NCBI GenBank assembly: GCA_000372185.1
Contig: AQUA01000008.1
Location: 1-64,000, forward strand
Direction of reading: 5' to 3'
Length of the DNA stretch: 64,000 nt
Source: an actinobacterium SCGC AAA278-O22
Lineage (GTDB): Bacteria; Actinomycetota; Actinomycetes; Nanopelagicales; Nanopelagicaceae
The notes under the pieces are model-generated. The model did no database searches, was not told the origin of the DNA, and saw only the letters and a list, made by a program, of their open reading frames with translations. Shown here piece after piece: positions 1 through 64,000 of the stretch. The position numbers and the translations under genes were made by a program. The first letter of the stretch is position 1. Each line of letters starts with the position of its first letter.

Positions 1-2
1 CC

Positions 3-503
3 ACCAAATTTTTGGCCCAATCTCATGAACCAGTGCGTGGAACATTCCTCACTTCCCAAGCAGCAATTCCTTATTTGCGAGAATCTGCTGAGGCGGGGCG
101 TAACCCACATATCTTGACTCTTTCACCACCTCTTTCGATGAAGGCTAAATGGTTTAAAAATCACGTCGCGTACACGATGGCCAAATATGGAATGAGTATG
201 TGCGTTCTTGGCATGTCTGAGGAGTTCAAGCGAGATGGGATCGCAGTCAATGCACTGTGGCCACGAACTGCAATTGATACCGCAGCCCTGCAGATGATTC
301 CGGGCGTAGATACTGCAGCCTGCCGCACTCCGGAAATCCTTGCTGACAGCGCCTACATCATATTGAATCGCAACTCTAAAGAATGCTCAGGTAATTTTTT
401 CGTTGACGATGAAGTTCTCGCATCTGAGGGCATTACAGATCTTGAGAAGTATTCGGTTGTCCCAGGCACAAAAGATTTCTTACTCGATTTCTTCCTTGAT
501 TAA
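3..503 (+). CDS. SDR-family oxidoreductase, HSDL2-like (5' end outside window)
   Basis: This is the C-terminal part of a short-chain dehydrogenase/reductase. The reading frame is open from base 3, so the gene starts upstream of the window. A YxxxK catalytic pair is visible in AYTMAKYG, after the strand that ends in LTLSPPL with the catalytic serine region. The segment VRGTFLTSQAAIPYL and the tail ending DFFLD resemble the SDR domain of hydroxysteroid dehydrogenase-like protein 2. The nucleotide-binding glycine motif would be in the missing N-terminus. There is no SCP2 domain after the SDR part. The substrate is unknown. The next gene has its own promoter 20 bases downstream. Confidence 0.8.
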   Translation, partial: TKFLAQSHEPVRGTFLTSQAAIPYLRESAEAGRNPHILTLSPPLSMKAKWFKNHVAYTMAKYGMSMCVLGMSEEFKRDGIAVNALWPRTAIDTAALQMIPGVDTAACRTPEILADSAYIILNRNSKECSGNFFVDDEVLASEGITDLEKYSVVPGTKDFLLDFFLD

Positions 504-524
504 GAATCATCCAGAACAAGCCTC

Positions 525-530
525 TAATCT
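525..530 (+). promoter_or_regulatory. -10 element TAATCT, leaderless start of the NCS1 permease
   Basis: TAATCT is followed by exactly 6 nt and then the ATG at 537. There is no Shine-Dalgarno, so the mRNA probably starts at the ATG. Confidence 0.6.
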
Positions 531-536
531 AGAACC

Positions 537-1946
537 ATGAACTTAGAGCTCAATGGAACCAATGTTATTCACGAAAGTGAACGACAGGGCAAGGCTTCGT
601 CACTCTTCTGGCCATGGTGTGGTGCAAACGTCTCGCTTTTAGCCCTTTCATATGGATCTTTCTTTCTTGGCTTTGGAATCTCATTTTGGCAGGCAACGCT
701 TGCGGCGCTCCTTGGAACAGTTCTCTCATTCCTATTAGTGGGTGTCAGTTCGCTTGCAGGCAAGAAATCAAATGCACCAACGATGGTCTTATCTCGCGCA
801 ACTTTTGGCATGAAAGGAAATCTCTTACCTGGCGCCCTCTCATATCTGATTTTTGTTGGCTGGGAGACAGTCTTGGTCTCCCTTGCAACACTGGCAACGG
901 GCACAGTTTTTATGAGAGTAGGCCATCTCGAACACAACACCGCAATGGTTATTGGATTCGTGCTCTCAGTTGCACTTACCGTTTCTGCCGGAGTTCTTGG
1001 CTTTGATGTCATCATGAAGTTGCAGCGTTATCTGACAGCAATCACACTTGTGATGACCTTGGTCTATATCGCGCTGACTTTCACTCACGTTGATTGGAAC
1101 ACTTTGACTGCCATGAAGTCTGGTTCGCTTCAAGGATTTATCGGTGCTCTTATCTTTGGAGCAACGGGAATTGGGCTCGGTTGGGTTAACTCAGCCGCTG
1201 ATTACTCGAGATACCTACCTCGCACAGTGGCAAGTCGCGCTGTTATTGGCTGGACTGTTTTCGGAGCATCTATTGTCCCGATCATTCTTGTTATTTATGG
1301 AGCAGCGCTATCTGGAAGCAGTAAAGATTTATCCGAAGCAATTGCCAGTGACCCCATTGGCGCACTTACGACAATTCTTCCTACGTGGTATTTGGTGATA
1401 TTTGCTCTTGTCGCCATCCTAGGTTTAGTAGGAGGTGCAATTCTTGATCTCTACTCCTCAGGCTTAACGCTGATTTCACTTGGACTGCCAGTCAAACGGC
1501 ATGTAGCAGCTTCATTTGACGCTGTGCTGATGTTGATTGGAACGATTTACTTTGTCTGGATAGCTGATGACTTTTTCTTCCCATTCCAGGGATTTCTCAT
1601 CACATTAGGCGTGCCAATTGCGACATGGTCAGCGATTTTTGTTACCGATGTACTGATGCGAAAGAGCTATCACGAAGTAGATCTCTATAAGCAAGATGGT
1701 CGCTACGGTGCATGGAATTGGGGCTCCATCGCTGTGATGGCAATCGGCTCAATTGTGGGCTGGGGTTTTGTTACCAACACTTTTGCTGGTTGGCTTTCAT
1801 GGCAAGGCTATTTCCTTGGGGTAATCGGAGGAAAAGAAGGAGCCTGGGCATATGCAAATCTAGGAGTTTTCTTTGCCCTGGTCATTGGATTTATTGGCTA
1901 CTACTGTGTCGCGCGAGTTACTGTAAAGAGACAGGAAAACGCTTAA
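537..1946 (+). CDS. NCS1-family nucleobase:cation symporter (purine/cytosine permease-like)
   Basis: This 469-residue, very hydrophobic protein has about 12 membrane helices, which is the usual size and topology for the NCS1 family. It is expected to import a nucleobase or a related compound such as cytosine, purine or allantoin with a cation across the inner membrane. The N-terminal part has a glycine-rich first helix region (FFLGFGISFWQATLAALLGT) and a segment with SRATFGMKGN, both typical of the CodB/Fcy2-like branch. The start is fixed by a leaderless promoter directly in front. No nucleobase deaminase or hydrolase gene lies beside it, so the substrate cannot be set from context. Its 3' end overlaps the convergent antiporter gene by 29 bp. 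Confidence 0.85.
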   Translation: MNLELNGTNVIHESERQGKASSLFWPWCGANVSLLALSYGSFFLGFGISFWQATLAALLGTVLSFLLVGVSSLAGKKSNAPTMVLSRATFGMKGNLLPGALSYLIFVGWETVLVSLATLATGTVFMRVGHLEHNTAMVIGFVLSVALTVSAGVLGFDVIMKLQRYLTAITLVMTLVYIALTFTHVDWNTLTAMKSGSLQGFIGALIFGATGIGLGWVNSAADYSRYLPRTVASRAVIGWTVFGASIVPIILVIYGAALSGSSKDLSEAIASDPIGALTTILPTWYLVIFALVAILGLVGGAILDLYSSGLTLISLGLPVKRHVAASFDAVLMLIGTIYFVWIADDFFFPFQGFLITLGVPIATWSAIFVTDVLMRKSYHEVDLYKQDGRYGAWNWGSIAVMAIGSIVGWGFVTNTFAGWLSWQGYFLGVIGGKEGAWAYANLGVFFALVIGFIGYYCVARVTVKRQENA

Positions 1947-2715
1947 GCCAGAGAACTCCACAGAGCCCAGAGGCGATGGCTGCAAAGAAGAGCCCCATCC
2001 GAACTTGGGATAGTTCGCTCTCGGTTTGTAGAGTTATTTCTGCAATTACCAGTGAGACGGTGAGTCCCATACCTGCCAGAAATCCAACTCCCACAATCTC
2101 CTTAAGGTCAAGTGCTGGTGGAAGTCGAAGCGATGTAATTCGAGTACAGAGGTAAGTGAAGAGAGTAATTCCCGCCACCTTTCCTAGCACGCGAGCAATC
2201 ACAACCGCAATCGAAATCTTCTCGGTTGACATAGAGAAATCCAATTTTGTCAGCAAATTAATGAAGATGTAGATAGGGATAATCACAAAGGTTGCTATCG
2301 GCGAGAGGATTGAAATCAGTCGATGGCGCATCGGCAAGATGAATCCGAATGCAGCAGCTCCAAGAGTATAAATGGCACTTGCAAGATGGAGATCTTCTCT
2401 AAAAAAGATTCCAATGACAACGAGCGAAAAGAAATCATCAGCAACCGCAAGTGTTAAGAGAAAGAGTCTTACTGCAGGATTGACTCGCTTTCCTAAGAGG
2501 CTTAGTGCGCCTATAGCTAGCGCAACATCAGTAGGCATCGCTACCGCCCAAGCAGTTGAGCCTGGAATCAATGCGATAAAAATAAGTGCAGGGAAAGCCA
2601 TTCCTCCAAGAGCCGCTATGGCAGGAAGCGCTGCATCCTTTGGCTTTGAAAGCCCTTCACGAATTTCCAGGCCAATCAGCACGAAGAATATGAAGGTCAG
2701 AATTTCCGAAAGCAT
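1918..2715 (-). CDS. nhaA: NhaA-family Na+/H+ antiporter, N-terminally short
   Basis: The protein (265 aa) aligns by eye with NhaA from helix II onward: FFVLIGLEIREGL matches the FFLLVGLEVKREL region of E. coli NhaA, and LTLAVADDFFS carries the adjacent aspartates equivalent to D163-D164, the ion-binding pair. E. coli NhaA is 388 aa; this protein lacks helix I and the start of helix II because it begins at MLSEILTFIFF. No Shine-Dalgarno is seen; GATACT lies 11-16 nt before the ATG, which may be a leaderless promoter. The start lies only 12 nt from a hairpin that separates it from the small upstream gene. Function as Na+/H+ exchange is inferred from the family; activity without helix I is uncertain. 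It may be a short lineage form, a mis-set start or a decaying gene. Confidence 0.75.
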   Translation of the reverse strand: MLSEILTFIFFVLIGLEIREGLSKPKDAALPAIAALGGMAFPALIFIALIPGSTAWAVAMPTDVALAIGALSLLGKRVNPAVRLFLLTLAVADDFFSLVVIGIFFREDLHLASAIYTLGAAAFGFILPMRHRLISILSPIATFVIIPIYIFINLLTKLDFSMSTEKISIAVVIARVLGKVAGITLFTYLCTRITSLRLPPALDLKEIVGVGFLAGMGLTVSLVIAEITLQTESELSQVRMGLFFAAIASGLCGVLWLKRFPVSLQ

Positions 2716-2727
2716 GAGAAAAGAGTA

Positions 2728-2756
2728 TCGCCCGCCACCATGGAGGTGACGGGCGA
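2728..2756 (-). terminator. Hairpin terminator after the 48-aa gene
   Basis: Bases 2728-2739 pair with 2745-2756 in a 12-bp GC-rich stem with one mismatch and a 5-nt loop. On the minus strand the stem is followed by a pyrimidine-rich stretch (TACTCTTTTCTC). It would end the transcript of the small gene at 2772-2918. Confidence 0.6.
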
Positions 2757-2771
2757 GAAGAGAGGCGCTAT

Positions 2772-2918
2772 TTAGGCGGCGAGCTCGAACCCTTCGTCAC
2801 TTGTAAGTGAAGAAATACTTGCCATCGACTCTTGGACTGGTGGCTTATCGAGGCGAAAGATTGCAACGGCTGCAAGAGTAAGAAGCATGAATGCTGGAAG
2901 GATGAGAACGATTGCCAT
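2772..2918 (-). CDS. Small single-span membrane protein, 48 aa, unknown function
   Basis: The ORF starts at an ATG (2916-2918) with a well placed AGGAG nine bases upstream, which is stronger evidence than the longer upstream extension. The peptide has one hydrophobic helix (MAIVLILPAFMLLTLAAVAIF) followed by an acidic, serine-rich tail ending in SDEGFELAA. It sits between two hairpin terminators, downstream of glnA and upstream of the short nhaA, all on the same strand, so it looks like its own transcription unit. The family is not recognised. Possible roles are a small regulatory or accessory subunit of a membrane protein; no function can be assigned from sequence alone. Confidence 0.6.
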   Translation of the reverse strand: MAIVLILPAFMLLTLAAVAIFRLDKPPVQESMASISSLTSDEGFELAA

Positions 2919-3072
2919 GGTGAACTCCTTTTTCGTATGAACAGTTCTTGCTGTTATGAGTGAAGAATGATGCAGCAACCTGAAATACCCCATCAGTTAA
3001 CCTGAGCCAATCCTGTGAATATCTTCATGGCCTGCGTTGGAGACCAGGGATGACAGGCTGTGCTGAGAAAAG

Positions 3073-3104
3073 CAAGAACCCCGCCATTTCTGACGGGGTT
3101 CTTG
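3073..3104 (-). terminator. Rho-independent terminator of glnA
   Basis: A perfect 11-bp stem pairs 3073-3083 with 3094-3104 around a 10-nt loop. On the minus strand it is followed by CTTTTCTC. It lies 12 nt past the glnA stop codon. Confidence 0.8.
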
Positions 3105-3116
3105 GAACGATCGCTC

Positions 3117-4550
3117 TTAGATGTCGTAGTAGAGCTCGAACTCAGCTGGATGTGGACGTAGTCGAACGTAATCAACTTCGTTCTTACGCTTCCACTCAAT
3201 CCATGTTGCGATGAGATCCTCTGAAAAGACGCCACCCTTTATAAGGAATTCATGATCCTTCTCGAGTGAATCGAGTACTGCATCGAGTGAACCTGGAACT
3301 TGAGGAATTGCTGCAGCTTCTGCTCCTTCGAGTTCGTAGAGATCCTTATCAACTGGTGCAGGTGGTTCGATCTTATTGACGATTCCATCAATACCGGCCA
3401 TGAGCATCGCAGCAAATGCGAGGTATGGGTTAGATGATGGATCTGGGCAACGGAATTCGATGCGCTTTGCCTTTGGTGAAGTTCCTGTAATTGGAATACG
3501 AATACATGCAGAGCGGTTACGGGCTGAGTAAACAAGGTTTACTGGAGCTTCGTATCCTGGAACTAAGCGACGATATGAGTTAACAGTTGGGTTTGTGAAT
3601 GCAAGAAGCGATGGAGCATGCTTCAAGAGTCCACCGATATACCAACGTGCCATATCTGAGAGATCACCATATGTGCCTGCTTCGAAGAAGAGTGGCTTTC
3701 CATCTTTCCAGAGTGACTGGTGAACGTGCATACCTGAACCGTTATCTCCGAAGAGAGGCTTTGGCATAAATGTGGCGGTCTTTCCACCTTCCCATGCAAC
3801 GTTGCGAATGATGTACTTAAACTTCATCAACTCATCGCCAGCGTGCAAAATATCTGTAAATCGGTAGTTGATCTCCATCTGGCCGGCTGTTCCCACTTCG
3901 TGGTGTGAACGCTCTACCTGAAGTCCTGCACGGCCGAGCTCCATCACCATTTCATCACGAAGATCTGCAAACTGATCTGTTGGAGAAACAGGGAAGTAGC
4001 CACCCTTAATACGTGTGCGATAACCACGGTTAGGTGTTCCATCTGGATCTGCAACGATGCCTGTATTCCAAGCACCTTCATATGAATCAATGTGGTGGTA
4101 AGCCTCGTTCATACCTGTCTTAAAGCGAACTGCATCAAAGACATAGAACTCTGCTTCTGGAGCAAAGAATGCCTGATCTGCGATACCTGTTGACTTCAAG
4201 TAATCCACTGCCTTCTTCACGACGCCACGTGGGTCACGAGAGTAAGGAGTGTTATCGATTGGGTTATGAACTGAGAAGATGATGACCAAAGTCTTTTCAA
4301 GACGGAAGGGATCAATAAATGCTGATTCTGGTACAGGAAGCAACTTCATATCTGATTCGTTGATTGCTTGGAATCCACGAATTGATGAACCATCGAACAT
4401 GAGACCTTCTGTGAAGACCGCTTCGTCAAATGATTCAACAGGAACGTTGAAGTGGTGCTGAATACCTGGAAGATCTGTAAAACGCACGTCGACGAGTTTT
4501 ATATCTTCCTTTTTGATGTATGCAAAAATTTCTGAAGAATTCTTAAACAT
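3117..4550 (-). CDS. glnA: Glutamine synthetase, type I
   Basis: Catalyses ATP-dependent ligation of ammonia to glutamate, the main entry of ammonium into metabolism; the enzyme is a cytoplasmic dodecamer. The 477-aa length fits GSI. Visible family marks are [19 protein letters not shown] (ATP and ammonium-site region), the metal-ligand segment [12 protein letters not shown], and NRSACIRIP. Near the C-terminus [15 protein letters not shown] contains the tyrosine that is adenylylated in GSI-beta enzymes, so covalent control is possible. The start ATG is preceded by GGAG. A GlnR-like box lies about 107 bases upstream, and a strong terminator follows the gene. The divergent RDD gene next door is a usual actinobacterial neighbour. 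Confidence 0.97.
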
Positions 4551-4656
4551 ATTGTGTACTCCAATTGAGGCTGTTTATCGCCCAGCTGACTCAACATTGA
4601 GTACCGCTGATGGAGTGAAGGCTAGTTCGCCCGAGTAAAAAAGTCATAATTTTGGT

Positions 4657-4672
4657 GTTACAACCGTGTTAC
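4657..4672 (-). promoter_or_regulatory. GlnR-like operator upstream of glnA
   Basis: Read on the minus strand this is GTAAC, six bases, GTAAC. It fits the actinobacterial GlnR half-site pattern gTnAC-n6-GnAAC at every fixed position. It is 107 nt upstream of the glnA start, in the divergent glnA/RDD intergenic region. Whether this genome encodes GlnR cannot be seen here. Confidence 0.45.
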
Positions 4673-4716
4673 ATCAGGGTTGGGTGGCTCACATCGCAAC
4701 CAGCGGTCCCAGCGGC

Positions 4717-4722
4717 TAGGCT
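4717..4722 (+). promoter_or_regulatory. -10 element TAGGCT, leaderless start of the RDD gene
   Basis: TAGGCT, a 6-nt spacer and then the ATG at 4729, with no Shine-Dalgarno. Confidence 0.6.
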
Positions 4723-4728
4723 CGCCAC

Positions 4729-5103
4729 ATGTATCCACGCGTGAGCCAAGGTCGTCGGTTGCTCGGGATCACCATCGATTGGCTCGCCTGTTACGCCATC
4801 GCCCTCGGCTTCTTCGCGGGGTCTGGCTCTTTCTCAGATCGCGTGCCGCATGCCCGCATTCCGGTCTTGATTCTGCTTTTTGCTGAGTACAGCTTGCTCG
4901 TCGCTTTTGGGGGCGCCTCTTTTGGACATCGCATCGTCGGACTTAAAGTCATTCGATTTTCAGATGGAGGGGTGGCAACGCCACTTCAAGCATTGATTCG
5001 TGGGGCACTTCTGATGCCGCTCATTACCGCAATTACATTTGATGAGAATGGGCGTGGAATTAACGAGCGATTTTCAAATACGGTGTTAGTCAAAACTCGT
5101 TAA
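4729..5103 (+). CDS. RDD-family membrane protein
   Basis: A 124-aa protein with about three hydrophobic segments. The N-terminus contains GRRLLGITIDWLACY, holding the R and D positions that name the RDD domain, and HRIVGLKVIR is the typical second conserved stretch. The molecular function of this domain is not established. It is divergent from glnA and convergent with the DUF4191 gene, the standard actinobacterial arrangement. The leaderless promoter fixes the start, so the upstream-overlapping alternative ORF is rejected. Confidence 0.85.
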   Translation: MYPRVSQGRRLLGITIDWLACYAIALGFFAGSGSFSDRVPHARIPVLILLFAEYSLLVAFGGASFGHRIVGLKVIRFSDGGVATPLQALIRGALLMPLITAITFDENGRGINERFSNTVLVKTR

Positions 5104-5114
5104 TCACTGGCGGA

Positions 5115-5786
5115 TTAGCGAATCTTGACTCCCTTTGGCATAGGGCCTTTGGGAATTGGCATAGACATACCACCCACTGCTTTCAGACGTGCACGAACTT
5201 CGCGCATCTGATGAGTAGATAATTTCTTAGGAAGTTTGGTCAGGTGTTTCTGCAATTTCCGAATCGGAACTTGGCCATCTCCATCACCGACATAAACCTC
5301 AGTGATGGGAACTCCAGGAGCAAAACGTTCTGATTTCTTCTTCTCATCTTGCATCATCTGGCGAACCGCAAATCCACCTTCACCAGTAAGAACTATGCCG
5401 GCGCGACCGACGCTGCGATGGACCATATCTTGTTGACGATTTACTGCGACTGCAGGAGTTGTTGTCCATCCTTTTCGGATAGCCATGAGAACGCTTGCGC
5501 CTGCACCAATCTGACCTTCAATAGATGCATAAGCTGCAGATCCTGCGACTCGGGTAAAGAAGAACATTGTTGCTAGCGCCGCAAGTGGAATTGTGACAAA
5601 GCCACCGTAGACAGGATGTCCGAGGACAATTCCGAGGACAACTCCCACAACAAGAACAACGATAAAAATCCCAGCTAGCGCTCCGCCGATCCAAGGTTTT
5701 ACAGAACTGGTGACTTTATAGGCATCACGGAATGTCTGAAAACGAGGGGTCTTAATTTTTGCTTCTTTGCTCTTCTTCTTAAACAT
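5115..5786 (-). CDS. DUF4191 family membrane protein
   Basis: A 223-aa protein with a basic N-terminus (MFKKKSKEAKIKTPR), two adjacent hydrophobic helices at about residues 35-80, and a basic soluble C-terminal part. Length, two-helix layout and position between lipA and glnA match the actinobacterial DUF4191 family, whose function is unknown. It is the last gene of the lipB-lipA-plsC-DUF4191 strand group, starting 5 nt after the acyltransferase stop. Confidence 0.8.
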   Translation of the reverse strand: MFKKKSKEAKIKTPRFQTFRDAYKVTSSVKPWIGGALAGIFIVVLVVGVVLGIVLGHPVYGGFVTIPLAALATMFFFTRVAGSAAYASIEGQIGAGASVLMAIRKGWTTTPAVAVNRQQDMVHRSVGRAGIVLTGEGGFAVRQMMQDEKKKSERFAPGVPITEVYVGDGDGQVPIRKLQKHLTKLPKKLSTHQMREVRARLKAVGGMSMPIPKGPMPKGVKIR

Positions 5787-5791
5787 GCGCG

Positions 5792-6490
5792 TTAGTTTAG
5801 GGGAGCAGGGGCTGTACCACCAAGGCGCACGGGCGCCCAGCGCTGACCCTCATGTGAATCTGGATACTTTTCTTGCACTTCGTGGAGCATTTTCAACATA
5901 GTTTCGCGAAGTAACTTCTCGCCAGCCTCGACATCTGTTTTCTTATCGAAGTAGAGCGGTTCTCCAAAAGCGACAGTAATAGGCACATTTTTGCGACGTA
6001 GATTGCGCTTTACTTTCTTAGTCCAAATGCGTTGTGAACCCCAGACGATTGTCGGAATCACAGGAACGCCTGCCCCCATAGCTAATCGGACCGCTCCTGA
6101 TTTAAGTTCTTTAATCTCAAAGCTGACTGAGATAGTTCCTTCAGGAAATATGCCGATGATTTCACCGGCGCGAAGTGCGCGCAGTGCAGTGACAAATGAT
6201 GCCGAGCCGTTGGCGCGATCTACTGAAATGTGATGCATTCCGCGCATAAGTGGACCAGCTAATTTGTTATCAAAAATTTCTTTCTTCGCCATGAATCGCA
6301 CATATCGTCCTGCTGGTAGCGCTGCTGTTCCTGCAAGTGCAAAATCTAAATAACCAACATGATTAATTGCCAAAATTGCTCCACCATCACGGGGGATATT
6401 TTCTTCACCGTCAAAATCAAATCTAAGCCCGAGGTATCGCCAGAAAGCTTTGATGGCGACAATAACCGGGGGATAGACGAGATCAGCCAC
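5792..6490 (-). CDS. Lysophospholipid (1-acylglycerol-3-phosphate) acyltransferase family, PlsC-like
   Basis: A 232-aa protein with the acyltransferase motif [13 protein letters not shown] (the NHx4D catalytic pair) at about residue 43 and motif [10 protein letters not shown] at about residue 115. Family members transfer an acyl chain from acyl-CoA or acyl-ACP to lysophosphatidate or a related acceptor at the inner membrane. The start overlaps the end of lipA by 8 bp, suggesting translational coupling. The acceptor is not determined; several paralogues with different roles are usual in actinobacteria. Confidence 0.85.
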
Positions 6491-7415
6491 GTGCGCTTCG
6501 CTTTTCTAGCGCCTGCTTATAAAGACGTCCGGCGCGATACGAACTTCGAACTAATGGACCACTCATTACTCCACTAAATCCAATGTCCTCAGCCTCTTTT
6601 GCAAGCTCGACAAATTCATCTGGTTTTACCCAACGCTCAACTGGGTGGTGCTTATTTGTTGGGCGCAGGTACTGGGTAATAGTGATCAGATCACAACCTG
6701 CAGCATGTAAATCGACGAGAGCCTGTGATACTTCTTCACGAGTCTCACCAAGACCCAAGATCAGATTGGACTTGGTGATCAGACCAAAATTACGAGCTTG
6801 AGTGATGACATTAAGTGAGCGCTCATAGGTAAATGCCGGGCGGATACGCTTAAAGATTCGTGGCACCGTTTCAAGATTATGAGCAAAAACTTCAGGACGA
6901 GTTTCAAAAACTTCATTGAGATAAATAGGATTTCCGCTGAAATCTGGGGCAAGCATTTCTACACCTGTACCAGGGTTGAGTTCGTGAACTTTGCGGATGG
7001 TCTCGGCGTAGAGCCATGCACCTTCATCGTCGAGGTCATCACGAGTAACGCCGGTAATAGTTGCGTACTTCAAACCCATCGACTGAACTGATTCAGCTAC
7101 GCGACGTGGTTCATCTCTGTCGAGTTCTTCAGGTTTTCCTGTATCAATATTGCAGAAATCGCAACGCCGAGTACAACGCTCGCCACCGATAAGAAATGTA
7201 GCCTCTTTATCCTCCCAACATTCAAAGATGTTAGGGCAGGCAGCTTCTTGGCAGACAGTGTGAAGTCCTTCGCTTTTCACAAGAGAACGAAGACGGGTGT
7301 ATTCGGGGCCCATATTCGCGCGCGTCTTGATCCACTCTGGCTTTCGCTCAATCGGAGTCTCGGTATTGCGCGCTTCGATGCGAAGTAATTTACGACCTTC
7401 GGGTGCGATAGTCAT
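6483..7415 (-). CDS. lipA: Lipoyl synthase
   Basis: Radical-SAM enzyme that inserts two sulfurs into octanoyl groups carried by E2 and GcvH proteins. The 310-aa sequence has the auxiliary cluster cysteines in [12 protein letters not shown] and the radical-SAM CxxxCxxC motif in [13 protein letters not shown]. The C-terminal RSSY serine motif that ligates the auxiliary cluster is present ([11 protein letters not shown]). It starts with a 4-bp overlap with lipB, forming a lipBA pair. Its clients, E2 (sucB-like) and the glycine cleavage system, are partly encoded a few kilobases away. Confidence 0.97.
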
Positions 7416-8083
7416 GCGCTCACCTTCATAAGAGATTCGAAAACATATTTTTCTACGACGGGCATTACATCAATCACTGAAATATCTCGCGAGAGTTCAA
7501 CTGCCATTGATGTAACTGCTGCATCACTGATGCCGCAGGGGATGATTCTATTGAATGGTTCGAGCTCCGGATTCACATTGAGCGCAAATCCATGCATCGT
7601 CACGCCTTGGGCAACACGGATTCCGATAGCTGCGATCTTGCGGTCCCCGCGGTCGTCACGGACCCACACCCCAGAGCGACCATCTACACGTTGGGTATTT
7701 AGTCCAAACTCTGCACATACTGAGATAAGAGCCGCTTCGATTTCGCGGACAAACCCCACAAGTTCAGTGGGCTTTGCCAACTTCACAATGGGATATCCAA
7801 TGAGTTGGCCGGGTCCATGCCAAGTGATTTTTCCACCGCGGTCAACATCAATGACAGGTGTTCCATCAGTGGGTTTTTCCAAATCTGTTGTTCTCTTTCC
7901 TGCGGTGTATACCGATGGATGTTCGAGAAGAATCAAGGTATTGGGGCGGATGCCTTGTGAAACTTCAGAGTGGATTGATCGTTGATGCGCAAGGGCTTCG
8001 GTGTATTCGACCAAGCCAGTACGAGATAACGCCAGAGGTGACTTTGTTAATTCTGTCTGTGAAGTGGCGCTAAATGTGGGCAC
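7412..8083 (-). CDS. lipB: Lipoyl(octanoyl) transferase
   Basis: Moves octanoate from acyl-carrier protein to apo-lipoyl domains, the first step of lipoate assembly. The 223-aa protein has the BPL_LplA_LipB fold marks: RTTDLEKP, the [20 protein letters not shown] segment (RGG.TWHGPGQ is highly conserved) and the catalytic Cys-Lys pair in KIAAIGIR and NPCGI-like [12 protein letters not shown] start is supported by a leaderless -10 hexamer exactly 6 nt upstream. Confidence 0.96.
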
Positions 8084-8089
8084 GAGTAC

Positions 8090-8095
8090 AGCCTA
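8090..8095 (-). promoter_or_regulatory. -10 element TAGGCT, leaderless GTG start of lipB
   Basis: On the minus strand TAGGCT is followed by 6 nt and then the GTG at 8083-8081. Confidence 0.55.
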
Positions 8096-8157
8096 AAGGT
8101 AGGCTAGCGCTCTCGCGAATTGCGCATACTTATCAGCCCGAAAGGCCCTTTTCTATC

Positions 8158-10311
8158 GTGTCTACTAACACCGTTCATAAAACTCGTAAGCCCTTTGCCA
8201 TCGCAATGCTGGTGGTCATCGTCTGGTTCATGATCACAGGCGTCTTCGGACCGCTCTTTGGCAAGCTCTCAACGGTCCAAGAAAATAACAATTCATCCTT
8301 CTTACCGAAAGGTGCAGAAGCAACTCTTGCAGCCGATCAGATAAAGACTTTCTCTGGAAAAGATTCATTTAATTTTCCAACTTTGATCCTTTTCGAAGGC
8401 AAGGTGAGCCCTGCATCCTTTGCGGCAATCAATGAACACATGGCTGGGGTAGGTGCGCTTACACTCGATGGAACTGATGCAAAGATTTCCGATTATCTCG
8501 CCCCAGGACAGACCATCACGGTATTTCCTTCTCAAGATGGCCAGGCAATTCTTGCCAATGTGCCACTCGATGGAAATGCAATTGCTAAGACTTTACCGAA
8601 CGAAAAGCCAGTACTTCCAGCGGTAGTTGATGCGCTTCGCGCAGATATCAAACCGATTGCAGAGGCAAACGGCGTAACTCACTATGTCACTGGACCTGGT
8701 GGATTACTTGGCGATCTCTTCGGAGCATTTGCCACCCTTGATTCATCGCTTCTGCTAACGACATTAGGTGTCGTTGCAATTATCTTGATTGTGGTTTATC
8801 GCTCACCAGTACTCTGGATCATTCCATTGCTGTCAGCGATGTTTGCGCTCTCAACAGCAGGCGGAATTGTCTATTTGCTGGCAAAGAACAACATCATCGA
8901 TGTTGATGGCCAATCTCAGGGCATTCTTTCAGTGCTGGTCATTGGTGCCGCAACCGACTATGCGTTGTTACTTATTGCTCGTTATCGCGAAGAACTTCAT
9001 CATCATGAAAGCCGTTTTGATGCGATGCGCGCGGCCTATAAAGGAGTCTGGGAACCAATCTTGGCATCAGGCTCAACCGTTTCAATCTCGCTGCTCATTC
9101 TTCTCTTTAGCCAGCTCACCAACACCGCAGGTCTAGGACCAATTGGTGCAATCGGAATCGTGTGTGCGATGTTCACCATTCTCACTTTGCTTCCTGCATT
9201 GCTCTTGGTATTTGGCCGATGGATTTTCTGGCCACGTATCCCACGTAATGATGGTGATGACCATGTGATGTCAGGACCTTGGTCAAAGGTGGCAGGTGCC
9301 ATCGGAAGACATCCACGACGTGCATGGATTACAACTGGTGTCATTCTTCTGCTCTTCGCATTTGCTTCAACAACTCTCAAGGCTGATGGAATCGGAACTG
9401 TCGATACATTTACGGGAAATCCTGAATCTGTTGTCGGTCAGAAGTTATTGACGAAACACTTCCCAGGTGGCGAAGGCGATCCCACACAAGTAGTCGTAGC
9501 TGTCGACAAAATCGAAGCAGTGACTGCGGCCCTGAAGAACGCTCCAGGCGTTACCGACGTGACTCCACAACTGGAAGGAATTCCTATTCCTGGGCAGCCA
9601 CTTCCTGCGATGAAGGTGGTCAATAACCGCGCCATTCTCAATCTCACACTCGACAAAGCGCCCGATAGCGTTGATGCGGGAAATGACATTCCTGAAATTC
9701 GTCGCTTAGCTCATGCAGCTGATGAGACATCTCTTGTGGGTGGCACCAGTGCTGTCTATTACGACGTACGAACAGCGAATAAGCGCGACAATCAGACGAT
9801 CATTCCAATCATCTTGATTGTCATCACATTGATTCTTGGGCTGCTTCTACGCAGCATTCTCAGCGCTGTAGTTCTTCTTGGAACAGTGGTCTTGTCCTAC
9901 TTTGCAACTCTCGGAGTATGCGCCCTGGTCTTCAACCATGTATTTGGATTTGCAGGAGGAGATAACTCATTCCCGCTCTTTGCATTTATCTTCCTGGTTG
10001 CACTTGGAATCGATTACAACATCTTCCTGATGACGCGTGTTCGTGAAGAGTCACAGAAAATTGGAACTCGCGCTGGTGTGATTAAGGGAGTCACCGTCAC
10101 TGGTGCAGTAATTACATCTGCTGGCATCGTCCTTGCTGCAACATTTGCGGTGCTCGGACTTCTTCCACTTGTTCCACTTGCCGAACTAGGATTCGCAGTC
10201 GCCTTCGGTGTGCTGCTCGACACCATTATCGTTCGCTCAATCTTGGTTCCAGCACTGGTTCATGAGATTGGGCCAAAAATTTGGTGGCCTTCTCAGTTGC
10301 AGAATAAGTGA
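8158..10311 (+). CDS. MMPL/RND-family membrane transporter
   Basis: A 717-aa protein from the GTG at 8158 with the duplicated RND layout: one helix, a periplasm-facing domain of about 170 residues, five to six helices, then the same again. GAATDYALLLIARYREELH (first half) and ALGIDYNIFLMTRVREES (second half) are the paired MMPL motifs with the membrane aspartate and tyrosine. Actinobacterial MMPL proteins export lipids or drugs using the proton gradient; the substrate here is unknown. An upstream in-frame ATG at 8074 overlaps lipB and is less likely because MMPL proteins usually start just before helix 1. It probably leads an operon with the following two redox genes. Confidence 0.85.
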   Translation: MSTNTVHKTRKPFAIAMLVVIVWFMITGVFGPLFGKLSTVQENNNSSFLPKGAEATLAADQIKTFSGKDSFNFPTLILFEGKVSPASFAAINEHMAGVGALTLDGTDAKISDYLAPGQTITVFPSQDGQAILANVPLDGNAIAKTLPNEKPVLPAVVDALRADIKPIAEANGVTHYVTGPGGLLGDLFGAFATLDSSLLLTTLGVVAIILIVVYRSPVLWIIPLLSAMFALSTAGGIVYLLAKNNIIDVDGQSQGILSVLVIGAATDYALLLIARYREELHHHESRFDAMRAAYKGVWEPILASGSTVSISLLILLFSQLTNTAGLGPIGAIGIVCAMFTILTLLPALLLVFGRWIFWPRIPRNDGDDHVMSGPWSKVAGAIGRHPRRAWITTGVILLLFAFASTTLKADGIGTVDTFTGNPESVVGQKLLTKHFPGGEGDPTQVVVAVDKIEAVTAALKNAPGVTDVTPQLEGIPIPGQPLPAMKVVNNRAILNLTLDKAPDSVDAGNDIPEIRRLAHAADETSLVGGTSAVYYDVRTANKRDNQTIIPIILIVITLILGLLLRSILSAVVLLGTVVLSYFATLGVCALVFNHVFGFAGGDNSFPLFAFIFLVALGIDYNIFLMTRVREESQKIGTRAGVIKGVTVTGAVITSAGIVLAATFAVLGLLPLVPLAELGFAVAFGVLLDTIIVRSILVPALVHEIGPKIWWPSQLQNK

Positions 10312-10314
10312 TGT

Positions 10315-11325
10315 GTGATGCGCGTTGGTATTGCCGGGTATGGGCTATCAGGTCGCTCATTTCATGCACCTTTGCTGAAAGGGTGTGGATTTGAGGTCGC
10401 AGCAGTTCTTACTGGCAATCCAACGCGCGCACGCCAAGCGAAAGAGGATTTTCCTCTCACTAAGGTAACGACAGATTTCAGCGATCTACTTGCGCAGCAA
10501 TTGGATTTGGTTGTTATTGCTTCTGCCAACGCAGTGCATGCAGACCATGCCCTGGCGGCAATTAAAGCTGGAATCCCAGTCGTCGTAGAAAAACCAATGG
10601 GTCGCACACTCGCTGAAACAGAGACAATTCTCGCAGCCAGCGAAAAATCCGGTGTTCCAGTCACTGCTTTCTATAACCGCATCTGGGATAGCGATATGTT
10701 GACAGTGAAAAAAGTTATCGCACAGGGTTTGATTGGAAAAGTATTTCGTTGTGACTCGCGCTTTGAGCGCTTTCGCCCTCAACTCAACGCTGCTGCGTGG
10801 AGAGAGACGCTGACACCTGCAGAAGGTGGAGGTCTCTTACTCGATCTACAGACCCATCTAATCTCTACTGCACTCGATTCATTTGGATCTGCAGATCTGA
10901 CCTATGCAAGTGTCAGAAAGATTCGCGGAGATTCCGAAGATGATGTGGTCTTGCATTTGCGACATCACTCAGGCGTCGATTCATATTGCTCGGTAAGCGC
11001 CATCTCGGGTTCTGTAGGTCCTCGTATTCGCCTGCTGGGCACCGAGGGTGCTCTCATTATTGAAGAGTTAGATCCGCAAGAAGCGCTTTTGCGCGCCGGA
11101 AATTACCCTGAAGGTGGAATCTGGAACGTTTCTACATCCTCTAAGGCTTATATCCAACGAGGAGATTCTCGCGAAGAGATTGAAGCCGTCCCTGGTAATT
11201 ACGGTTACTTCTATCTCGCTGTTGCTGATGCACTTGAAGGTAAGAATGATTGGCCAGTTTCTCCTGATCAGATTCGAGCCGTTGCCACAATCATTGATAA
11301 GGCGCGTGAGATTAGTGTCAGATAA
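10315..11325 (+). CDS. Gfo/Idh/MocA-family oxidoreductase
   Basis: A 336-aa NAD(P)-binding oxidoreductase. The N-terminus [16 protein letters not shown] is the Rossmann glycine motif in the variant seen in this family, and [13 protein letters not shown] holds the conserved EKP motif, with the lysine in the active site. The C-terminal alpha/beta domain (about 130-336) is of the expected length. Family members oxidise or reduce sugars, inositols or related compounds. Substrate unknown. GTG-ATG double start; it begins 3 nt after the MMPL stop, so is probably co-transcribed. Confidence 0.85.
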
Positions 11326-12451
11326 GAAAGTTGCAGTTATTGGCGCAGGACTTGCAGGGCTGAGCGCAGCAATAACATTGCAAGATGCAGGGCTAGAAGT
11401 AGAAGTCTTTGAGTCCAGTGACCGAGCAGGAGGAAGAGTCGCAACCGATGTCATCGATGGTTACAGATTAGATCGCGGATTCCAGCTCATCAATGCTCGC
11501 TATCCAGAGCTAGTTCGACTTGGAGTAATGAGTGAACTTGATTTTGTTCGAGCTCCACGAACAGTGGATATTTCACTTGGCGACAAGAAGATTGCATTGG
11601 GAGATCCTCGCTCACACCCGTTCTCAGCGTTCAATGCAGCAACAGGTTCGCTCCTTACAAAAATACGATTCCTTTCATACCTGACTTCCCCTTCACAATC
11701 CGGGCTCAGTGTTGAAGATGAGCTTGAACAGTATGGGGACCTATACAAAAGAGTGTTGAGGCCATTTCTCTCCGGAGTTTTCCTTACCTCACCTTCACAC
11801 GTAGACGCCGTCAGCGGAAAAGAGATCATTCGCTCATTTATCTCTGGCCAGCCAGGATTACCAGCCCTTGGGGCAGGTGAGCTTGCACAGGTTCTAGCGA
11901 AGCGAGTCCGCTCCATTCATTTCAACTCACGTATCGATTCAATGAGTCAATGTCGTGCCGATGCGGTCATAGTCGCAACGGATGTAACAACTGCAGCACA
12001 ACTTCTGGATATCCCTAATGTGCCAAAGCTTGCCTCAAGCACAACGTGGTATCACGAGATTCCGAATTCCACGACGCAATCAAAGAATTTATTGATTGAT
12101 GGCCAAGCGCGAGGCCCCGTAGTTAACTCAATTGCTATATCAAACTTAGTCCCACGGTATGCACCAGCAGGGAAAACTCTGCTGTCATCTACGACGATCG
12201 ATGTTGCATCTGAATCTGAAGTTCGCAGACACTTATCATCAATGTGGGGTGTCTCTACCGCTTCTTGGTCATTGATTGCTAAATATGAAATTCCGAAGTC
12301 ACTTCCAATATTTGGGATTGGAGCTCATGGGCTGCAGTCAGCGAAGATTTCAGAAGGCGTATTTATTGCTGGTGACTACCGAACAGCGCCTTCGCAGAAC
12401 GGTGCGCTCTTGTCAGGTCGACTTGCAGCGCAGGAGTTACTCCTGAATTAG
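11315..12451 (+). CDS. FAD-dependent amine oxidase / NAD(P)-binding flavoprotein
   Basis: The start is set at GTG 11315 (a second GTG at 11306 is possible); the dinucleotide-binding motif [15 protein letters not shown] follows immediately, with the acidic strand end [14 protein letters not shown]. From this start it is 378 aa. The C-terminal motif [25 protein letters not shown] is the second FAD contact of the amine oxidase/phytoene desaturase superfamily. The product class is clear but the substrate is not. It overlaps the Gfo/Idh gene by 11 bp and the convergent epimerase by 15 bp. A longer upstream ORF extension to 11114 is inside the previous gene and lacks homology. Confidence 0.8.
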
Positions 12452-13327
12452 CGCAGTAAGAGCGTTCGTGATGTGCGGGTAATCCCACGTAAAGCCAGAG
12501 TCACTGAGAACTTGAGGAATCACTTTCTTACTTCCCAAAATCTCTGATGAGAATCCACCTAAGGCAACTTTAAGTGCAATTGCTGGCGCAGGGAATAGCG
12601 CTGGACGGTGCATCGCTCGCGCTAGCGCCGAAGTAAATTCCTGATTTGTTACCGGGTTTGGGGAAGTGAGATTGACCGGACCTTCGACCTTATTCTCGAG
12701 CAAGAAGGTAATTGCACGGATGACATCGTGCAGAGTGATCCACGACCACCATTGCTTGCCGTTGCCAAGCTTTCCTCCTAAACCTAAGCGAAAGAGTGGC
12801 AGCATTTTGCCGAGCGCTCCACCGGTTGGATCAAGAACGAGTCCGGTACGTAGCTTTACCGTACGAACATCTGTAACGAGATCAGCTGCACCTTCCCATT
12901 CACGACAGACTGCAGCAAGAAAATCATCGCCCACACGATCTGATTCAATAACGGAGCGATTTCCAGATTCGCCATACCAACCAATCGCACTCGCTGAAAT
13001 GAATACCTGAGGCTTCACTTCATTGACAGCATGTGCAATCGCCGTTGTTCCGAGAAGTCGTGAATTAAGAATTTCAGATTTGTACTTCTTGCTCCAGCGC
13101 TTATCGCCAACACCTACGCCTGCTAAATGGATCACAGCATCGACGCCACGTAGGGCTTCGATATCTACATATCCAGTCTTTGGATCCCACTGAATTTCAT
13201 CAGGTGCAACGACCGGTCGACGGACAAAGCGCTGGACGGTATGTCCTTCACTCTTGAGATGTCCGACAAGGGCCGTTCCGATAAGTCCGGAAGCACCGGT
13301 AATAGCGATGCGCTGTGGAACTGGCAT
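12437..13327 (-). CDS. TIGR01777 family epimerase-like SDR protein
   Basis: A 296-aa extended [24 protein letters not shown] is the NAD(P) glycine motif; [19 protein letters not shown] and [12 protein letters not shown] are marks of the TIGR01777/YfcH group, and a DUF1731 domain forms the C-terminus (about 245-296). Catalytic activity is not established for the family. It starts 5 nt after the E2 stop, so it is likely the last gene of the pepA-lpd-E2 strand group. Confidence 0.88.
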
Positions 13328-13332
13328 AAAAG

Positions 13333-15003
13333 TTAGAGACCCAAATCAGATTCGAATGCTCCACCTTCAAGGCGCTCTTTGAGCGTCACCAGGAAGCGAG
13401 CTGCATCGGCGCCATCGACAACTCGATGATCATAAGAAAGACCAAGATAAACCATCGAGCGAATTGCAATTGTTTCGCCACCGTCTTCACCCTTCACGAC
13501 CATTGGACGTTTCACAACTGCGCCAAGTCCAAGAATTGCCACCTGCGGCTGATTGATAATCGGAGTATCAAAGAGAGCGCCACGTGAACCTGTATTGGTG
13601 AGAGTAAATGTTCCACCACCAAGTTCGTCAGGCGTTACCTTGTTATCGCGTGTTCGTGCAGCAAGATCTGCAATCTTGCGAGCAACGCCACCCATATTGA
13701 GATCACCTGCATTATGAATAACTGGAACCAACAGGCCTCGTTCGGTATCGACAGCAATTCCGAGATGTTCTGCGCCGTGATAAATAATCTGGTCACCTTC
13801 GACAGATGAGTTAAGCACTGGATGTTGCTTCAACGCTTCACATACAGCAACTGCAAAGAATGGAAGGAATGAAAGCTTGACCCCTTCACGTGCTTCAAAT
13901 GTTGCCTTTGAACGATCGCGAAGTCGTGCAATCTTTGTGACATCTACTTCAATGACGGTTGTGAGTTGCGCAGACACTTGGAGTGATTCAACCATGCGCG
14001 CTGCGATCACTTTGCGAAGTCGTGACATTGTCACTGTAGTTCCACGAAGCGGTGAAGCAACCGGAGCTGCAGGACGCGGTGCTGCAGGAGCAGCGACCGA
14101 AGGTGCACTTTGCGCTGGTGCAGATTGAGGTGATGCAGCTTGCACATCTTCCTTACGAATTCTTCCGCCGATTCCAGTTCCGCGAACGTTTGCAAGATTG
14201 ACGCCAAGATCATTAGCTAACTTGCGAACAATCGGAGTGACATAAGCATCTTGTGGCTGAGCAACTGGAGCTGCGACTGGAGTAGAAACTTGAGGAGGAA
14301 GCTGTGCCACCTGAACCTGAGCTACTGGCGCGGGTGGTGCAACTGGGGCTGGTGGTGCAACTGGGGCTGGTGGAGCAACTGGCACCGCAACAGAACCTGA
14401 AGCACCAATTAATCCGAGTCGCGCACCAACAGCAACGGTTGTATCAACGGGAACATCAATTGCAAGGAGTGTGCCTGCAACGGGTGATGGGATTTCGGTA
14501 TCGACCTTATCTGTTGAAACTTCGAGAAGTGCTTCATCGACTGCAACTGAATCGCCAACACTTTTAAGCCAACGTGTAACAGTTCCTTCACTTACTGATT
14601 CACCGAGCGCCGGCATAGTGATGACAGTTCCGCCGCCTGTCGGTGCAGCTGCTTGAGCTGGAACCTCTGCCACCTGAACCTGAGCTACTGGCTCGGACAC
14701 AGGCGCTGGTGCAGGTGTAGCGACTGGAGCCACTGCAGGTGCTGAAGCAGCGGGTGCAGCAGCAGAGTCAGATGAAATAACAGCAAGTTCTGCGCCAACA
14801 GCAACAGTTTGATCCACGCCAACCACAATTTTAGAGAGAACACCTGCAACGGGTGAAGGAATCTCTGTATCGACCTTATCTGTTGAAACTTCAAGGAGCG
14901 GCTCGTCGACTGCGACCATGTCGCCTTCATTCTTAAGCCAACGTGTAACTGTTCCTTCACTCACACTCTCGCCGAGAGCTGGCATTGTTACTGAGAATGA
15001 CAT
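13333..15003 (-). CDS. sucB: 2-oxoacid dehydrogenase E2 (dihydrolipoamide succinyl-/acyltransferase), two lipoyl domains
   Basis: E2 core of a 2-oxoglutarate or related 2-oxoacid dehydrogenase complex. Domain order: lipoyl domain 1 (about 1-76), Ala/Pro linker, lipoyl domain 2 (about 127-203), Ala/Pro linker, peripheral subunit-binding domain (around [15 protein letters not shown], about 252-288) and the catalytic acyltransferase domain (about 320-556). Both lipoyl domains carry the lipoylated lysine in [10 protein letters not shown]. The catalytic histidine lies in [14 protein letters not shown]. The start has GAGGAGA upstream. In actinobacteria this E2 with lpd, lipA and lipB nearby often serves several complexes, so pyruvate or branched-chain use cannot be excluded. 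Confidence 0.92.
14310..14385 (-). repeat. Alanine/proline linker tandem repeat in E2
   Basis: Between lipoyl domain 2 and the subunit-binding domain the coding DNA repeats an 18-base unit encoding APVAPP about two and a half times. It is a flexible interdomain linker; the repeat is a candidate for copy-number change between strains. Confidence 0.6.
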
Positions 15004-15023
15004 CGCTATTTTCTCCTCTTACC

Positions 15024-16391
15024 TTAACCGTGCGCGTGAAGTGGTTTGCCTGCTAGAGCCATATGAGCTTCGCCCATTGCCTCTGACAGTGTTGGGTGTG
15101 CATGGATAAGAGGTGCAACATCAGATGCTGACGCCTCCCAGTTAAAGATTAACTGCGCTTCTGATACTAATTCGCCCACGCGCGAACCGACCATGTGAAT
15201 TCCAAGTACTGGACCATCTTTTTGAGCAACCAGTTTGATGGAGCCGGCAGTTTTAAGAATCTGTGCTTTTCCATTACCGGCCAAGTTGTAATCAAGTTCG
15301 ACAACATCGTAGCCGCGTTCTTTTGCCGCCTTCGTTGATAACCCCATGGATGCAACTTCTGGCTCAGAATATGTAACACGAGGCACGCCATCGTAATTAA
15401 TCGGACGAGGATTAAGTCCCGCAATTGTTTCGGCAACGAGGATTCCTTCTTGGAAACCGACGTGAGCGAGTTGAAGAGTAGGGATGATGTCACCTACTGC
15501 AAAAATCCCCGGAATATTTGTGCGGCAGTGGTCATCAACGGTGATATATCCGCGATCCATTGCGATGCCGACTTCTTGGTAGCCGATTCCATCTGTGACA
15601 GGACCGCGTCCTACAGAGACAAGGAGTACTTCTGCGCTGAATTCGCGTCCATCTTCGAGGGTGACGGTGACGCCATTGGCATCGACGCGGTGAGACTTAA
15701 AGCGAACTCCGAGTTCGAAGTTAATTCCACGCTTACGGTATGCACGTTCGAGCAACTTGCTTGAAGATTCATCTTCAAGAGCGATCAGATGTGGCAAACC
15801 TTCAATGATCGTTACTTCTGCACCGAATGATTTCCAGACAGATGCAAACTCACATCCAATTACTCCGCCACCAAGAACAATGACGCTCTTAGGAACGTAA
15901 TCCATAGAAGTTCCATGATCAGAAGTAATGACGCGCTTTCCATCGATGTCTAATCCGGGCAAGGTGCGGGCATATGAACCAGTTGCAAGAACGATGTTCT
16001 TTCCAACGTATTGAGTTCCGTTGACATCAACTGTGTTATTGGAAACGAGACGACCAGTTCCTTCAACAAAAGTAATTCCGCGAGATTTTACGAGGCCTTG
16101 TAATCCTTTGAAGAGTCCAGCGATTACGCCGTCCTTGTAAGAATTGACTCCGGTCATATCAATCGAGTTAAAGGTGGCATTTACTCCGAAATGCGAAGAT
16201 TCGCGTGCACTGTCGGCAACTTCTCCAGCATGCAAGAGAGCCTTTGTAGGGATACATCCGCGGTGTAGGCACGTTCCACCGACCTTATCTTTCTCGATGA
16301 GTGCAACTGATAAACCCAGCTGCGAAGCGCGAAGCGCTGCTGCATAGCCGCCGCTTCCACCACCAAGAACTACGAGATCAAAATTGGCCAC
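15024..16391 (-). CDS. lpdA: Dihydrolipoyl dehydrogenase (E3)
   Basis: FAD- and NAD-dependent enzyme that reoxidises dihydrolipoyl groups of the E2 and glycine cleavage complexes. The 455-aa sequence has the FAD glycine motif LGGGSGGYAAALRA, the redox disulfide in GGTCLHRGCIPTK, the NAD-binding motif VLGGGVIGCEFASVW, the second FAD contact GIFAVGDI and the C-terminal catalytic HAHPTLSEAMGE. GTG start with AAGGGAG eight bases upstream. It lies between pepA and the E2 gene. Confidence 0.96.
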   Translation of the reverse strand: MANFDLVVLGGGSGGYAAALRASQLGLSVALIEKDKVGGTCLHRGCIPTKALLHAGEVADSARESSHFGVNATFNSIDMTGVNSYKDGVIAGLFKGLQGLVKSRGITFVEGTGRLVSNNTVDVNGTQYVGKNIVLATGSYARTLPGLDIDGKRVITSDHGTSMDYVPKSVIVLGGGVIGCEFASVWKSFGAEVTIIEGLPHLIALEDESSSKLLERAYRKRGINFELGVRFKSHRVDANGVTVTLEDGREFSAEVLLVSVGRGPVTDGIGYQEVGIAMDRGYITVDDHCRTNIPGIFAVGDIIPTLQLAHVGFQEGILVAETIAGLNPRPINYDGVPRVTYSEPEVASMGLSTKAAKERGYDVVELDYNLAGNGKAQILKTAGSIKLVAQKDGPVLGIHMVGSRVGELVSEAQLIFNWEASASDVAPLIHAHPTLSEAMGEAHMALAGKPLHAHG

Positions 16392-16476
16392 CGAGTTACT
16401 CCCTTGAGCGAGCTCCCTGTCGATATGAGCTCAACACCCGTATCTTGCCAGCCTGAGCGGGCGAATGCATAACCGC

Positions 16477-17991
16477 CTATGAGCTCGCTGAAATCGCTAA
16501 CTGCACCAGAGAGCGAAGAGCGATTCCGGTTCCTCCGACTGGGGTATAGCCGTGGGGCTTGCTCTCGTTGTAAGCAGGTCCTGCAATATCGAGATGGAGC
16601 CAGGGAAGTTCATCTGCAACGAATTCCTTGAGGAATAAGCCAGCAACGAGCATGTTGCCCATTCGTTCGCCGACATTTGCCAGATCTGCAATGGGCGAAT
16701 CGAGTGAGGCACGCAACTCAACAGGAAGTGGCATCGGCCAAAAAGTTTCTCCTGTCTCCTTCGTGACGTCCATAAAGTGAGATGAAAATTCTGCGTTGTT
16801 AGTCATCACGGCGCTAGTCCGTGTTCCGAGTGCGACCACTTGTGCCCCAGTGAGAGTTGCAACATCAACGATTGCATCAAGATCTTTTGTCTCCTGTGCG
16901 CGTACAAGTGCATCCGCAAGAATGAGACGACCTTCAGCATCTGGATTGAGAACTTCAACAGTCTTGCCACCATAAATAGAGATGACATCACTTGGTCGAG
17001 TTGCAGTATCACTGATCATATTTTCTGCAAGTGGAGCCCACGCTTCAATTGCAATAGGAAGTTTGAGAAGTGCAATGGCGATCGTGGCTGCACAGACTGC
17101 GGCGGCACCGCTCATATCTGACTTCATTGCTTCCATACCTTTTGCTGGCTTTAGCGCAAGGCCACCAGAATCAAATGTGATTCCTTTACCAACGTAGGCG
17201 TATTTTTTCTTCGCCTTCATTCCCTTAGGTGTGTATGAAATATTGAGAAGGCGAGGGGGATTCGACGAACCTTGACCTACTCCGATAATTCCGCCGTACC
17301 CCTTTGCCTTCAATTGTGCATCAGTCATTACTGAAACTTTGAGACCGACAGATGCACCTCCAGCTTTCTTCACAGCATCTGACATGGCCTTGCAAAATGT
17401 TTCAGGATTGAGATGGCTTGGGGGAGTATTGATCAAGTCGCGGACCAGATGTGTGTAGGTGGCGATTACTTCAGCCGTTTTAATCGCTGCTTTGGCTTCG
17501 CTCTTTCCGGCAAGATCAGTGTGCACAGTAATCGCCTTCAGGGGAGTCTGCTGTGCGCTCTTACTTAAACCTCGAAATTGATCGAAGCGATAGGCACCCA
17601 GCGCCGCTCCTTCTGCAATCGCTTTCACTGCGGCAATATTCTTGGCAGGCAGAGAGAAAGTCGCGCTGGAATTTCCCGCTAGCGCGCGAGCTGCTGCACC
17701 TGATGCACGACGTAGGACTTCATGGTCATAGTGAGTAGCTGATGTGCCTAAACCTGTAAAAACAATGAGGCGAGTTGAAGTTCCAGGGATTTTGATAATT
17801 TCATCTGCCTTACCAGTTGCTCCTAAATCAGATAGGGCTTGCACGAGAGCTTTGGTATCAAGTGCTACATCACCCGATTCAATCTGTAGAGAAGTTGCGC
17901 CATTTTTTGTGGTTTTGGAGTTTTTTGCGGCCAACCCGACGACCAAAACATCATCCTTAACAATTCCGTCTGAAAGGCGGATTGTGGTCAT
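16477..17991 (-). CDS. pepA: Leucyl aminopeptidase (M17)
   Basis: A 504-aa cytoplasmic metallo-aminopeptidase releasing N-terminal residues from peptides. The catalytic C-terminal domain carries YVGKGITFDSGGLALKP (metal-binding lysine and aspartate) and the M17 signature NPDAEGRLILAD. Length is standard for PepA. The start has GAGGAG upstream. It is divergent from gcvT with 68 bp between and is the first gene of the pepA-lpd-E2 strand group, a common actinobacterial neighbourhood. Confidence 0.95.
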   Translation of the reverse strand: MTTIRLSDGIVKDDVLVVGLAAKNSKTTKNGATSLQIESGDVALDTKALVQALSDLGATGKADEIIKIPGTSTRLIVFTGLGTSATHYDHEVLRRASGAAARALAGNSSATFSLPAKNIAAVKAIAEGAALGAYRFDQFRGLSKSAQQTPLKAITVHTDLAGKSEAKAAIKTAEVIATYTHLVRDLINTPPSHLNPETFCKAMSDAVKKAGGASVGLKVSVMTDAQLKAKGYGGIIGVGQGSSNPPRLLNISYTPKGMKAKKKYAYVGKGITFDSGGLALKPAKGMEAMKSDMSGAAAVCAATIAIALLKLPIAIEAWAPLAENMISDTATRPSDVISIYGGKTVEVLNPDAEGRLILADALVRAQETKDLDAIVDVATLTGAQVVALGTRTSAVMTNNAEFSSHFMDVTKETGETFWPMPLPVELRASLDSPIADLANVGERMGNMLVAGLFLKEFVADELPWLHLDIAGPAYNESKPHGYTPVGGTGIALRSLVQLAISASS

Positions 17992-18047
17992 AGCGACTCC
18001 TCATGGTTTCACTCGGCTGATACTCAGCAGATGCGAGGGCGTAAGTG

Positions 18048-18053
18048 TAAGTT
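18048..18053 (+). promoter_or_regulatory. -10 element TAAGTT, leaderless GTG start of gcvT
   Basis: TAAGTT, a 6-nt spacer and then the GTG at 18060. No glycine riboswitch fits in the 68-bp gap. Confidence 0.5.
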
Positions 18054-18059
18054 GTTACT

Positions 18060-19148
18060 GTGAAAAATTCACCTTTGCATCAGAAGCACATCGATCTACA
18101 AGCGAAGATGGCCGATTTCGGTGGCTGGTTGATGCCTATCGAATATCCCGGAGCCGGAGTTCTCGCCGAACATGCGGCAGTTCGTGAACGTGTCGGTCTC
18201 TTCGATGTTTCTCACCTTGGAAAGGCGAGTGTGAAGGGGGAAGGTGCTCTCGAGTTCCTCAACGCAATGTTTACCAACGATCTCACTCGCATTGGCGATA
18301 GCAAGGCGCAGTACACACTCCTGTGTAATCCTGATGGTGGAGTTGTAGACGATCTAATTGCATATCGAAATTCAGCATCTGATTTCTTTCTTATTCCCAA
18401 TGCTGCCAACACAACAGACGTCGTTCGAGTTCTCAATGAAAACGTTCCTGCCGGAATAACAATCACCAATCTCCACGAAAGTTTTGCAGTGCTGGCACTA
18501 CAAGGCCCCCATGCAGTTGATGTCATTAAGAGTTTTGGAATTAATCCCACTATGGATTACATGGCATTTTCACATGTCGCTATTGCGGGTTGCGATGTCA
18601 TTCTTTGTCGTACTGGTTATACCGGCGAACATGGATTTGAGTTAGTGCCTCACTGGGGTGATGCAGACAAGGTGTGGGATGCACTGGTTGATGCGATGAA
18701 GCCTTACTCAGGTTTGATCTGTGGACTTGGCGCGCGTGACACCCTTCGAACCGAAATGGGTTATCCACTCCATGGCCACGAACTCTCACTTGAGATAACT
18801 CCTGTACAAGCCAGTGCAGGGTGGGCGATTGGATGGAAGAAGGAATCTTTCAGAGGTTCAGAACATCTGCGTGCACAGCGCGAGAGTGGCACAGTGCGCA
18901 CGCTTAAAGCGCTGAAATCCAATGATCGTGGAATTCCTCGCGCCGGAATGCTGGTCAAAAATTCAAAAGGTGGCGAAATTGGAATCGTTACGAGTGGAAC
19001 TTTCTCACCGTCTTTGAAAGTTGGAATTGCATTGGCACTGATTGATCCACATTATGAAGTCGGATCTACTGTGACAATTGATATTCGCGGACGCGAGTCT
19101 TCGGCCACAATAAGTGCGCTACCGCTTATGCCTTCACACGTTCGATAA
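18060..19148 (+). CDS. gcvT: Aminomethyltransferase (glycine cleavage T protein)
   Basis: Transfers the methylene group from aminomethyl-lipoyl GcvH to tetrahydrofolate. The 362-aa protein begins SPLHQKHIDLQAKMADFGGWLMPI, typical of GcvT, with the conserved DVSHLGK and the folate-site segment LQGPHAVDVI. The GARDTLRTEMGYPLHGHEL stretch carries the conserved RxExG motif. gcvH and gcvP are not in the window. Its 3' end overlaps the convergent ECF S-component gene by 23 bp. Confidence 0.95.
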   Translation: MKNSPLHQKHIDLQAKMADFGGWLMPIEYPGAGVLAEHAAVRERVGLFDVSHLGKASVKGEGALEFLNAMFTNDLTRIGDSKAQYTLLCNPDGGVVDDLIAYRNSASDFFLIPNAANTTDVVRVLNENVPAGITITNLHESFAVLALQGPHAVDVIKSFGINPTMDYMAFSHVAIAGCDVILCRTGYTGEHGFELVPHWGDADKVWDALVDAMKPYSGLICGLGARDTLRTEMGYPLHGHELSLEITPVQASAGWAIGWKKESFRGSEHLRAQRESGTVRTLKALKSNDRGIPRAGMLVKNSKGGEIGIVTSGTFSPSLKVGIALALIDPHYEVGSTVTIDIRGRESSATISALPLMPSHVR

Positions 19149-19920
19149 ATTCAATCGGCGTCATAAAAGCTGCACGCGTGTGTGCTCGACGCAAAGTATG
19201 TAAGACAGGCTTTGCAGTTAAGAGAATGAGTGAAGTTGTAAAAATTGCTCGAGGAATATCCCACGCCATGGATGATAAGAAATGGTAAGAAATGAAGTGG
19301 GAGAAATTTTCACCGAGAGGAGCACCAGCGCGATACGAAAGCTGGGTATCTGCGCCCAGAGTCCACGGCCAAAATTGGAGATCCATCACAATCCCAAAAA
19401 ATTCTGCCGCGATAATCCCGTAGCAAGCGAGTGCGGCAATTTCCATCTTTCCCTTTACCTTCTTCGGAATGATGGCAACACCTAGTCCTATCCAACCTGC
19501 TGCAAATGATTGATAAGCAACCCAGGGTCCCAATCCACCAGTAAGGATGGCTGAAAGAAACATTGAGATAGTTCCAAGGAGAAAGCCAAAAGATGCACCG
19601 AAAACACGAGCTGCAAGTATGAGAACAAACCACATAGGTTCGATGCCGACTGCTCCAGTTCCCATCGGCCTGAGAGCAGCAATGAGTGCTGAGAGAACGG
19701 CTAGCAATGCCACTGACTTACTGTCCAGACTCTTATTGCTCACGCTGATGAGAAGCAAAAGTACCGCGAATGGAGTTGCCAGGAGAAAGATCCATTGGGG
19801 ATGGCCTTGATTTTCAGAGATAAAGAATGGCCACAGAAATCCGATGGCGCTCACAGTGCTCGTCGCAACTAGCGCGAAAAGTGAAGCACCTTTAAATCTA
19901 ACAATGTCCGCAGTTTTCAT
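19126..19920 (-). CDS. ECF transporter S component, predicted cobalamin-specific (CbrT-like)
   Basis: Substrate-binding membrane subunit of an energy-coupling-factor transporter. The 264-aa protein has about six to seven hydrophobic helices, longer than most S components because of an extra N-terminal helix pair. It overlaps the ATPase gene by 4 bp and is the last gene of a four-gene operon (SCO2322-like, T, A, S). Specificity for cobalamin or a corrinoid precursor is inferred from the riboswitch that leads the operon, not from binding-site residues. Conserved internal stretches include LRPMGTGAVGIEPMWFVLILAARVFG. The gene converges on gcvT with an overlap of 23 bp. Confidence 0.8.
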   Translation of the reverse strand: MKTADIVRFKGASLFALVATSTVSAIGFLWPFFISENQGHPQWIFLLATPFAVLLLLISVSNKSLDSKSVALLAVLSALIAALRPMGTGAVGIEPMWFVLILAARVFGASFGFLLGTISMFLSAILTGGLGPWVAYQSFAAGWIGLGVAIIPKKVKGKMEIAALACYGIIAAEFFGIVMDLQFWPWTLGADTQLSYRAGAPLGENFSHFISYHFLSSMAWDIPRAIFTTSLILLTAKPVLHTLRRAHTRAAFMTPIEFIERVKA

Positions 19921-21521
19921 GAGCTCTCACCAAGTGCTTCAACTACATCGCTGACAGTAAGCCAAGGTTTAGGAGCCATCACCTTTGCCACTTGTGGCGC
20001 AAATGCCGGTGATGAAAGAAGTACATCCAACGTTGTGCCATCGGCAACGATGTCACCTTCTGCAAGGAAGAGAACCCGATCCGATATCTCTGCAACGAGT
20101 TCTACATCGTGAGTTGCAAGGAGGACGGGGCGGTTAAAGTGAGAGGCATATTCTTTGAGCGCCACACCAAAGATCGCTTTAGCTCGATAATCCAAGCCAC
20201 GAGTTGGTTCATCGAGTATGAGCACTTCTGGGTTTGCAGCCAGAACGATACTTAAAACGAGCGCCAATCTCTGACCTTCAGAGAGATCATTGGGATGGGC
20301 ATGAAGAGATATCGCTGGGACTATTCGATGTAAAAGTGCCGCGGTGGATCCTTCTGCCAATTGGTTATCTCTATCTGCTTGGTTGCATTCATCGTGGACA
20401 CTCGATGCAAACAGTAAATCACTTGGCTCTTGTGGCACATACCCAATGGATCTTCTTCGCACTGCTCCCGTAAGACGTATGGGATCTTGACCATTGACAG
20501 TAACTTTTCCTGAATCAGGGGAGTGGAGTCCAACAATAGAGTGAAGTAGGGTGCTCTTCCCAGCGCCATTGCGTCCCATGATGGCCACTATCTCGCCTTG
20601 ATGAAAAGTGGCACTCACATTATTAAGTGCTTTCTTATCTCCATAAGTATGTGATAGTTGATTGACGAATATCGCGGGAGATTCACGTTTTTCTAGGTTT
20701 TTCAATTCTTTGTAGTCACGGCTTCGAATCGCTTCAGTATGGCGCCTGACTTCTCGCACGCTTGTTCCGATTTCACTCAGATTGAGAGCACGTGCCAATT
20801 TCACAATGGGAGGGACCAAATCTGAGTTCTTCAAAATTTCATCGGCAGAGCCAATCGATGTTTCACCATTTCCTTCAATGTAGATGATGCGATCAACAAA
20901 TTGAATGACTCGTTCGAGTCGATGCTCGGCGAGAATTACCGTGACACTGAGATCGTGTACAAGGCGGTGCAGGATAGAGAGAACTTCTTCAGCTGCAATC
21001 GGATCTAAAGCACTTGTCGGCTCATCAAGGACAAGCACTTTCGGCTGCATTACCAGAGCTGCACCGATTGCAACCCTCTGTTGTTCACCGCCACTTAACG
21101 TTGCAATGGACCGGTTGCGGAGCGAGTTGAGACTGAGAAGGTCGAGAATTTCCTCGACTCTTTTGCGCATTACATCGGGTGCAACATTGAGCGCTTCCAT
21201 ACTGAAGGCGAGCTCTTCTTCCACAATATCTGTCACAAATCCTTGAATTGGATTCTGTCCCACAATGCCAACCAGATGCGCAAGTGCGCCTGGCTTTACA
21301 GTGCGCGTAGAGATTCCATCGACCTCAATATCTCCGGCCAAGATGCCACCTGTGTGGTGGGGGACGAGCCCATTAATCAATCGCAACAGTGACGATTTAC
21401 CAGACCCGGTCTCACCCATAATGAGGACCATCTCGCCTTCTTCGATTTGGAAGGAGAGATCTTCAAGAACTGTCTTCGTGGAATGAGGATAGATAAGTGA
21501 GACGTTGGAGAAGGTAATCAT
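19917..21521 (-). CDS. ECF transporter ATPase, two fused ABC domains
   Basis: A 534-aa cytoplasmic ATPase formed of two ABC domains in one chain. Domain 1 has Walker A GETGSGKSSLL, signature LSGGEQQRV and Walker B VLVLDEPTSALD. Domain 2 (from about residue 285) has Walker A GRNGAGKSTLL, a divergent signature LSEGQRLAL and Walker B VLILDEPTRGLD. It takes the place of the usual EcfA/EcfA' pair. It overlaps both the T gene and the S gene by 4 bp, so the subunits are coupled in translation. Confidence 0.93.
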   Translation of the reverse strand: MITFSNVSLIYPHSTKTVLEDLSFQIEEGEMVLIMGETGSGKSSLLRLINGLVPHHTGGILAGDIEVDGISTRTVKPGALAHLVGIVGQNPIQGFVTDIVEEELAFSMEALNVAPDVMRKRVEEILDLLSLNSLRNRSIATLSGGEQQRVAIGAALVMQPKVLVLDEPTSALDPIAAEEVLSILHRLVHDLSVTVILAEHRLERVIQFVDRIIYIEGNGETSIGSADEILKNSDLVPPIVKLARALNLSEIGTSVREVRRHTEAIRSRDYKELKNLEKRESPAIFVNQLSHTYGDKKALNNVSATFHQGEIVAIMGRNGAGKSTLLHSIVGLHSPDSGKVTVNGQDPIRLTGAVRRRSIGYVPQEPSDLLFASSVHDECNQADRDNQLAEGSTAALLHRIVPAISLHAHPNDLSEGQRLALVLSIVLAANPEVLILDEPTRGLDYRAKAIFGVALKEYASHFNRPVLLATHDVELVAEISDRVLFLAEGDIVADGTTLDVLLSSPAFAPQVAKVMAPKPWLTVSDVVEALGESS

Positions 21522-22261
21522 CGCGTCACCATCACAAGTGAGAGCGCAAGAGCGAAAAAGACAATCGTGTTATCACGCATCAACCATGGTTGAGGCCTAT
21601 ACCGCGAACGCTTACGGCTGATTCCATATCCACGAGCATCCATCGCTGCAGCTAATTGAAGCGAACGCGAGAGAGATTCTTCGAGGAGAGGGATTGCAAT
21701 CGAACGTAATCCAGCGTTTTCAATGCCACGCAATTTCTGTGCGGTGCGAATACGACGAGCGCTCGTTGCTAGTTGCGGGAATAACGATGTGGCAATTACT
21801 AAAGTGACCCCAATTTCATACATGAATGAAGGTGTTACTCGCAACAATTTGTGTGGACTTGTCAGTGATGTTGCAGCTCCAAAGAGTGCAATCATTGTTG
21901 CGATGATGACACCTTCATGAAGAGAAGAAGTGAGTCGCTCTAATGTGACTGCACCTCCTACTCGGATTCCAGGCATCCATGAGGGCAAGTCCAAGAGTGG
22001 AATCCGGAATAGAACTGTGCCTGGAATGGGTACACCAATGAGAATCCCAACGATGGTACGGATTGCCATGATGGTGGCACCGATACGAAGTGAGAGCGAG
22101 AAACTTCTGTTCCAAGGAGATCCATCACGGCGAATGTAGACGAGAATTGCCACCGCACCCACGATTGCAAGTGCAACCAAGGCGTTATCGAGTGCAACTA
22201 CTCCTATGGCTAGGAGAATTGCACTTACCCACAATGTGAGTGGGTGCAGTGACTTCTTCAT
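21518..22261 (-). CDS. ECF transporter transmembrane T component (CbiQ/EcfT family)
   Basis: A 247-aa protein with five or so hydrophobic helices and a coupling helix carrying the A-x-R-G motif in AAAMDARGYG, which docks on the ATPase. A second Ala-Arg-Gly-like motif lies before it (RTAQKLRGIEN). It begins 10 nt after the SCO2322-like stop. The family scaffold links the ATPase to the S component in the inner membrane. Confidence 0.9.
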   Translation of the reverse strand: MKKSLHPLTLWVSAILLAIGVVALDNALVALAIVGAVAILVYIRRDGSPWNRSFSLSLRIGATIMAIRTIVGILIGVPIPGTVLFRIPLLDLPSWMPGIRVGGAVTLERLTSSLHEGVIIATMIALFGAATSLTSPHKLLRVTPSFMYEIGVTLVIATSLFPQLATSARRIRTAQKLRGIENAGLRSIAIPLLEESLSRSLQLAAAMDARGYGISRKRSRYRPQPWLMRDNTIVFFALALSLVMVTR

Positions 22262-22271
22262 CTGATGAGTG

Positions 22272-22808
22272 TTATTTCTTGAGAAGTGCTGCCGGAGTCT
22301 CGATTTCTACTCCACATTCCTTCTTGGGGAATCCATTGAATCCACAGATGAGACCTGAACTTGCAGAGCGCACCTTTACAACTTGAGCAAGCACATCAAT
22401 TCCTTGTGAACTTTTCGCAGTTGTAACGCAGCGAACAATCGACTTTGGGACTTTCTCACCTTTGGGTGCATAAGCAGGATTGCCGAATTCAACTACGAGA
22501 GCGATTCGCTTGGTATCTGGATCAGCCTTAGTCTTGCCGCAGATTGCGTTAAATGAAGGCTTGGTCTTTGGTGGATTTGATGGAACATCATCGCTACTAA
22601 ATACAAAAGACCATCCTTCGACAGCGCCATCTTCGATATCGACTGTAGGACCTGTCATCGCAGCTTTCCATGTTGATGCACCTGGTGCAGTTTGGAAATA
22701 TCCCCAGTAGCGCCATCCTTTAGTTGCGGCATGCGATGTTGGCGCTGTGAAGATTTGGGATGTGATCAGAAGAAGCGCTAGCGCTAACTTGGAAGTTGTT
22801 GTCTTCAA
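22272..22808 (-). CDS. SCO2322-family secreted protein linked to B12 ECF transport
   Basis: The start is a TTG at 22806-22808 with AGGAG eight bases upstream; the longer version lacks this. The 178-aa product has a signal peptide (LALALLLITSQIFTAPTSHAA). The mature part has the family pattern: KGWRYWGYFQTAPG, a central FNAICGKTKADPDTKRIALVVEFG and a cysteine-bearing C-terminus CGFNGFPKKECG, probably two disulfides. The protein is exported and probably extracytoplasmic; its role is unknown. It leads the ECF operon under the cobalamin riboswitch, so a job in capture or delivery of corrinoids is a reasonable inference. The C-terminus has no cell-wall anchor. Confidence 0.8.
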   Translation of the reverse strand: MKTTTSKLALALLLITSQIFTAPTSHAATKGWRYWGYFQTAPGASTWKAAMTGPTVDIEDGAVEGWSFVFSSDDVPSNPPKTKPSFNAICGKTKADPDTKRIALVVEFGNPAYAPKGEKVPKSIVRCVTTAKSSQGIDVLAQVVKVRSASSGLICGFNGFPKKECGVEIETPAALLKK

Positions 22809-22811
22809 AGT

Positions 22812-22838
22812 GTGAACTCCTAAAAAGAAGAGTCTCAC
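22812..22838 (-). promoter_or_regulatory. Hairpin covering the Shine-Dalgarno of the B12-ECF operon
   Basis: On the minus strand 22830-22838 can pair with 22812-22819 (GTGA-ACTC arms with one bulged G). The second arm contains part of the AGGAG ribosome site at 22817-22821. It would serve as a translational switch for the upstream riboswitch. Confidence 0.45.
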
Positions 22839-22857
22839 AGGGGTAGCTCGCGAGCGG

Positions 22858-22916
22858 TCGGCCGAAAGCGGCCAAATACCTTTGGACTACACCCCGCAAA
22901 CCTCGGCGGGTGTTGG
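22858..22916 (-). promoter_or_regulatory. Expression-platform hairpins downstream of the cobalamin aptamer
   Basis: Two GC-rich inverted repeats lie between aptamer and gene: one with arms ACACCCGC and GCGGGGTGT at about 22891-22916, and one of GGCCG/CGGCC type at about 22858-22873. Neither is followed by a U-run, so control is more likely translational than by termination. Confidence 0.4.
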
Positions 22917-22924
22917 TCAAAAAC

Positions 22925-23070
22925 AAATATCCAGGTAGGTAATCCGACTTGAACAGTTCAGGTTCACACTGTCTTACGGTTGCGGGTCAGCGTCGGATTC
23001 GCACCGAACTTCCCCTACTGGGATATCTATGAAGTTGTGGTCGAACCAAACCATAGCCAGATGCTGTTGG
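22925..23070 (-). ncRNA. Cobalamin riboswitch
   Basis: Read on the minus strand the segment has the conserved core in order: GGGGAAGTTCGGTGCGAATCC (GGGAA-n3-GGTG-n-AATCC), then GACGCTGACCCGCAACCGTAA (CCCGCnACnGTnA, the B12 box region), a variable arm, and AGTCGGATTACCTACC (AGTC-GAxxACC). Ends are approximate. The aptamer is about 120-260 nt upstream of the TTG of the SCO2322-like gene and points toward it. It would reduce expression of the ECF operon when adenosylcobalamin is plentiful. It also shares the spacer with the divergent aldo/keto reductase gene. Confidence 0.9.
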
Positions 23071-23089
23071 CAACTCACCACGCGCACTC

Positions 23090-23095
23090 TATGGT
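23090..23095 (+). promoter_or_regulatory. -10 element TATGGT, leaderless start of the aldo/keto reductase
   Basis: TATGGT, a 6-nt spacer and then the ATG at 23102, no Shine-Dalgarno. Confidence 0.5.
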
Positions 23096-23101
23096 GGCGC
23101 T

Positions 23102-24103
23102 ATGGAATATAGACGCCTTGGCAGCACGGGAATGTATGTCTCAGAAATTGCTTATGGAAATTGGATCACCCACGGTTCACAAGTAGAGACCGAGGCTGCA
23201 GTTAAATGTGTGCGTGAAGCGCTCAATCAAGGGATTACGACTTTTGACACGGCTGATGTGTATGCCGGCACAAAGGCCGAAGTTGTCTTAGCAAAAGCGC
23301 TCAAAGGCGTTCGCCGCGAATCCTACGAACTATTCACCAAGGTGTATTGGCCGACAGGACCAGGCAAAAATGATCGAGGTCTTTCACGCAAACACATCAT
23401 GGAGTCTTGCCATGCATCCTTAAAGCGCTTGAAAACAGATCACATTGATCTCTATCAGGCACATCGATTTGACTTCGAAACTCCGCTTGAAGAAACTCTC
23501 AGCGCCTTTGATGATCTGATTCGTCAAGGCAAGGTCAGTTACATTGGATTCTCTGAGTGGAATGCAAAACAGATATCTGATGCACTTAAAATTCAAGATG
23601 CTCGTGGTTACAATCGATTTGTTTCAAGCCAACCTCAATATTCCGCGTTGTGGCGAGTGATCGAAGCCGAAGTTGTTCCACTGTCACAGAAGGAAGGCAT
23701 TGGCCAGATTGTCTGGTCTCCGATGGCTCAAGGAGTACTCACCGGAAAGTATCTTCCAGGAAAGAAGGCTCCAGCTGGATCACGCGCAACGGATAAGAAG
23801 AGCGGCGCAGATTTCATTTCGCGCTGGATGAGTGAAGAGGTTTTGACCGCTGTGCAGAAGCTCAAACCCATTGCTGAAGGTCTCGATATTTCGATGTCTC
23901 AACTTGCTCTCGCGTGGGTACTGCAAAACCCCAATGTTTCTTCGGCAATTATGGGAGCTACCAAGCCTTCTCAAGTGAAGGAGAATGTGAAAGCAGCAGG
24001 AATTAAGCTCTCTGCAGATGTCATGAAGGCGATCGATAGCGCGCTCGGCACTCTTCCCGAACGAGATCCGAAGAAGAACGAAAGTCCTAATCCGCGCGCT
24101 TAA
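23102..24103 (+). CDS. Aldo/keto reductase, Kv-beta-like group
   Basis: A 333-aa NADPH-dependent reductase of the AKR (TIM-barrel) superfamily. MEYRRLGSTGMYVSEIAYG is the typical N-terminus; FDTADVYAGTKAEVVLAKAL carries the catalytic aspartate and tyrosine, and YIGFSEWNAKQI is a core barrel strand. The closest group by sequence style is the voltage-gated potassium channel beta-subunit-like reductases of bacteria. Carbonyl substrate unknown. The gene converges on DUF3043 with an 10-bp gap and is divergent from the B12 riboswitch. Confidence 0.9.
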   Translation: MEYRRLGSTGMYVSEIAYGNWITHGSQVETEAAVKCVREALNQGITTFDTADVYAGTKAEVVLAKALKGVRRESYELFTKVYWPTGPGKNDRGLSRKHIMESCHASLKRLKTDHIDLYQAHRFDFETPLEETLSAFDDLIRQGKVSYIGFSEWNAKQISDALKIQDARGYNRFVSSQPQYSALWRVIEAEVVPLSQKEGIGQIVWSPMAQGVLTGKYLPGKKAPAGSRATDKKSGADFISRWMSEEVLTAVQKLKPIAEGLDISMSQLALAWVLQNPNVSSAIMGATKPSQVKENVKAAGIKLSADVMKAIDSALGTLPERDPKKNESPNPRA

Positions 24104-24113
24104 GCCACGAGAG

Positions 24114-24644
24114 TTAGAAAGAATCTCCGACTTTAATCTGTGGCTTAGGTGAACGCATTCTGCGCATCTGAGTCGAGCGTAGCCATCCATACATCCCGAT
24201 ACCTTTGAGATCGGTGCCAGGGAATTTAGCGCTGACAGCGCTCTTCAACTTGCGACTCAAGAAGAAGCCATCGACAACTGAGATTAAGAGCACGCTATAC
24301 ATAATAAAGATGCTTCCAATTTGAAATATTGGTGAAGGAATCAAGGTAAGGAAGAGAACGACAAAGATGATGGGCAAGAAGTATTCGCCAATGGATTTGC
24401 GAGCATCGACGTAATTACGAACATATCTTTTCACTGGACCTTTATCGCGGGCAGGTAAGGCGTTTTCGTCACCACGCATATAGGCGGCGCGAGCTGCAAT
24501 GCGTGCGGCGCGAGCAGCATCCTTGGCGCGCTTCTTCTCTTCCTTCGTTGAAGCTGGCGCTAGTGAGGACACTTTGCGAGCAGCGATCGCTTCTTTACGT
24601 TTAGGAGTCGGGCGACCCTTCTTATTGGCAGCTGATTCAGTCAT
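24114..24644 (-). CDS. DUF3043 family membrane protein
   Basis: A 176-aa actinobacterial protein. The first 90 residues are charged and Lys/Arg/Ala-rich (PTPKRKEAIAARK at about residue 12, then KKRAKDAARAARIAARAAYM), followed by DKGPVKRYVRNYVDARKSIGE and two closely spaced membrane helices (YFLPIIFVVLFLTLIPSP, IGSIFIMYSVLLISVVDG). This matches DUF3043, a family of unknown function. The start has a leaderless -10 seven bases upstream. It is divergent from the neighbour strand only through nadA, which ends 8 bases before it. Confidence 0.88.
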   Translation of the reverse strand: MTESAANKKGRPTPKRKEAIAARKVSSLAPASTKEEKKRAKDAARAARIAARAAYMRGDENALPARDKGPVKRYVRNYVDARKSIGEYFLPIIFVVLFLTLIPSPIFQIGSIFIMYSVLLISVVDGFFLSRKLKSAVSAKFPGTDLKGIGMYGWLRSTQMRRMRSPKPQIKVGDSF

Positions 24645-24651
24645 AGCGGTA

Positions 24652-24657
24652 ACTATA
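24652..24657 (-). promoter_or_regulatory. -10 element TATAGT, leaderless start of DUF3043
   Basis: On the minus strand TATAGT, 7 nt, then ATG at 24644. It sits inside the last codons of nadA. Confidence 0.5.
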
Positions 24658-25798
24658 GAGCGAGCATCTGGTCGAGAGCCAACTTGGAGAATCGCGCAAC
24701 CTTTTCATCAACCTTAATTTCATTGACGATATGCCCGGCAACGATTGATTCCATCGCCCAGACTAGGTGAGGCAGGTCTATACGATTCATCGTGGAGCAG
24801 TAGCAGACTGTCTTATCGAGAAAGACAATCTCTTTATCTGGGTTATTCTGAGCTAAGCGAGAGACGAGATTGAGTTCTGTTCCGATGGCCCATTTACTTC
24901 CGGCCGGTGATGCAGTGACAGTCTGGATAATTTTTTCGGTACTTCCCACCACATCAGAATCGACTACGACCTCATGTTGGCATTCAGGGTGAACAATGAC
25001 TTGAACGCCAGGAATTCGAGTGCGCACCTCTGCAATGGATTCACGCGTAAAACGGCCATGAACTGAGCAATGCCCGCGCCACAGAATTACCTTGGCTTTG
25101 TGAATTTGATCTTCGGTAAGACCACCCATAGGTTTCCATGGATTCCACAAGACGCAATCCTCAAGAGAGAGACCAAGAGATAACACCGCGGTGTTACGTC
25201 CTAAATGTTGATCAGGTAGGAAGAGAACTTTCTCTGCCTTTGCAAATGCCCATTCGAGGGTTTTCTGGGCATTTGATGATGTGCAGATAGTTCCACCATG
25301 TTCGCCAGTAAAACTCTTGATGGCAGCAGAGGAATTCATGTATGTGACCGGGACTGTTCGGGAGGCAACACCAAGTTTTTCAAGTTCTTGCCAACATTGA
25401 TTTACTTGATTCGCAGTTGCCATATCTGCCATAGAGCATCCTGCAGCGAGATCCGGAAGTATGACTCGTTGCCGAGATGAAGTGAGTATGTCTGCGCTCT
25501 CTGCCATGAAATGAACTCCGCAGAAGAAGATAAATTCAGCCGAACTTTGTGCAGCTGCCGCCTGCGCCAACTTAAATGAATCACCAGTGATATCGGCGAA
25601 TTGAATGACCTCATCGCGTTGATAGTGATGACCCAAAATCAAGGCACGGCTACCGAGCGCCGCTTTCGCCGCGATTGCTCGTTCAACGAGGTGTGGGTCA
25701 CTTGCAGGAGGAAGTTCACCGGTGCATGAGACGCCGCGCTCTGAAGCAAGATCTGAGCCTTGGCCCAGAAGGAGAAGCTCGCTCAGGTTGATGGACAT
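24653..25798 (-). CDS. nadA: Quinolinate synthase A
   Basis: [4Fe-4S] enzyme that condenses iminoaspartate with dihydroxyacetone phosphate to give quinolinate for NAD synthesis. From the ATG at 25798 the protein is 381 aa. Conserved parts include ALILGHHYQRDEVIQFADITGDS, FFCGVHFMAESADIL, YMNSSAAIKSF, TSSNAQKTLEWA, FLPDQHLGRNTA, VHPECQHEVV and the C-terminal cysteine segment VCYCSTMNRI. nadB and nadC are not adjacent. A GTG at 25858 would add 20 residues but would run into the erpA promoter, so the shorter start is preferred. Confidence 0.94.
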   Translation of the reverse strand: MSINLSELLLLGQGSDLASERGVSCTGELPPASDPHLVERAIAAKAALGSRALILGHHYQRDEVIQFADITGDSFKLAQAAAAQSSAEFIFFCGVHFMAESADILTSSRQRVILPDLAAGCSMADMATANQVNQCWQELEKLGVASRTVPVTYMNSSAAIKSFTGEHGGTICTSSNAQKTLEWAFAKAEKVLFLPDQHLGRNTAVLSLGLSLEDCVLWNPWKPMGGLTEDQIHKAKVILWRGHCSVHGRFTRESIAEVRTRIPGVQVIVHPECQHEVVVDSDVVGSTEKIIQTVTASPAGSKWAIGTELNLVSRLAQNNPDKEIVFLDKTVCYCSTMNRIDLPHLVWAMESIVAGHIVNEIKVDEKVARFSKLALDQMLAL

Positions 25799-25845
25799 AT
25801 ACGTATTGTTGTGCGTTTGGGTTAGCCAGAGCAACCCGACGCAGG

Positions 25846-25851
25846 TATTCT
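25846..25851 (+). promoter_or_regulatory. -10 element TATTCT, leaderless start of erpA
   Basis: TATTCT, 7 nt, then ATG at 25859, no Shine-Dalgarno. Confidence 0.55.
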
Positions 25852-25858
25852 TGCCCAC

Positions 25859-26221
25859 ATGACTACTGAAACAACATCAACTCCCGTAGAGATCACAACC
25901 GGTATCACTCTTACCGATGTTGCAGCTGCAAAGGTTGCCGCTCTTCTTGCTCAAGAAGGTCGCGATGACCTCTACCTCCGCGTTGCTGTTCAGCCAGGCG
26001 GCTGCTCTGGTCTTCGCTACCAGCTCTACTTCGATGATCGCAATCAAGATGGCGATGTCACACGCGAATTCGGGTCGGTAAAAGTTGTAGTGGACAAGAT
26101 GAGCGATCCATATCTCATGGGTGCTTCTATCGATTTCGTAGACACAATTGAGAAGCAGGGCTTCACTATTGATAATCCAAATGCACAGGGATCTTGTGCA
26201 TGCGGCGATTCATTTAACTAA
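25859..26221 (+). CDS. erpA: Iron-sulfur cluster insertion protein, A-type (ErpA/IscA)
   Basis: A 120-aa A-type carrier that delivers Fe-S clusters to apo-enzymes. The three ligand cysteines are in GGCSGLRYQL and at the end GSCACGDSF, the standard C-x(n)-C-G-C arrangement. The first 20 residues are a non-conserved Thr-rich tail. It is divergent from nadA, itself a [4Fe-4S] enzyme, and upstream of a PfkB kinase; this pairing is common in actinobacteria. Confidence 0.94.
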   Translation: MTTETTSTPVEITTGITLTDVAAAKVAALLAQEGRDDLYLRVAVQPGGCSGLRYQLYFDDRNQDGDVTREFGSVKVVVDKMSDPYLMGASIDFVDTIEKQGFTIDNPNAQGSCACGDSFN

Positions 26222-26248
26222 TCAGCGTTAATTCCTCGCTGCTGTAGT

Positions 26249-26254
26249 TAGATT
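26249..26254 (+). promoter_or_regulatory. -10 element TAGATT, leaderless start of the PfkB kinase
   Basis: TAGATT, 5 nt, then ATG at 26260. Confidence 0.45.
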
Positions 26255-26259
26255 CCAAT

Positions 26260-27237
26260 ATGAAAATTGGCGTAGCGGGTTCTGTTGGTCTCGACCACTT
26301 GATGACTTTTCCAGGAAAGTTCACTGACTCTCTCGTTGCTGGCTCTCTTGAAAAGGTATCGCTCTCATTCCTCGTCGATGGGCTAGATGTACGGCGTGGG
26401 GGATGCGCTGCAAATATTGCCTTTGGCCTTGGAGTTCTTGGCCTCAACCCCATTCTGATTGCGGCTGTAGGTAAGGATTTCGCAGATTACGATGCATGGC
26501 TTACTCGCCACGGAGTTGATACATCTCATGCATTGGTTTCAACATCCCAGCACACCGCGCATTTCACGGTAACAACAGATACGGAACTCAATCAGATTGC
26601 CTCATTCTTTCCCGGAGCGATGTCAGAGGCACGCAACATTGAACTCAAGCCAATCATGGACAAGGTTGGCAAACTCGATTTACTGGTGATTTCACCAGAT
26701 GATCCTGAAGCTATGTTGCGCCATACAGAAGTAGCTCTTTCCATGGGAGTTGCAGTAGCAGCCGATCCTTCTCAGCAGATGGCGCGCATGAGCGGTGAAG
26801 AAATTAAGAAGTTAATCTCCGGCGCAACCTACCTATTTATGAATGAGTACGAGTTAGCGCTGGCAATTCAGAAGACTGGCTGGAGCGATCACGAAATTCT
26901 TCAACGGGTGAAATATCGCATCGTCACTTTAGGTGCTGAGGGAGCTCGCATCGAGAGTATTGATGGAACATTTATTAAGGTGGGATGCGCTAAAGAGAAG
27001 GCAAAGGTAGATCCAACTGGAGTCGGTGACTCATTCCGTTCTGGATTTGTCGCAGGACTTGCCTGGGGCTTATCTCACGAGCGTTGTGCTCAGCTTGGCT
27101 CCATGATTGCTACCTACGTTATCGAAACAACGGGCACACAGGAATATCGCTTTACCAAAGATGAATTTGTAACTCGTTTCAGCGAAGCTTATGGATCTGA
27201 AGCAGCAGCAGAAATCGCTGCTCATCTTTCAGCGTAA
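26260..27237 (+). CDS. PfkB-family carbohydrate/nucleoside kinase
   Basis: A 325-aa ribokinase-fold kinase. RRGGCAANIAFGLGVLG near residue 47 is the substrate-side glycine motif and DPTGVGDSFRSGFVAGLAWG near residue 250 is the PfkB signature 2 with the catalytic aspartate and anion hole. In actinobacteria this gene beside erpA is often annotated as an adenosine kinase or a sugar kinase; the substrate is unproven here. It converges on the NifS-fold gene with a 9-bp overlap. Confidence 0.88.
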   Translation: MKIGVAGSVGLDHLMTFPGKFTDSLVAGSLEKVSLSFLVDGLDVRRGGCAANIAFGLGVLGLNPILIAAVGKDFADYDAWLTRHGVDTSHALVSTSQHTAHFTVTTDTELNQIASFFPGAMSEARNIELKPIMDKVGKLDLLVISPDDPEAMLRHTEVALSMGVAVAADPSQQMARMSGEEIKKLISGATYLFMNEYELALAIQKTGWSDHEILQRVKYRIVTLGAEGARIESIDGTFIKVGCAKEKAKVDPTGVGDSFRSGFVAGLAWGLSHERCAQLGSMIATYVIETTGTQEYRFTKDEFVTRFSEAYGSEAAAEIAAHLSA

Positions 27238-28308
27238 CTGTTGCGCTACCTCACCTACTGAATGAACAAGATCATCAATATTCTCTTGCGTTGTGCCTGC
27301 GTGGAGAGTAATTCGCAGATGTCCCACAGTTTCATAGCCCATCGCTGCGAGTACATGGCTCGGTTGTAGATCTTCAGGAGAGCACGCCGAACCTGAATCA
27401 ATATCCATTCCTCGTGAAGCAAGTTCGCGAACCAATCTTTCTCCCGTTACTCCTTCAACGACGACTGAGAAAATGTGGGGGAGGGATGGAGATTCTGGCG
27501 CAACGATGCGAACGCCTGGAATGCGAGCAAAGGCTGCAATTGCTAAGTGGCGAAGCTGCGGACTTTCGTCAACGAAATTCTCGAGAGCAACTGATGATGC
27601 TAAGAGAAGCGGTAGTGAGAAACTGCCAGGAGAACTGATAGGAGCAATCTTTGGCAATGGATAGGAATAGTGTGAGCGATCACCAATCGCCATGATTGCA
27701 AGACCCGCAGGGCCGTTCCATGAGAGCGAATCGAACAGTGCAGTACTCCATCGCGGAGGAAGCGGAACTCGCGATCCAGATGATGTTGCATCGACAGCTA
27801 TCAGAACCGAATCGGCAACTGCATCGAGTGGTCTTTGAATGACCCCAGTTTCACCATTGGCCAACTGCAGGGACAAGACAGAGTGACCAGGTACCTTTGA
27901 AAAGTCTTGTATCAAACCTGCGGCATCAACATCGAGTTGCACCACGTGAGATGAATGGGAACGCGCAATAGCGCGGATCTTGCCTTTATCGATTGCCGAA
28001 TATGCAAAGGTCGAGTTCTGCGTAAAGAGACCTGCGATTGATAAATAGTGGCCAAGAGCAGGCTCTCCGAGAACTTCTATGGAATCAACCTGTATCGCTA
28101 AATGGGTCGCGATATTTTCAAGCGCTTGATTGCGAAGAATGGCTGCCTTGGCAGAGCTCTGGGAAAGTTTCTTGGGGTCGGCCCACCCTTGATCAAAGGC
28201 GGCTAAAAGCGCTTCTCTTGCGGCAGGATGGAGCGGGCTTTCAGAGGCGAAATTTCCTGTGACACGAACCACCGAATCAACGCTACTCGCTCCGACGAGC
28301 GCATGCAC
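27229..28308 (-). CDS. Cysteine desulfurase-like (aminotransferase class V) protein, PLP lysine apparently replaced
   Basis: A 359-aa protein of the NifS/IscS fold. Family features kept are ANGETGVIQRPLDAV (equivalent of the NNExG-IQ loop), DATSSGSR, and the mobile loop with the catalytic cysteine SGSACSPEDLQPSHVLAAMG. The region that should hold the PLP-binding lysine (normally S-x-H-K-x-x-G-P) reads SLSWNGPAGLAIMAIG, with Trp-Asn at the His-Lys place. The N-terminus is also short. It is therefore unlikely to be a standard desulfurase; a non-PLP or structural role, or an alternative lysine, is possible. It is divergent from ctaC, where actinobacteria often carry a cysteine-desulfurase-like gene. 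Confidence 0.75.
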   Translation of the reverse strand: MHALVGASSVDSVVRVTGNFASESPLHPAAREALLAAFDQGWADPKKLSQSSAKAAILRNQALENIATHLAIQVDSIEVLGEPALGHYLSIAGLFTQNSTFAYSAIDKGKIRAIARSHSSHVVQLDVDAAGLIQDFSKVPGHSVLSLQLANGETGVIQRPLDAVADSVLIAVDATSSGSRVPLPPRWSTALFDSLSWNGPAGLAIMAIGDRSHYSYPLPKIAPISSPGSFSLPLLLASSVALENFVDESPQLRHLAIAAFARIPGVRIVAPESPSLPHIFSVVVEGVTGERLVRELASRGMDIDSGSACSPEDLQPSHVLAAMGYETVGHLRITLHAGTTQENIDDLVHSVGEVAQQLR

Positions 28309-28318
28309 ATCGCGCCAC

Positions 28319-28324
28319 TATCCT
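28319..28324 (+). promoter_or_regulatory. -10 element TATCCT, leaderless start of ctaC
   Basis: TATCCT, 6 nt, then ATG at 28331, no Shine-Dalgarno. It fixes the ctaC start 72 nt downstream of the longest ORF start. Confidence 0.6.
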
Positions 28325-28330
28325 TACCCC

Positions 28331-29101
28331 ATGTCTTCTCACGCTCCGCGCCGAAAGCGCTTTGTCAGAGCGGTGGCACTTGTAGCCCCGGCCCTCTTTC
28401 TCTTAACGGGTTGTTCTTTTAATTCAAAGGATATTTCTGGATTGGGATTTCCAAAGGGTGTCTCAAGCGTTACCGATATTTCGCTCTCTTTGTGGCAAGG
28501 TGCTTGGATTGCAGCGGGAGTTGTAGGAATCTTTACCTTAATTCTGATTTTGTGGCCAGCGGTCTTTCACCGCGCTCATGCAAGTAAGGGCGAATTTCCA
28601 AAGCAGACTCAATACAACATTCCGGTAGAAATCCTCTACACCATCATTCCTTTTGCGATTGTGGCAGTCCTCTTCTACTTCACAGCAGTGAAAGAAAATA
28701 AGATTATTGATAAGACGTCACCGGTAAAGCACGAAATTTCTGTCGAAGGAATTCAGTGGTCCTGGCAATTTGGATATCCAGAAGCTGGAGAAAAAGCACT
28801 TGTTACTGGAACCCCTGCTAAACCTCCAACGCTGTACCTGCCACTCGGAGAGAAAGTTCGCTTTACTTTAACGTCTAACGATGTGGTGCATGGATTCTGG
28901 ATACCCGCATTTATGATTCAGATGCAGAATCTTCCCGGCGAGACCAATCACTTGCAATTTACCGCCAATAAGCTCGGTGAATTCCCTGGTCGATGCAACA
29001 TTCTCTGTGGACGTAACCACTCACAAATGATCTTTAAGGTAAAAGTTGTAACTCCAGAGCAGTATCAGAACTATCTTGACTCATTGAAGGCGAGCGCGTA
29101 A
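28331..29101 (+). CDS. ctaC: Cytochrome c oxidase subunit II
   Basis: A 256-aa lipoprotein-type subunit II of an aa3 oxidase. The N-terminus has a signal peptide with lipobox LLTGCS, then two membrane helices and a cupredoxin domain. The CuA ligands are visible in [14 protein letters not shown] (C-x3-C-x3-H-x2-M) with the upstream histidine in [10 protein letters not shown]. The [13 protein letters not shown] stretch is the conserved electron-entry region. It starts an operon with ctaD (1-nt overlap) and ctaF. Confidence 0.96.
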
Positions 29102-30759
29102 TGACAACATTTGCAGAGCGTCCAACGATTGCAGCCCCTCGCCAAGGAGTCCAGAAGACTTCTCTCGGAAGCCAATTTGTAAAGACCATCACCTCAACTG
29201 ATCACAAGCGCATCGGATTCCTCTACCTTGCTACTTCCTTTGCTTGGTTCCTTATTGGTGGATTATTAGCGCTCCTGCTTCGCATTGAACTTGCCCGTCC
29301 TGGTATGCAGTTCTTTAGCAATGAGCAGTACAACCAGATTTTCACCATGCACGGCACCATCATGCTCTTGATGTTCGCGACCCCGCTCTTTGTCGGTTTT
29401 GCGAATGTGATTATGCCGTTGCAGATTGGCGCAGCAGATGTGGCATTTCCGCGCCTTAATATGCTGTCGTATTGGCTCTACTTCTTTGGATCCATCGAAG
29501 CGACAATCGGGTTCTTAACTCCTGGTGGCGCAGCTTCTTTCGGATGGACTGCTTACGCTCCGCTTGCTAACTCAACATACTCACCAGGAATCGGTGGCGA
29601 TCTGTGGGTGATGGGACTTGCTATTTCAGGTCTTGGAACTATTTTGGGTGGCGTCAATTTCATTACAACAATCTTCACAATGCGCGCGCCGGGAATGACG
29701 ATGTTCCGTATGTCGATCTTCTCGTGGAACGTTCTTTTGACATCAATCCTTGTCTTGCTCGCATTCCCACCACTTGCTGCAGCTCTGCTGGGTCTTGAGT
29801 CAGATCGCCTCTTTGGCACTCATCTCTTTGATCCAGCCAATGGTGGAGCGATGTTGTGGCAACACCTTTTCTGGTTCTTTGGTCACCCCGAGGTCTACAT
29901 TCTTGCGCTTCCATTCTTTGGAATTGCAACCGAAATTTTGCCTGTTTTCTCTCGTAAACCAATCTTTGGATATAAAGGTCTCATTGCAGCAACGATTGCG
30001 ATTTCTGCACTTTCTGTTGCGGTGTGGGCGCACCACCTCTTCGCAACCGGAAAAGTACTTCTTCCATTCTTCTCATTTATGACTTTCTTGATTGGTGTGC
30101 CGACAGGTGTGAAGTTCTTCAACTGGATCGGAACTATGTGGCGAGGCCATGTCACATTCGAAACACCAATGCTTTGGGTTATGGGCTTCCTTGTCACCTT
30201 CCTCTTTGGTGGCCTGACCGGAATCATCTTGGCTTCACCGCCACTTGATTTTGCCGTGTCAGCTTCTTACTTCGTTGTTGCCCACTTCCACTACGTGCTC
30301 TTTGGCACAGTGGTCTTCGCTATGTTTGCCGGCTTCTACTTCTGGTGGCCAAAATTCACTGGGCGCATGCTCAACGAACGCCTTGGCAAGATTCACTTTT
30401 GGACTCTCTTCTTTGGATTCCATACAACATTTCTTATCCAGCACTGGCTCGGAATCAAGGGCTTCCCACGTCGCTACGCCGATTACCTAGCAAGCGATGG
30501 TTTTACTGGGATGAATATGATTTCAACAGTTGGTTCATTCTTGCTTGCGCTGTCTATGGTTCCATTCTTTATCAATGTATGGATTACTCGTAAATCTCCA
30601 TTGGTTGGAGTCGATGATCCATGGGGATATGGTTCATCGTTAGAGTGGGCGACTTCGTGCCCACCACCACGCCATAACTTCACATCAATGCCTCGTATCC
30701 GCTCAGAGCGACCAGCATTCGATCTCCACCACCCTCATATCAAGACTGAAGGTCACTAA
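29101..30759 (+). CDS. ctaD: Cytochrome c oxidase subunit I
   Basis: Catalytic subunit with heme a and the heme a3-CuB centre; reduces oxygen and pumps protons. The 552-aa protein has 12 helices. Ligands visible: MHGTIMLL (heme a His), [11 protein letters not shown] (CuB His with the cross-linked Tyr), WAHHLFATG (two CuB His) and [11 protein letters not shown] (heme a3 and heme a His). The overlapping start with ctaC and 2-nt gap to ctaF show a tight operon. Confidence 0.98.
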
Positions 30760-30761
30760 TC

Positions 30762-31166
30762 ATGAAAGCTAATTGGAAACTCTTCACAGGTCTCTCAATT
30801 TTCTATGTGATTATGGCTGTCATTTACTACTACGTGGGTGGCGAAGCGGTAGGAATCACCGGAATGATTCTTGCTTCCTGTCTTGCAGGAATGGTTGGTT
30901 TCTACCTCTGGTTTACACAGAAGCGCATCGGCGTTGCAATTCCTTCAGATAATCTCGATGCAGAGATTGCAGATGATGCCGGCGAACTTGGTTTCTACAG
31001 CCCGCATTCATGGTGGCCACTTCCGGTAGCGCTCAGCGCAACAGCGATGGGTCTTGGCTTAATTATTGGTTGGTGGCTCACATTAATCTCACTTGGCTCT
31101 TTGGTAATCAGCATCATCGGTATGGTGACTGAATACGAGAAGCCAGTTTCACTCTCTTCTCACTAG
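30762..31166 (+). CDS. ctaF: Cytochrome c oxidase subunit IV, actinobacterial type
   Basis: A 134-aa protein with four hydrophobic helices; MKANWKLFTGLSIFYVIMAVIYYYVGGEAVG and the segment with GFYSPHSWWPL are typical of the actinobacterial CtaF subunit IV. It is a small structural subunit of the aa3 oxidase that in actinobacteria forms a supercomplex with the bc1 complex. It ends the ctaCDF operon. Confidence 0.93.
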   Translation: MKANWKLFTGLSIFYVIMAVIYYYVGGEAVGITGMILASCLAGMVGFYLWFTQKRIGVAIPSDNLDAEIADDAGELGFYSPHSWWPLPVALSATAMGLGLIIGWWLTLISLGSLVISIIGMVTEYEKPVSLSSH

Positions 31167-31189
31167 CGAATTACGCCCCTTTTGCGCCT

Positions 31190-32053
31190 ATGAAGAAATT
31201 AGTTGGCGCTGCCCCATGGATATTTATCATCATCTGGAGCTCTGGTTTTGTCGTTGCTAAATATGGTTTTGAAGATGCAGATTCACTCTTCTTTCTTGCA
31301 ATTCGACTTCTCCTTGCGGCGGCGATTCTTCTTATCCTCACTCTGGCCCTACGACAACCCACCTACTTATCTCGTCGCGATCTCGCTGCATCGTTAGCGA
31401 TAGGTATCTCTCTGCATGGCTTCTATCTCGCCGGAGTTTGGTATGCAATCGAGTTGGGAGCGCCGGCCGGTCTGTCTTCTGTGATTACAAGTATGCAACC
31501 AATCGTTGTCTCACTTTTAGCCGTGCGACTCTTGGGTGAACCTCTTACGACTAAGCAAGTGGGCGGCCTTCTCTGTGGACTTGCGGGTGTCTTTCTTGTC
31601 GTTCTTCCCAAACTCTCGAAGGCTTCTGGGTTTACTGGTGAATCACTGGGGCTCCTCTTCGCAGCGTTAGCAGGGAGCACGATTGCGACTCTGCTTCAAA
31701 AAAAGATTGGCCATTCGATTCCGTTGATGATTGGTACCACATATCAATTCGCGATAGCCGGCTTTCTTCTTTTAATTGTCTCAATTCTGCGAGGCCGCAC
31801 TCAATTTGAGTTGACCGTGACATCTTTCTGGACAATGACGTGGGCAGTACTTGTCACTTCAATCGCTGCCATTTTATTGCTCTTATGGCTACTCAATAGA
31901 GGCTCTGCGGCAAAGGTATCTAGCCTTCTCTATTTAGTTCCGCCTATGGCAGTTGTGCAAGCGTTTATTCTCTTTGGCGAAAAAGTTTCATGGGTGGGAT
32001 TAGTAGGCATTGCAATGACTGCCTTTGGTGTGGCACTCGTAATTCGCTCCTAA
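31190..32053 (+). CDS. DMT-superfamily transporter (EamA)
   Basis: A 287-aa protein with 10 predicted helices in two EamA repeats; the first has WIFIIIWSSGFVVAKYGFE, the second LGLLFAALAGSTIATLLQKK. Family members export or import amino acids or related metabolites, direction unknown. It starts 23 bp after ctaF and is followed by a class III aminotransferase; the two may act on the same amine or amino acid, but that is inference. Confidence 0.88.
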   Translation: MKKLVGAAPWIFIIIWSSGFVVAKYGFEDADSLFFLAIRLLLAAAILLILTLALRQPTYLSRRDLAASLAIGISLHGFYLAGVWYAIELGAPAGLSSVITSMQPIVVSLLAVRLLGEPLTTKQVGGLLCGLAGVFLVVLPKLSKASGFTGESLGLLFAALAGSTIATLLQKKIGHSIPLMIGTTYQFAIAGFLLLIVSILRGRTQFELTVTSFWTMTWAVLVTSIAAILLLLWLLNRGSAAKVSSLLYLVPPMAVVQAFILFGEKVSWVGLVGIAMTAFGVALVIRS

Positions 32054-32085
32054 GACTCACAATTTTCTTTCTTTCCTGATTAGAT

Positions 32086-33444
32086 ATGGCTATGACTCAA
32101 CCTCCTGCAGATCCAGCCCGTGGCAAAGAGGTTTCACACCTCGATCGAACACATGTCTTTCACTCATGGTCAGCACAAGCCCAGATTTCTCCGCTGCCCG
32201 TAGCCGGGGGAGAAGGAAGTTACTTTTGGGACTTTGATGGAAACAAGTACCTTGATTTCTCAAGCCAATTAGTCTTTACCAATATTGGCCATCAACACCC
32301 TAAGGTCATCAAGGCGATTCAAGAACAAGCTGCCTTATACACAACGGTTGCACCACAACATGCCAATGAGGCGCGTGGTGAAGCAGCGCAGCGGATCACA
32401 GCTCGAGCTGGTGCACATCACAACAAGGTCTTCTTCACCAATGGCGGCGCAGATGGCGTTGAGAATGCAATTCGCATGGCGCGTCTTCATACCAATCGCC
32501 ACAAAGTTCTGACCTTCTATCGCAGTTATCACGGCAACACTACTTCCGCGATCGCTTCAACCGGAGATCCCCGTCGCTGGCCCAATGAATATGCATATGG
32601 CCACGTTCATTTCTTTGGACCTTACCTCTATCGCTCTCCATTCTGGGCAACCACCGAGCAAGAAGAGTGCACTCGCGCACTCGAACATCTCGAGCAAGTA
32701 ATCATCTTTGAAGGGCCTCACACCATTGCAGCAATTCTTATCGAATCAGTTGTTGGAACAGCAGGAGTACTGGTTCCACCCGTTGGTTACCTCGAGGGAG
32801 TGCGCGCTCTCTGCGATAAATACGGAATTATGTGGATTGCTGATGAAGTCATGGCTGGCTTTGGCCGCACTGGTAAATGGTTTGCTTATCAACATTCCAC
32901 CGTTGAACCAGATCTGATTGTCTTCGCCAAGGGCGTGAACAGTGGTTATGTGCCACTCGGCGGTGTGATCATAAGTAATGAAATTGCTGCAACATTTAAC
33001 GATCGAGTATTTCCTGGAGGCTTAACATATAGCGGACACCCACTTGCAGCAGCAGCGGCGGTTGCCACCATTGATGTCATGGCAGAAGAGAAGATCGTTG
33101 AAAATGCTGCAGCAATCGGCGAAAACGTGATCAAGCCACTTCTTGCTGAATTGATGGCAAATCATAAAGTGATTGGTGAAGTGCGCGGTAAAGGAGTCTT
33201 CTGGGCGCTTGACCTTGTCACCGACCGCCAGACTCGAGCACCACTTGCTCCATATGGATCGTCTAGCCCTGCTATGAATGAATTGGTAGCTGCATGTAAG
33301 AAATTGGGGCTATTCCCATTTATTAATTACAACCGTATGCATATCTGTCCGCCATGTAATGTCAGCGAGGCAGAGATTCGCGAAGGTTTTGCCATTTTGG
33401 ATAAAGCCTTTGCATCTATCGCCCACCATTACGTTGGCAAGTAA
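32086..33444 (+). CDS. Class III PLP-dependent aminotransferase
   Basis: A 452-aa fold-type I aminotransferase. WIADEVMAGFGRTGKWFA is the D-E-V segment that binds the PLP ring, and VFAKGVNSGYVPLGG carries the PLP lysine. FTNGGADGVENAIRMAR is the phosphate-binding region. Similar actinobacterial proteins are annotated as omega-amino acid, taurine or beta-alanine:pyruvate transaminases; the amine donor cannot be decided here. Two in-frame ATGs (32086, 32092) are possible. It ends at a strong bidirectional terminator shared with qcrB. Confidence 0.88.
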   Translation: MAMTQPPADPARGKEVSHLDRTHVFHSWSAQAQISPLPVAGGEGSYFWDFDGNKYLDFSSQLVFTNIGHQHPKVIKAIQEQAALYTTVAPQHANEARGEAAQRITARAGAHHNKVFFTNGGADGVENAIRMARLHTNRHKVLTFYRSYHGNTTSAIASTGDPRRWPNEYAYGHVHFFGPYLYRSPFWATTEQEECTRALEHLEQVIIFEGPHTIAAILIESVVGTAGVLVPPVGYLEGVRALCDKYGIMWIADEVMAGFGRTGKWFAYQHSTVEPDLIVFAKGVNSGYVPLGGVIISNEIAATFNDRVFPGGLTYSGHPLAAAAAVATIDVMAEEKIVENAAAIGENVIKPLLAELMANHKVIGEVRGKGVFWALDLVTDRQTRAPLAPYGSSSPAMNELVAACKKLGLFPFINYNRMHICPPCNVSEAEIREGFAILDKAFASIAHHYVGK

Positions 33445-33480
33445 AAAATAGACCCTGCCACATTGGACAGGGTCTATTTT
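33445..33480. terminator. Bidirectional terminator between the aminotransferase and qcrB
   Basis: A perfect 13-bp stem (33445-33457 with 33468-33480) with a 10-nt loop. The stem ends are A-rich on one side and T-rich on the other, so it works for the plus-strand aminotransferase and the minus-strand qcr operon. Confidence 0.85.
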
Positions 33481-33502
33481 CCTTACGAATGTCTTTACGA
33501 AG

Positions 33503-35092
33503 TTAGTGATGACCCTCGAGTTCACGACGCTCAGTCTCAGTTGCCTTAGGAACTGCAACTGCGGTTGCGCGTGAGATGCGATTGCGGATCTTATTCTTAA
33601 TCGCAGCTGGGCGACGTACGCCAGCGGCATCATGCTCAGGAAGTTCAAGTGGTGCGATCTGTTCGTGAGAAGTAAGGAGCCATGCCTTCTCGGCTGAGAT
33701 TGGCTCATGAACTTCTACAAACTCACCATTTGGCATGCGTACTAAACGTCCAGTTTCACGGCCATGCAGTACAAGATCGCGGTCTGCTCGCTGCAGTGAG
33801 AGACAGAGACGCTTCGTAATTATGAAAGCGATAGGAGGAAGAACGAGAACACCGATACGAGAGAACCACATCATCTGATTGATGGTGAGATGGAATGTGG
33901 TTGCGATGATGTCGTTTCCTCCATTGAGAAGAGCAACAATTGTGAAGGTAAGTGCCATGGCACCCAATGCGGTGCGATTTGGCGCGTTACGAGGACGATC
34001 AAGGAGATGATGTTCGCGCTTATCGCCTGTTGCCCAACTTTCGATAAATGGATAGAGAGCAAGCCCGGTAAACATAATTCCGGGCAAGATCAAACCAGGT
34101 ATCAAAATGTTCCAAGAAATTGTGTGGCCAAATGCATGAGTCTCAAGCGGAGGCGACATACGGACCAAACCATCAAGCCAACCCATATACCAATCGGGTT
34201 GTGAACCTGCAGAAATTTGGCCAGGTGTGTAAGGACCATAAAGCCAAATTGGGTTGATCGATGCAACAGCTCCTAAGAATGCTGTCACACCAAACACGAT
34301 AAAGAAGAATCCTCCAGCCTTTGCCATGTAGACAGGCATTAATGGATAGCCGACCACGTTCTTCTCTGTTCTTCCTGGACCAGGGAACTGTGTGTGCTTC
34401 TGGTACCAGACGAGCATGAGGTGAACTGTGATGAGTGCAAGGAAGATTCCTGGCAAGAGAAGTACGTGCACGGTGTAGATACGCGGGATAAATGCTTCAC
34501 CCGGGAATGCTCCGCCGAATGCAAAGAATGCAATGTAGGAACCGACAAGTGGGAGAGCTTGAATAATTGCTTCTGCGATACGGATACCTGTTCCCGAGAG
34601 CAAGTCGTCAGGAAGTGAGTAACCCAAGAAGCCTTCGACAATTCCAAGAGTCAGGAGTCCAACTCCGATAATCCAGTTAAATTCGCGAGGTTTGCGGAAT
34701 GCACCCGTGAAGTAGACGCGAAGCAAGTGGACGACAATTCCCACCATAAAGATCAGCGCAGCCCAGTGGTGGATCTGACGCATTAAGAGACCGCCGCGTA
34801 CTTCAAATGAAATGTGCAGAGTCGACGCGTATGCCGCAGACATTTTCAGACCTGAAAGTGGTTGATACCCACCGTCGTAGACAACTTCGCGTTGTGAAGG
34901 ATCAAACCAGAATGTCAGGAATGTTCCGGAAAGAAGCAGAATGATGAATGAGTAGAGGCAGATTTCGCCAAGTAGGAATGACCAGTGATCAGGGAAGACC
35001 TTGGTGAGGTTCTTCTTCATCCATTTGGCAGCACCTGTTCGATCATCAACATAACCTGCAACATTTCCGGCAATTCTTTCGCGTGCTGTCAT
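33503..35092 (-). CDS. qcrB: Cytochrome bc1 complex cytochrome b subunit
   Basis: Di-heme membrane subunit of the menaquinol:cytochrome c reductase. The 529-aa protein is longer than mitochondrial cytochrome b because of a C-terminal extension, as usual in actinobacteria. Heme-ligand histidines lie in MRQIHHWAALIFMVGIVVHLLRV and in YTVHVLLLPGIFLALITVHLML. It overlaps qcrA by 4 bp and is the last gene of ctaE-qcrC-qcrA-qcrB, ending before a strong terminator. Confidence 0.97.
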   Translation of the reverse strand: MTARERIAGNVAGYVDDRTGAAKWMKKNLTKVFPDHWSFLLGEICLYSFIILLLSGTFLTFWFDPSQREVVYDGGYQPLSGLKMSAAYASTLHISFEVRGGLLMRQIHHWAALIFMVGIVVHLLRVYFTGAFRKPREFNWIIGVGLLTLGIVEGFLGYSLPDDLLSGTGIRIAEAIIQALPLVGSYIAFFAFGGAFPGEAFIPRIYTVHVLLLPGIFLALITVHLMLVWYQKHTQFPGPGRTEKNVVGYPLMPVYMAKAGGFFFIVFGVTAFLGAVASINPIWLYGPYTPGQISAGSQPDWYMGWLDGLVRMSPPLETHAFGHTISWNILIPGLILPGIMFTGLALYPFIESWATGDKREHHLLDRPRNAPNRTALGAMALTFTIVALLNGGNDIIATTFHLTINQMMWFSRIGVLVLPPIAFIITKRLCLSLQRADRDLVLHGRETGRLVRMPNGEFVEVHEPISAEKAWLLTSHEQIAPLELPEHDAAGVRRPAAIKNKIRNRISRATAVAVPKATETERRELEGHH

Positions 35093-36084
35093 GATGAGCG
35101 CTCCCAGAAGCTAGGTCCTACAGGTTCGGTAAATGGTTGCTGTGCGACGAGATATCCATCTGCATCGACAGTGATAGCCAATTGTGGCAGAGGTCGGGCT
35201 GCGGGGCCAAAGATAACTTTGGCTGCACGAGTCACATCGAATGTTGATTGGTGACATGGACAGAGCAAATGCTTGGTCTGTTGTTCATAGAGCGCAACGG
35301 CGCATCCCATGTGTGAACAAATCTTGGAGAAAGCGATGATGCCTTCGTGAGTCCATGAAAGGCGCTCTGCGTCAAGGTTAAATTCTTCAGGGCGAAGGCG
35401 AATGAGAAGAACTGCATCTTTGCCGATGTTGTTGAGAGTGCGTTCTTCACCAGGTGCCAGTTCAGGAAGGGTTTGTGCGACCGCTCCTACTTCAAGATCT
35501 TCAGGGCGAATAGGACGATCTCCTGGATCAGTTACCAAACGTGTTCCTGCTTTCCATGAAGTCTTGTGAAGATCATCTTTTGGAAGTGGACCTAAATCAC
35601 GTAGTAAGAGCAGGGGAGTAAGTGCAGAAAGTCCAAGAGCAGCACCTAATGTGCGTTTAATCAGCGGGCGACGTCCGAGACCAGCTGCTGCTGCTCCGGC
35701 CTTAACAGTCTTTACAAATTCTGCACGATCTTCATCTTCAGAACGGAATTCATGTCGTTGCGCAATTACTTCTTCATCAGGCATCAAAGTCTTTGCCCAG
35801 TGAATTGCACCTGCACCAATGCAGAAGAGGGCGATTGCCATTCCAAGTCCAAGGCCGAGTTGCTGCGTATTGGTTTCACCAAGAACGGGGATGAAGATAA
35901 AAGAAGAATCTTTAATAAAGATATATGAGTAAATAAGTAGAAGTGTTCCGATAGCAGAGAGACCGAAGAGAATGGCAACTTGGCGCTCAGCGCGGGCAGC
36001 CGCTTTGGGATCTGTATCTGTTTGGCGATGTACGTGCGCTGGAAGACCAGGATCTTTAATCTGTTCGATCTCGTTAGACATCAA
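35089..36084 (-). CDS. qcrA: Cytochrome bc1 complex Rieske iron-sulfur subunit
   Basis: A 331-aa protein with three N-terminal membrane helices (an actinobacterial trait) and a C-terminal Rieske domain. The [2Fe-2S] ligands are in CSHMGCAVA (usually C-x-H) and CPCHQSTFD; the two additional cysteines form the stabilising disulfide. It starts right at the qcrC stop and overlaps qcrB by 4 bp. Confidence 0.96.
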   Translation of the reverse strand: MMSNEIEQIKDPGLPAHVHRQTDTDPKAAARAERQVAILFGLSAIGTLLLIYSYIFIKDSSFIFIPVLGETNTQQLGLGLGMAIALFCIGAGAIHWAKTLMPDEEVIAQRHEFRSEDEDRAEFVKTVKAGAAAAGLGRRPLIKRTLGAALGLSALTPLLLLRDLGPLPKDDLHKTSWKAGTRLVTDPGDRPIRPEDLEVGAVAQTLPELAPGEERTLNNIGKDAVLLIRLRPEEFNLDAERLSWTHEGIIAFSKICSHMGCAVALYEQQTKHLLCPCHQSTFDVTRAAKVIFGPAARPLPQLAITVDADGYLVAQQPFTEPVGPSFWERSS

Positions 36085-36876
36085 CTATCTCGCCTTCATC
36101 GCTAGCCAGACTGCAACACCAACGAGCAGTCCGATTCCAAGTGTCCATACAAGTAGGCCCTCTGTTACTGGTCCAACGCGACCAAGTGCAGCTCCGCCAA
36201 GTTGTGGCTCTGACTCTGCTGACTTAATCCACTTAATAATGGATAGTTTTTCTTCAGGTGTAATTGTCTTATCGCTAAAGACTGGCATTGACTGCGGACC
36301 AGTAATCATCGCTTCATAAATATGCTTTGGTTCAACACCCATCAACGTTGGCGCATATTTTCCTTGGGTAAGAGCGCCACCTTGAGCTGCAAAGTTATGG
36401 CACATAGCGCAGTTAGTGCGGAAAAGTTCTCCACCATCTGCAACCGAACCATCGCGTTCATAGTTCAGTGACTCTTCTGAGGGAACTTGTGGGCCCGGAG
36501 CAAGAGATGCGACATAGGTAGCAAGGGCATTTACTTGCTCTGCGTTATAGACAGGCGGCTTACGCATCGCCTGGGTGCTCATATCAGCCATAGGCATACG
36601 GCCTGTGCCAACTTGGAAATCTACTGAGGCAGCGCCTACTCCGATGAGAGATGGAGCAATTTCTCCACCCTCTGCATTGATCCCGTGGCATGACGAGCAT
36701 CCCTTAAGAAAGAGCTGACGTCCTTCTTCGATTGTCGCTGAACGATCGGCAACAGAAGTTGTGTCATTGTTGACTGCACTCGCAACTTGGAATGTGGTGC
36801 CGATGGTGAAGAGAGCAAAGATCAAAAGAATTGGTCCTGCTGCACGATGTCTGCGTAGACGCGAGAGACGCTTCAC
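36085..36876 (-). CDS. qcrC: Cytochrome bc1 complex di-heme cytochrome c subunit
   Basis: A 263-aa cytochrome cc with two heme c motifs CSSCH (about residue 59) and CAMCH (about residue 156), an N-terminal membrane anchor and a C-terminal helix (WTLGIGLLVGVAVWLAMKAR). In actinobacteria this protein passes electrons straight to the aa3 oxidase, replacing soluble cytochrome c. GTG start preceded by AAAGGAA. It follows ctaE after 47 bp. Confidence 0.96.
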   Translation of the reverse strand: MKRLSRLRRHRAAGPILLIFALFTIGTTFQVASAVNNDTTSVADRSATIEEGRQLFLKGCSSCHGINAEGGEIAPSLIGVGAASVDFQVGTGRMPMADMSTQAMRKPPVYNAEQVNALATYVASLAPGPQVPSEESLNYERDGSVADGGELFRTNCAMCHNFAAQGGALTQGKYAPTLMGVEPKHIYEAMITGPQSMPVFSDKTITPEEKLSIIKWIKSAESEPQLGGAALGRVGPVTEGLLVWTLGIGLLVGVAVWLAMKAR

Positions 36877-36923
36877 TGTGTTCCTTTCAGTTGGATCAGT
36901 CGGTTAAACATTCTTTTAGGACT

Positions 36924-37553
36924 TTACTTAATGAGGTAAATCGCTGAGAAGAGTGCAATCCACACAACATCAACAAAGTGCCAATAGTAGGAAACTACGA
37001 TTGCTGTCGTGGCTTGACCTTGGGTAAAGCGACGAGCTTTCGCAACACGGATCATGACAATCAGAAACGCAATCAGTCCACCAGTTACGTGCAGTCCGTG
37101 GAAGCCTGTCGCCAGGTAGAAGACAGAACCGTATGCAACGGAGGAGAGTGTCAGGCCTTCTGTTACCAATGACGCGTACTCGTAAATCTGGCCTGCGATA
37201 AAGAAGCCGCCCATGAGGAAAGTGAGGGCAAACCATTCACGCATTCCCCAACTTTTGATGTTCAGAAGTGAACCGGTACGACGAGCTTGGTATCGCTCGG
37301 CTGCAAAGACACCGAACTGACAAGTCACGGAGGAGAGGACAAGAACGGTTGTGTTGATCGCAGCAAATTGAATGTTGAGAATCTTTGTTGATTCAAGCCA
37401 GATCTTTGGACCCTGCACTGCGCGGGTGGTGAAGTACATAGCGAAGAGTGCGGCAAAGAACATGAGTTCGCTTGAGAGCCAGACAATCGTTCCAACGGCC
37501 ACCATATTGGGGCGGGTGATCTTGTGGTGAGCGCTCATGCTGGTGCTGGTCAT
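36924..37553 (-). CDS. ctaE: Cytochrome c oxidase subunit III
   Basis: A seven-helix oxidase subunit of about 209 aa from the ATG at 37553 ([10 protein letters not shown]...); an in-frame ATG at 37562 is also possible. [32 protein letters not shown] is the conserved first-helix region, and [19 protein letters not shown] the C-terminal part. A longer ORF to 37676 is rejected because it adds an unlikely N-terminus that crosses the divergent promoter region. It starts the ctaE-qcrCAB operon. Confidence 0.92.
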
Positions 37554-37692
37554 AGGTGGCATTATTCCCGAAAAGAGCCTTACTAACCTATTTACAGCGC
37601 CCTCGGCAGGCTCGAATTCGAGCATAAATCGCGTGAAAAGGGTCACGCATCTGGACACTATTTTTTCGAGAGCCAAGCTCTCAAGTGGCTAT

Positions 37693-37698
37693 TAGACT
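37693..37698 (+). promoter_or_regulatory. -10 element TAGACT, leaderless start of the receiver-like gene
   Basis: TAGACT, 7 nt, then ATG at 37706. Confidence 0.45.
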
Positions 37699-37705
37699 TC
37701 CACCC

Positions 37706-38155
37706 ATGTCAGAGAATTCAGCAGTTCGAGAGCGTAAGTACTCAATCGTTCTCTACTCCGACGATGTGACGGTTCGAGACGCTGTGATTAGTTCACTTGG
37801 TTCTCGAGTCGCACCTGATATGGCCGAACACGTTATTCATCAATTTGCCACAGGTCCTGCTCTCCGCCTCTTTGTCGATAGCAAAAAGCCTGATTCTGAT
37901 TCACCGATAGATCTCTTTATTTTGGATGGGGAATCTGTACCCGAGGGCGGCATTGGAATGGCTCGCCAATTAAAGGATGAAGTTTTCAACTGTCCTCCGG
38001 TCCTGGTCATCACAGGTCGCAAAGAAGATGCTTGGCTTGCTGCATGGTCACGCGCAGAAGCAAATGTGCTCCATCCAGTTGATCCCTTCACCCTTTCACA
38101 CACCGTTGCCGATTTACTGCGCGCACGTACTGTTGCAACCAACCTCACCGCGTAA
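37706..38155 (+). CDS. Response-regulator receiver-like protein (pseudo-receiver)
   Basis: A 149-aa single-domain protein with the receiver fold pattern: YSIVLYSDDVTVRDAV (N-terminal acidic pair), DLFILDGESVPEGGIGMARQL (a candidate phospho-acceptor Asp in LD), VLVITGRKED, and ANVLHPVDPFTLSHTV where the usual K-P switch lysine is absent. No output domain. It lies between ctaE and trpD, a position where actinobacteria often have such a protein. It may act without phosphorylation. Function unknown. Confidence 0.7.
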   Translation: MSENSAVRERKYSIVLYSDDVTVRDAVISSLGSRVAPDMAEHVIHQFATGPALRLFVDSKKPDSDSPIDLFILDGESVPEGGIGMARQLKDEVFNCPPVLVITGRKEDAWLAAWSRAEANVLHPVDPFTLSHTVADLLRARTVATNLTA

Positions 38156-38167
38156 CGAGCCGAACCC

Positions 38168-39220
38168 ATGACTTCAACTCCTCTGAGCTGGAGCGCGCTT
38201 ACCGAGAAACTCAACTCAGGACTTGATCTCGATCGAGATGAAATTCAAAGCGCTATGCGCGAGATTCTTTCGGGAGAGTCTGATATTGAAAGTGTCAAAG
38301 AGTTTCTCCTTGCTCTCAAATCTAAGGGAGAGACTGCGGACGAAGTAGGAGCGCTGGTAGAAGTCTTATATGCCCACTCTGCACCCATCACAATCGCCGA
38401 GCGAGCCGTCGATACTGTTGGTACTGGCGGAGATGGCGCACATACCATCAACATTTCAACGACAGCTGCAATCATCGCAGCCGCAGCAGGTGCGCGGGTA
38501 GTCAAACATGGAAATCGCGCAGTCTCTTCTAAATCTGGCGCATCAGATTTTCTTGAAGCTCTTGGTGTAGTACCAGGACTCGATGGGGCTGGGGTTGAGC
38601 GCACAGTGCGAGAACTTGGAATTGGTTTCTGCTTTGCCCCCATCTTTCACCCTGCTATGCGCTTTGCAGCACCTGCCCGAAAAGAGTTAGGGGTGCCAAC
38701 AGTGTTCAATATTTTGGGACCGTTGGCTAATCCTGCGAAACCACAAGCAGCTGCAATTGGGGTTGCCAACGAGCGCATGCATCTAGTGATGGCGCAAGTA
38801 ATGGCGGAAAAAGGATGCGATGGCTTTGTATTTCGCGGAGATGATGGACTCGATGAGATAACGCTGACAACAACAACTTCTGTACTTTCCATTGGAAAGG
38901 CCGAGATCAAGAGTGACCGCATTGACGCACATGATTTTGGAATGAGTAACGCACCCATCGAGGCGATAGTGGGTGGGGATGCTGCGGAAAATGCCCGAAT
39001 CTCTCGCGCGATATTTGCAGGTGAAAGAGGAGCGCCACGTGATGCAGTTCTGCTCAACGCAGCAGCAGCGATTGCCGCATTCGAAGGAGATCTCGAGAGC
39101 GATATTAAATCCCGAATCACACGAGGACTTCGACGGGCAGAGAAGGCAGTTGATTCTGGTGCAGCGTTAGCGCTATTGGGGAAGTGGGCGGCGCTTACTC
39201 AGGAGATTTCGGCTTCTTAA
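38168..39220 (+). CDS. trpD: Anthranilate phosphoribosyltransferase
   Basis: Joins PRPP to anthranilate in tryptophan synthesis. The 350-aa protein has the PRPP-binding glycine loop DTVGTGGDGAHTINISTTAA, the KHGNRAVSSKSGASDFLEALG stretch and the anthranilate-site residues GPLANPAKP. It starts 12 bp after the receiver-like gene. Other trp genes are not in the window. It overlaps the convergent exonuclease gene by 26 bp. Confidence 0.96.
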   Translation: MTSTPLSWSALTEKLNSGLDLDRDEIQSAMREILSGESDIESVKEFLLALKSKGETADEVGALVEVLYAHSAPITIAERAVDTVGTGGDGAHTINISTTAAIIAAAAGARVVKHGNRAVSSKSGASDFLEALGVVPGLDGAGVERTVRELGIGFCFAPIFHPAMRFAAPARKELGVPTVFNILGPLANPAKPQAAAIGVANERMHLVMAQVMAEKGCDGFVFRGDDGLDEITLTTTTSVLSIGKAEIKSDRIDAHDFGMSNAPIEAIVGGDAAENARISRAIFAGERGAPRDAVLLNAAAAIAAFEGDLESDIKSRITRGLRRAEKAVDSGAALALLGKWAALTQEISAS

Positions 39221-39872
39221 CTTTCTTTCCGAAATTCTTAAGTTCTTCGAGAGTGTAAATATCGTACGAACCGAGTCGTTCGAGTAAACCGTGAAAGACA
39301 TCGAGTGTGGCACGGGCATCATCGAGTGCGCGGTGGTTAGGAGTTGTTTGGGTTCCAAAGAATTCTGCCAAGGTAGCTAATTTGCAGTTGGGGACTTCGT
39401 CGCGTGAAAGAACTTTGCGCGCGATAATCGCTGTATCGAGGACAGGAAATTGTGGCCATTCAAATCCATTGGAACGCGCTGCGTGCGTGAGAAAAGAGAG
39501 ATCGAATGGAGCATTCTGAGCGATGAGTACTGTGTGCGATGCGCTTCCCAGGAATTCTAGAAGTGATGGAAATATGTGAGCGATGGTGGGGGATTGAAAG
39601 ACCATTTCATCAGTAATTCCCGTAAGTTCGGTGATGTAAGAAGGTACGGGATGTTGCGGATCGATAAATGTCTGAAATTCTCCGAGAACAACACCGCCTT
39701 GTACCTTAACGGCGCCAATTTCGGTAATGCCAGCACCTAGATGTGGGGCGCCTCCAGTTGTTTCGAGATCGAGAACAACAAATGTAATTTCATCAAGTCG
39801 ACGACCAAAATCTTGCAGGGTGCTCTGCCATGGCTCTTCTTGTGATGAAGAATTCACCGAATCGTTAGCCAT
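39195..39872 (-). CDS. DnaQ-like 3'-5' exonuclease
   Basis: A 225-aa DEDDh exonuclease. Motif Exo I is FVVLDLETTGG (D-x-E), Exo II is NAPFDLSFL and Exo III is NHRALDDARATLD (H-x4-D). It resembles the epsilon proofreading subunit fold, but stand-alone actinobacterial versions are more likely repair or RNA-processing nucleases. A leaderless -10 fixes the start. It converges on trpD. Confidence 0.9.
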   Translation of the reverse strand: MANDSVNSSSQEEPWQSTLQDFGRRLDEITFVVLDLETTGGAPHLGAGITEIGAVKVQGGVVLGEFQTFIDPQHPVPSYITELTGITDEMVFQSPTIAHIFPSLLEFLGSASHTVLIAQNAPFDLSFLTHAARSNGFEWPQFPVLDTAIIARKVLSRDEVPNCKLATLAEFFGTQTTPNHRALDDARATLDVFHGLLERLGSYDIYTLEELKNFGKKVKKPKSPE

Positions 39873-39878
39873 ATGTAA

Positions 39879-39884
39879 ACCCTA
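39879..39884 (-). promoter_or_regulatory. -10 element TAGGGT, leaderless start of the exonuclease
   Basis: On the minus strand TAGGGT, 6 nt, then ATG at 39872. The divergent esterase promoter lies 29 bp away. Confidence 0.55.
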
Positions 39885-39912
39885 GATGATTGCGATGACA
39901 TCGAGAGAGTAA

Positions 39913-39918
39913 TACTCT
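39913..39918 (+). promoter_or_regulatory. -10 element TACTCT, leaderless start of the esterase
   Basis: TACTCT, 6 nt, then ATG at 39925, no Shine-Dalgarno. Confidence 0.55.
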
Positions 39919-39924
39919 CAACAC

Positions 39925-40692
39925 ATGGGAGTAGAAGGCGCACCAGCTGGGTTATTGCAGGATTGGCATGCTGAAGGTCGTGGAGCCAATAAGAAGATAG
40001 GAATTCTTCTTGTGCATGGATTTACTGGTTCGCCAGCTTCTATGCGTCCTTGGGCTGAATATCTCAATCAACGTGGATACACAGTCACAGTTCCTTTATT
40101 GCCTGGTCACGGAACCCGACCTGAAGATCTCAATCTTGTGAAGTGGCAAGAGTGGCCAGCCAAAGTTGAGTCAGACCTCAATCACCTTCTGCATACCTGC
40201 GAAAAGGTCTTCATCTGCGGACTTTCTATGGGTGGCGGAACAACTCTCAATGTTGCCACTCGCTATTCACAGCAACTTGCTGGCATCATTTTGGTCAACC
40301 CTATGATTCACGTGAAGTTAGTTCCACATCAACTTGCCTGGGTGATTTCTCGATTCCAGAAAATGCGCGATTCTGTAGGCGATGACATCAAACGTCCAGG
40401 AATTACAGAGTGGGGCTATGACTCACTTCCTGCAGTGGGTGTCTACCAACTTTTGAAGATGCTTTCTTATACCCGCAAACGGCTGCACGATGTCACAGCA
40501 CCTCTGCAGCTATTTCATAGCGTGGACGACCACACACTTCCAGTGTCCAACACTGAAATCATTATGAAGGGCGTGGGATCACGCGATAAGAATCGCATCG
40601 AATTGGTAAATAGCTACCACGTTGCAACCCTCGATTATGATCAAGAAATCATTTTCGAGAATTCGCGAATATTTATTGAATCGCACTCATAA
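39925..40692 (+). CDS. Carboxylesterase, alpha/beta hydrolase fold (Est30-like)
   Basis: A 255-aa serine hydrolase. LLVHGFTGSPASMRPWAEYL is the oxyanion region, CGLSMGGGTTLN the nucleophile elbow (Ser), DDHTLP the acid and YHVATLDYD the histidine of the triad. Length and motif order fit the bacterial monoacylglycerol lipase/Est30 carboxylesterases. Substrate unknown. It overlaps the convergent hutH by 20 bp. Confidence 0.87.
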   Translation: MGVEGAPAGLLQDWHAEGRGANKKIGILLVHGFTGSPASMRPWAEYLNQRGYTVTVPLLPGHGTRPEDLNLVKWQEWPAKVESDLNHLLHTCEKVFICGLSMGGGTTLNVATRYSQQLAGIILVNPMIHVKLVPHQLAWVISRFQKMRDSVGDDIKRPGITEWGYDSLPAVGVYQLLKMLSYTRKRLHDVTAPLQLFHSVDDHTLPVSNTEIIMKGVGSRDKNRIELVNSYHVATLDYDQEIIFENSRIFIESHS

Positions 40693-42190
40693 CGCGCCCA
40701 GTTGCAACAAATTCAGTAGCAGCCTCAAGTTCTGGCGATAGATATCTATCAGGTCCTGGCCCAGATACATATTCACGCAATCCTGCAATGACCTTGGAGG
40801 ATATGGGACTTGGTGTAAGTGGTGCACGAAGTTCTATCGCACGAGCCGCGGTGACTAACTCAATCGCAATAATCCTGGTGAGATTTTCGATCGCGGTACG
40901 CAATTTTCTTGCTGCAGACCATCCCATCGAAACGTGATCTTCCTGCATGGCAGAAGATGGAATTGAATCGACGCTGGCAGGAGTCGCTAATCGCTTATTC
41001 TCACTCACCAAAGCGGCTTGAGTGTATTGAGCAATCATCAGACCTGAATCAACGCCTGGATCATGCGCTAAGAATGGGGGCAGACCAGCGCTTCTATTTT
41101 TATCGAGGGCTCGATCAGTTCGACGTTCAGAGATACTTCCTAAATCCGCAACTGCAATGGCAAGGAAATCAAGAACGTAGGCAACCGGTGCACCATGGAA
41201 GTTGCCGTTGGATGAGATACGGCCATCATCAAGAACCACAGGATTATCGATAATCGCTGCAAGTTCACGGTGTGCCACGGTGGCTGCATATGCAACAGTG
41301 TCACGTACAGCACCGGCTACCTGCGGAGCACAGCGAAGTGAGTAGGCATCTTGTACGCGATCATCATCATGAAGGTGCGATGCAACTATTCCTGATCCTT
41401 TGAGAGTCTCTAGCATTCTCGCTGCACTCTCGGCTTGACCTGGATGCGCACGCAATGGTTGATGCAATTCTGGAATAAAGACACGATCAGTTCCGAGTAA
41501 CCCTTCAACGCTCATTGCCGCAACTACATCTGCAGAATTGACAAGCATCGTGAGGTCTTCAATGGCGAGGATGAGCATCCCTAACATTCCATCAGTGCCG
41601 TTGATAAGCGCTAGGCCTTCTTTTTCAGCTAATTGCACTGGCGAAATATTGGCTTCAGCAAGAAGCTCGAGAACTGGACGCTGAATTCCATTGCGATCGA
41701 CAGCTTCGCCTTCTCCCATCAGAACGAGCGCGCAATGAGCAAGCGGGGCAAGGTCACCACTGCAACCGAGAGAACCAAATTCACGAACCAACGGAGTTAT
41801 TCCAGCATTGAGCAATGCGGCCATGGTCTGCGCGATCACAGGTCGCACACCAGTTTTGCCTGATGCAAGAGTTTTCAAACGGAGCGCCATCAGAGCTCGC
41901 ACAACTTCGCGCTCGACGGGGTTACCTACGCCGGCAGCATGCGAACGGATCAAAGAACGTTGCAATTGTGTTCGAAGTTCTTGTGACACATGACGATTCG
42001 CAAGTGCGCCAAATCCCGTTGAAATTCCATAGACAGGCGTATCAGAGGCTGCCAATTCCTCGACGTGATCACGAGAAGATTGCATTGCCGTAAGTGAGTC
42101 GGCGGATATGGTGACCGTTGCATTGTGACGAGCGATGGCGACTAAATCTGCGAAAGTCATTCCGGAGGTTGAAATCCTTACTTCTGCCAT
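40673..42190 (-). CDS. hutH: Histidine ammonia-lyase
   Basis: First step of histidine degradation: L-histidine to urocanate plus ammonia. The 505-aa protein has the catalytic loop GSLGCSGDLAPLAHCALVLMGEG, where the MIO prosthetic group forms from a CSG triad instead of the usual ASG, and the family stretch NGTDGMLGML. It overlaps hutI by 13 bp in the order hutU-hutI-hutH. Confidence 0.96.
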   Translation of the reverse strand: MAEVRISTSGMTFADLVAIARHNATVTISADSLTAMQSSRDHVEELAASDTPVYGISTGFGALANRHVSQELRTQLQRSLIRSHAAGVGNPVEREVVRALMALRLKTLASGKTGVRPVIAQTMAALLNAGITPLVREFGSLGCSGDLAPLAHCALVLMGEGEAVDRNGIQRPVLELLAEANISPVQLAEKEGLALINGTDGMLGMLILAIEDLTMLVNSADVVAAMSVEGLLGTDRVFIPELHQPLRAHPGQAESAARMLETLKGSGIVASHLHDDDRVQDAYSLRCAPQVAGAVRDTVAYAATVAHRELAAIIDNPVVLDDGRISSNGNFHGAPVAYVLDFLAIAVADLGSISERRTDRALDKNRSAGLPPFLAHDPGVDSGLMIAQYTQAALVSENKRLATPASVDSIPSSAMQEDHVSMGWSAARKLRTAIENLTRIIAIELVTAARAIELRAPLTPSPISSKVIAGLREYVSGPGPDRYLSPELEAATEFVATGRVMSAIQ

Positions 42191-43350
42191 GTTGTCACTG
42201 CTCTTCCTGATTTGTAGGTACTGTGAACAAGATTTACTCCGGGGCGATACGCCAGATGGATATAAGAAGGAGCATCGAGCAGAACCAGATCAGCTCTCTT
42301 GCCCACGCTGATTGAACCGATGTCGCTTCGACGAAGTGCTTTAGCTCCTCCGATTGTTGCAGCAGCAACGGCTTCTTCTACGGTGAAGCCCAAGAGACTG
42401 ACTGCAGCTGCAATACAAAATGGCATTGATGTGGTGAAACTAGATCCGGGGTTGCAATCTGATGCAATCGCAACCGTTGCACCTGCATCGAGGAAACGTC
42501 TTCCAAGATATGCTTCGAGGTGGGTAGAAAATTCAGCTCCAGGTAGAAGCGTTGCCACTGTGTTGCTAGAGGCAAGTAGTTCGATATCTCTATCGGTAGA
42601 TTTGCTGAGATGGTCTGCTGAAGCCGCATCTACCGCAATGGCAATTTCTACTGCCTTTCCTGATGAAAGTTGATTGGCATGTAAACGTGGCAATAACCCA
42701 TGAGAAATTCCTGCACGCAATATTGCCTCGGTCTGATTGGGGTTGAATGCTCCTACATCACAGAAAACATCAATCCATTTTGCGTGTGATTGGGGAATGA
42801 TCGAGTTGATGATGAGGTCAACATAGCCATCTGGATCATCGCGAAACTCTTCAGGTATGACATGTGCTGCAAGTAACGTCGTCTCCTCGGTGAAATTCTT
42901 GGCAACTTGCAATGAACGTAGCTCATCTTTTTCAGTCAACCCATAGCCTGATTTGATCTCCATTGTGGTGGTGCCAGATGCGAGAGCTTCATCCAGTAGT
43001 CGTTGAGCATTTGATGCCAAATCAGAATCAGTAGCCGCGCGAGTTGCGGCAACTGTTGATGCAATGCCACCTGAGGTGTATTTCTGGCCTTGGGATCGGA
43101 GTGAAAATTCTTCAGATCGATCACCTGCAAAGATGATGTGTGAATGTGAATCTACAAAACCGGGAAGAAGAGTTTTGTTCGAGCAATCGACCACAGAATC
43201 TACGCCAGTTGGAACACCTGTAGTAATGCGAGCAATGACGCCATCATCAGAAACGATAGTTGCATTACGCACGATTCCAAGTGCGCCATCATCGATGGAG
43301 GAATCATTGGTAACCAGAGTTGAGATATTAGTGAAAGCTATGGAACTCAC
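42178..43350 (-). CDS. hutI: Imidazolonepropionase
   Basis: Third step of the hut route, opening imidazolone propionate to N-formimino-glutamate. The 390-aa amidohydrolase has the metal ligands in [20 protein letters not shown], a conserved KSGYGLT stretch, AAHVIPEEF, and the HANQL and ASDCNPGSS segments. It overlaps hutU by 4 bp and hutH by 13 bp. Confidence 0.96.
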
Positions 43351-45017
43351 TTGATGGGTGCGCCATTCATCATGGGAACGTGAACACCCTTTTCAATGGC
43401 AACTTCTTGCGCGTGTTCGTAACCTGCATCAACGTGGCGAATGACACCCATGCCTGGATCATTGGTGAGAACTCGTTCAAGCTTCTGCGCAGCAAGTGCG
43501 GTTCCGTCGGCAACACTTACCTGTCCTGCGTGGATAGATCTTCCGATTCCGACACCTCCGCCATGGTGAATTGATACCCATGAAGCACCGGATGAAATGT
43601 TGATCATCGCATTGAGTAATGGCCAATCTGCAATTGCATCTGATCCATCGAGCATCGCTTCTGATTCACGATAGGGCGAAGCAACACTGCCGCAATCGAG
43701 ATGATCACGACCAATCACAATCGGTGCAGTGACTTCACCTCGTGCAACCAGATCGTTAAATGCCAGACCTGCCTTGTCGCGTTCTCCATAACCGAGCCAA
43801 CAGATACGTGCAGGAAGTCCCTCAAATTCAACTCGATCTTGAGCCATCGTGATCCAACGGTGAAGATGTTTATTATCAGGAAAGAGATCAAGAACTGCTT
43901 GATCAGTGCGCGCGATATCGCGTGGATCTCCTGAAAGTGCGACCCAGCGAAAAGGTCCTTTCCCTTCGCAGAAAAGTGGACGTATATATGCCGGGATAAA
44001 TCCAGGAAATTCAAAGGCCCGCTGGTAACCACCTTGACGCGCTTCATCGCGAATTGAATTTCCATAATCAAAAACAACAGCGCCCTTATCTTGGAAATTA
44101 ACCATCGCTTCAACGTGCTTGGCCATGGACTCCTTAGCGCGCTTAGCAAAGTCAGCTGGGTTTCGATCGGCTTCATCTCGCGCATTGTTGATATCAATAC
44201 CTTCAGGGATATAGAAGAGTGGATCATGTGCTGAGGTTTGATCTGTGACGATGTCGATTGGAACACCCATAGCAAAAAGTTGTGGCAATACAGTCGCACT
44301 ATTTCCTACAAGGCCAATGGAGATAGCCTGCTTCTCACTCTTTGCTTTGACAGCCATCGCGACTGCTTGCTCGAGGTTGTCCGCAAGGACATCGAGGTAT
44401 CGCTTGCTGACTCGACGTTTCAACCGAGAGCCATCTACGTCAATGATGAGGCAGGTACCTTCATTCATAGTGACCGCTAAGGGTTGGGCACCACCCATAC
44501 CGCCGCATCCGCCTGTGACAGTGAGAGTTCCAGCCAGAGTTCCACCAAAATGCTTTTCTGCGACAGCGGCAAAAGTTTCGTATGTGCCTTGAAGAATTCC
44601 TTGAGTGCCAATGTAGATCCACGAACCAGCTGTCATTTGACCATACATGGTGAGCCCGAGATCTTCGAGTCGCCGGAATTCCGGCCACGTCGCCCAATCA
44701 CCCACCAAATTGGAATTTGCTAACAGAACTCGTGGTGCCCACTCGTGAGTTTGGAATACTCCGACTGGCTTTCCAGATTGGACCAACATGGTCTCATCAT
44801 TTTTGAGATGGGTGAGTGTCTTCACGAGCGCATCAAAAGATTCCCAGTTTCGTGCAGCCTTACCGGTTCCGCCGTACACAACTAACTTGTCAGGATGTTC
44901 TGCCACTTCGGGATCGAGATTGTTTTGCAACATTCGAAGAGCTGCTTCTTGCCCCCAACCCATTGCACTCTTTTCTATTCCGCGAGGTGCTCTTACGGGG
45001 CGTGGGCCAGACATCAT
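43347..45017 (-). CDS. hutU: Urocanate hydratase
   Basis: Adds water to urocanate using tightly bound NAD as an electrophile. The 556-aa length is standard; [20 protein letters not shown] is the urocanase signature around the NAD-binding site, and the reactive Cys region lies in [18 protein letters not shown]. It leads the hutUIH operon and is divergent from the hutG-like gene. The start is set by a leaderless -10. Confidence 0.97.
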
Positions 45018-45023
45018 TTGAGC

Positions 45024-45029
45024 ACTATA
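45024..45029 (-). promoter_or_regulatory. -10 element TATAGT, leaderless start of hutU
   Basis: On the minus strand TATAGT, 6 nt, then the ATG at 45017. Confidence 0.55.
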
Positions 45030-45054
45030 TATCTGCAGTCAATGCGCATACCAC

Positions 45055-45060
45055 TACCCT
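45055..45060 (+). promoter_or_regulatory. -10 element TACCCT, leaderless start of the hutG-like gene
   Basis: TACCCT, 6 nt, then ATG at 45067. The two divergent hut start codons are 49 bp apart. Confidence 0.55.
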
Positions 45061-45066
45061 GTAACC

Positions 45067-45936
45067 ATGGCGTTATCCCATGATTCCTTATGGCCACGGG
45101 CCTATTCGCTATTTTCGCAAGAAAAAAGTGGGCCTAGTGATGTCACCCTAGTTGGGGTTCCAGCATCGAGAACGAGTCTGAGTCCAACGCAAGCGCATGA
45201 AACACCAGATGCAATTCGTAAGGCGCTACTGCGATACTCAACCGCTCACTCAGATTCACGTGTAAAAATTGAAGATATCAAAGTTAATGATGCTGGAAAT
45301 GTTGTATCGCCAGATATCGATGAAACTCAATCAATTTCGGCGATTCATGCGTTGAGTTCTGAATCCGAACTTCTCATCGCCCTCGGAGGCGATAACTCAA
45401 TCACCTACGCAGGGTTTCAAGGAACAGACGCGACGGGGCTCATTACGTTGGATGCGCATTACGATCTTCGTGACGGAGTTAGTAATGGCTCTCCAGTGCG
45501 ACGATTAATAGAAGCAGGGTTGGAAGGAAAAAAGGTTGTTCAGATCGGTATTGCTGATTTTTCAAACTCGGCTGAGTATGCAGAGCGAGCGAGAAAATAC
45601 GGAATTACCGTAATTCCTCGTAGTGAATTACGTATTAAAAGTATTGCCGAAGTGTGGGCCCGAGCTCTGGACATTGCCGGAGACAAGATATTTGTTGATT
45701 TTGATATGGATGTCTGCGATCGGTCGGTTGTTCCAGCGTGCCCAGCAGCTGCCCCAGGTGGAATTAGCGCAGATGAATTGCGCCAATTTGCATTCTTGGC
45801 AGGTAATTCACATTCGGTCATTGCAGCTGATATTTCGGAGGTTGATTCCACGCAAGATTCGAAAGATGAGCGAACGGTTCGACTTGCAGCACTTGTCGTT
45901 CTTGAGTTGATAGCAGGTTTTTCGGCACGTGAATAG
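45067..45936 (+). CDS. hutG: Formimidoylglutamase-like, arginase/agmatinase family
   Basis: A 289-aa member of the ureohydrolase family, predicted to cleave N-formimino-L-glutamate to glutamate and formamide from its place in the hut cluster. Mn-ligand motifs: DAHYDLRDG and DFDMDVCDRS are present; the first motif reads GGDNS, with Asn where His is usual. The HutG assignment rests on context. It overlaps the next gene by 8 bp. Confidence 0.8.
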   Translation: MALSHDSLWPRAYSLFSQEKSGPSDVTLVGVPASRTSLSPTQAHETPDAIRKALLRYSTAHSDSRVKIEDIKVNDAGNVVSPDIDETQSISAIHALSSESELLIALGGDNSITYAGFQGTDATGLITLDAHYDLRDGVSNGSPVRRLIEAGLEGKKVVQIGIADFSNSAEYAERARKYGITVIPRSELRIKSIAEVWARALDIAGDKIFVDFDMDVCDRSVVPACPAAAPGGISADELRQFAFLAGNSHSVIAADISEVDSTQDSKDERTVRLAALVVLELIAGFSARE

Positions 45937-46828
45937 ATTATTGGGCGCTCTTGGTGGAAATAGAGCTGCCGATGCATTTCGTAAAACCGTTTCAGGAGAT
46001 CCAAGTGGAGCGCCTGAATGGTCGAAGCAGATGGCAATTGGAAATGACATCGGGTTCTTTGGTCCAGATAGCGCGGTCTGGCAGGTACATGGCTGCATTG
46101 CAACGCTCGTCGGTGGCATCCGCGCCTTACTCATGCAGGCAGCGCACCCTGCTGCACTTACTGGTGTTGCTGAGCACTCAGCGTATGACACAGATCCGCT
46201 CGGACGACTCGAACGCACAACCCGATGGCTCACCATTACCTCATTTGGTTCTACAGAAGCAATCGAGATTGAAGCCCGACGGGTTCGAGAGATGCATAAG
46301 CGAGTTGCAGGACATTTTGAGCAAAAGTCAGGTGAATCTGTTCCATATAGTGCCAGCGATCCACGGTATCTATTGTGGGTTCATTGTGCCTTTACAGATT
46401 CATTTCTGCGCGCACATGAAGAACTTAAATATCCATTACCTCAAGGCTCAGATCAGTATGTTCGTGAATGGTCGCGGAGTGCCGTGCCATTAGGACTATC
46501 AACGGCGCCACTTTCGAGAGATGAACTCAACGAAGCTTTGTCTGATTTTGCCAAGAACGAAGTTGCATCGATTGCTATGACTCCGCCCATTGTGGGATTT
46601 ATCCTTAAACCTCCATTTTCACGCGGTGGCAGATTCTTCTATCGGATACTTGCCAATGCTGCGATAGCTACCCTAGATGAACCCTTTCTTTCGGTCTTAG
46701 GTTTGAGACGTCGTTCAAAGATGTGGTTACGAATCAGCAGATACCTACTTGATTTTCTCTCGTACATGCTGGGCCATGAATCACCGAGCCAAAAGATTGC
46801 GCGTCAAAGAATCAACGCTCTACAGTGA
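45929..46828 (+). CDS. DUF2236 / MpaB-family oxygenase-like protein
   Basis: A 299-aa protein of the oxygenase MpaB / latex-clearing-protein family. GGIRALLMQAAHPAALTGVAEHSAYDTDPLGRLERT is the conserved core with candidate heme- or iron-site histidines, and YLLWVHCAFTDSFLRAHEE is a second family block. Characterised relatives are b-type heme oxygenases acting on unsaturated lipids or rubber; the substrate here is unknown. It starts with GTG inside the end of the hutG-like gene and is translated after it. Confidence 0.78.
   Translation: MNRLLGALGGNRAADAFRKTVSGDPSGAPEWSKQMAIGNDIGFFGPDSAVWQVHGCIATLVGGIRALLMQAAHPAALTGVAEHSAYDTDPLGRLERTTRWLTITSFGSTEAIEIEARRVREMHKRVAGHFEQKSGESVPYSASDPRYLLWVHCAFTDSFLRAHEELKYPLPQGSDQYVREWSRSAVPLGLSTAPLSRDELNEALSDFAKNEVASIAMTPPIVGFILKPPFSRGGRFFYRILANAAIATLDEPFLSVLGLRRRSKMWLRISRYLLDFLSYMLGHESPSQKIARQRINALQ
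46821..46826 (+). promoter_or_regulatory. -10 element TACAGT, leaderless start of the HIT gene
   Basis: TACAGT, 6 nt, then ATG at 46833, so this gene also has its own start within the operon-like run. Confidence 0.45.
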
Positions 46829-46832
46829 TGCC

Positions 46833-47237
46833 ATGTCAGACTGCATCTTCTGCAAAATAGTCGAGGGTTCAATTCCGTCTCATAAAGTCTACGAAGACGA
46901 TCATTGCTATGCATTTCTCGATATTTTTCCAGCCAACCGTGGGCACACATTGGTGATTCCGAAGAAGCATGTCAAAGATATCCATGAAGCAGATTCAGAA
47001 ACGTATTCGCATGTAGCAGCAGCTGCGAAAAAAGTAGCCGACTTATTGGCTGGCAAGCTCGGTTCCGAAGGAACAACCATCTTTCAAATGAGCCGTGAAG
47101 CTGGCTGGCAGACAGTCTTCCATCTTCATATGCATGTAATTCCTCGTTGGGAAGAAGATGGGTTGCACAAGCCATGGGATATTGCGCCAGCAAGTGACTC
47201 TGAACTTCTCGACGTCCTGCACATCATTACAAAGTAG
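46833..47237 (+). CDS. HIT-family protein
   Basis: A 134-aa nucleotide hydrolase/transferase of the histidine triad family. The N-terminal zinc-type CIFCKIVEGSIPSHKVYEDD is typical of bacterial HinT/HIT proteins, and HLHMHVIPR is the catalytic triad. It hydrolyses AMP- or phosphate-linked nucleotides; the substrate is unknown. A longer ORF from 46749 overlaps the DUF2236 gene and lacks the family N-terminus. Confidence 0.93.
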   Translation: MSDCIFCKIVEGSIPSHKVYEDDHCYAFLDIFPANRGHTLVIPKKHVKDIHEADSETYSHVAAAAKKVADLLAGKLGSEGTTIFQMSREAGWQTVFHLHMHVIPRWEEDGLHKPWDIAPASDSELLDVLHIITK

Positions 47238-47251
47238 AGCAGACTTCGCTT

Positions 47252-48394
47252 ATGCGCAGCCCTGATGCAATTGTTATTGGTGCAGGGATAGTTGGCGCAT
47301 CATCTGCACTTTCATTGACCAACGCCGGACTCAGAGTTTTAGTCATCGATCGGGGAGCAGTGTCGAGTGGAACAACGGGTGCTGGAGAAGGCAACATCCT
47401 CGTTTCAGATAAGGATCCAGGTCCAGAACTCACACTCGCACTGCAATCACGCGATCTCTGGTTTGAGATGCAAGAAGATGTGGGTGATTCCTTTGAACTC
47501 GAAGCAAAGGGCGGAGTTGTTGTAGCTCGGAACGATGATCGCCCACTGATAAAACTCGCATCCGAACAGTCACAGCATGGAGTAGTGACTCAGAAGTTAG
47601 ATCATGACTCCCTCCATCAACTCGAGCCCTATTTGCATCCAGATCTTCACTCTGGAATTTTTTATCCTCAGGACGCTCAATGCCAGCCCATGTTGGCGGC
47701 AGCTCATGTAATTCGCACAGTGGTTTCACGAGGTGGCGCATTTATTTCTCAAGCAAAGGTGACCCGAGTTATCGTTGAAAATAGTCGAGTTGCCGGAGTT
47801 GAAACTTCGCAAGGAATTTTTAGGGCTCCCATCGTTGTTAACGCAACAGGAACGTGGGCGGGTGAGATTGCCACCATGGCAGGTTCACATTTACCCATAG
47901 CTCCGCGTAAGGGATTTATCTTGGTGACAGAACCAACAAAGAAATATGTTTTTCACAAAGTGTATGACTCCGATTATGTCTCTAATGTGGCAAGCAGTGA
48001 TGCAGATTTGCAGACGAGCACGGTGGTCGAAGGAACACGAAGCGGCACAATTCTTATTGGAGCAAGCCGCGAACGAATCGGATTCGACGGTTCAATGAAT
48101 TACGAAATTCTGCGTCGTTTGGCTGCACAAGCCACATCGCTCTTTCCAATTTTGCGTGATGTACAACTACTTCGCGCCTATCGTGGTTTTAGACCTTACG
48201 CACCTGATCATCTGCCGGTTATCGGAGAAGATGGAAAGGTCGGCGGATTATGGCATTCGGCAGGTCACGAAGGAGCGGGTATCGGGTTAGCTCCGGGATC
48301 TGCTGCTCTTATCACCGATGCAATTCTTGGAAAGAAATCCTTTATGGATTGCTCACCATTTTCTCCTCGGAGATTTGCGAGGGTTGCAGTATGA
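47252..48394 (+). CDS. FAD-dependent D-amino-acid-type dehydrogenase, predicted D-hydroxyproline dehydrogenase subunit (HcnC/DAO-like)
   Basis: A 380-aa DAO-family flavoprotein. VIGAGIVGASSALSLTNAGLRVLVIDRG is the FAD motif; the mid-part holds TTGAGEGNIL and the C-terminus has the family block RGFRPYAPDHLPVIGED with the flavin contact WHSAGHEGAGIGLAPGSAALI. With the following [2Fe-2S] protein (4-bp overlap) and the Fe-S flavoprotein it forms the three-subunit layout of D-hydroxyproline dehydrogenase and related hydrogen-cyanide-synthase-type enzymes. The role is inferred from these neighbours and the downstream deaminase and epimerase. Confidence 0.82.
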   Translation: MRSPDAIVIGAGIVGASSALSLTNAGLRVLVIDRGAVSSGTTGAGEGNILVSDKDPGPELTLALQSRDLWFEMQEDVGDSFELEAKGGVVVARNDDRPLIKLASEQSQHGVVTQKLDHDSLHQLEPYLHPDLHSGIFYPQDAQCQPMLAAAHVIRTVVSRGGAFISQAKVTRVIVENSRVAGVETSQGIFRAPIVVNATGTWAGEIATMAGSHLPIAPRKGFILVTEPTKKYVFHKVYDSDYVSNVASSDADLQTSTVVEGTRSGTILIGASRERIGFDGSMNYEILRRLAAQATSLFPILRDVQLLRAYRGFRPYAPDHLPVIGEDGKVGGLWHSAGHEGAGIGLAPGSAALITDAILGKKSFMDCSPFSPRRFARVAV

Positions 48395-48642
48395 GCGAAA
48401 TAATTTCCTTCACATTTAATGGAAGACAAGTGCAATGCGAACCAGGCCAGAGTATTGCAGCAGCTGTCATCAATACAGGAACTCTTTCACTTCGCACTAC
48501 TCGGTTTGGTGAAGACCCACGATCTATCTTCTGCGGTATTGGAATTTGTTTCGACTGTGTTGTGGTTGTCGACGGAGTTGCAAACCAGCGAGCATGTCTT
48601 GTCACTGCACAATCAGGAATGAAAGTTGAGAGCCGCTCATGA
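48391..48642 (+). CDS. Small [2Fe-2S] subunit of the predicted D-hydroxyproline dehydrogenase (HcnA-like)
   Basis: An 83-aa ferredoxin-like protein with the ligand pattern of this family: CGIGICFDCVVVVDG supplies three cysteines and QRACL the fourth. It is too short for anything else. The ATG overlaps the stop of the DAO gene (ATGA) and its end overlaps the next gene by 4 bp. A longer upstream ORF is rejected because it lies within the DAO gene. Confidence 0.82.
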   Translation: MSEIISFTFNGRQVQCEPGQSIAAAVINTGTLSLRTTRFGEDPRSIFCGIGICFDCVVVVDGVANQRACLVTAQSGMKVESRS

Positions 48643-49976
48643 TTATTGTGATTGGTGCAGGACCTGCAGGACTTGCCGCGGCTGAGGCAGCCGCACGCAA
48701 CGGTAGCGATGTTGCACTCATCGATTCAGCTCCTCGCATAGGCGGCCAGTACTGGCGTCATCGGACCGAAGTATCTGGTTATAGAAGCAATCGAGCTGAA
48801 GCGTTATTTGCGAAGATAAAAACATCCCGATCCGTTACCTATATTTCTGAGGCTTCTGTGTGGAGCATCGAACGAGACGGATCTCTTATACGAGTGAATT
48901 ATCTGCAAGGGGGAACTGAAAGTTCGTTGACAGCAGAGAAATTGATCATTGCAACTGGTGCATATGATCGATCGCTACCATTTCCTGGTTGGGATCAGCC
49001 AGGTTCAATGACTCCAGGAGCAGTGCAAGCTCTCTATAAGGGTCACGGAGTACTAGCTGGAAAACGTGTTGTTGTAGCTGGTACCGGACCGTTTTTGCTC
49101 CCGGTTGCTACCACTCTTGCAGAAGCAGGCGTTGAGATTGTTGGACTGTATGAAGCACATAGTCCACTTCGATGGACGCTCTCGCCAGTTGCGCTGATAT
49201 TCAATCTTTCAAAATTTGCTGAGTTGATCTACTACTGGCGATTACTAGCAAAACACGGGATTCGACCACAGTTTGGTCGAGTGGTTACTTCCTTTGCTCA
49301 TGGCCAAGCAACTATTTCCCATGTGGACTCAGATTTTCGGATGAAAGCAAAGAGAGCGCAGACTATTGAAGTCGATGCTGTAGCCGTCGGTTGGGGATTC
49401 TTACCAGATCTCACTTTAGGTGGGATCGCAGGATGCAAGCAAAGGGTCGTAAGTGATGGCACAACAGTGTTTGACGTTGATCGTAATCAATTAAGTTCGC
49501 AGCCAAATGTGTGGATTGCAGGTGAAGCAACCGGAATTGGCGGCGCTGATCTTTCACTTCTGGAAGGGGAGATAGCTGGATTAGCCGCGTCCGGACAAGA
49601 GATTTCTTCACGTCTTCGCATTAAGCGATTTGCAAAAGAGCTCTTTGCACAAGCTCTTTCACGTAGTTATCCGATACGCGATGGTTGGAAATCTTGGTCG
49701 AATGAGGACACAGTAATTTGTCGTTGCGAGGAAGTAACGCTTGCCAATATTAAAGAATCAGTTGTCGAGTTGGGAGCAGAGGATTCTCGAACAGCTAAGT
49801 TATTTACTCGAGCCGGAATGGGTTTATGTCAAGGAAGAGTTTGTTCCCGCAATGTTGCAGAAATTGTTGCCGGATTAACTGGCTGCAGCGTCTCTGACGA
49901 AGAGCGGATTGCATCCAGTAATCGCCCTATTGCGGCTCCAATCTCTTTGGGATTATTGGGAGATGGAAAAAAGTAG
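48639..49976 (+). CDS. FAD/NAD-type flavoprotein subunit with BFD-like cluster domain (HcnB-like)
   Basis: A 445-aa flavoprotein. The first FAD motif is VIGAGPAGLAAAEAAARNGSDV; IATGAYDRSLPFPGWDQPG is the central pyridine-nucleotide-disulfide-reductase block and VWIAGEATGIGGADLSLLEG the second FAD contact. A C-terminal BFD-like domain binds an iron-sulfur cluster (ICRCEEVTLANIKESV, then GLCQGRVCSRNVAEI). It is the large electron-handling subunit beside the DAO and [2Fe-2S] proteins. Confidence 0.82.
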   Translation: MIIVIGAGPAGLAAAEAAARNGSDVALIDSAPRIGGQYWRHRTEVSGYRSNRAEALFAKIKTSRSVTYISEASVWSIERDGSLIRVNYLQGGTESSLTAEKLIIATGAYDRSLPFPGWDQPGSMTPGAVQALYKGHGVLAGKRVVVAGTGPFLLPVATTLAEAGVEIVGLYEAHSPLRWTLSPVALIFNLSKFAELIYYWRLLAKHGIRPQFGRVVTSFAHGQATISHVDSDFRMKAKRAQTIEVDAVAVGWGFLPDLTLGGIAGCKQRVVSDGTTVFDVDRNQLSSQPNVWIAGEATGIGGADLSLLEGEIAGLAASGQEISSRLRIKRFAKELFAQALSRSYPIRDGWKSWSNEDTVICRCEEVTLANIKESVVELGAEDSRTAKLFTRAGMGLCQGRVCSRNVAEIVAGLTGCSVSDEERIASSNRPIAAPISLGLLGDGKK

Positions 49977-49986
49977 TAGAACGGGA

Positions 49987-49992
49987 TACCTT
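49987..49992 (+). promoter_or_regulatory. -10 element TACCTT, leaderless start of the deaminase
   Basis: TACCTT, 7 nt, then ATG at 50000. The -10 is inside the short gap after the flavoprotein gene. Confidence 0.4.
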
Positions 49993-49999
49993 GTGCGAC

Positions 50000-50893
50000 A
50001 TGACTAACCCATGGAATGGCGTATTGACCGCAACTGCAACACCGTTTACCTCTGACCTATCAGTTGACTTTGATAGATATGCAGAACATGTTGCATGGCT
50101 TGCAGTCAATGGAACACATGGTGTAATTCCAAATGGATCACTCGGTGAATACCAAGTCCTCACCTCTGAAGAGCGAGCAAAGATGGTCGAAGTCGCAGTC
50201 GCCGCAGCTCCAACAGGTTTTAACGTTGTTCCAGGAGTTGCTGCATACGGCGCAGCTGAATCACGAAAATGGGCTGAACATGCACAGAAATCAGGCGCTG
50301 GTGCGGTCATGTTGCTTCCACCGAATGCGTACCGCGCATCCGATGACGAGGTTGTTGCTCATTACAAAGAGGTAGCTAAAGTCGGCATTCCCATCATCGC
50401 TTATAACAACCCTTTCGATACCAAAGTCGATCTCACTCCCAAGTTGGTAGCTCGTATTTCTGAAGAAGTGCCTAATGTTGTTGCAATTAAGGAATTCTCA
50501 GGAGATGTCCGACGCATCTGGCAAATCAAAAAATTAGCACCTCGCATTGAAGTCATTGTGGGAGCTGACGATGTGTTCCTTGAGCTCTCAACTGCCGGAA
50601 TCGCAGGATGGATTGCCGGATTCCCTAATGCCCTTCCTAAAGAATCTATGGAGTTATACAACCTCGCTACGAGCGGAAACTTTAAGGAGGCAGCGCCTAT
50701 GTATGCAGCTCTTCATGATGTTTTCCATTGGGATTCAAAGAAAGAATTTATCCAGGCGATTAAGTTGGGCATGGATCATGTAGGACGTTATGGAGGACCT
50801 ACCCGTCTGCCACGACTGCCGTTGCCAAAGCATGAACAAGATCAGATTCATCGCGAGATGGATGTTGCCTTGGCATACTTTAAGAATCGCTAA
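50000..50893 (+). CDS. DapA-family lyase, predicted delta-1-pyrroline-4-hydroxy-2-carboxylate deaminase
   Basis: A 297-aa class I aldolase-fold enzyme. The Schiff-base lysine lies in NVVAIKEFSGD and the catalytic tyrosine in IIAYNNPFD. It is not a lysine-pathway DapA because the gene lies between the D-hydroxyproline dehydrogenase and epimerase genes, where the family converts delta-1-pyrroline-4-hydroxy-2-carboxylate to 2-oxoglutarate semialdehyde. The ATG at 50000 is chosen over the TTG at 49991 because of the leaderless -10. Confidence 0.8.
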   Translation: MTNPWNGVLTATATPFTSDLSVDFDRYAEHVAWLAVNGTHGVIPNGSLGEYQVLTSEERAKMVEVAVAAAPTGFNVVPGVAAYGAAESRKWAEHAQKSGAGAVMLLPPNAYRASDDEVVAHYKEVAKVGIPIIAYNNPFDTKVDLTPKLVARISEEVPNVVAIKEFSGDVRRIWQIKKLAPRIEVIVGADDVFLELSTAGIAGWIAGFPNALPKESMELYNLATSGNFKEAAPMYAALHDVFHWDSKKEFIQAIKLGMDHVGRYGGPTRLPRLPLPKHEQDQIHREMDVALAYFKNR

Positions 50894-50900
50894 ACGTGTT

Positions 50901-51905
50901 ATGAATAGCATCCGTACCGTCACTACAGTTGAAACTCACACTGAAGGCATGCCCACTCGTGTAGTGACTTCAGGAATCGGCGAAATTCCTGGTGCGACTA
51001 TGTTTGATAAGCGTCTTCACTTCATGGAACACATGGATTATTACCGCCACTGGCTGATGTTTGAACCTCGGGGACATAGCGCAATGAGCGGGGCGATTCT
51101 GCAGAATCCCACTCGCCCTGATGCCGATTGGGGAGTTGTTTATATTGAAGTTTCGGGATGTCTTCCGATGTGTGGCCACGGAACAATAGGAGTGGCAACT
51201 GCTCTGGTTGAGAAGAAGTTGGTTGATGTTGTCGAACCTGTGACAACGATTCGATTGGATACACCAGCAGGTTTGGTTGTTGTTGATGTTGCAGTTGAAA
51301 ATGGCAGAGCGAAGAATGTGACCCTCACCAATGTCCCATCGTTTTCCTATGCGCTCGATCAAGTAGTAGAAGTGCCTGGACTTGGCTCAATCACCTACGA
51401 CATGGCTTATGGCGGAAATTTCTATGCCATTGTTCCTGTCGATCGAGTAGGCCTGGAATTCAAACGGGAAAACGGCCAGAAGTTTTTAGATTATGGGCTC
51501 TTGATTTCAGATGCAATTAACGAACAGAACCGACCCATCCACCCAGAAAATCCTGACATTGCGGTGTGCCACCATATCGATTTCATTGCGCCTGGAGATG
51601 AGGGTCCGTTGCATTGGCGCAATGCCATGGCGATTCACCCAGGTTGGTTCGATCGTTCACCGTGCGGAACCGGAACAAGTGCTCGATTAGCCCAGATGGT
51701 TGCACGAGGTGAATTTTCCGAGGGCGATGTACTCAACAATGAGTCATGGATAGGCTCTCACTTCGAAGGAAGAATTAAAGAGCGCACAAAAGTTGGAAAA
51801 TTTGATGCAATTATTCCGATGATCACTGGTCGTGCCTGGGTCATGGGTGAAGCTACGTGGATGCTAGATCCCTATGATCCATTCCCTAATGGCTTTATTG
51901 TCTAG
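50901..51905 (+). CDS. 4-hydroxyproline 2-epimerase (proline racemase family)
   Basis: A 334-aa cofactor-free racemase/epimerase. Both active-site cysteines are present: LPMCGHGTIGVATALVE and RSPCGTGTSARLAQM. Family dehydratases have Ser or Thr at the first site, so a two-base epimerase is indicated. With the downstream D-hydroxyproline dehydrogenase, deaminase and semialdehyde dehydrogenase the expected reaction is trans-4-hydroxy-L-proline to cis-4-hydroxy-D-proline. A longer ORF from 50790 is rejected because it lies inside the deaminase gene. It overlaps the convergent dehydrogenase by 4 bp. Confidence 0.85.
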   Translation: MNSIRTVTTVETHTEGMPTRVVTSGIGEIPGATMFDKRLHFMEHMDYYRHWLMFEPRGHSAMSGAILQNPTRPDADWGVVYIEVSGCLPMCGHGTIGVATALVEKKLVDVVEPVTTIRLDTPAGLVVVDVAVENGRAKNVTLTNVPSFSYALDQVVEVPGLGSITYDMAYGGNFYAIVPVDRVGLEFKRENGQKFLDYGLLISDAINEQNRPIHPENPDIAVCHHIDFIAPGDEGPLHWRNAMAIHPGWFDRSPCGTGTSARLAQMVARGEFSEGDVLNNESWIGSHFEGRIKERTKVGKFDAIIPMITGRAWVMGEATWMLDPYDPFPNGFIV

Positions 51906-53386
51906 CTAACTGATTGCGGCACAGACCAAGGATTTGAATCCTGTAGTGCTGGCGGTAGAACTGTTTGCGCAAAACCTTGAAATGCAACAGGTCGCATAAA
52001 GCGGTACAGAGCATCTACGCCAACTGATGTTGTGTGAGAAGAAGAAGCTGGCCAAGGACCCCCGTGATTCATTGCGGATGTCACTGCCACTCCGGTTGGG
52101 AAACCGTTCCAAATGACACGACCAGCTTTCTCGGTAAGAATCGAGAGAAGTTCTGAAATCTGATCGGAATCAGTTCCCTGAATTGTGGCTGTGAGCTGGC
52201 CCTTCAGCGTTGAGGCAATATCTACAAATTCACTTTCATTGCATGTAATAACGACAGTTGTTGGTCCAAAGTGTTCTTCAAGAAGTTCAGGGTTCTGTGA
52301 AGCAGTCTTCCAATCGGTAATGAAGACCGTAGGTGTGACGCCAAATCCTTGATTATTGGTAATTCCGGAGGCTATTTCAATTTTTCCATTCGATGCAAGA
52401 TGAGAGATTGCCGTTGAATAGCGTTCAGCGATTGATTTACTCAGCAATGGGGCAACCGAGAGCGTGGCTAAGTGCGTTTTCATAGCTGAGACGAAATTTG
52501 AATCCGCTGGCGTGAAAATCAATCCAGGCTTGGTGCAGAACTGACCAGAACCCATGAGCGCTGAATCAATGAGACCCTTAGCTAGAGATTCTGAACGCTC
52601 TTTGATTGCACTTGCAGTCACAAATACTGGGTTTAAGCTTCCCATTTCGGCAAAGACCGGAATAGGTTCACTCCGCTTGGAACCAAGATCTACCAAAATC
52701 TTTCCAACGATTTCAGAACCAGTAAATCCGATAGCTTTTACAGCTGGGTGCGTGGCAAGCCAATGCGTGATCTGCGGATTAACACCTTGAACGATTGAGT
52801 AGGTATCCGTGCTCAGCCCACAGTGTGTGAGTGCCGATTTGATTGCTTTCTCGATGGTGGCACAGGTATTTGGGTGTGAAGGATGAGCTTTCGCAATAAT
52901 AGAATTTCCTGCTGCCATGGCAGATGCTGCATCTCCGCCAGCAACTGAGAAAGCTAAGGGGAAGTTGCTGGCGGCAAAGATTGCAACAAGGCCAAGTGGC
53001 TGATTCATCTTTCGAATATCAGGTCGCGGGGCGGGAGAGTAGTTGGGATCTGCTTTATCTATGGTTGCTGCAAAATGTTTTCCTGATTCGACTAGGCGGG
53101 CAAACAATTCAAATTGCACAGTTGTGCGAGTGATTTCTCCCGCAATTCTCGCCTCTGGAAGAGCAGTCTCGGCACATGCAGATTCAATGAGTGAGGCACG
53201 AACTGATTCAATCTCTGCTGCTATCGCGCGCATCAGTGTGGCTCGTTCCTGCGGTGATTGAATTGCAATCGCTTGCGAAGCCGCGGCAGCTTTGACAATA
53301 AGTGAATCAACTTCTTCTTTACTGTGTTCTGGAATCTCAGCTCCATAGAGAGTTCCATCAGCAGGCTTTACTGCGCGAAATGTCAT
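51902..53386 (-). CDS. 2-oxoglutarate semialdehyde dehydrogenase (NAD(P)+ aldehyde dehydrogenase)
   Basis: A 494-aa aldehyde dehydrogenase. The conserved glutamate is in FAEMGSLNPVFV and the catalytic cysteine in GSGQFCTKPGLIF, the form usual for 2-oxoglutarate semialdehyde (type III KGSADH) enzymes. It would oxidise the semialdehyde made by the deaminase to 2-oxoglutarate, closing the route. It is convergent with the epimerase (4-bp overlap), and its leaderless start faces the start of the EamA gene over only 28 bp. Confidence 0.87.
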   Translation of the reverse strand: MTFRAVKPADGTLYGAEIPEHSKEEVDSLIVKAAAASQAIAIQSPQERATLMRAIAAEIESVRASLIESACAETALPEARIAGEITRTTVQFELFARLVESGKHFAATIDKADPNYSPAPRPDIRKMNQPLGLVAIFAASNFPLAFSVAGGDAASAMAAGNSIIAKAHPSHPNTCATIEKAIKSALTHCGLSTDTYSIVQGVNPQITHWLATHPAVKAIGFTGSEIVGKILVDLGSKRSEPIPVFAEMGSLNPVFVTASAIKERSESLAKGLIDSALMGSGQFCTKPGLIFTPADSNFVSAMKTHLATLSVAPLLSKSIAERYSTAISHLASNGKIEIASGITNNQGFGVTPTVFITDWKTASQNPELLEEHFGPTTVVITCNESEFVDIASTLKGQLTATIQGTDSDQISELLSILTEKAGRVIWNGFPTGVAVTSAMNHGGPWPASSSHTTSVGVDALYRFMRPVAFQGFAQTVLPPALQDSNPWSVPQSVS

Positions 53387-53392
53387 GAACGC

Positions 53393-53398
53393 ATACTA
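53393..53398 (-). promoter_or_regulatory. -10 element TAGTAT, leaderless start of the aldehyde dehydrogenase
   Basis: On the minus strand TAGTAT, 6 nt, then ATG at 53386. Confidence 0.55.
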
Positions 53399-53402
53399 CG
53401 AG

Positions 53403-53408
53403 TATCCT
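53403..53408 (+). promoter_or_regulatory. -10 element TATCCT, leaderless start of the EamA transporter
   Basis: TATCCT, 6 nt, then ATG at 53415, only 4 bp from the opposite -10. Confidence 0.55.
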
Positions 53409-53414
53409 CGCCTA

Positions 53415-54290
53415 ATGAGTACCACCAGAGAACGCAGTGGAATTTTTGCCGTTCTTGGCGCCGCACTCTGTTTCGGCACCACTGGCACTACTCAACAACT
53501 TGGCGCTCCAGATATTTCTCCGGTTGCTGTTGCCTCGGCCCGGCTTCTTTGTGGCTCGCTATTCCTCTTTTTCTTCGCTTATTTCCAACGTAAGAGTCGT
53601 GGAGATATTCGCATGCCGCTCCGTGATCTTATTATTTGTGGCTGCGGGATCGGCATGTATCAACTTACCTTTTTTAGCGCAGTCCATTCAACGGGGATTG
53701 CAATTGCGACAGTTACTGCACTAGGTACAGCTCCTACTCTCTCAGCAGTTGTTGCTTATTTCTTACTGAGAGAAAAACCTCAGAGGAACTGGTACCTGGG
53801 AACGGCTGTCACGATACTAGGAATCATTCTGGTGGGTACGGCTCATGGAGTTGATTCATTTAATCTCAAAGGAGTAGGACTTGCAGTCTTAGCGGGATTT
53901 GGATTCGCCGTATTTAATGTTTTCTGTCGTCGCTCACTGAAGCGAGGTGCTCAAGATATGTGGCTTACTGCGACCACATTTGGAGTTGCAGCTTTAGTGA
54001 GTTTCCCATTTCTATTTACGCAAAACCCACAGTGGATTCTGACTCTTAAAGGTGGTTTGACAATTGTGTGGCTAGGTTTAGTAACAACGTCAATTGGATA
54101 TGTTCTCTTTATGTATGGGCTCAAGAGAATCGAATCCAGTATTGCAGCCACTGTCGTTTTGGCAGAGCCAGCCACTGCAACAATCCTGGCAGCTGTGGTA
54201 ATTGGCGAGAGCCTCGTGGTGCAGAGTTATATTGGAATCGCGGTGGTCGCGGTAGGGATTGCGTATTTAAGTCGAAGCGCTGCTAATTAA
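53415..54290 (+). CDS. DMT-superfamily transporter (EamA)
   Basis: A 291-aa protein with 10 helices. The N-terminal repeat has FGTTGTTQQLGAPDISPVAVASARLL, the C-terminal repeat GVGLAVLAGFGFAVFNVFCRR. The product is a drug/metabolite transporter of unknown substrate. Being divergent from the semialdehyde dehydrogenase across a shared promoter region, uptake or export of a proline-related compound is possible but unproven. A GTG/ATG upstream start at 53385 is rejected because the leaderless -10 fixes 53415. It overlaps the convergent exporter ORF by 8 bp. Confidence 0.88.
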   Translation: MSTTRERSGIFAVLGAALCFGTTGTTQQLGAPDISPVAVASARLLCGSLFLFFFAYFQRKSRGDIRMPLRDLIICGCGIGMYQLTFFSAVHSTGIAIATVTALGTAPTLSAVVAYFLLREKPQRNWYLGTAVTILGIILVGTAHGVDSFNLKGVGLAVLAGFGFAVFNVFCRRSLKRGAQDMWLTATTFGVAALVSFPFLFTQNPQWILTLKGGLTIVWLGLVTTSIGYVLFMYGLKRIESSIAATVVLAEPATATILAAVVIGESLVVQSYIGIAVVAVGIAYLSRSAAN

Positions 54291-55203
54291 ATTTAAATAC
54301 TGCGAGAGCAAATGCAATAGAGAACATAACTAGGGCCACAAATCCATCAAATATTCTCCAGAAAATAGGACGCGACATAACCCGTGAGGCAGCTTGTGCT
54401 CCAAAACCGATAGTGCTGAACCAGAGAACACTTGCAAGAGATGCACCGAGGGCGAAGAACCAACGATCTGAATGAAATTGATTCGCAATACTGCCAAGAA
54501 ATATCACTGTGTCTAGATAGACGTGGGGGTTGAGATATGTCAGCGCCACGACGGTAGCTAAAACCTTTTTCCACGACGTTTCAGATGTGCCAGAGGCAAG
54601 GAGTTGATTTTCTCTGAATGCAGAGCGCACACTTTTGATTCCAAACCACGTCAAATACGCAACGCCAAACCATCGAACAACTGCGAGTAGATCGGGGCTC
54701 GATTTCACAATTCTTCCAAGCCCACCAGTTCCAAGGATGATCAATAGCGCATCAGATATAGAACATACGGTCACTACAAGTAAGACATGGCTTCGCATTA
54801 ACCCTTGTCTAATAACAAAGGCATTCTGTGCGCCAATTGCAACTATGAGGGAAAGGCCAGTGAGGAAACCTGGCAGAAAAGCAATCATGTCCTGAATTTG
54901 AGAGAGAAATTGCGGTCCGTGTATCCCTGCGGGGTCTGCGATAAATCTTCGATCTTCTGAGTGGATATAAGCGGGAATGTCATACCCGTCAGCGAGCGGT
55001 GTAATAGAAAATGTGTGGTCGAGATGTCCATGCGTGAGTAACGCAGCAACTGGTTTGAGATTATGTTGCTCGATAATCATTTCGATATCGTGCGAAATAT
55101 CTGGCATCCCTGGGTCGACGATGATGCACTCAGAGCCTTCGGATGGGGCGATGATCCAGCAATTGGTCGCAAACATGGGAGCCGGGAATGACCGAACCAG
55201 CAT
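54283..55203 (-). CDS. Fused ORF: N-terminal half of MBL-fold hydrolase joined to ArgO/LysE-family exporter
   Basis: This 306-aa ORF contains two unrelated parts. Residues 1-105 are the first half of a metallo-beta-lactamase-fold hydrolase with the metal motif LLTHGHLDHTF but without the later histidine/aspartate ligands, so this half cannot be a working hydrolase. From residue 106 (MIAFLPGFLTGLSLIVAIGAQNAFV) it is a complete, about 201-aa LysE/ArgO amino acid exporter with six helices. The exporter could start on its own ATG at 54888. The junction falls in frame with no stop. It may be an in-frame deletion or insertion scar, or an assembly joint. In other actinobacteria an intact hydrolase of this kind lies near rel and hisS. 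Confidence 0.75.
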   Translation of the reverse strand: MLVRSFPAPMFATNCWIIAPSEGSECIIVDPGMPDISHDIEMIIEQHNLKPVAALLTHGHLDHTFSITPLADGYDIPAYIHSEDRRFIADPAGIHGPQFLSQIQDMIAFLPGFLTGLSLIVAIGAQNAFVIRQGLMRSHVLLVVTVCSISDALLIILGTGGLGRIVKSSPDLLAVVRWFGVAYLTWFGIKSVRSAFRENQLLASGTSETSWKKVLATVVALTYLNPHVYLDTVIFLGSIANQFHSDRWFFALGASLASVLWFSTIGFGAQAASRVMSRPIFWRIFDGFVALVMFSIAFALAVFKFN

Positions 55204-55335
55204 CTTTTTGACCCAATTTCTCGCGTGGATTTACGACTTGCTGATGCACAGGGTACCTTTCTCCTCTCATACATACGCACATATCAACGAAGGCCGAGTT
55301 CATGCCGAACCGTCCGACGCGCTGAAGGGAAGACC

Positions 55336-56661
55336 ATGACCGATATCAATCCATCAACTCTCGCTCACTCAACACCGAATAGCGGAGTACTTAGTGCAGC
55401 TTCTGCACTTGTCGGAGACCCTTCACGTTTTGGTCGAGTTGCCGAAGATGGCACAGTATTTGTTCGAACCAATGGCGGCGAGAAGCCGGTTGGTTCTTAC
55501 CCTGGAAAAACTGCTGAAGAAGCTCTCGCTTACTTTGTTCGTAAATTTGAAGCGCTCGCTTCCGAAGTAGCACTTACTGCAGCGCGCGTTACAAGTGGTG
55601 CGATGGTTCCACAAGATGCCTATGAAGCAGTAAAGAAACTGCGCGAGCAAGTTCGTGAACTCAACGGTGTAGGAGATCTCGATGCCCTTGCAGCATCCGT
55701 CGAACAGATTGAGCCTCTCATTGAAGGCCATCGCGAGGCGTATGAAGCGAAGAAAGCTGCCGAAGCTGCTGCTAAAGCTGCTCGCCGTGAACAGATATTG
55801 GTCGAGAAAGAAAAGATTGTTGCTGAGGCTGAATCACTCGCGCTATCTGAGAATTGGAAAGCTACCGGAGATCGTCTCAAAGCTCTCCTGGAAGAATGGA
55901 AAGCTGCGCCACGCCTCGATAAGAAATCAGATGCCGATTTCTGGAAACGTTTCTCTGCTTCACGAAACAAATTCGATAAGCGTCGGCGAACTCACTTCGC
56001 TCAGCTAGAAGCAACTGCCGGAAAAGTATCTGAAGCCAAGCGAGTAATCATCGAAGAGGCAGAGAAGCTCGCCACTTCAACGGATTGGGTTGCAACTGCG
56101 CGCCGATTTAAGGTTCTGATGGATCAATGGAAAGCTGCTGGTCGCGGAAAGAAAGGCGACGATGCAAAGCTCTGGGCACGCTTTAAGGCTTCCCAAGATC
56201 AATTCTTCGCTGCGAAGAACGCCGATTTAGAAAAGCGCGAAGTATCAATGACAGCGAATCTTGCCAAGAGAGAAGAGCTAGTTATTCAATTCGAGGCGCT
56301 TCTTCCATTTACTGACGTTAAGCAGGCCAAGACCGCTTTCCGTGAACTTATGAATACCTGGACTAAGATCGGAATAACCCACCGTGATAAGCGCGCTGCA
56401 CTCGACGCACGAGTATCTAAAGTGGAGGAAGCGATCAAAGCGGCCGAAGCTGAAATTTGGCGTAAGACAGATCCGTCTGCAAAGGCACGTGCTGCTGAAG
56501 TAGTGAAGCAACTTTCAGAGTCTATTGAGAGTTATGAGAAAACTGCTGCGAAAGCTCAAGCTGCTGGAAACGACAAGAAGGCTAAGGAAGCACTCGAGTC
56601 TGCTCAAGCGCGTAAGTCATGGCTTGAAGAAGCGCAGAAACATCTCGCAGAATTCAATTAA
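55336..56661 (+). CDS. DUF349 repeat protein
   Basis: A 441-aa protein with at least three DUF349 repeats, recognised by W-K-A-A-x-R blocks: ENWKATGDRLKALLEEWKAAPR, TDWVATARRFKVLMDQWKAAGR and the later FRELMNTWTKIG. The segments are long charged helices and probably coiled coils. The start is at 55336 with AAGGGAAG upstream; the longer ORF is rejected. Function is not known. It is convergent with rel, 19 bp apart, a common neighbour in actinobacteria. Confidence 0.88.
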   Translation: MTDINPSTLAHSTPNSGVLSAASALVGDPSRFGRVAEDGTVFVRTNGGEKPVGSYPGKTAEEALAYFVRKFEALASEVALTAARVTSGAMVPQDAYEAVKKLREQVRELNGVGDLDALAASVEQIEPLIEGHREAYEAKKAAEAAAKAARREQILVEKEKIVAEAESLALSENWKATGDRLKALLEEWKAAPRLDKKSDADFWKRFSASRNKFDKRRRTHFAQLEATAGKVSEAKRVIIEEAEKLATSTDWVATARRFKVLMDQWKAAGRGKKGDDAKLWARFKASQDQFFAAKNADLEKREVSMTANLAKREELVIQFEALLPFTDVKQAKTAFRELMNTWTKIGITHRDKRAALDARVSKVEEAIKAAEAEIWRKTDPSAKARAAEVVKQLSESIESYEKTAAKAQAAGNDKKAKEALESAQARKSWLEEAQKHLAEFN

Positions 56662-56680
56662 CGTCGAGTAATTACAGGCT

Positions 56681-58840
56681 CTATGTACGATAAACGTCGT
56701 ACACGCCTTCAATTCCACGCACGGCTGCTAAGACTGAATCGAGATGCTTGGCATCAGCCATTTCAAAGGTGAATCGAGATATCGCAACTCGATCTTTTGA
56801 AGTACTTACTGCTGCACTGAGAATATTGACATGCTGTTCCGATAACGTGCGAGTGACATCGGCCAGGAGCCTTGATCGGTCGAGCGCCTCCACTTGTATA
56901 TTGACGAGAAAAACACTTGCTGCACCAGCAAGCCATGTCACGGCAACGACTCGTTCACTCTGATGTGTTCGTAAGTCGTTCGCATTGATGCAATCATCGC
57001 GGTGAACAGAGATACCTGAGCCTTTTGTAATGAAGCCCATGATGGAGTCCCCAGGTACAGGGGTGCAACAACGTGCCAATTTCACAAGAACATCATCAAC
57101 ACCTTCAACTTCAACCGCACTCGAGGTACGTCTGGCAGCTTGAATTCCCGTCGGGATGTGATCAATTGTTGGTTCTGGATGCGAATCCTCGCCGCCCATA
57201 CTCGCAACCAACTTGTCGATAATCGATGCTGCAGAAACATGTCCATCTCCGACAGCGCTATAGAGCGCATCGATATCTGCATAGTGCATATCGTGTGCAA
57301 GTTCTAGAAGTGTATGACCGGCGAAAATTTTCTGTAGCGGAAGTCCGGCTTTGCGCATCTGCCGAGCGATAGATTCACGACCTGCGTCAATCGCTTCTTC
57401 ACGTCGTTCTTTACTAAACCAAGCTTTGATCTTGGAACGAGCGCGCGGGCTCTTGACGAAATTCAACCAATCGCGACTTGGTCCTGCATGTTCGCCTTTA
57501 TTGGTCACGATTTCTACAACATCACCGTTATTGAGCTTTGACTCGAGAGGAACGAGACGTCCATTTACCTTGGCACCCGCACAGCGAAGTCCCACATCGG
57601 TATGTACAGAGAATGCAAAGTCGACCGGTGTAGATCCGCCCGGAAGAGCTACAACAGAACCCTTGGGCGTGAATACAAAAACTTCAGGTGAACCGAGATC
57701 AAAGCGAAGCGCTTCTAGGAATTCAGAAGGATCTTCAGTCTCTTTCTGCCATTCATGGAGTTGTCGTAACCACAACATTTCAGGGGAATTTTCCTGTGGT
57801 TCTCCTCCTTGCTTGTATTTCCAATGTGCAGCAATGCCGAATTCAGCGCGAGAATGCATATCGTACGTACGGATCTGAATTTCAATCGCTTTTCCATTAG
57901 GACCGATAACCGTCGTGTGCAGGGATTGATACAGATTGAACTTCGGCATTGCTATGTAATCCTTGAATCGACCTGGTACTGGACTCCATCGTGCGTGAAT
58001 TGAGCCAAGCACTGCATAGCAATCTCGAACGTCATTAACCAGAACACGAATTCCGACGAGATCGTAAATATCGTTGAAATCACGTCCTCGGACAACCATC
58101 TTCTGATACACGCTGAAGAAGTGCTTCTTTCGACCCGTTACCGTTGCCGCTATTGAATCTCGCTTGAGATCTTCCTCAACTGCCGAAATAACTTCTGATG
58201 TTAAGGCATCACGCGAAGGAGAACGCTCAGCAACAAGGCGTGAAATCTCTTCAAATTTCTTCGGTTCAAGAACTGCAAATGAGAGATCTTCGAGTTCCCA
58301 CTTAATCGCATTCATTCCGAGGCGATGAGCAAGAGGAGCGTAGATATCGAGGGTCTCACGGGCCTTTCGCGTTGCAGTCTCGGTAGAGACAAAACCCCAC
58401 GTGCGGGCATTATGGAGACGATCGGCCAATTTAATAACGAGTACTCGTATATCTCGTGACATTGCGATGACCATTTTGCGAACTGTCTCGGCCTCGGCAG
58501 TTGGACCATACGTCAACTTATCGAGCTTCGTTACTCCATCAACTAGATTGGCAACTTCATCGCCAAAATCTTCTCGTAATTGTGCGAGTGAATAAGGAGT
58601 ATCTTCCACGGTGTCGTGAAGAAGAGATGCGACGAGTGAAACTTCATTGAGCCCGAGTTCAGCCAGAATGTGTGTCACTGCAACTGGATGAGTGATGTAA
58701 TCCTCGCCCGATTTACGAAACTGGCCTTGATGCGCTTTTTCAGCAACTATAAAGGCTCGTTCGATTGCGCCGAAATCTGCACTCGGATGATGTTCCTTAA
58801 GCGCGCTGATAACTGGCGCGATTAAGGGCATCGTCTCCAT
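56681..58840 (-). CDS. rel: Bifunctional (p)ppGpp synthetase/hydrolase
   Basis: Stringent-response enzyme of 719 aa. Order: HD hydrolase domain with VASLLHDTVEDTPY (metal HD pair), the synthetase domain with GIRVLVNDVRDCYAVLG and FKDYIAMPKFNLYQSLHTTV, the TGS domain beginning EVFVFTPKGSVVALPGGSTPVDFA, and a C-terminal zinc-finger/ACT region (LARCCTPVPGDSIMGFIT, then the ACT part). Both activities look intact. The ATG at 58840 or 58831 may be used. It lies downstream of secF. Confidence 0.96.
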   Translation of the reverse strand: METMPLIAPVISALKEHHPSADFGAIERAFIVAEKAHQGQFRKSGEDYITHPVAVTHILAELGLNEVSLVASLLHDTVEDTPYSLAQLREDFGDEVANLVDGVTKLDKLTYGPTAEAETVRKMVIAMSRDIRVLVIKLADRLHNARTWGFVSTETATRKARETLDIYAPLAHRLGMNAIKWELEDLSFAVLEPKKFEEISRLVAERSPSRDALTSEVISAVEEDLKRDSIAATVTGRKKHFFSVYQKMVVRGRDFNDIYDLVGIRVLVNDVRDCYAVLGSIHARWSPVPGRFKDYIAMPKFNLYQSLHTTVIGPNGKAIEIQIRTYDMHSRAEFGIAAHWKYKQGGEPQENSPEMLWLRQLHEWQKETEDPSEFLEALRFDLGSPEVFVFTPKGSVVALPGGSTPVDFAFSVHTDVGLRCAGAKVNGRLVPLESKLNNGDVVEIVTNKGEHAGPSRDWLNFVKSPRARSKIKAWFSKERREEAIDAGRESIARQMRKAGLPLQKIFAGHTLLELAHDMHYADIDALYSAVGDGHVSAASIIDKLVASMGGEDSHPEPTIDHIPTGIQAARRTSSAVEVEGVDDVLVKLARCCTPVPGDSIMGFITKGSGISVHRDDCINANDLRTHQSERVVAVTWLAGAASVFLVNIQVEALDRSRLLADVTRTLSEQHVNILSAAVSTSKDRVAISRFTFEMADAKHLDSVLAAVRGIEGVYDVYRT

Positions 58841-58851
58841 AAGGTAAAAGG

Positions 58852-59901
58852 TTACTTGCGACCTTTACGCTTTGGTTGATTACGTGGACCGCTTCCAGTT
58901 GAAGGGCGTACCGCCTTCATCTCTGTCGCAACAGGCGCTCCCCCACGTGCAGAAACTCGCTTTGCAAGTGCCTGCATTGCTGGTTCTTTTTCACGAAGTT
59001 GAGCAAGGAATGGTGGTGCAATAAATACTGATGAATAGGTACCAACTGCCAGACCAATGAAGAGTGCGAGCGAAAGATCTTTCAACGTTCCAGCTCCGAG
59101 CAAGCCCGCACCTACGAAGAGGATGGAGCCAACCGGAAGGAGTGCGATGATCGATGTATTCGCAGATCGAACAAGAGTCTGATTGACCGCCAGGTTGGCA
59201 GCTTGTGAATATGTCATCTTGCTATTTGCAGCAACTGACTTTGTATTTTCACGAACCTTGTCGAAGACCACCACTGTGTCATAAAGGGAGTAACCCAAGA
59301 TTGTGAGGAAGCCAATCACAGTAGCAGGTGTGACATCGAAGCCCACTAGAGCATAAATTCCGACAGTAATAAATACGTCGTGCACAACAGCAACAATGGC
59401 CGCAATTGCCATCTTTGGCTCAAAGGCCATCGCTAGGAAGAGCATTACTGCAAGGAGAAATGCGATGAGTCCATAGAGCGCCTTCTTAGTAATTTCCTTA
59501 CCCCATGAAGGACCCACAAGCTGGGTATCAATAGATTCAGCAGAGACTCCAAATGTTGAAGTAAGCGCTGTCTCTATCGCTTGTGACTGGGCAGGTGAAA
59601 CAGCACCGGTTTGAATGCGGACTTTGGTTGTGCCAATCTTTTGAACAATGACTTCGCCTTCAATGCCAATATTGGCAACTGCTGCACGAGCTTGTTCGAC
59701 GGTGACAGATGGCTTATTAAGTGTGTAAGAGGCACCACCCTTAAATTCAATTCCGAGATGTAAACCTTGGATAACAAGAGCTGCAATCGATGCAAGGATG
59801 AAGAGCGCAGAGATTGAGTACCAACGCTTGCGCTTTTCTACAATGTTAAATGAAGTCTCACCTGAGTAGAGACGGCCGCCTAGGCCTGAAAATTTCGCCA
59901 T
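58852..59901 (-). CDS. secF: Protein translocase subunit SecF
   Basis: A 349-aa inner-membrane subunit that, with SecD, uses the proton gradient to support late steps of Sec export. It has the family features: LHLGIEFKGGASYTLNKP near the N-terminus, a periplasmic loop, and six helices including LGYSLYDTVVVFDKVREN. A C-terminal basic tail (RGPRNQPKRKGRK-like) is present. It follows secD after 4 bp. Confidence 0.96.
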   Translation of the reverse strand: MAKFSGLGGRLYSGETSFNIVEKRKRWYSISALFILASIAALVIQGLHLGIEFKGGASYTLNKPSVTVEQARAAVANIGIEGEVIVQKIGTTKVRIQTGAVSPAQSQAIETALTSTFGVSAESIDTQLVGPSWGKEITKKALYGLIAFLLAVMLFLAMAFEPKMAIAAIVAVVHDVFITVGIYALVGFDVTPATVIGFLTILGYSLYDTVVVFDKVRENTKSVAANSKMTYSQAANLAVNQTLVRSANTSIIALLPVGSILFVGAGLLGAGTLKDLSLALFIGLAVGTYSSVFIAPPFLAQLREKEPAMQALAKRVSARGGAPVATEMKAVRPSTGSGPRNQPKRKGRK

Positions 59902-59905
59902 GTGC

Positions 59906-61423
59906 TTATGCCTCCAAAGCTGTAGCTGGATGAGATTTACCGATGCTCTTAGCTGAGAATCCAGAGAGCGGGTGGCCTGATGCGAAGAAATTCATCTTTG
60001 CAATCACTGTGACGATCGGCTTGGTGAAGATAAATACAACCAAGAGGTCGATGAGAGTGGTGAGACCGAGTGTGAATGCAAATCCTCGAACGCCACCAAC
60101 AGCAAAGAAGTAGAGCAGTACCGCTGCAAGGATGGAGACCATATCTGCCACGATAATGGTGTGACGAGCACGCGCCCATCCGCTTTCCACTGCAGAACGT
60201 AACGAGCGTCCTTCTCGAGCCTCATCTCGAATACGTTCGAAGAAGACGATAAATGAGTCAGCAGTAATACCGATAGAGACAATCGCTCCAGCAATACCGG
60301 CGAGGGTAAGAGTAAATCCAATGCTTTTTCCAAGAACTAAGAAGAGGAGATAGAGAATGGCACCTGCAATTGCTAGTGAACCAACTGTCACCAAACCTAA
60401 AGCCCGGTAGTAGAGAAGAGAGAAGAGTAGAACGAGGCCAAGCCCAAGTGCGCCTGCGAGCAGACCAGCGTGTAGTTGATCAGCACCGAGCGTTGGTGAA
60501 ACTTGCTGAACTTCTCCGCGATCGAATGCCAGTGGCAGCGCACCGTATTTGAGAACATTAGCCAAATCTTGTGCTTCTACTTGCGTGAAGGAACCTGTGA
60601 TTTGAGCATTTCCTGATGGAATCGCTTCACGAATAACAGGAGCTGAAACAACCAGTCCATCGAGAACGATTGCCACTTGATTCTGTGGTGATGCAAGCGA
60701 TGTAACGCGAGCGGTGATGTTTCCAAAAGCCTTAGTACCTTCACCATTAAAGGTGAGAAGTACATACCAGGCGCTTGCGCCTTGCTGATCTATGCCTGCT
60801 GTTGCCTTTGAAACTTGGCGTCCAAGAACTTCGGCAGCTCCCAAAATATATTTGCTTGACCCGGTGCGAGAACATGCAACAATCACATCAGTTGGTGCAT
60901 CAGCGCCGGTTCCTTGCAGACTTGCTGGATTGGTACAATCAAGTGCTGCGAATTTCGCATTGATTTCGGGGCTTACGCCAGCAGCAGGAGTTGCAGCCGA
61001 TGCGTTACTTCCACCCAAAGCAGACGACTCTGCAAGTACCTGACGGAAACGAAGTTCTGCGGTTTGTCCTACGAGATCTACAACGCGACGACCTGAATCT
61101 CCTGGTACTGAGATAACAATCTGTCGATTAGTTCCACTACCTTGCGCAGTAACCTCGGATTCGGCAACACCGAGTGAGTTAACGCGCTGACGAATAATTG
61201 AGACTGCCTGGTCGATTGCCTCAGATGTGATCTTGTTAGAGTCATTTGAAGCACGTGGCTGGAGAGTGACGCTTGTTCCTCCACGTAAATCGAGGCCGAG
61301 ACGGACAGAGGTTGCGCCCTGAATAAGCGCGGTAGCCAAGAGGCCGACAATCAACGCCGCCAAGATGGCGAGAGCGCGAACAGGTCGACCAGTTGTCTTC
61401 ACTGGTTTTGTAGGTGTGGACAT
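59906..61423 (-). CDS. secD: Protein translocase subunit SecD
   Basis: A 505-aa export motor subunit with six helices. The first helix is followed by RLGLDLRGGTSVTLQP, the conserved periplasmic P1 region comes next, and the fourth helix block ITADSFIVFFERIRDEAREGRS is conserved. It lies between ruvB and secF in the usual actinobacterial gene order, 11 bp after ruvB. Confidence 0.96.
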   Translation of the reverse strand: MSTPTKPVKTTGRPVRALAILAALIVGLLATALIQGATSVRLGLDLRGGTSVTLQPRASNDSNKITSEAIDQAVSIIRQRVNSLGVAESEVTAQGSGTNRQIVISVPGDSGRRVVDLVGQTAELRFRQVLAESSALGGSNASAATPAAGVSPEINAKFAALDCTNPASLQGTGADAPTDVIVACSRTGSSKYILGAAEVLGRQVSKATAGIDQQGASAWYVLLTFNGEGTKAFGNITARVTSLASPQNQVAIVLDGLVVSAPVIREAIPSGNAQITGSFTQVEAQDLANVLKYGALPLAFDRGEVQQVSPTLGADQLHAGLLAGALGLGLVLLFSLLYYRALGLVTVGSLAIAGAILYLLFLVLGKSIGFTLTLAGIAGAIVSIGITADSFIVFFERIRDEAREGRSLRSAVESGWARARHTIIVADMVSILAAVLLYFFAVGGVRGFAFTLGLTTLIDLLVVFIFTKPIVTVIAKMNFFASGHPLSGFSAKSIGKSHPATALEA

Positions 61424-61434
61424 AAGAGGAGAGT

Positions 61435-62475
61435 CTAGGCGTCAGGCGCTGGCGTGTCGAAAAGGGTCGCAATCCCAGAAGGTGGTGTTCGTCCCACATG
61501 CTCCCACCCCAAAGCAGTTGCAATACGACCTCGTGGAGTGCGCGCCATAAAGCCATTTCGAACGAGGAAGGGCTCTGCAACAGATTCGACTGTCTCAGTC
61601 TCTTCACCAACAGCGATGGCGAGAGTGGAAAGACCTACTGGTCCTCCGCCGAAGCGTTCAATCAAGGCGATCAGAACGGAACGATCAAGTCGATCTAAAC
61701 CTTTGGCATCTACTTCATACATATCGAGTGCCAACTGCGCATGCTGATGGGACAAGGCGTTCGATCCTTGTACTTGTGCAAAATCTCGAACTCGTCGGAG
61801 CAAGCGATTTGCAATACGTGGAGTTCCACGAGAGCGACTGGCAATTTCTGAGATTGCTGACTTATCGATCGTGAGCCCAAGGAGAGCTGCACTACGTGAA
61901 ATCACTTCTTCGAGTTCAGATTCTTCATAGAAATCTAAGTGCGCAGTAAAACCAAAGCGATCGCGCAAGGGTGAAGGAAGCAATCCAGCTCGAGTGGTTG
62001 CTCCAACTAATGTGAATCGGGGTAACTGAAGTGGAATTGCAGTTGCTCCGGGCCCTTTACCGACAACTACATCAACGCGGAAATCTTCCATCGCGAGGTA
62101 GAGCAACTCCTCTGCAGGTCGCGGCAGGCGGTGAATTTCATCGAGGAAAAATATTTCACCTTCCACAAGTGAAGAAAGAATTGCCGCAAGATCACCAGCA
62201 TGTGTAATTGCTGGCCCACTGGAAATTCGAATCGGCGCTTGCATTTCAGATGCCAAAATCATTGCCAGCGTTGTTTTACCAAGTCCCGGAGGACCCGATA
62301 GCAGAATGTGATCCGCGGCAGCATCGCGCTTTCGAGCAGCTGTTAAGAGAACATCAATTTGTTCGCGGACGCGATGTTGTCCGATAAAGTCTCCGAGAGT
62401 TTTAGGTCGAAGTGCATGTTCGGCGGCGACATCATCGGCCCCACTGTACGGATTGACGATTCTCTCTTCTGGCAT
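61435..62475 (-). CDS. ruvB: Holliday junction branch-migration helicase RuvB
   Basis: A 346-aa AAA+ motor of the RuvABC resolvasome. Walker [15 protein letters not shown], Walker [12 protein letters not shown], sensor 1 [14 protein letters not shown] and the arginine-finger region are present. It starts right after the ruvA stop. It is placed in ruvC-ruvA-ruvB order. Confidence 0.98.
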
Positions 62476-63084
62476 TTACTTGCGCCGCCCGCTCTGTAGA
62501 GCTGCCTTGAGTAGTTCTGAAATATCAACTGACTGAGCATCAATACCGCTATCTGCATACTGCGCAACGACTGCATTGATTGCAGCATCGGAATCCTTTG
62601 CAGCAAATCCCAGCGAGATCAACGCTGATGTGAGTTGTTCGCGCCACACAGGTTGATGTACCTGTTGGTGAGAAGAAGATCCAAAGTCTGAAATCTTTCC
62701 CTTGAGTTCGAGGATGAGTCGCTGTGCTCCCTTACGCCCGATTCCTGGAACCTTCTCAATGGCTTTGATATCTTCCTGCGCGATTGCAACAGCAAGACTT
62801 TGGGGTGTGTGAGCTCCCAGAATTGCTAGCGCTACTTTTGGTCCAATCCCTGTAACTGTCTGCACAAGTTCAAATGCAGCACGGCTTTCTTCATCGAGAA
62901 ACCCAAAGAGCGTAAGTGAATCTTCGCGAACTACAAGAGATGTGAATAGCTGAGTTGGCGCACCTAGGTTGAGTTGCGAACTTGTGTGAGAAGTAATGGA
63001 GACAGCTAGGCCAACTCCCCCAACTTCAACAACCGTTCGCTCAGGAGAGATAGAGCGAACTACTCCGTTGATGAGTGAAATCAT
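62476..63084 (-). CDS. ruvA: Holliday junction DNA-binding protein RuvA
   Basis: A 202-aa tetrameric DNA-binding protein. N-terminal OB fold ([25 protein letters not shown]), a tandem helix-hairpin-helix ([12 protein letters not shown] and [18 protein letters not shown]) and a C-terminal RuvB-binding domain after a linker. It overlaps ruvC by 4 bp and abuts ruvB. Confidence 0.97.
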
Positions 63085-63635
63085 TTCCCAACCAACTTCG
63101 CAAGGCGCGATTTTTCAGCTTTTAAAGCTGCATCAATTTTAGAATTGCCACCACCGCGCCAAATATGGCAAATAGCTAGAGCTAAAGCGTCAGTGCTATC
63201 TACCGGTTTAGGAATTACCTCTAAATTCAGAAGGCGTTTGACCATTTCGGCAACCTGCACCTTATTGGCACGCCCTGATCCTGTCACTGCAGCCTTGACT
63301 TCAGAAGGTGTATGCATCATCACCGGAATGTTACGACGAGCGGCGACGAGCAGAGCGATACCGGCGGCTTGGCCAGTACCCATGACAGTTCTGACATTGT
63401 GTTGTGAGAAGACGCGTTCGATGGCAATTGCATCTGGTTTATGAAGATTCAGCCACTCTTCAAGTTCGCGCTCTAATTGTAGAAGTCGTTGCTCAAGTGG
63501 TAGATCAGCTGAAGTCAAGATAACTCCGACTCCGACGAGCGAGAGTGGTTTTCCAATTGCACCTTCAACAATGCCGATACCGCAGCGAGTCAGCCCAGGG
63601 TCAACCCCCAATACTCGGCGCTGCATATGGCTCAT
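63081..63635 (-). CDS. ruvC: Holliday junction resolvase RuvC
   Basis: A 184-aa endonuclease with the acidic residues of the catalytic site in [19 protein letters not shown] and DALALAICH. Start at the ATG 63635 is chosen; an ATG at 63626 and a TTG at 63644 are also in frame. GGAAG lies just upstream. It precedes ruvA with a 4-bp overlap and follows the yebC-type gene, in the standard actinobacterial order. Confidence 0.95.
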
Positions 63636-63667
63636 AACTTCCAAGCCTAGGACTACGGCAAGTGGGA

Positions 63668-64000
63668 TTAGGAAAGGCTCGCCATAACTTCGTCAGAGAC
63701 ATCGAAGTTCGAGTAGACATTCTGCACGTCATCGAGCTCTTCAATAGCGTCAATGAGTTCGAATACTTTTTGGGCACCTTCAGCATCAAGGGGAATCTGC
63801 ATAGAGGGAAGGAATGAAGAATCTGCTGATTCGTAATCAATTCCAGCGTTTTGTAGCGCAGTTCGAGCCGCCACCAAATCACTTGCCTCGCAAACAACTT
63901 CGAAAGATTCTCCAAGATCATTTACTTCCTCAACGCCAGCATCGAGGGCAGCTTCAAGAATGGAGTCTTCAGTAGCGCCTACTGCCTTTTTGACAATAAT
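63668..64000 (-). CDS. YebC/PmpR-family transcriptional regulator (N-terminus outside window)
   Basis: The frame is open to the edge, so the start lies beyond base 64000. The visible C-terminal 110 residues include [16 protein letters not shown] and the long region ending [12 protein letters not shown], typical of YebC/PmpR family proteins. The family are conserved DNA-binding or translation-linked proteins; their exact role is not settled. It is the upstream neighbour of ruvC. Confidence 0.9.

Follow-up and report, generated by a model that had tools for sequence, protein, structure and literature searches.

Here, we describe an operon that probably serves cobalamin uptake in a Nanopelagicales (acI) bacterium dependent on B12, together with its proposed partner protein and B12 switch. 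It lies on the minus strand of the window, by which we mean the whole 64 kb stretch of DNA analysed. Computation identifies the product of its first gene, a member of the SCO2322 family, as a predicted secreted, cysteine-conserving protein consisting of a circularly permuted transcobalamin-type (SLBB/DUF4430) beta-grasp domain. That this lineage has a riboswitch and an ECF cobalamin transporter is already known: cultivated acI strains lack cobalamin synthesis, and a role as cobalamin transporter has been put forward for an acI ECF module behind cobalamin/AdoCbl riboswitches (Kang et al. 2017, PMC5301498, in excerpts). Those excerpts deal with the lineage, and most likely with the very operon, that we see in the window; they describe the ECF module and the riboswitches and say nothing of the secreted protein at the head of the operon or of its expression platform. 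New here are the identification of the SCO2322 protein and its travel with a B12 ECF importer. To our knowledge, the SCO2322 family (NF040672) has been named without an assigned function, and no mention of SCO2322 was found in the literature searched.

Features of the operon and of its leader, in window coordinates
Feature	Position	Strand	Basis
AdoCbl riboswitch aptamer RF01482, full length	22882-23041	-	cmscan
P13-type hairpin ACACCCGC-CGAGGUUU-GCGGGGUGU, 3' end of the aptamer	22889-22913	-	in the RF01482 alignment; near-invariant among relatives
GCUACCCCUGU, predicted alternative partner of the P13 3' arm (22886-22897)	22837-22847	-	duplex energy and minimum-energy folds
Ribosome-site hairpin UGUGAGACUCUU...AGGAGUUCACA	22811-22839	-	-9.4 kcal/mol; kept in 51/51 orthologous leaders
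Secreted SCO2322-family protein, 178 aa, TTG start	22272-22808	-	NF040672, 167.5 bits
ECF T component, CbiQ family, 247 aa	21518-22261	-	PF02361, 36.8 bits (cut-off 25)
ECF A-A, two ATPase domains in one chain, 534 aa	19917-21521	-	PF00005, two stretches
ECF S component, 264 aa, presumed corrinoid-specific	19126-19920	-	PF07155, 37.5 bits (cut-off 26.7)

The operon runs from the SCO2322-family secreted protein through a CbiQ-type T component and a fused A-A protein to an S component, with a gap of 10 bases between the SCO2322-type gene and T and overlaps of 4 bases between T and A-A and between A-A and S. Its neighbours are a convergent GcvT gene at one end and, upstream, a divergent aldo-keto reductase gene. 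The parts that define an ECF transporter, namely T, two A domains and S in one operon, are all present over their cut-offs (PF02361, PF00005 twice, PF07155), and the A-A protein scores 314 and 311 bits against TIGR04521 and TIGR04520, slightly under the cut-offs of these two families. An orthologue of the S component was found by tblastn at each of 24 loci tested (E 1e-32 or better), and no PDB sequence matched the S component at E 1, either with the single protein or with a 20-sequence profile. The preliminary description had marked the S component as a cobalamin or corrinoid importer, a reading that our computation supports and that has already been proposed for the lineage (PMC5301498, in excerpts).

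That the system imports cobalt or another B12 precursor instead of cobalamin could be argued from the T component, which belongs to the CbiQ family, and from the Cbi/Nik-type importers that are also reported behind B12 riboswitches (PMC2667541). We consider this very unlikely: the S component matches PF07155 and PF12822 only and not the CbiM family, cobalt alone would be of no help to acI bacteria that lack B12 synthesis (PMC5301498, in excerpts), and the homologues of the secreted protein are transcobalamin-like, one of them being fused to a BtuF-like protein. Even less probable is that the S component carries another vitamin of the riboflavin/folate family, the riboswitch only tying its expression to B12 status. 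The nearest Pfam name of the S component is riboflavin (PF07155), its best curated names being those of ECF riboflavin S components, with weak folate-family matches besides. However, PF07155 and the folate families are broad and the folate matches fall far under cut-off, such a substrate would fit poorly with a transcobalamin-type protein in an operon led by a B12 riboswitch, and the acI analysis in print, as excerpted, names a putative cobalamin transporter (PMC5301498). Cobalamin is the substrate that we prefer. As to enzymes of the host, it encodes a full-length MetH, and one full-length MetH is also found in the genomes of L002, L050 and L058. In the genomes of L042 (G414) and L032 (G417), MetH is split: separate ORFs, lying as far as ~24 kb apart, match the N-terminal, the middle and the later portions of the model.

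The arrangement of the locus was followed through the species genomes of GTDB, where a scan yielded 60 relatives of the SCO2322 protein, 58 of them of the Nanopelagicales type. The T gene lies directly 3' in 56 of these 58 loci, the contigs of the remaining two ending first; A-A and S come next wherever the contigs continue, and the wider neighbourhood is mostly the same. Gene order is fixed across the Nanopelagicales. Two loci that share the order of the window, L002 and L042, come from IMCC25003 and IMCC19121, which we take to be two of the four strains of the Kang study. When NF040672 was searched phylum-wide, 22 genomes including the host exceeded the cut-off, with weak partial matches besides, and the T gene adjoins in 29/29 non-host loci retrieved from this search (L062-L090). 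The preliminary description had made the co-occurrence of SCO2322-type proteins with B12 ECF genes one test of its proposal, and both counts bear that co-occurrence out.

Two relatives, L060 and L061, have no T gene beside them. L060:4127-4804 (+), from a Propionibacterium MAG, encodes a C-terminally anchored SCO2322 protein next to osmoprotectant-ABC-importer-like genes; no T component is found within its short remaining contig, which makes it an exception to the ECF linkage. A C-terminal membrane anchor, as in the presumed Streptomyces proteins, was seen in only one Nanopelagicales-type relative (L057:5082-5651), and the SCO2322 protein of the window has none.

How the SCO2322 protein relates to the transcobalamins became apparent from profiles. 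Searched singly against families and the PDB, the protein returned nothing beyond NF040672, which it matches over positions 2-144 of 144 (cut-off 85 bits). The weak partial matches to NF040672 carry both halves of the family in reverse order. We take their order as canonical because they align end to end with DUF4430, as represented by domains gathered from other Actinobacteriota (P 7.9e-8, and 1e-5 with a separately built alignment); 30 column-shuffled controls and one reversed control reached a probability of 0.4% or less against DUF4430. In the window protein, whose mature part spans ~22275-22727 (-), the N-half (22518-22727) is the counterpart of the canonical domain's C-terminal half and the C-half (22302-22514) that of its N-terminal half. 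When the SCO2322 profile was rotated, so that the C-half precedes the N-half, hhalign matched it to the canonical-order relatives at P 2.4e-33 over 123 columns, compared with 1.8e-19 and 1.5e-16 for the halves alone. That the rotated profile beats either half indicates that the SCO2322 and canonical-order sets are circular permutants of each other.

The rotated profile also aligns with DUF4430 (P 8.8e-7, 91 columns), as does the C-half alone (P 1.5e-6). Transcobalamins have DUF4430 as their C-terminal domain (PMC4350170), and with a DUF4430 profile transcobalamin-1 was retrieved from the PDB at E 0.013; the canonical-order relatives, searched against the PDB as a profile, returned chance-level matches only. 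At the gathering score, PF14478 matched neither the window protein nor five canonical-order relatives, and we therefore describe the protein as a DUF4430 homologue and do not file it as a member of PF14478. How such a permutation could arise is suggested by a 782-aa protein (L105:134-2482 (+)), in which a toroid-like N-terminus is accompanied by two canonical-order beta domains in tandem and by CWB2 cell-wall-binding repeats: tandem domains of this kind would offer a route to circular permutation.

The AlphaFold2 model of the SCO2322-type protein, built on an alignment of 52 sequences, is confident, with a pLDDT of 86.8 and a pTM of 0.83. Foldseek found no significant PDB match with this model. 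VIA-align reached Z >= 2 for 3 of the 42 chains compared, two of the three being bovine transcobalamin, with weak scores of 2.5 (2bb6_A) and 2.4 (2v3n) over the C-half only; residues 69-141 of the model superimpose on transcobalamin residues 313-379 with an rmsd of 2.6 over 59 residues (2bb6_A). Under the permutation, the C-half would be expected to lie on the initial part of the beta domain, as it does here, and we give this little weight alone. The fold match is confined to half a domain because the model of the unpermuted L061 domain was unusable (pLDDT 45).

In other lineages the domain keeps company that is reminiscent of transcobalamin. SCO2321_fam lies directly upstream of the SCO2322-type gene in all eight genomes of one large-genome family, presumably Streptomyces, these being the genomes with matches over cut-off in both the SCO2322 and the SCO2321 family searches. 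SCO2321_fam (NF053823) matches alpha/alpha toroids of the squalene-hopene cyclase type, and the alpha/alpha toroid is the fold of transcobalamin's other half. No toroid gene was found in the host assembly, which is 75% complete, or in five related genomes, and G060, a genome outside the Nanopelagicales, has SCO2322 and a T component without a toroid gene. The beta domain appears to work without the toroid in Nanopelagicales.

Of the 13 canonical-order loci scanned, 7 have a cobalamin riboswitch directly upstream (L103, L104, L106, L109, L154, L155 and L156), and the operon of L154 runs in the order riboswitch, DUF4430, toroid, canonical-order relative, T and A-A. Among SCO2322-order loci outside the Nanopelagicales, an Rfam riboswitch was found in 1 of 10 scanned, and this one is marginal (31.6 vs 31.5). 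Fusion is seen in a Chloroflexota MAG, where L061:4536-6050 joins a canonical-order SCO2322-related domain to the N-terminus of a BtuF-like protein (PF01497, 3e-27); the gene sits between those of an FecCD permease and an ATPase, in a BtuCD-type operon. Some other actinobacterial genomes (L153, L155 and L156) contain an additional ECF locus in which canonical-order beta domains occur, two of them in L156 and two divergent ones in L155, and which has cobalamin riboswitches in or beside it.

In ECF importers, the membrane S component is normally the sole substrate-binding part. We argue that the SCO2322-type protein most likely binds or caps the corrinoid outside the membrane and then hands it to S, so that a free-standing beta domain would perform the task for which animal transcobalamin employs an alpha toroid and a beta domain together. 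Its role as a predicted extracytoplasmic B12 partner, put forward in the preliminary description, is well supported by the aptamer match, the linkage to the T gene and the homology to the transcobalamin beta domain; the identity of the ligand and its delivery to the S component are what we infer from these. Transcobalamin holds B12 with both domains, its toroid half forming the main cavity. Since both domains are used there and the toroid was not found here, it is uncertain whether the beta domain could bind a corrinoid by itself. The wider proposal, that SCO2322 proteins are permuted, free-standing intrinsic-factor-type beta domains acting as soluble corrinoid receptors for ECF importers, with the SCO2321 toroid optional and lost in acI, seems to us evenly balanced.

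It is conceivable, though unlikely, that SCO2322 serves the ECF complex as a structural or assembly factor or binds a non-corrinoid ligand, the beta-grasp being a mere scaffold. SLBB domains do bind diverse ligands (PMC1796856), and the Nanopelagicales genomes searched yielded no toroid, the part of transcobalamin that makes up its main B12 cavity. Against this, cobalamin riboswitches, the toroid gene and the BtuF fusion recur with the domain in separate lineages.

The cobalamin aptamer that had been proposed on the minus strand was checked with Infernal. In a cmscan of the full 64 kb window, RF01482 (AdoCbl) was the sole RNA family match, scoring 56.3 bits against a gathering score of 50 (E 1.2e-7, whole model 1-149 aligned; E 1.5e-8 when the local stretch alone was scanned), and no second RF01482 match was found in the 1.14 Mb host assembly. 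The family assignment suggests that adenosylcobalamin would be its ligand. Rfam scans of the Nanopelagicales loci placed a cobalamin-clan aptamer above gathering score just 5' of the operon in 23 of 28, with RF01482 in most, RF01689 in some and RF00174 in one, and a motif search found the aptamer core at every Nanopelagicales-type locus with sufficient upstream sequence. When the orthologous leaders of L029, L032, L042, L028 and L056 are set beside that of the window, some match AdoCbl-II (RF01689) and others RF01482; despite this split the expression platform is much alike among L029, L032, L042 and L028, and that of L056 differs. It seems that the periphery of the aptamer changes while the expression platform stays fixed.

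Between the aptamer and the first gene, UGUGAGACUCUUCUUUUUAGGAGUUCACA folds into an 11-pair hairpin whose 3' arm holds the Shine-Dalgarno sequence AGGAG (22817-22821), as the preliminary description had suspected with a hairpin at 22812-22838. Over 51 leaders it has a mean energy of -8.6 kcal/mol and a mean z of -2.0 against dinucleotide shuffles; being kept in every one of them, the hairpin is not due to chance. The leaders fall into two hairpin subtypes, in which the sequestered site is AGGAG or GAGAGG. The TTG proposed as start codon (22806-22808) agrees with the relatives, which have ATG or GTG at the same position. A GTG at 22838, which would give a longer ORF, was ruled out because it lies inside the hairpin and because the relatives begin at the TTG position.

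How the aptamer could act on this hairpin is suggested by its P13 3' arm, which we propose as the switching strand. The arm (GCGGGGUGU) is able to pair instead with CUACCCCUGU, which extends into the ribosome-site hairpin, and its predicted partner in the table shares the outer base pairs of that hairpin. The anti-sequester duplex has an energy of -15.9 kcal/mol in the window and of -17.2 kcal/mol on average over 51 leaders, compared with -12.0 for shuffled partners, and the pairing appears in minimum-energy folds. In predicted ensembles, the alternative and sequestered states lie within ~1.4 kcal/mol of each other and the ribosome site is freer in the alternative state in 21 of 27 leaders, the mean unpaired fraction of the Shine-Dalgarno being 0.15 as against 0.06, so that it is mostly paired in both. 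Coevolution of the partners is weak (-17.17 for own partners vs -16.87, sd 0.19, for partners swapped between species); swapping costs little, and we make no claim of covariation. Sequestration of the Shine-Dalgarno is well supported and the competing anti-sequester only modestly so. We treat the exact switch as a model because its overlap with the hairpin is short, ~3 bases, and because partners can be swapped cheaply between species.

In this model, plentiful adenosylcobalamin would bind the aptamer and hold the P13 hairpin, leaving the downstream CUACCCCUGUGAG strand free, so that the hairpin over AGGAG forms and translation of the SCO2322-type gene is blocked; the ECF genes would be repressed too, through the close spacing and the 4-base overlaps. 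Scarcity of B12 would let the P13 3' arm pair with CUACCCCUGU and loosen the ribosome-site hairpin, and the operon would be translated. Both the direction and the mechanism of switching are what these predicted pairings would imply. The predicted anti-sequester frees the Shine-Dalgarno only slightly, which would also suit a genuine aptamer that acts chiefly on transcription, by termination or Rho, with the hairpin secondary. We find this quite improbable, given that no intrinsic-terminator-like site was found in 22200-23400 and that the Shine-Dalgarno hairpin persists in all leaders while the rest of the leader varies in places. At the computational level, the translational control that the preliminary description had read from the leader holds.

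Among the closest known systems are the bacterial transcobalamin-type SLBB proteins in CbiO/CbiQ operons, for which B12 scavenging was predicted in non-synthesisers (Burroughs et al. 2007, PMC1796856). As in the window, a secreted beta-grasp protein lies beside ECF genes there, often with an alpha/alpha toroid; those cases come from low-GC Gram-positives, planctomycetes and some archaea and have the canonical order, permutation being unmentioned. The window domain, unlike them, is permuted, free-standing and from the Actinobacteriota, with no toroid detected. In animal transcobalamin, haptocorrin and intrinsic factor (2bb6, 4kki), the C-terminal beta domain is homologous to the SCO2322 domain, and the toroid protein SCO2321 encoded next door in the presumed Streptomyces operons recalls transcobalamin's two halves. 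Unlike in the animal carriers, the SCO2322 order is permuted, the chains are separate, no toroid was found in the host genome, and sequence similarity is low. With ECF-CbrT of Lactobacillus delbrueckii (PMC5997447), the window system has the ECF architecture and the presumed substrate in common; unlike ECF-CbrT, it has a dedicated energising module and a secreted partner, and its S profile matches no solved S component.

We would like to emphasise that these results offer a testable function for SCO2322 and its neighbour SCO2321, which are widespread in Nanopelagicales and presumed Streptomyces, and that they tie actinobacterial proteins to the B12 carriers of animals, a relation that circular permutation conceals from Pfam. 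A further question that they raise is whether an ECF importer can work with an extracytoplasmic receptor for its substrate. The acI bacteria are abundant in freshwater and dominate many lakes, and the proposed partner bears on how these B12-requiring bacteria may gather a vitamin that is present at trace level.
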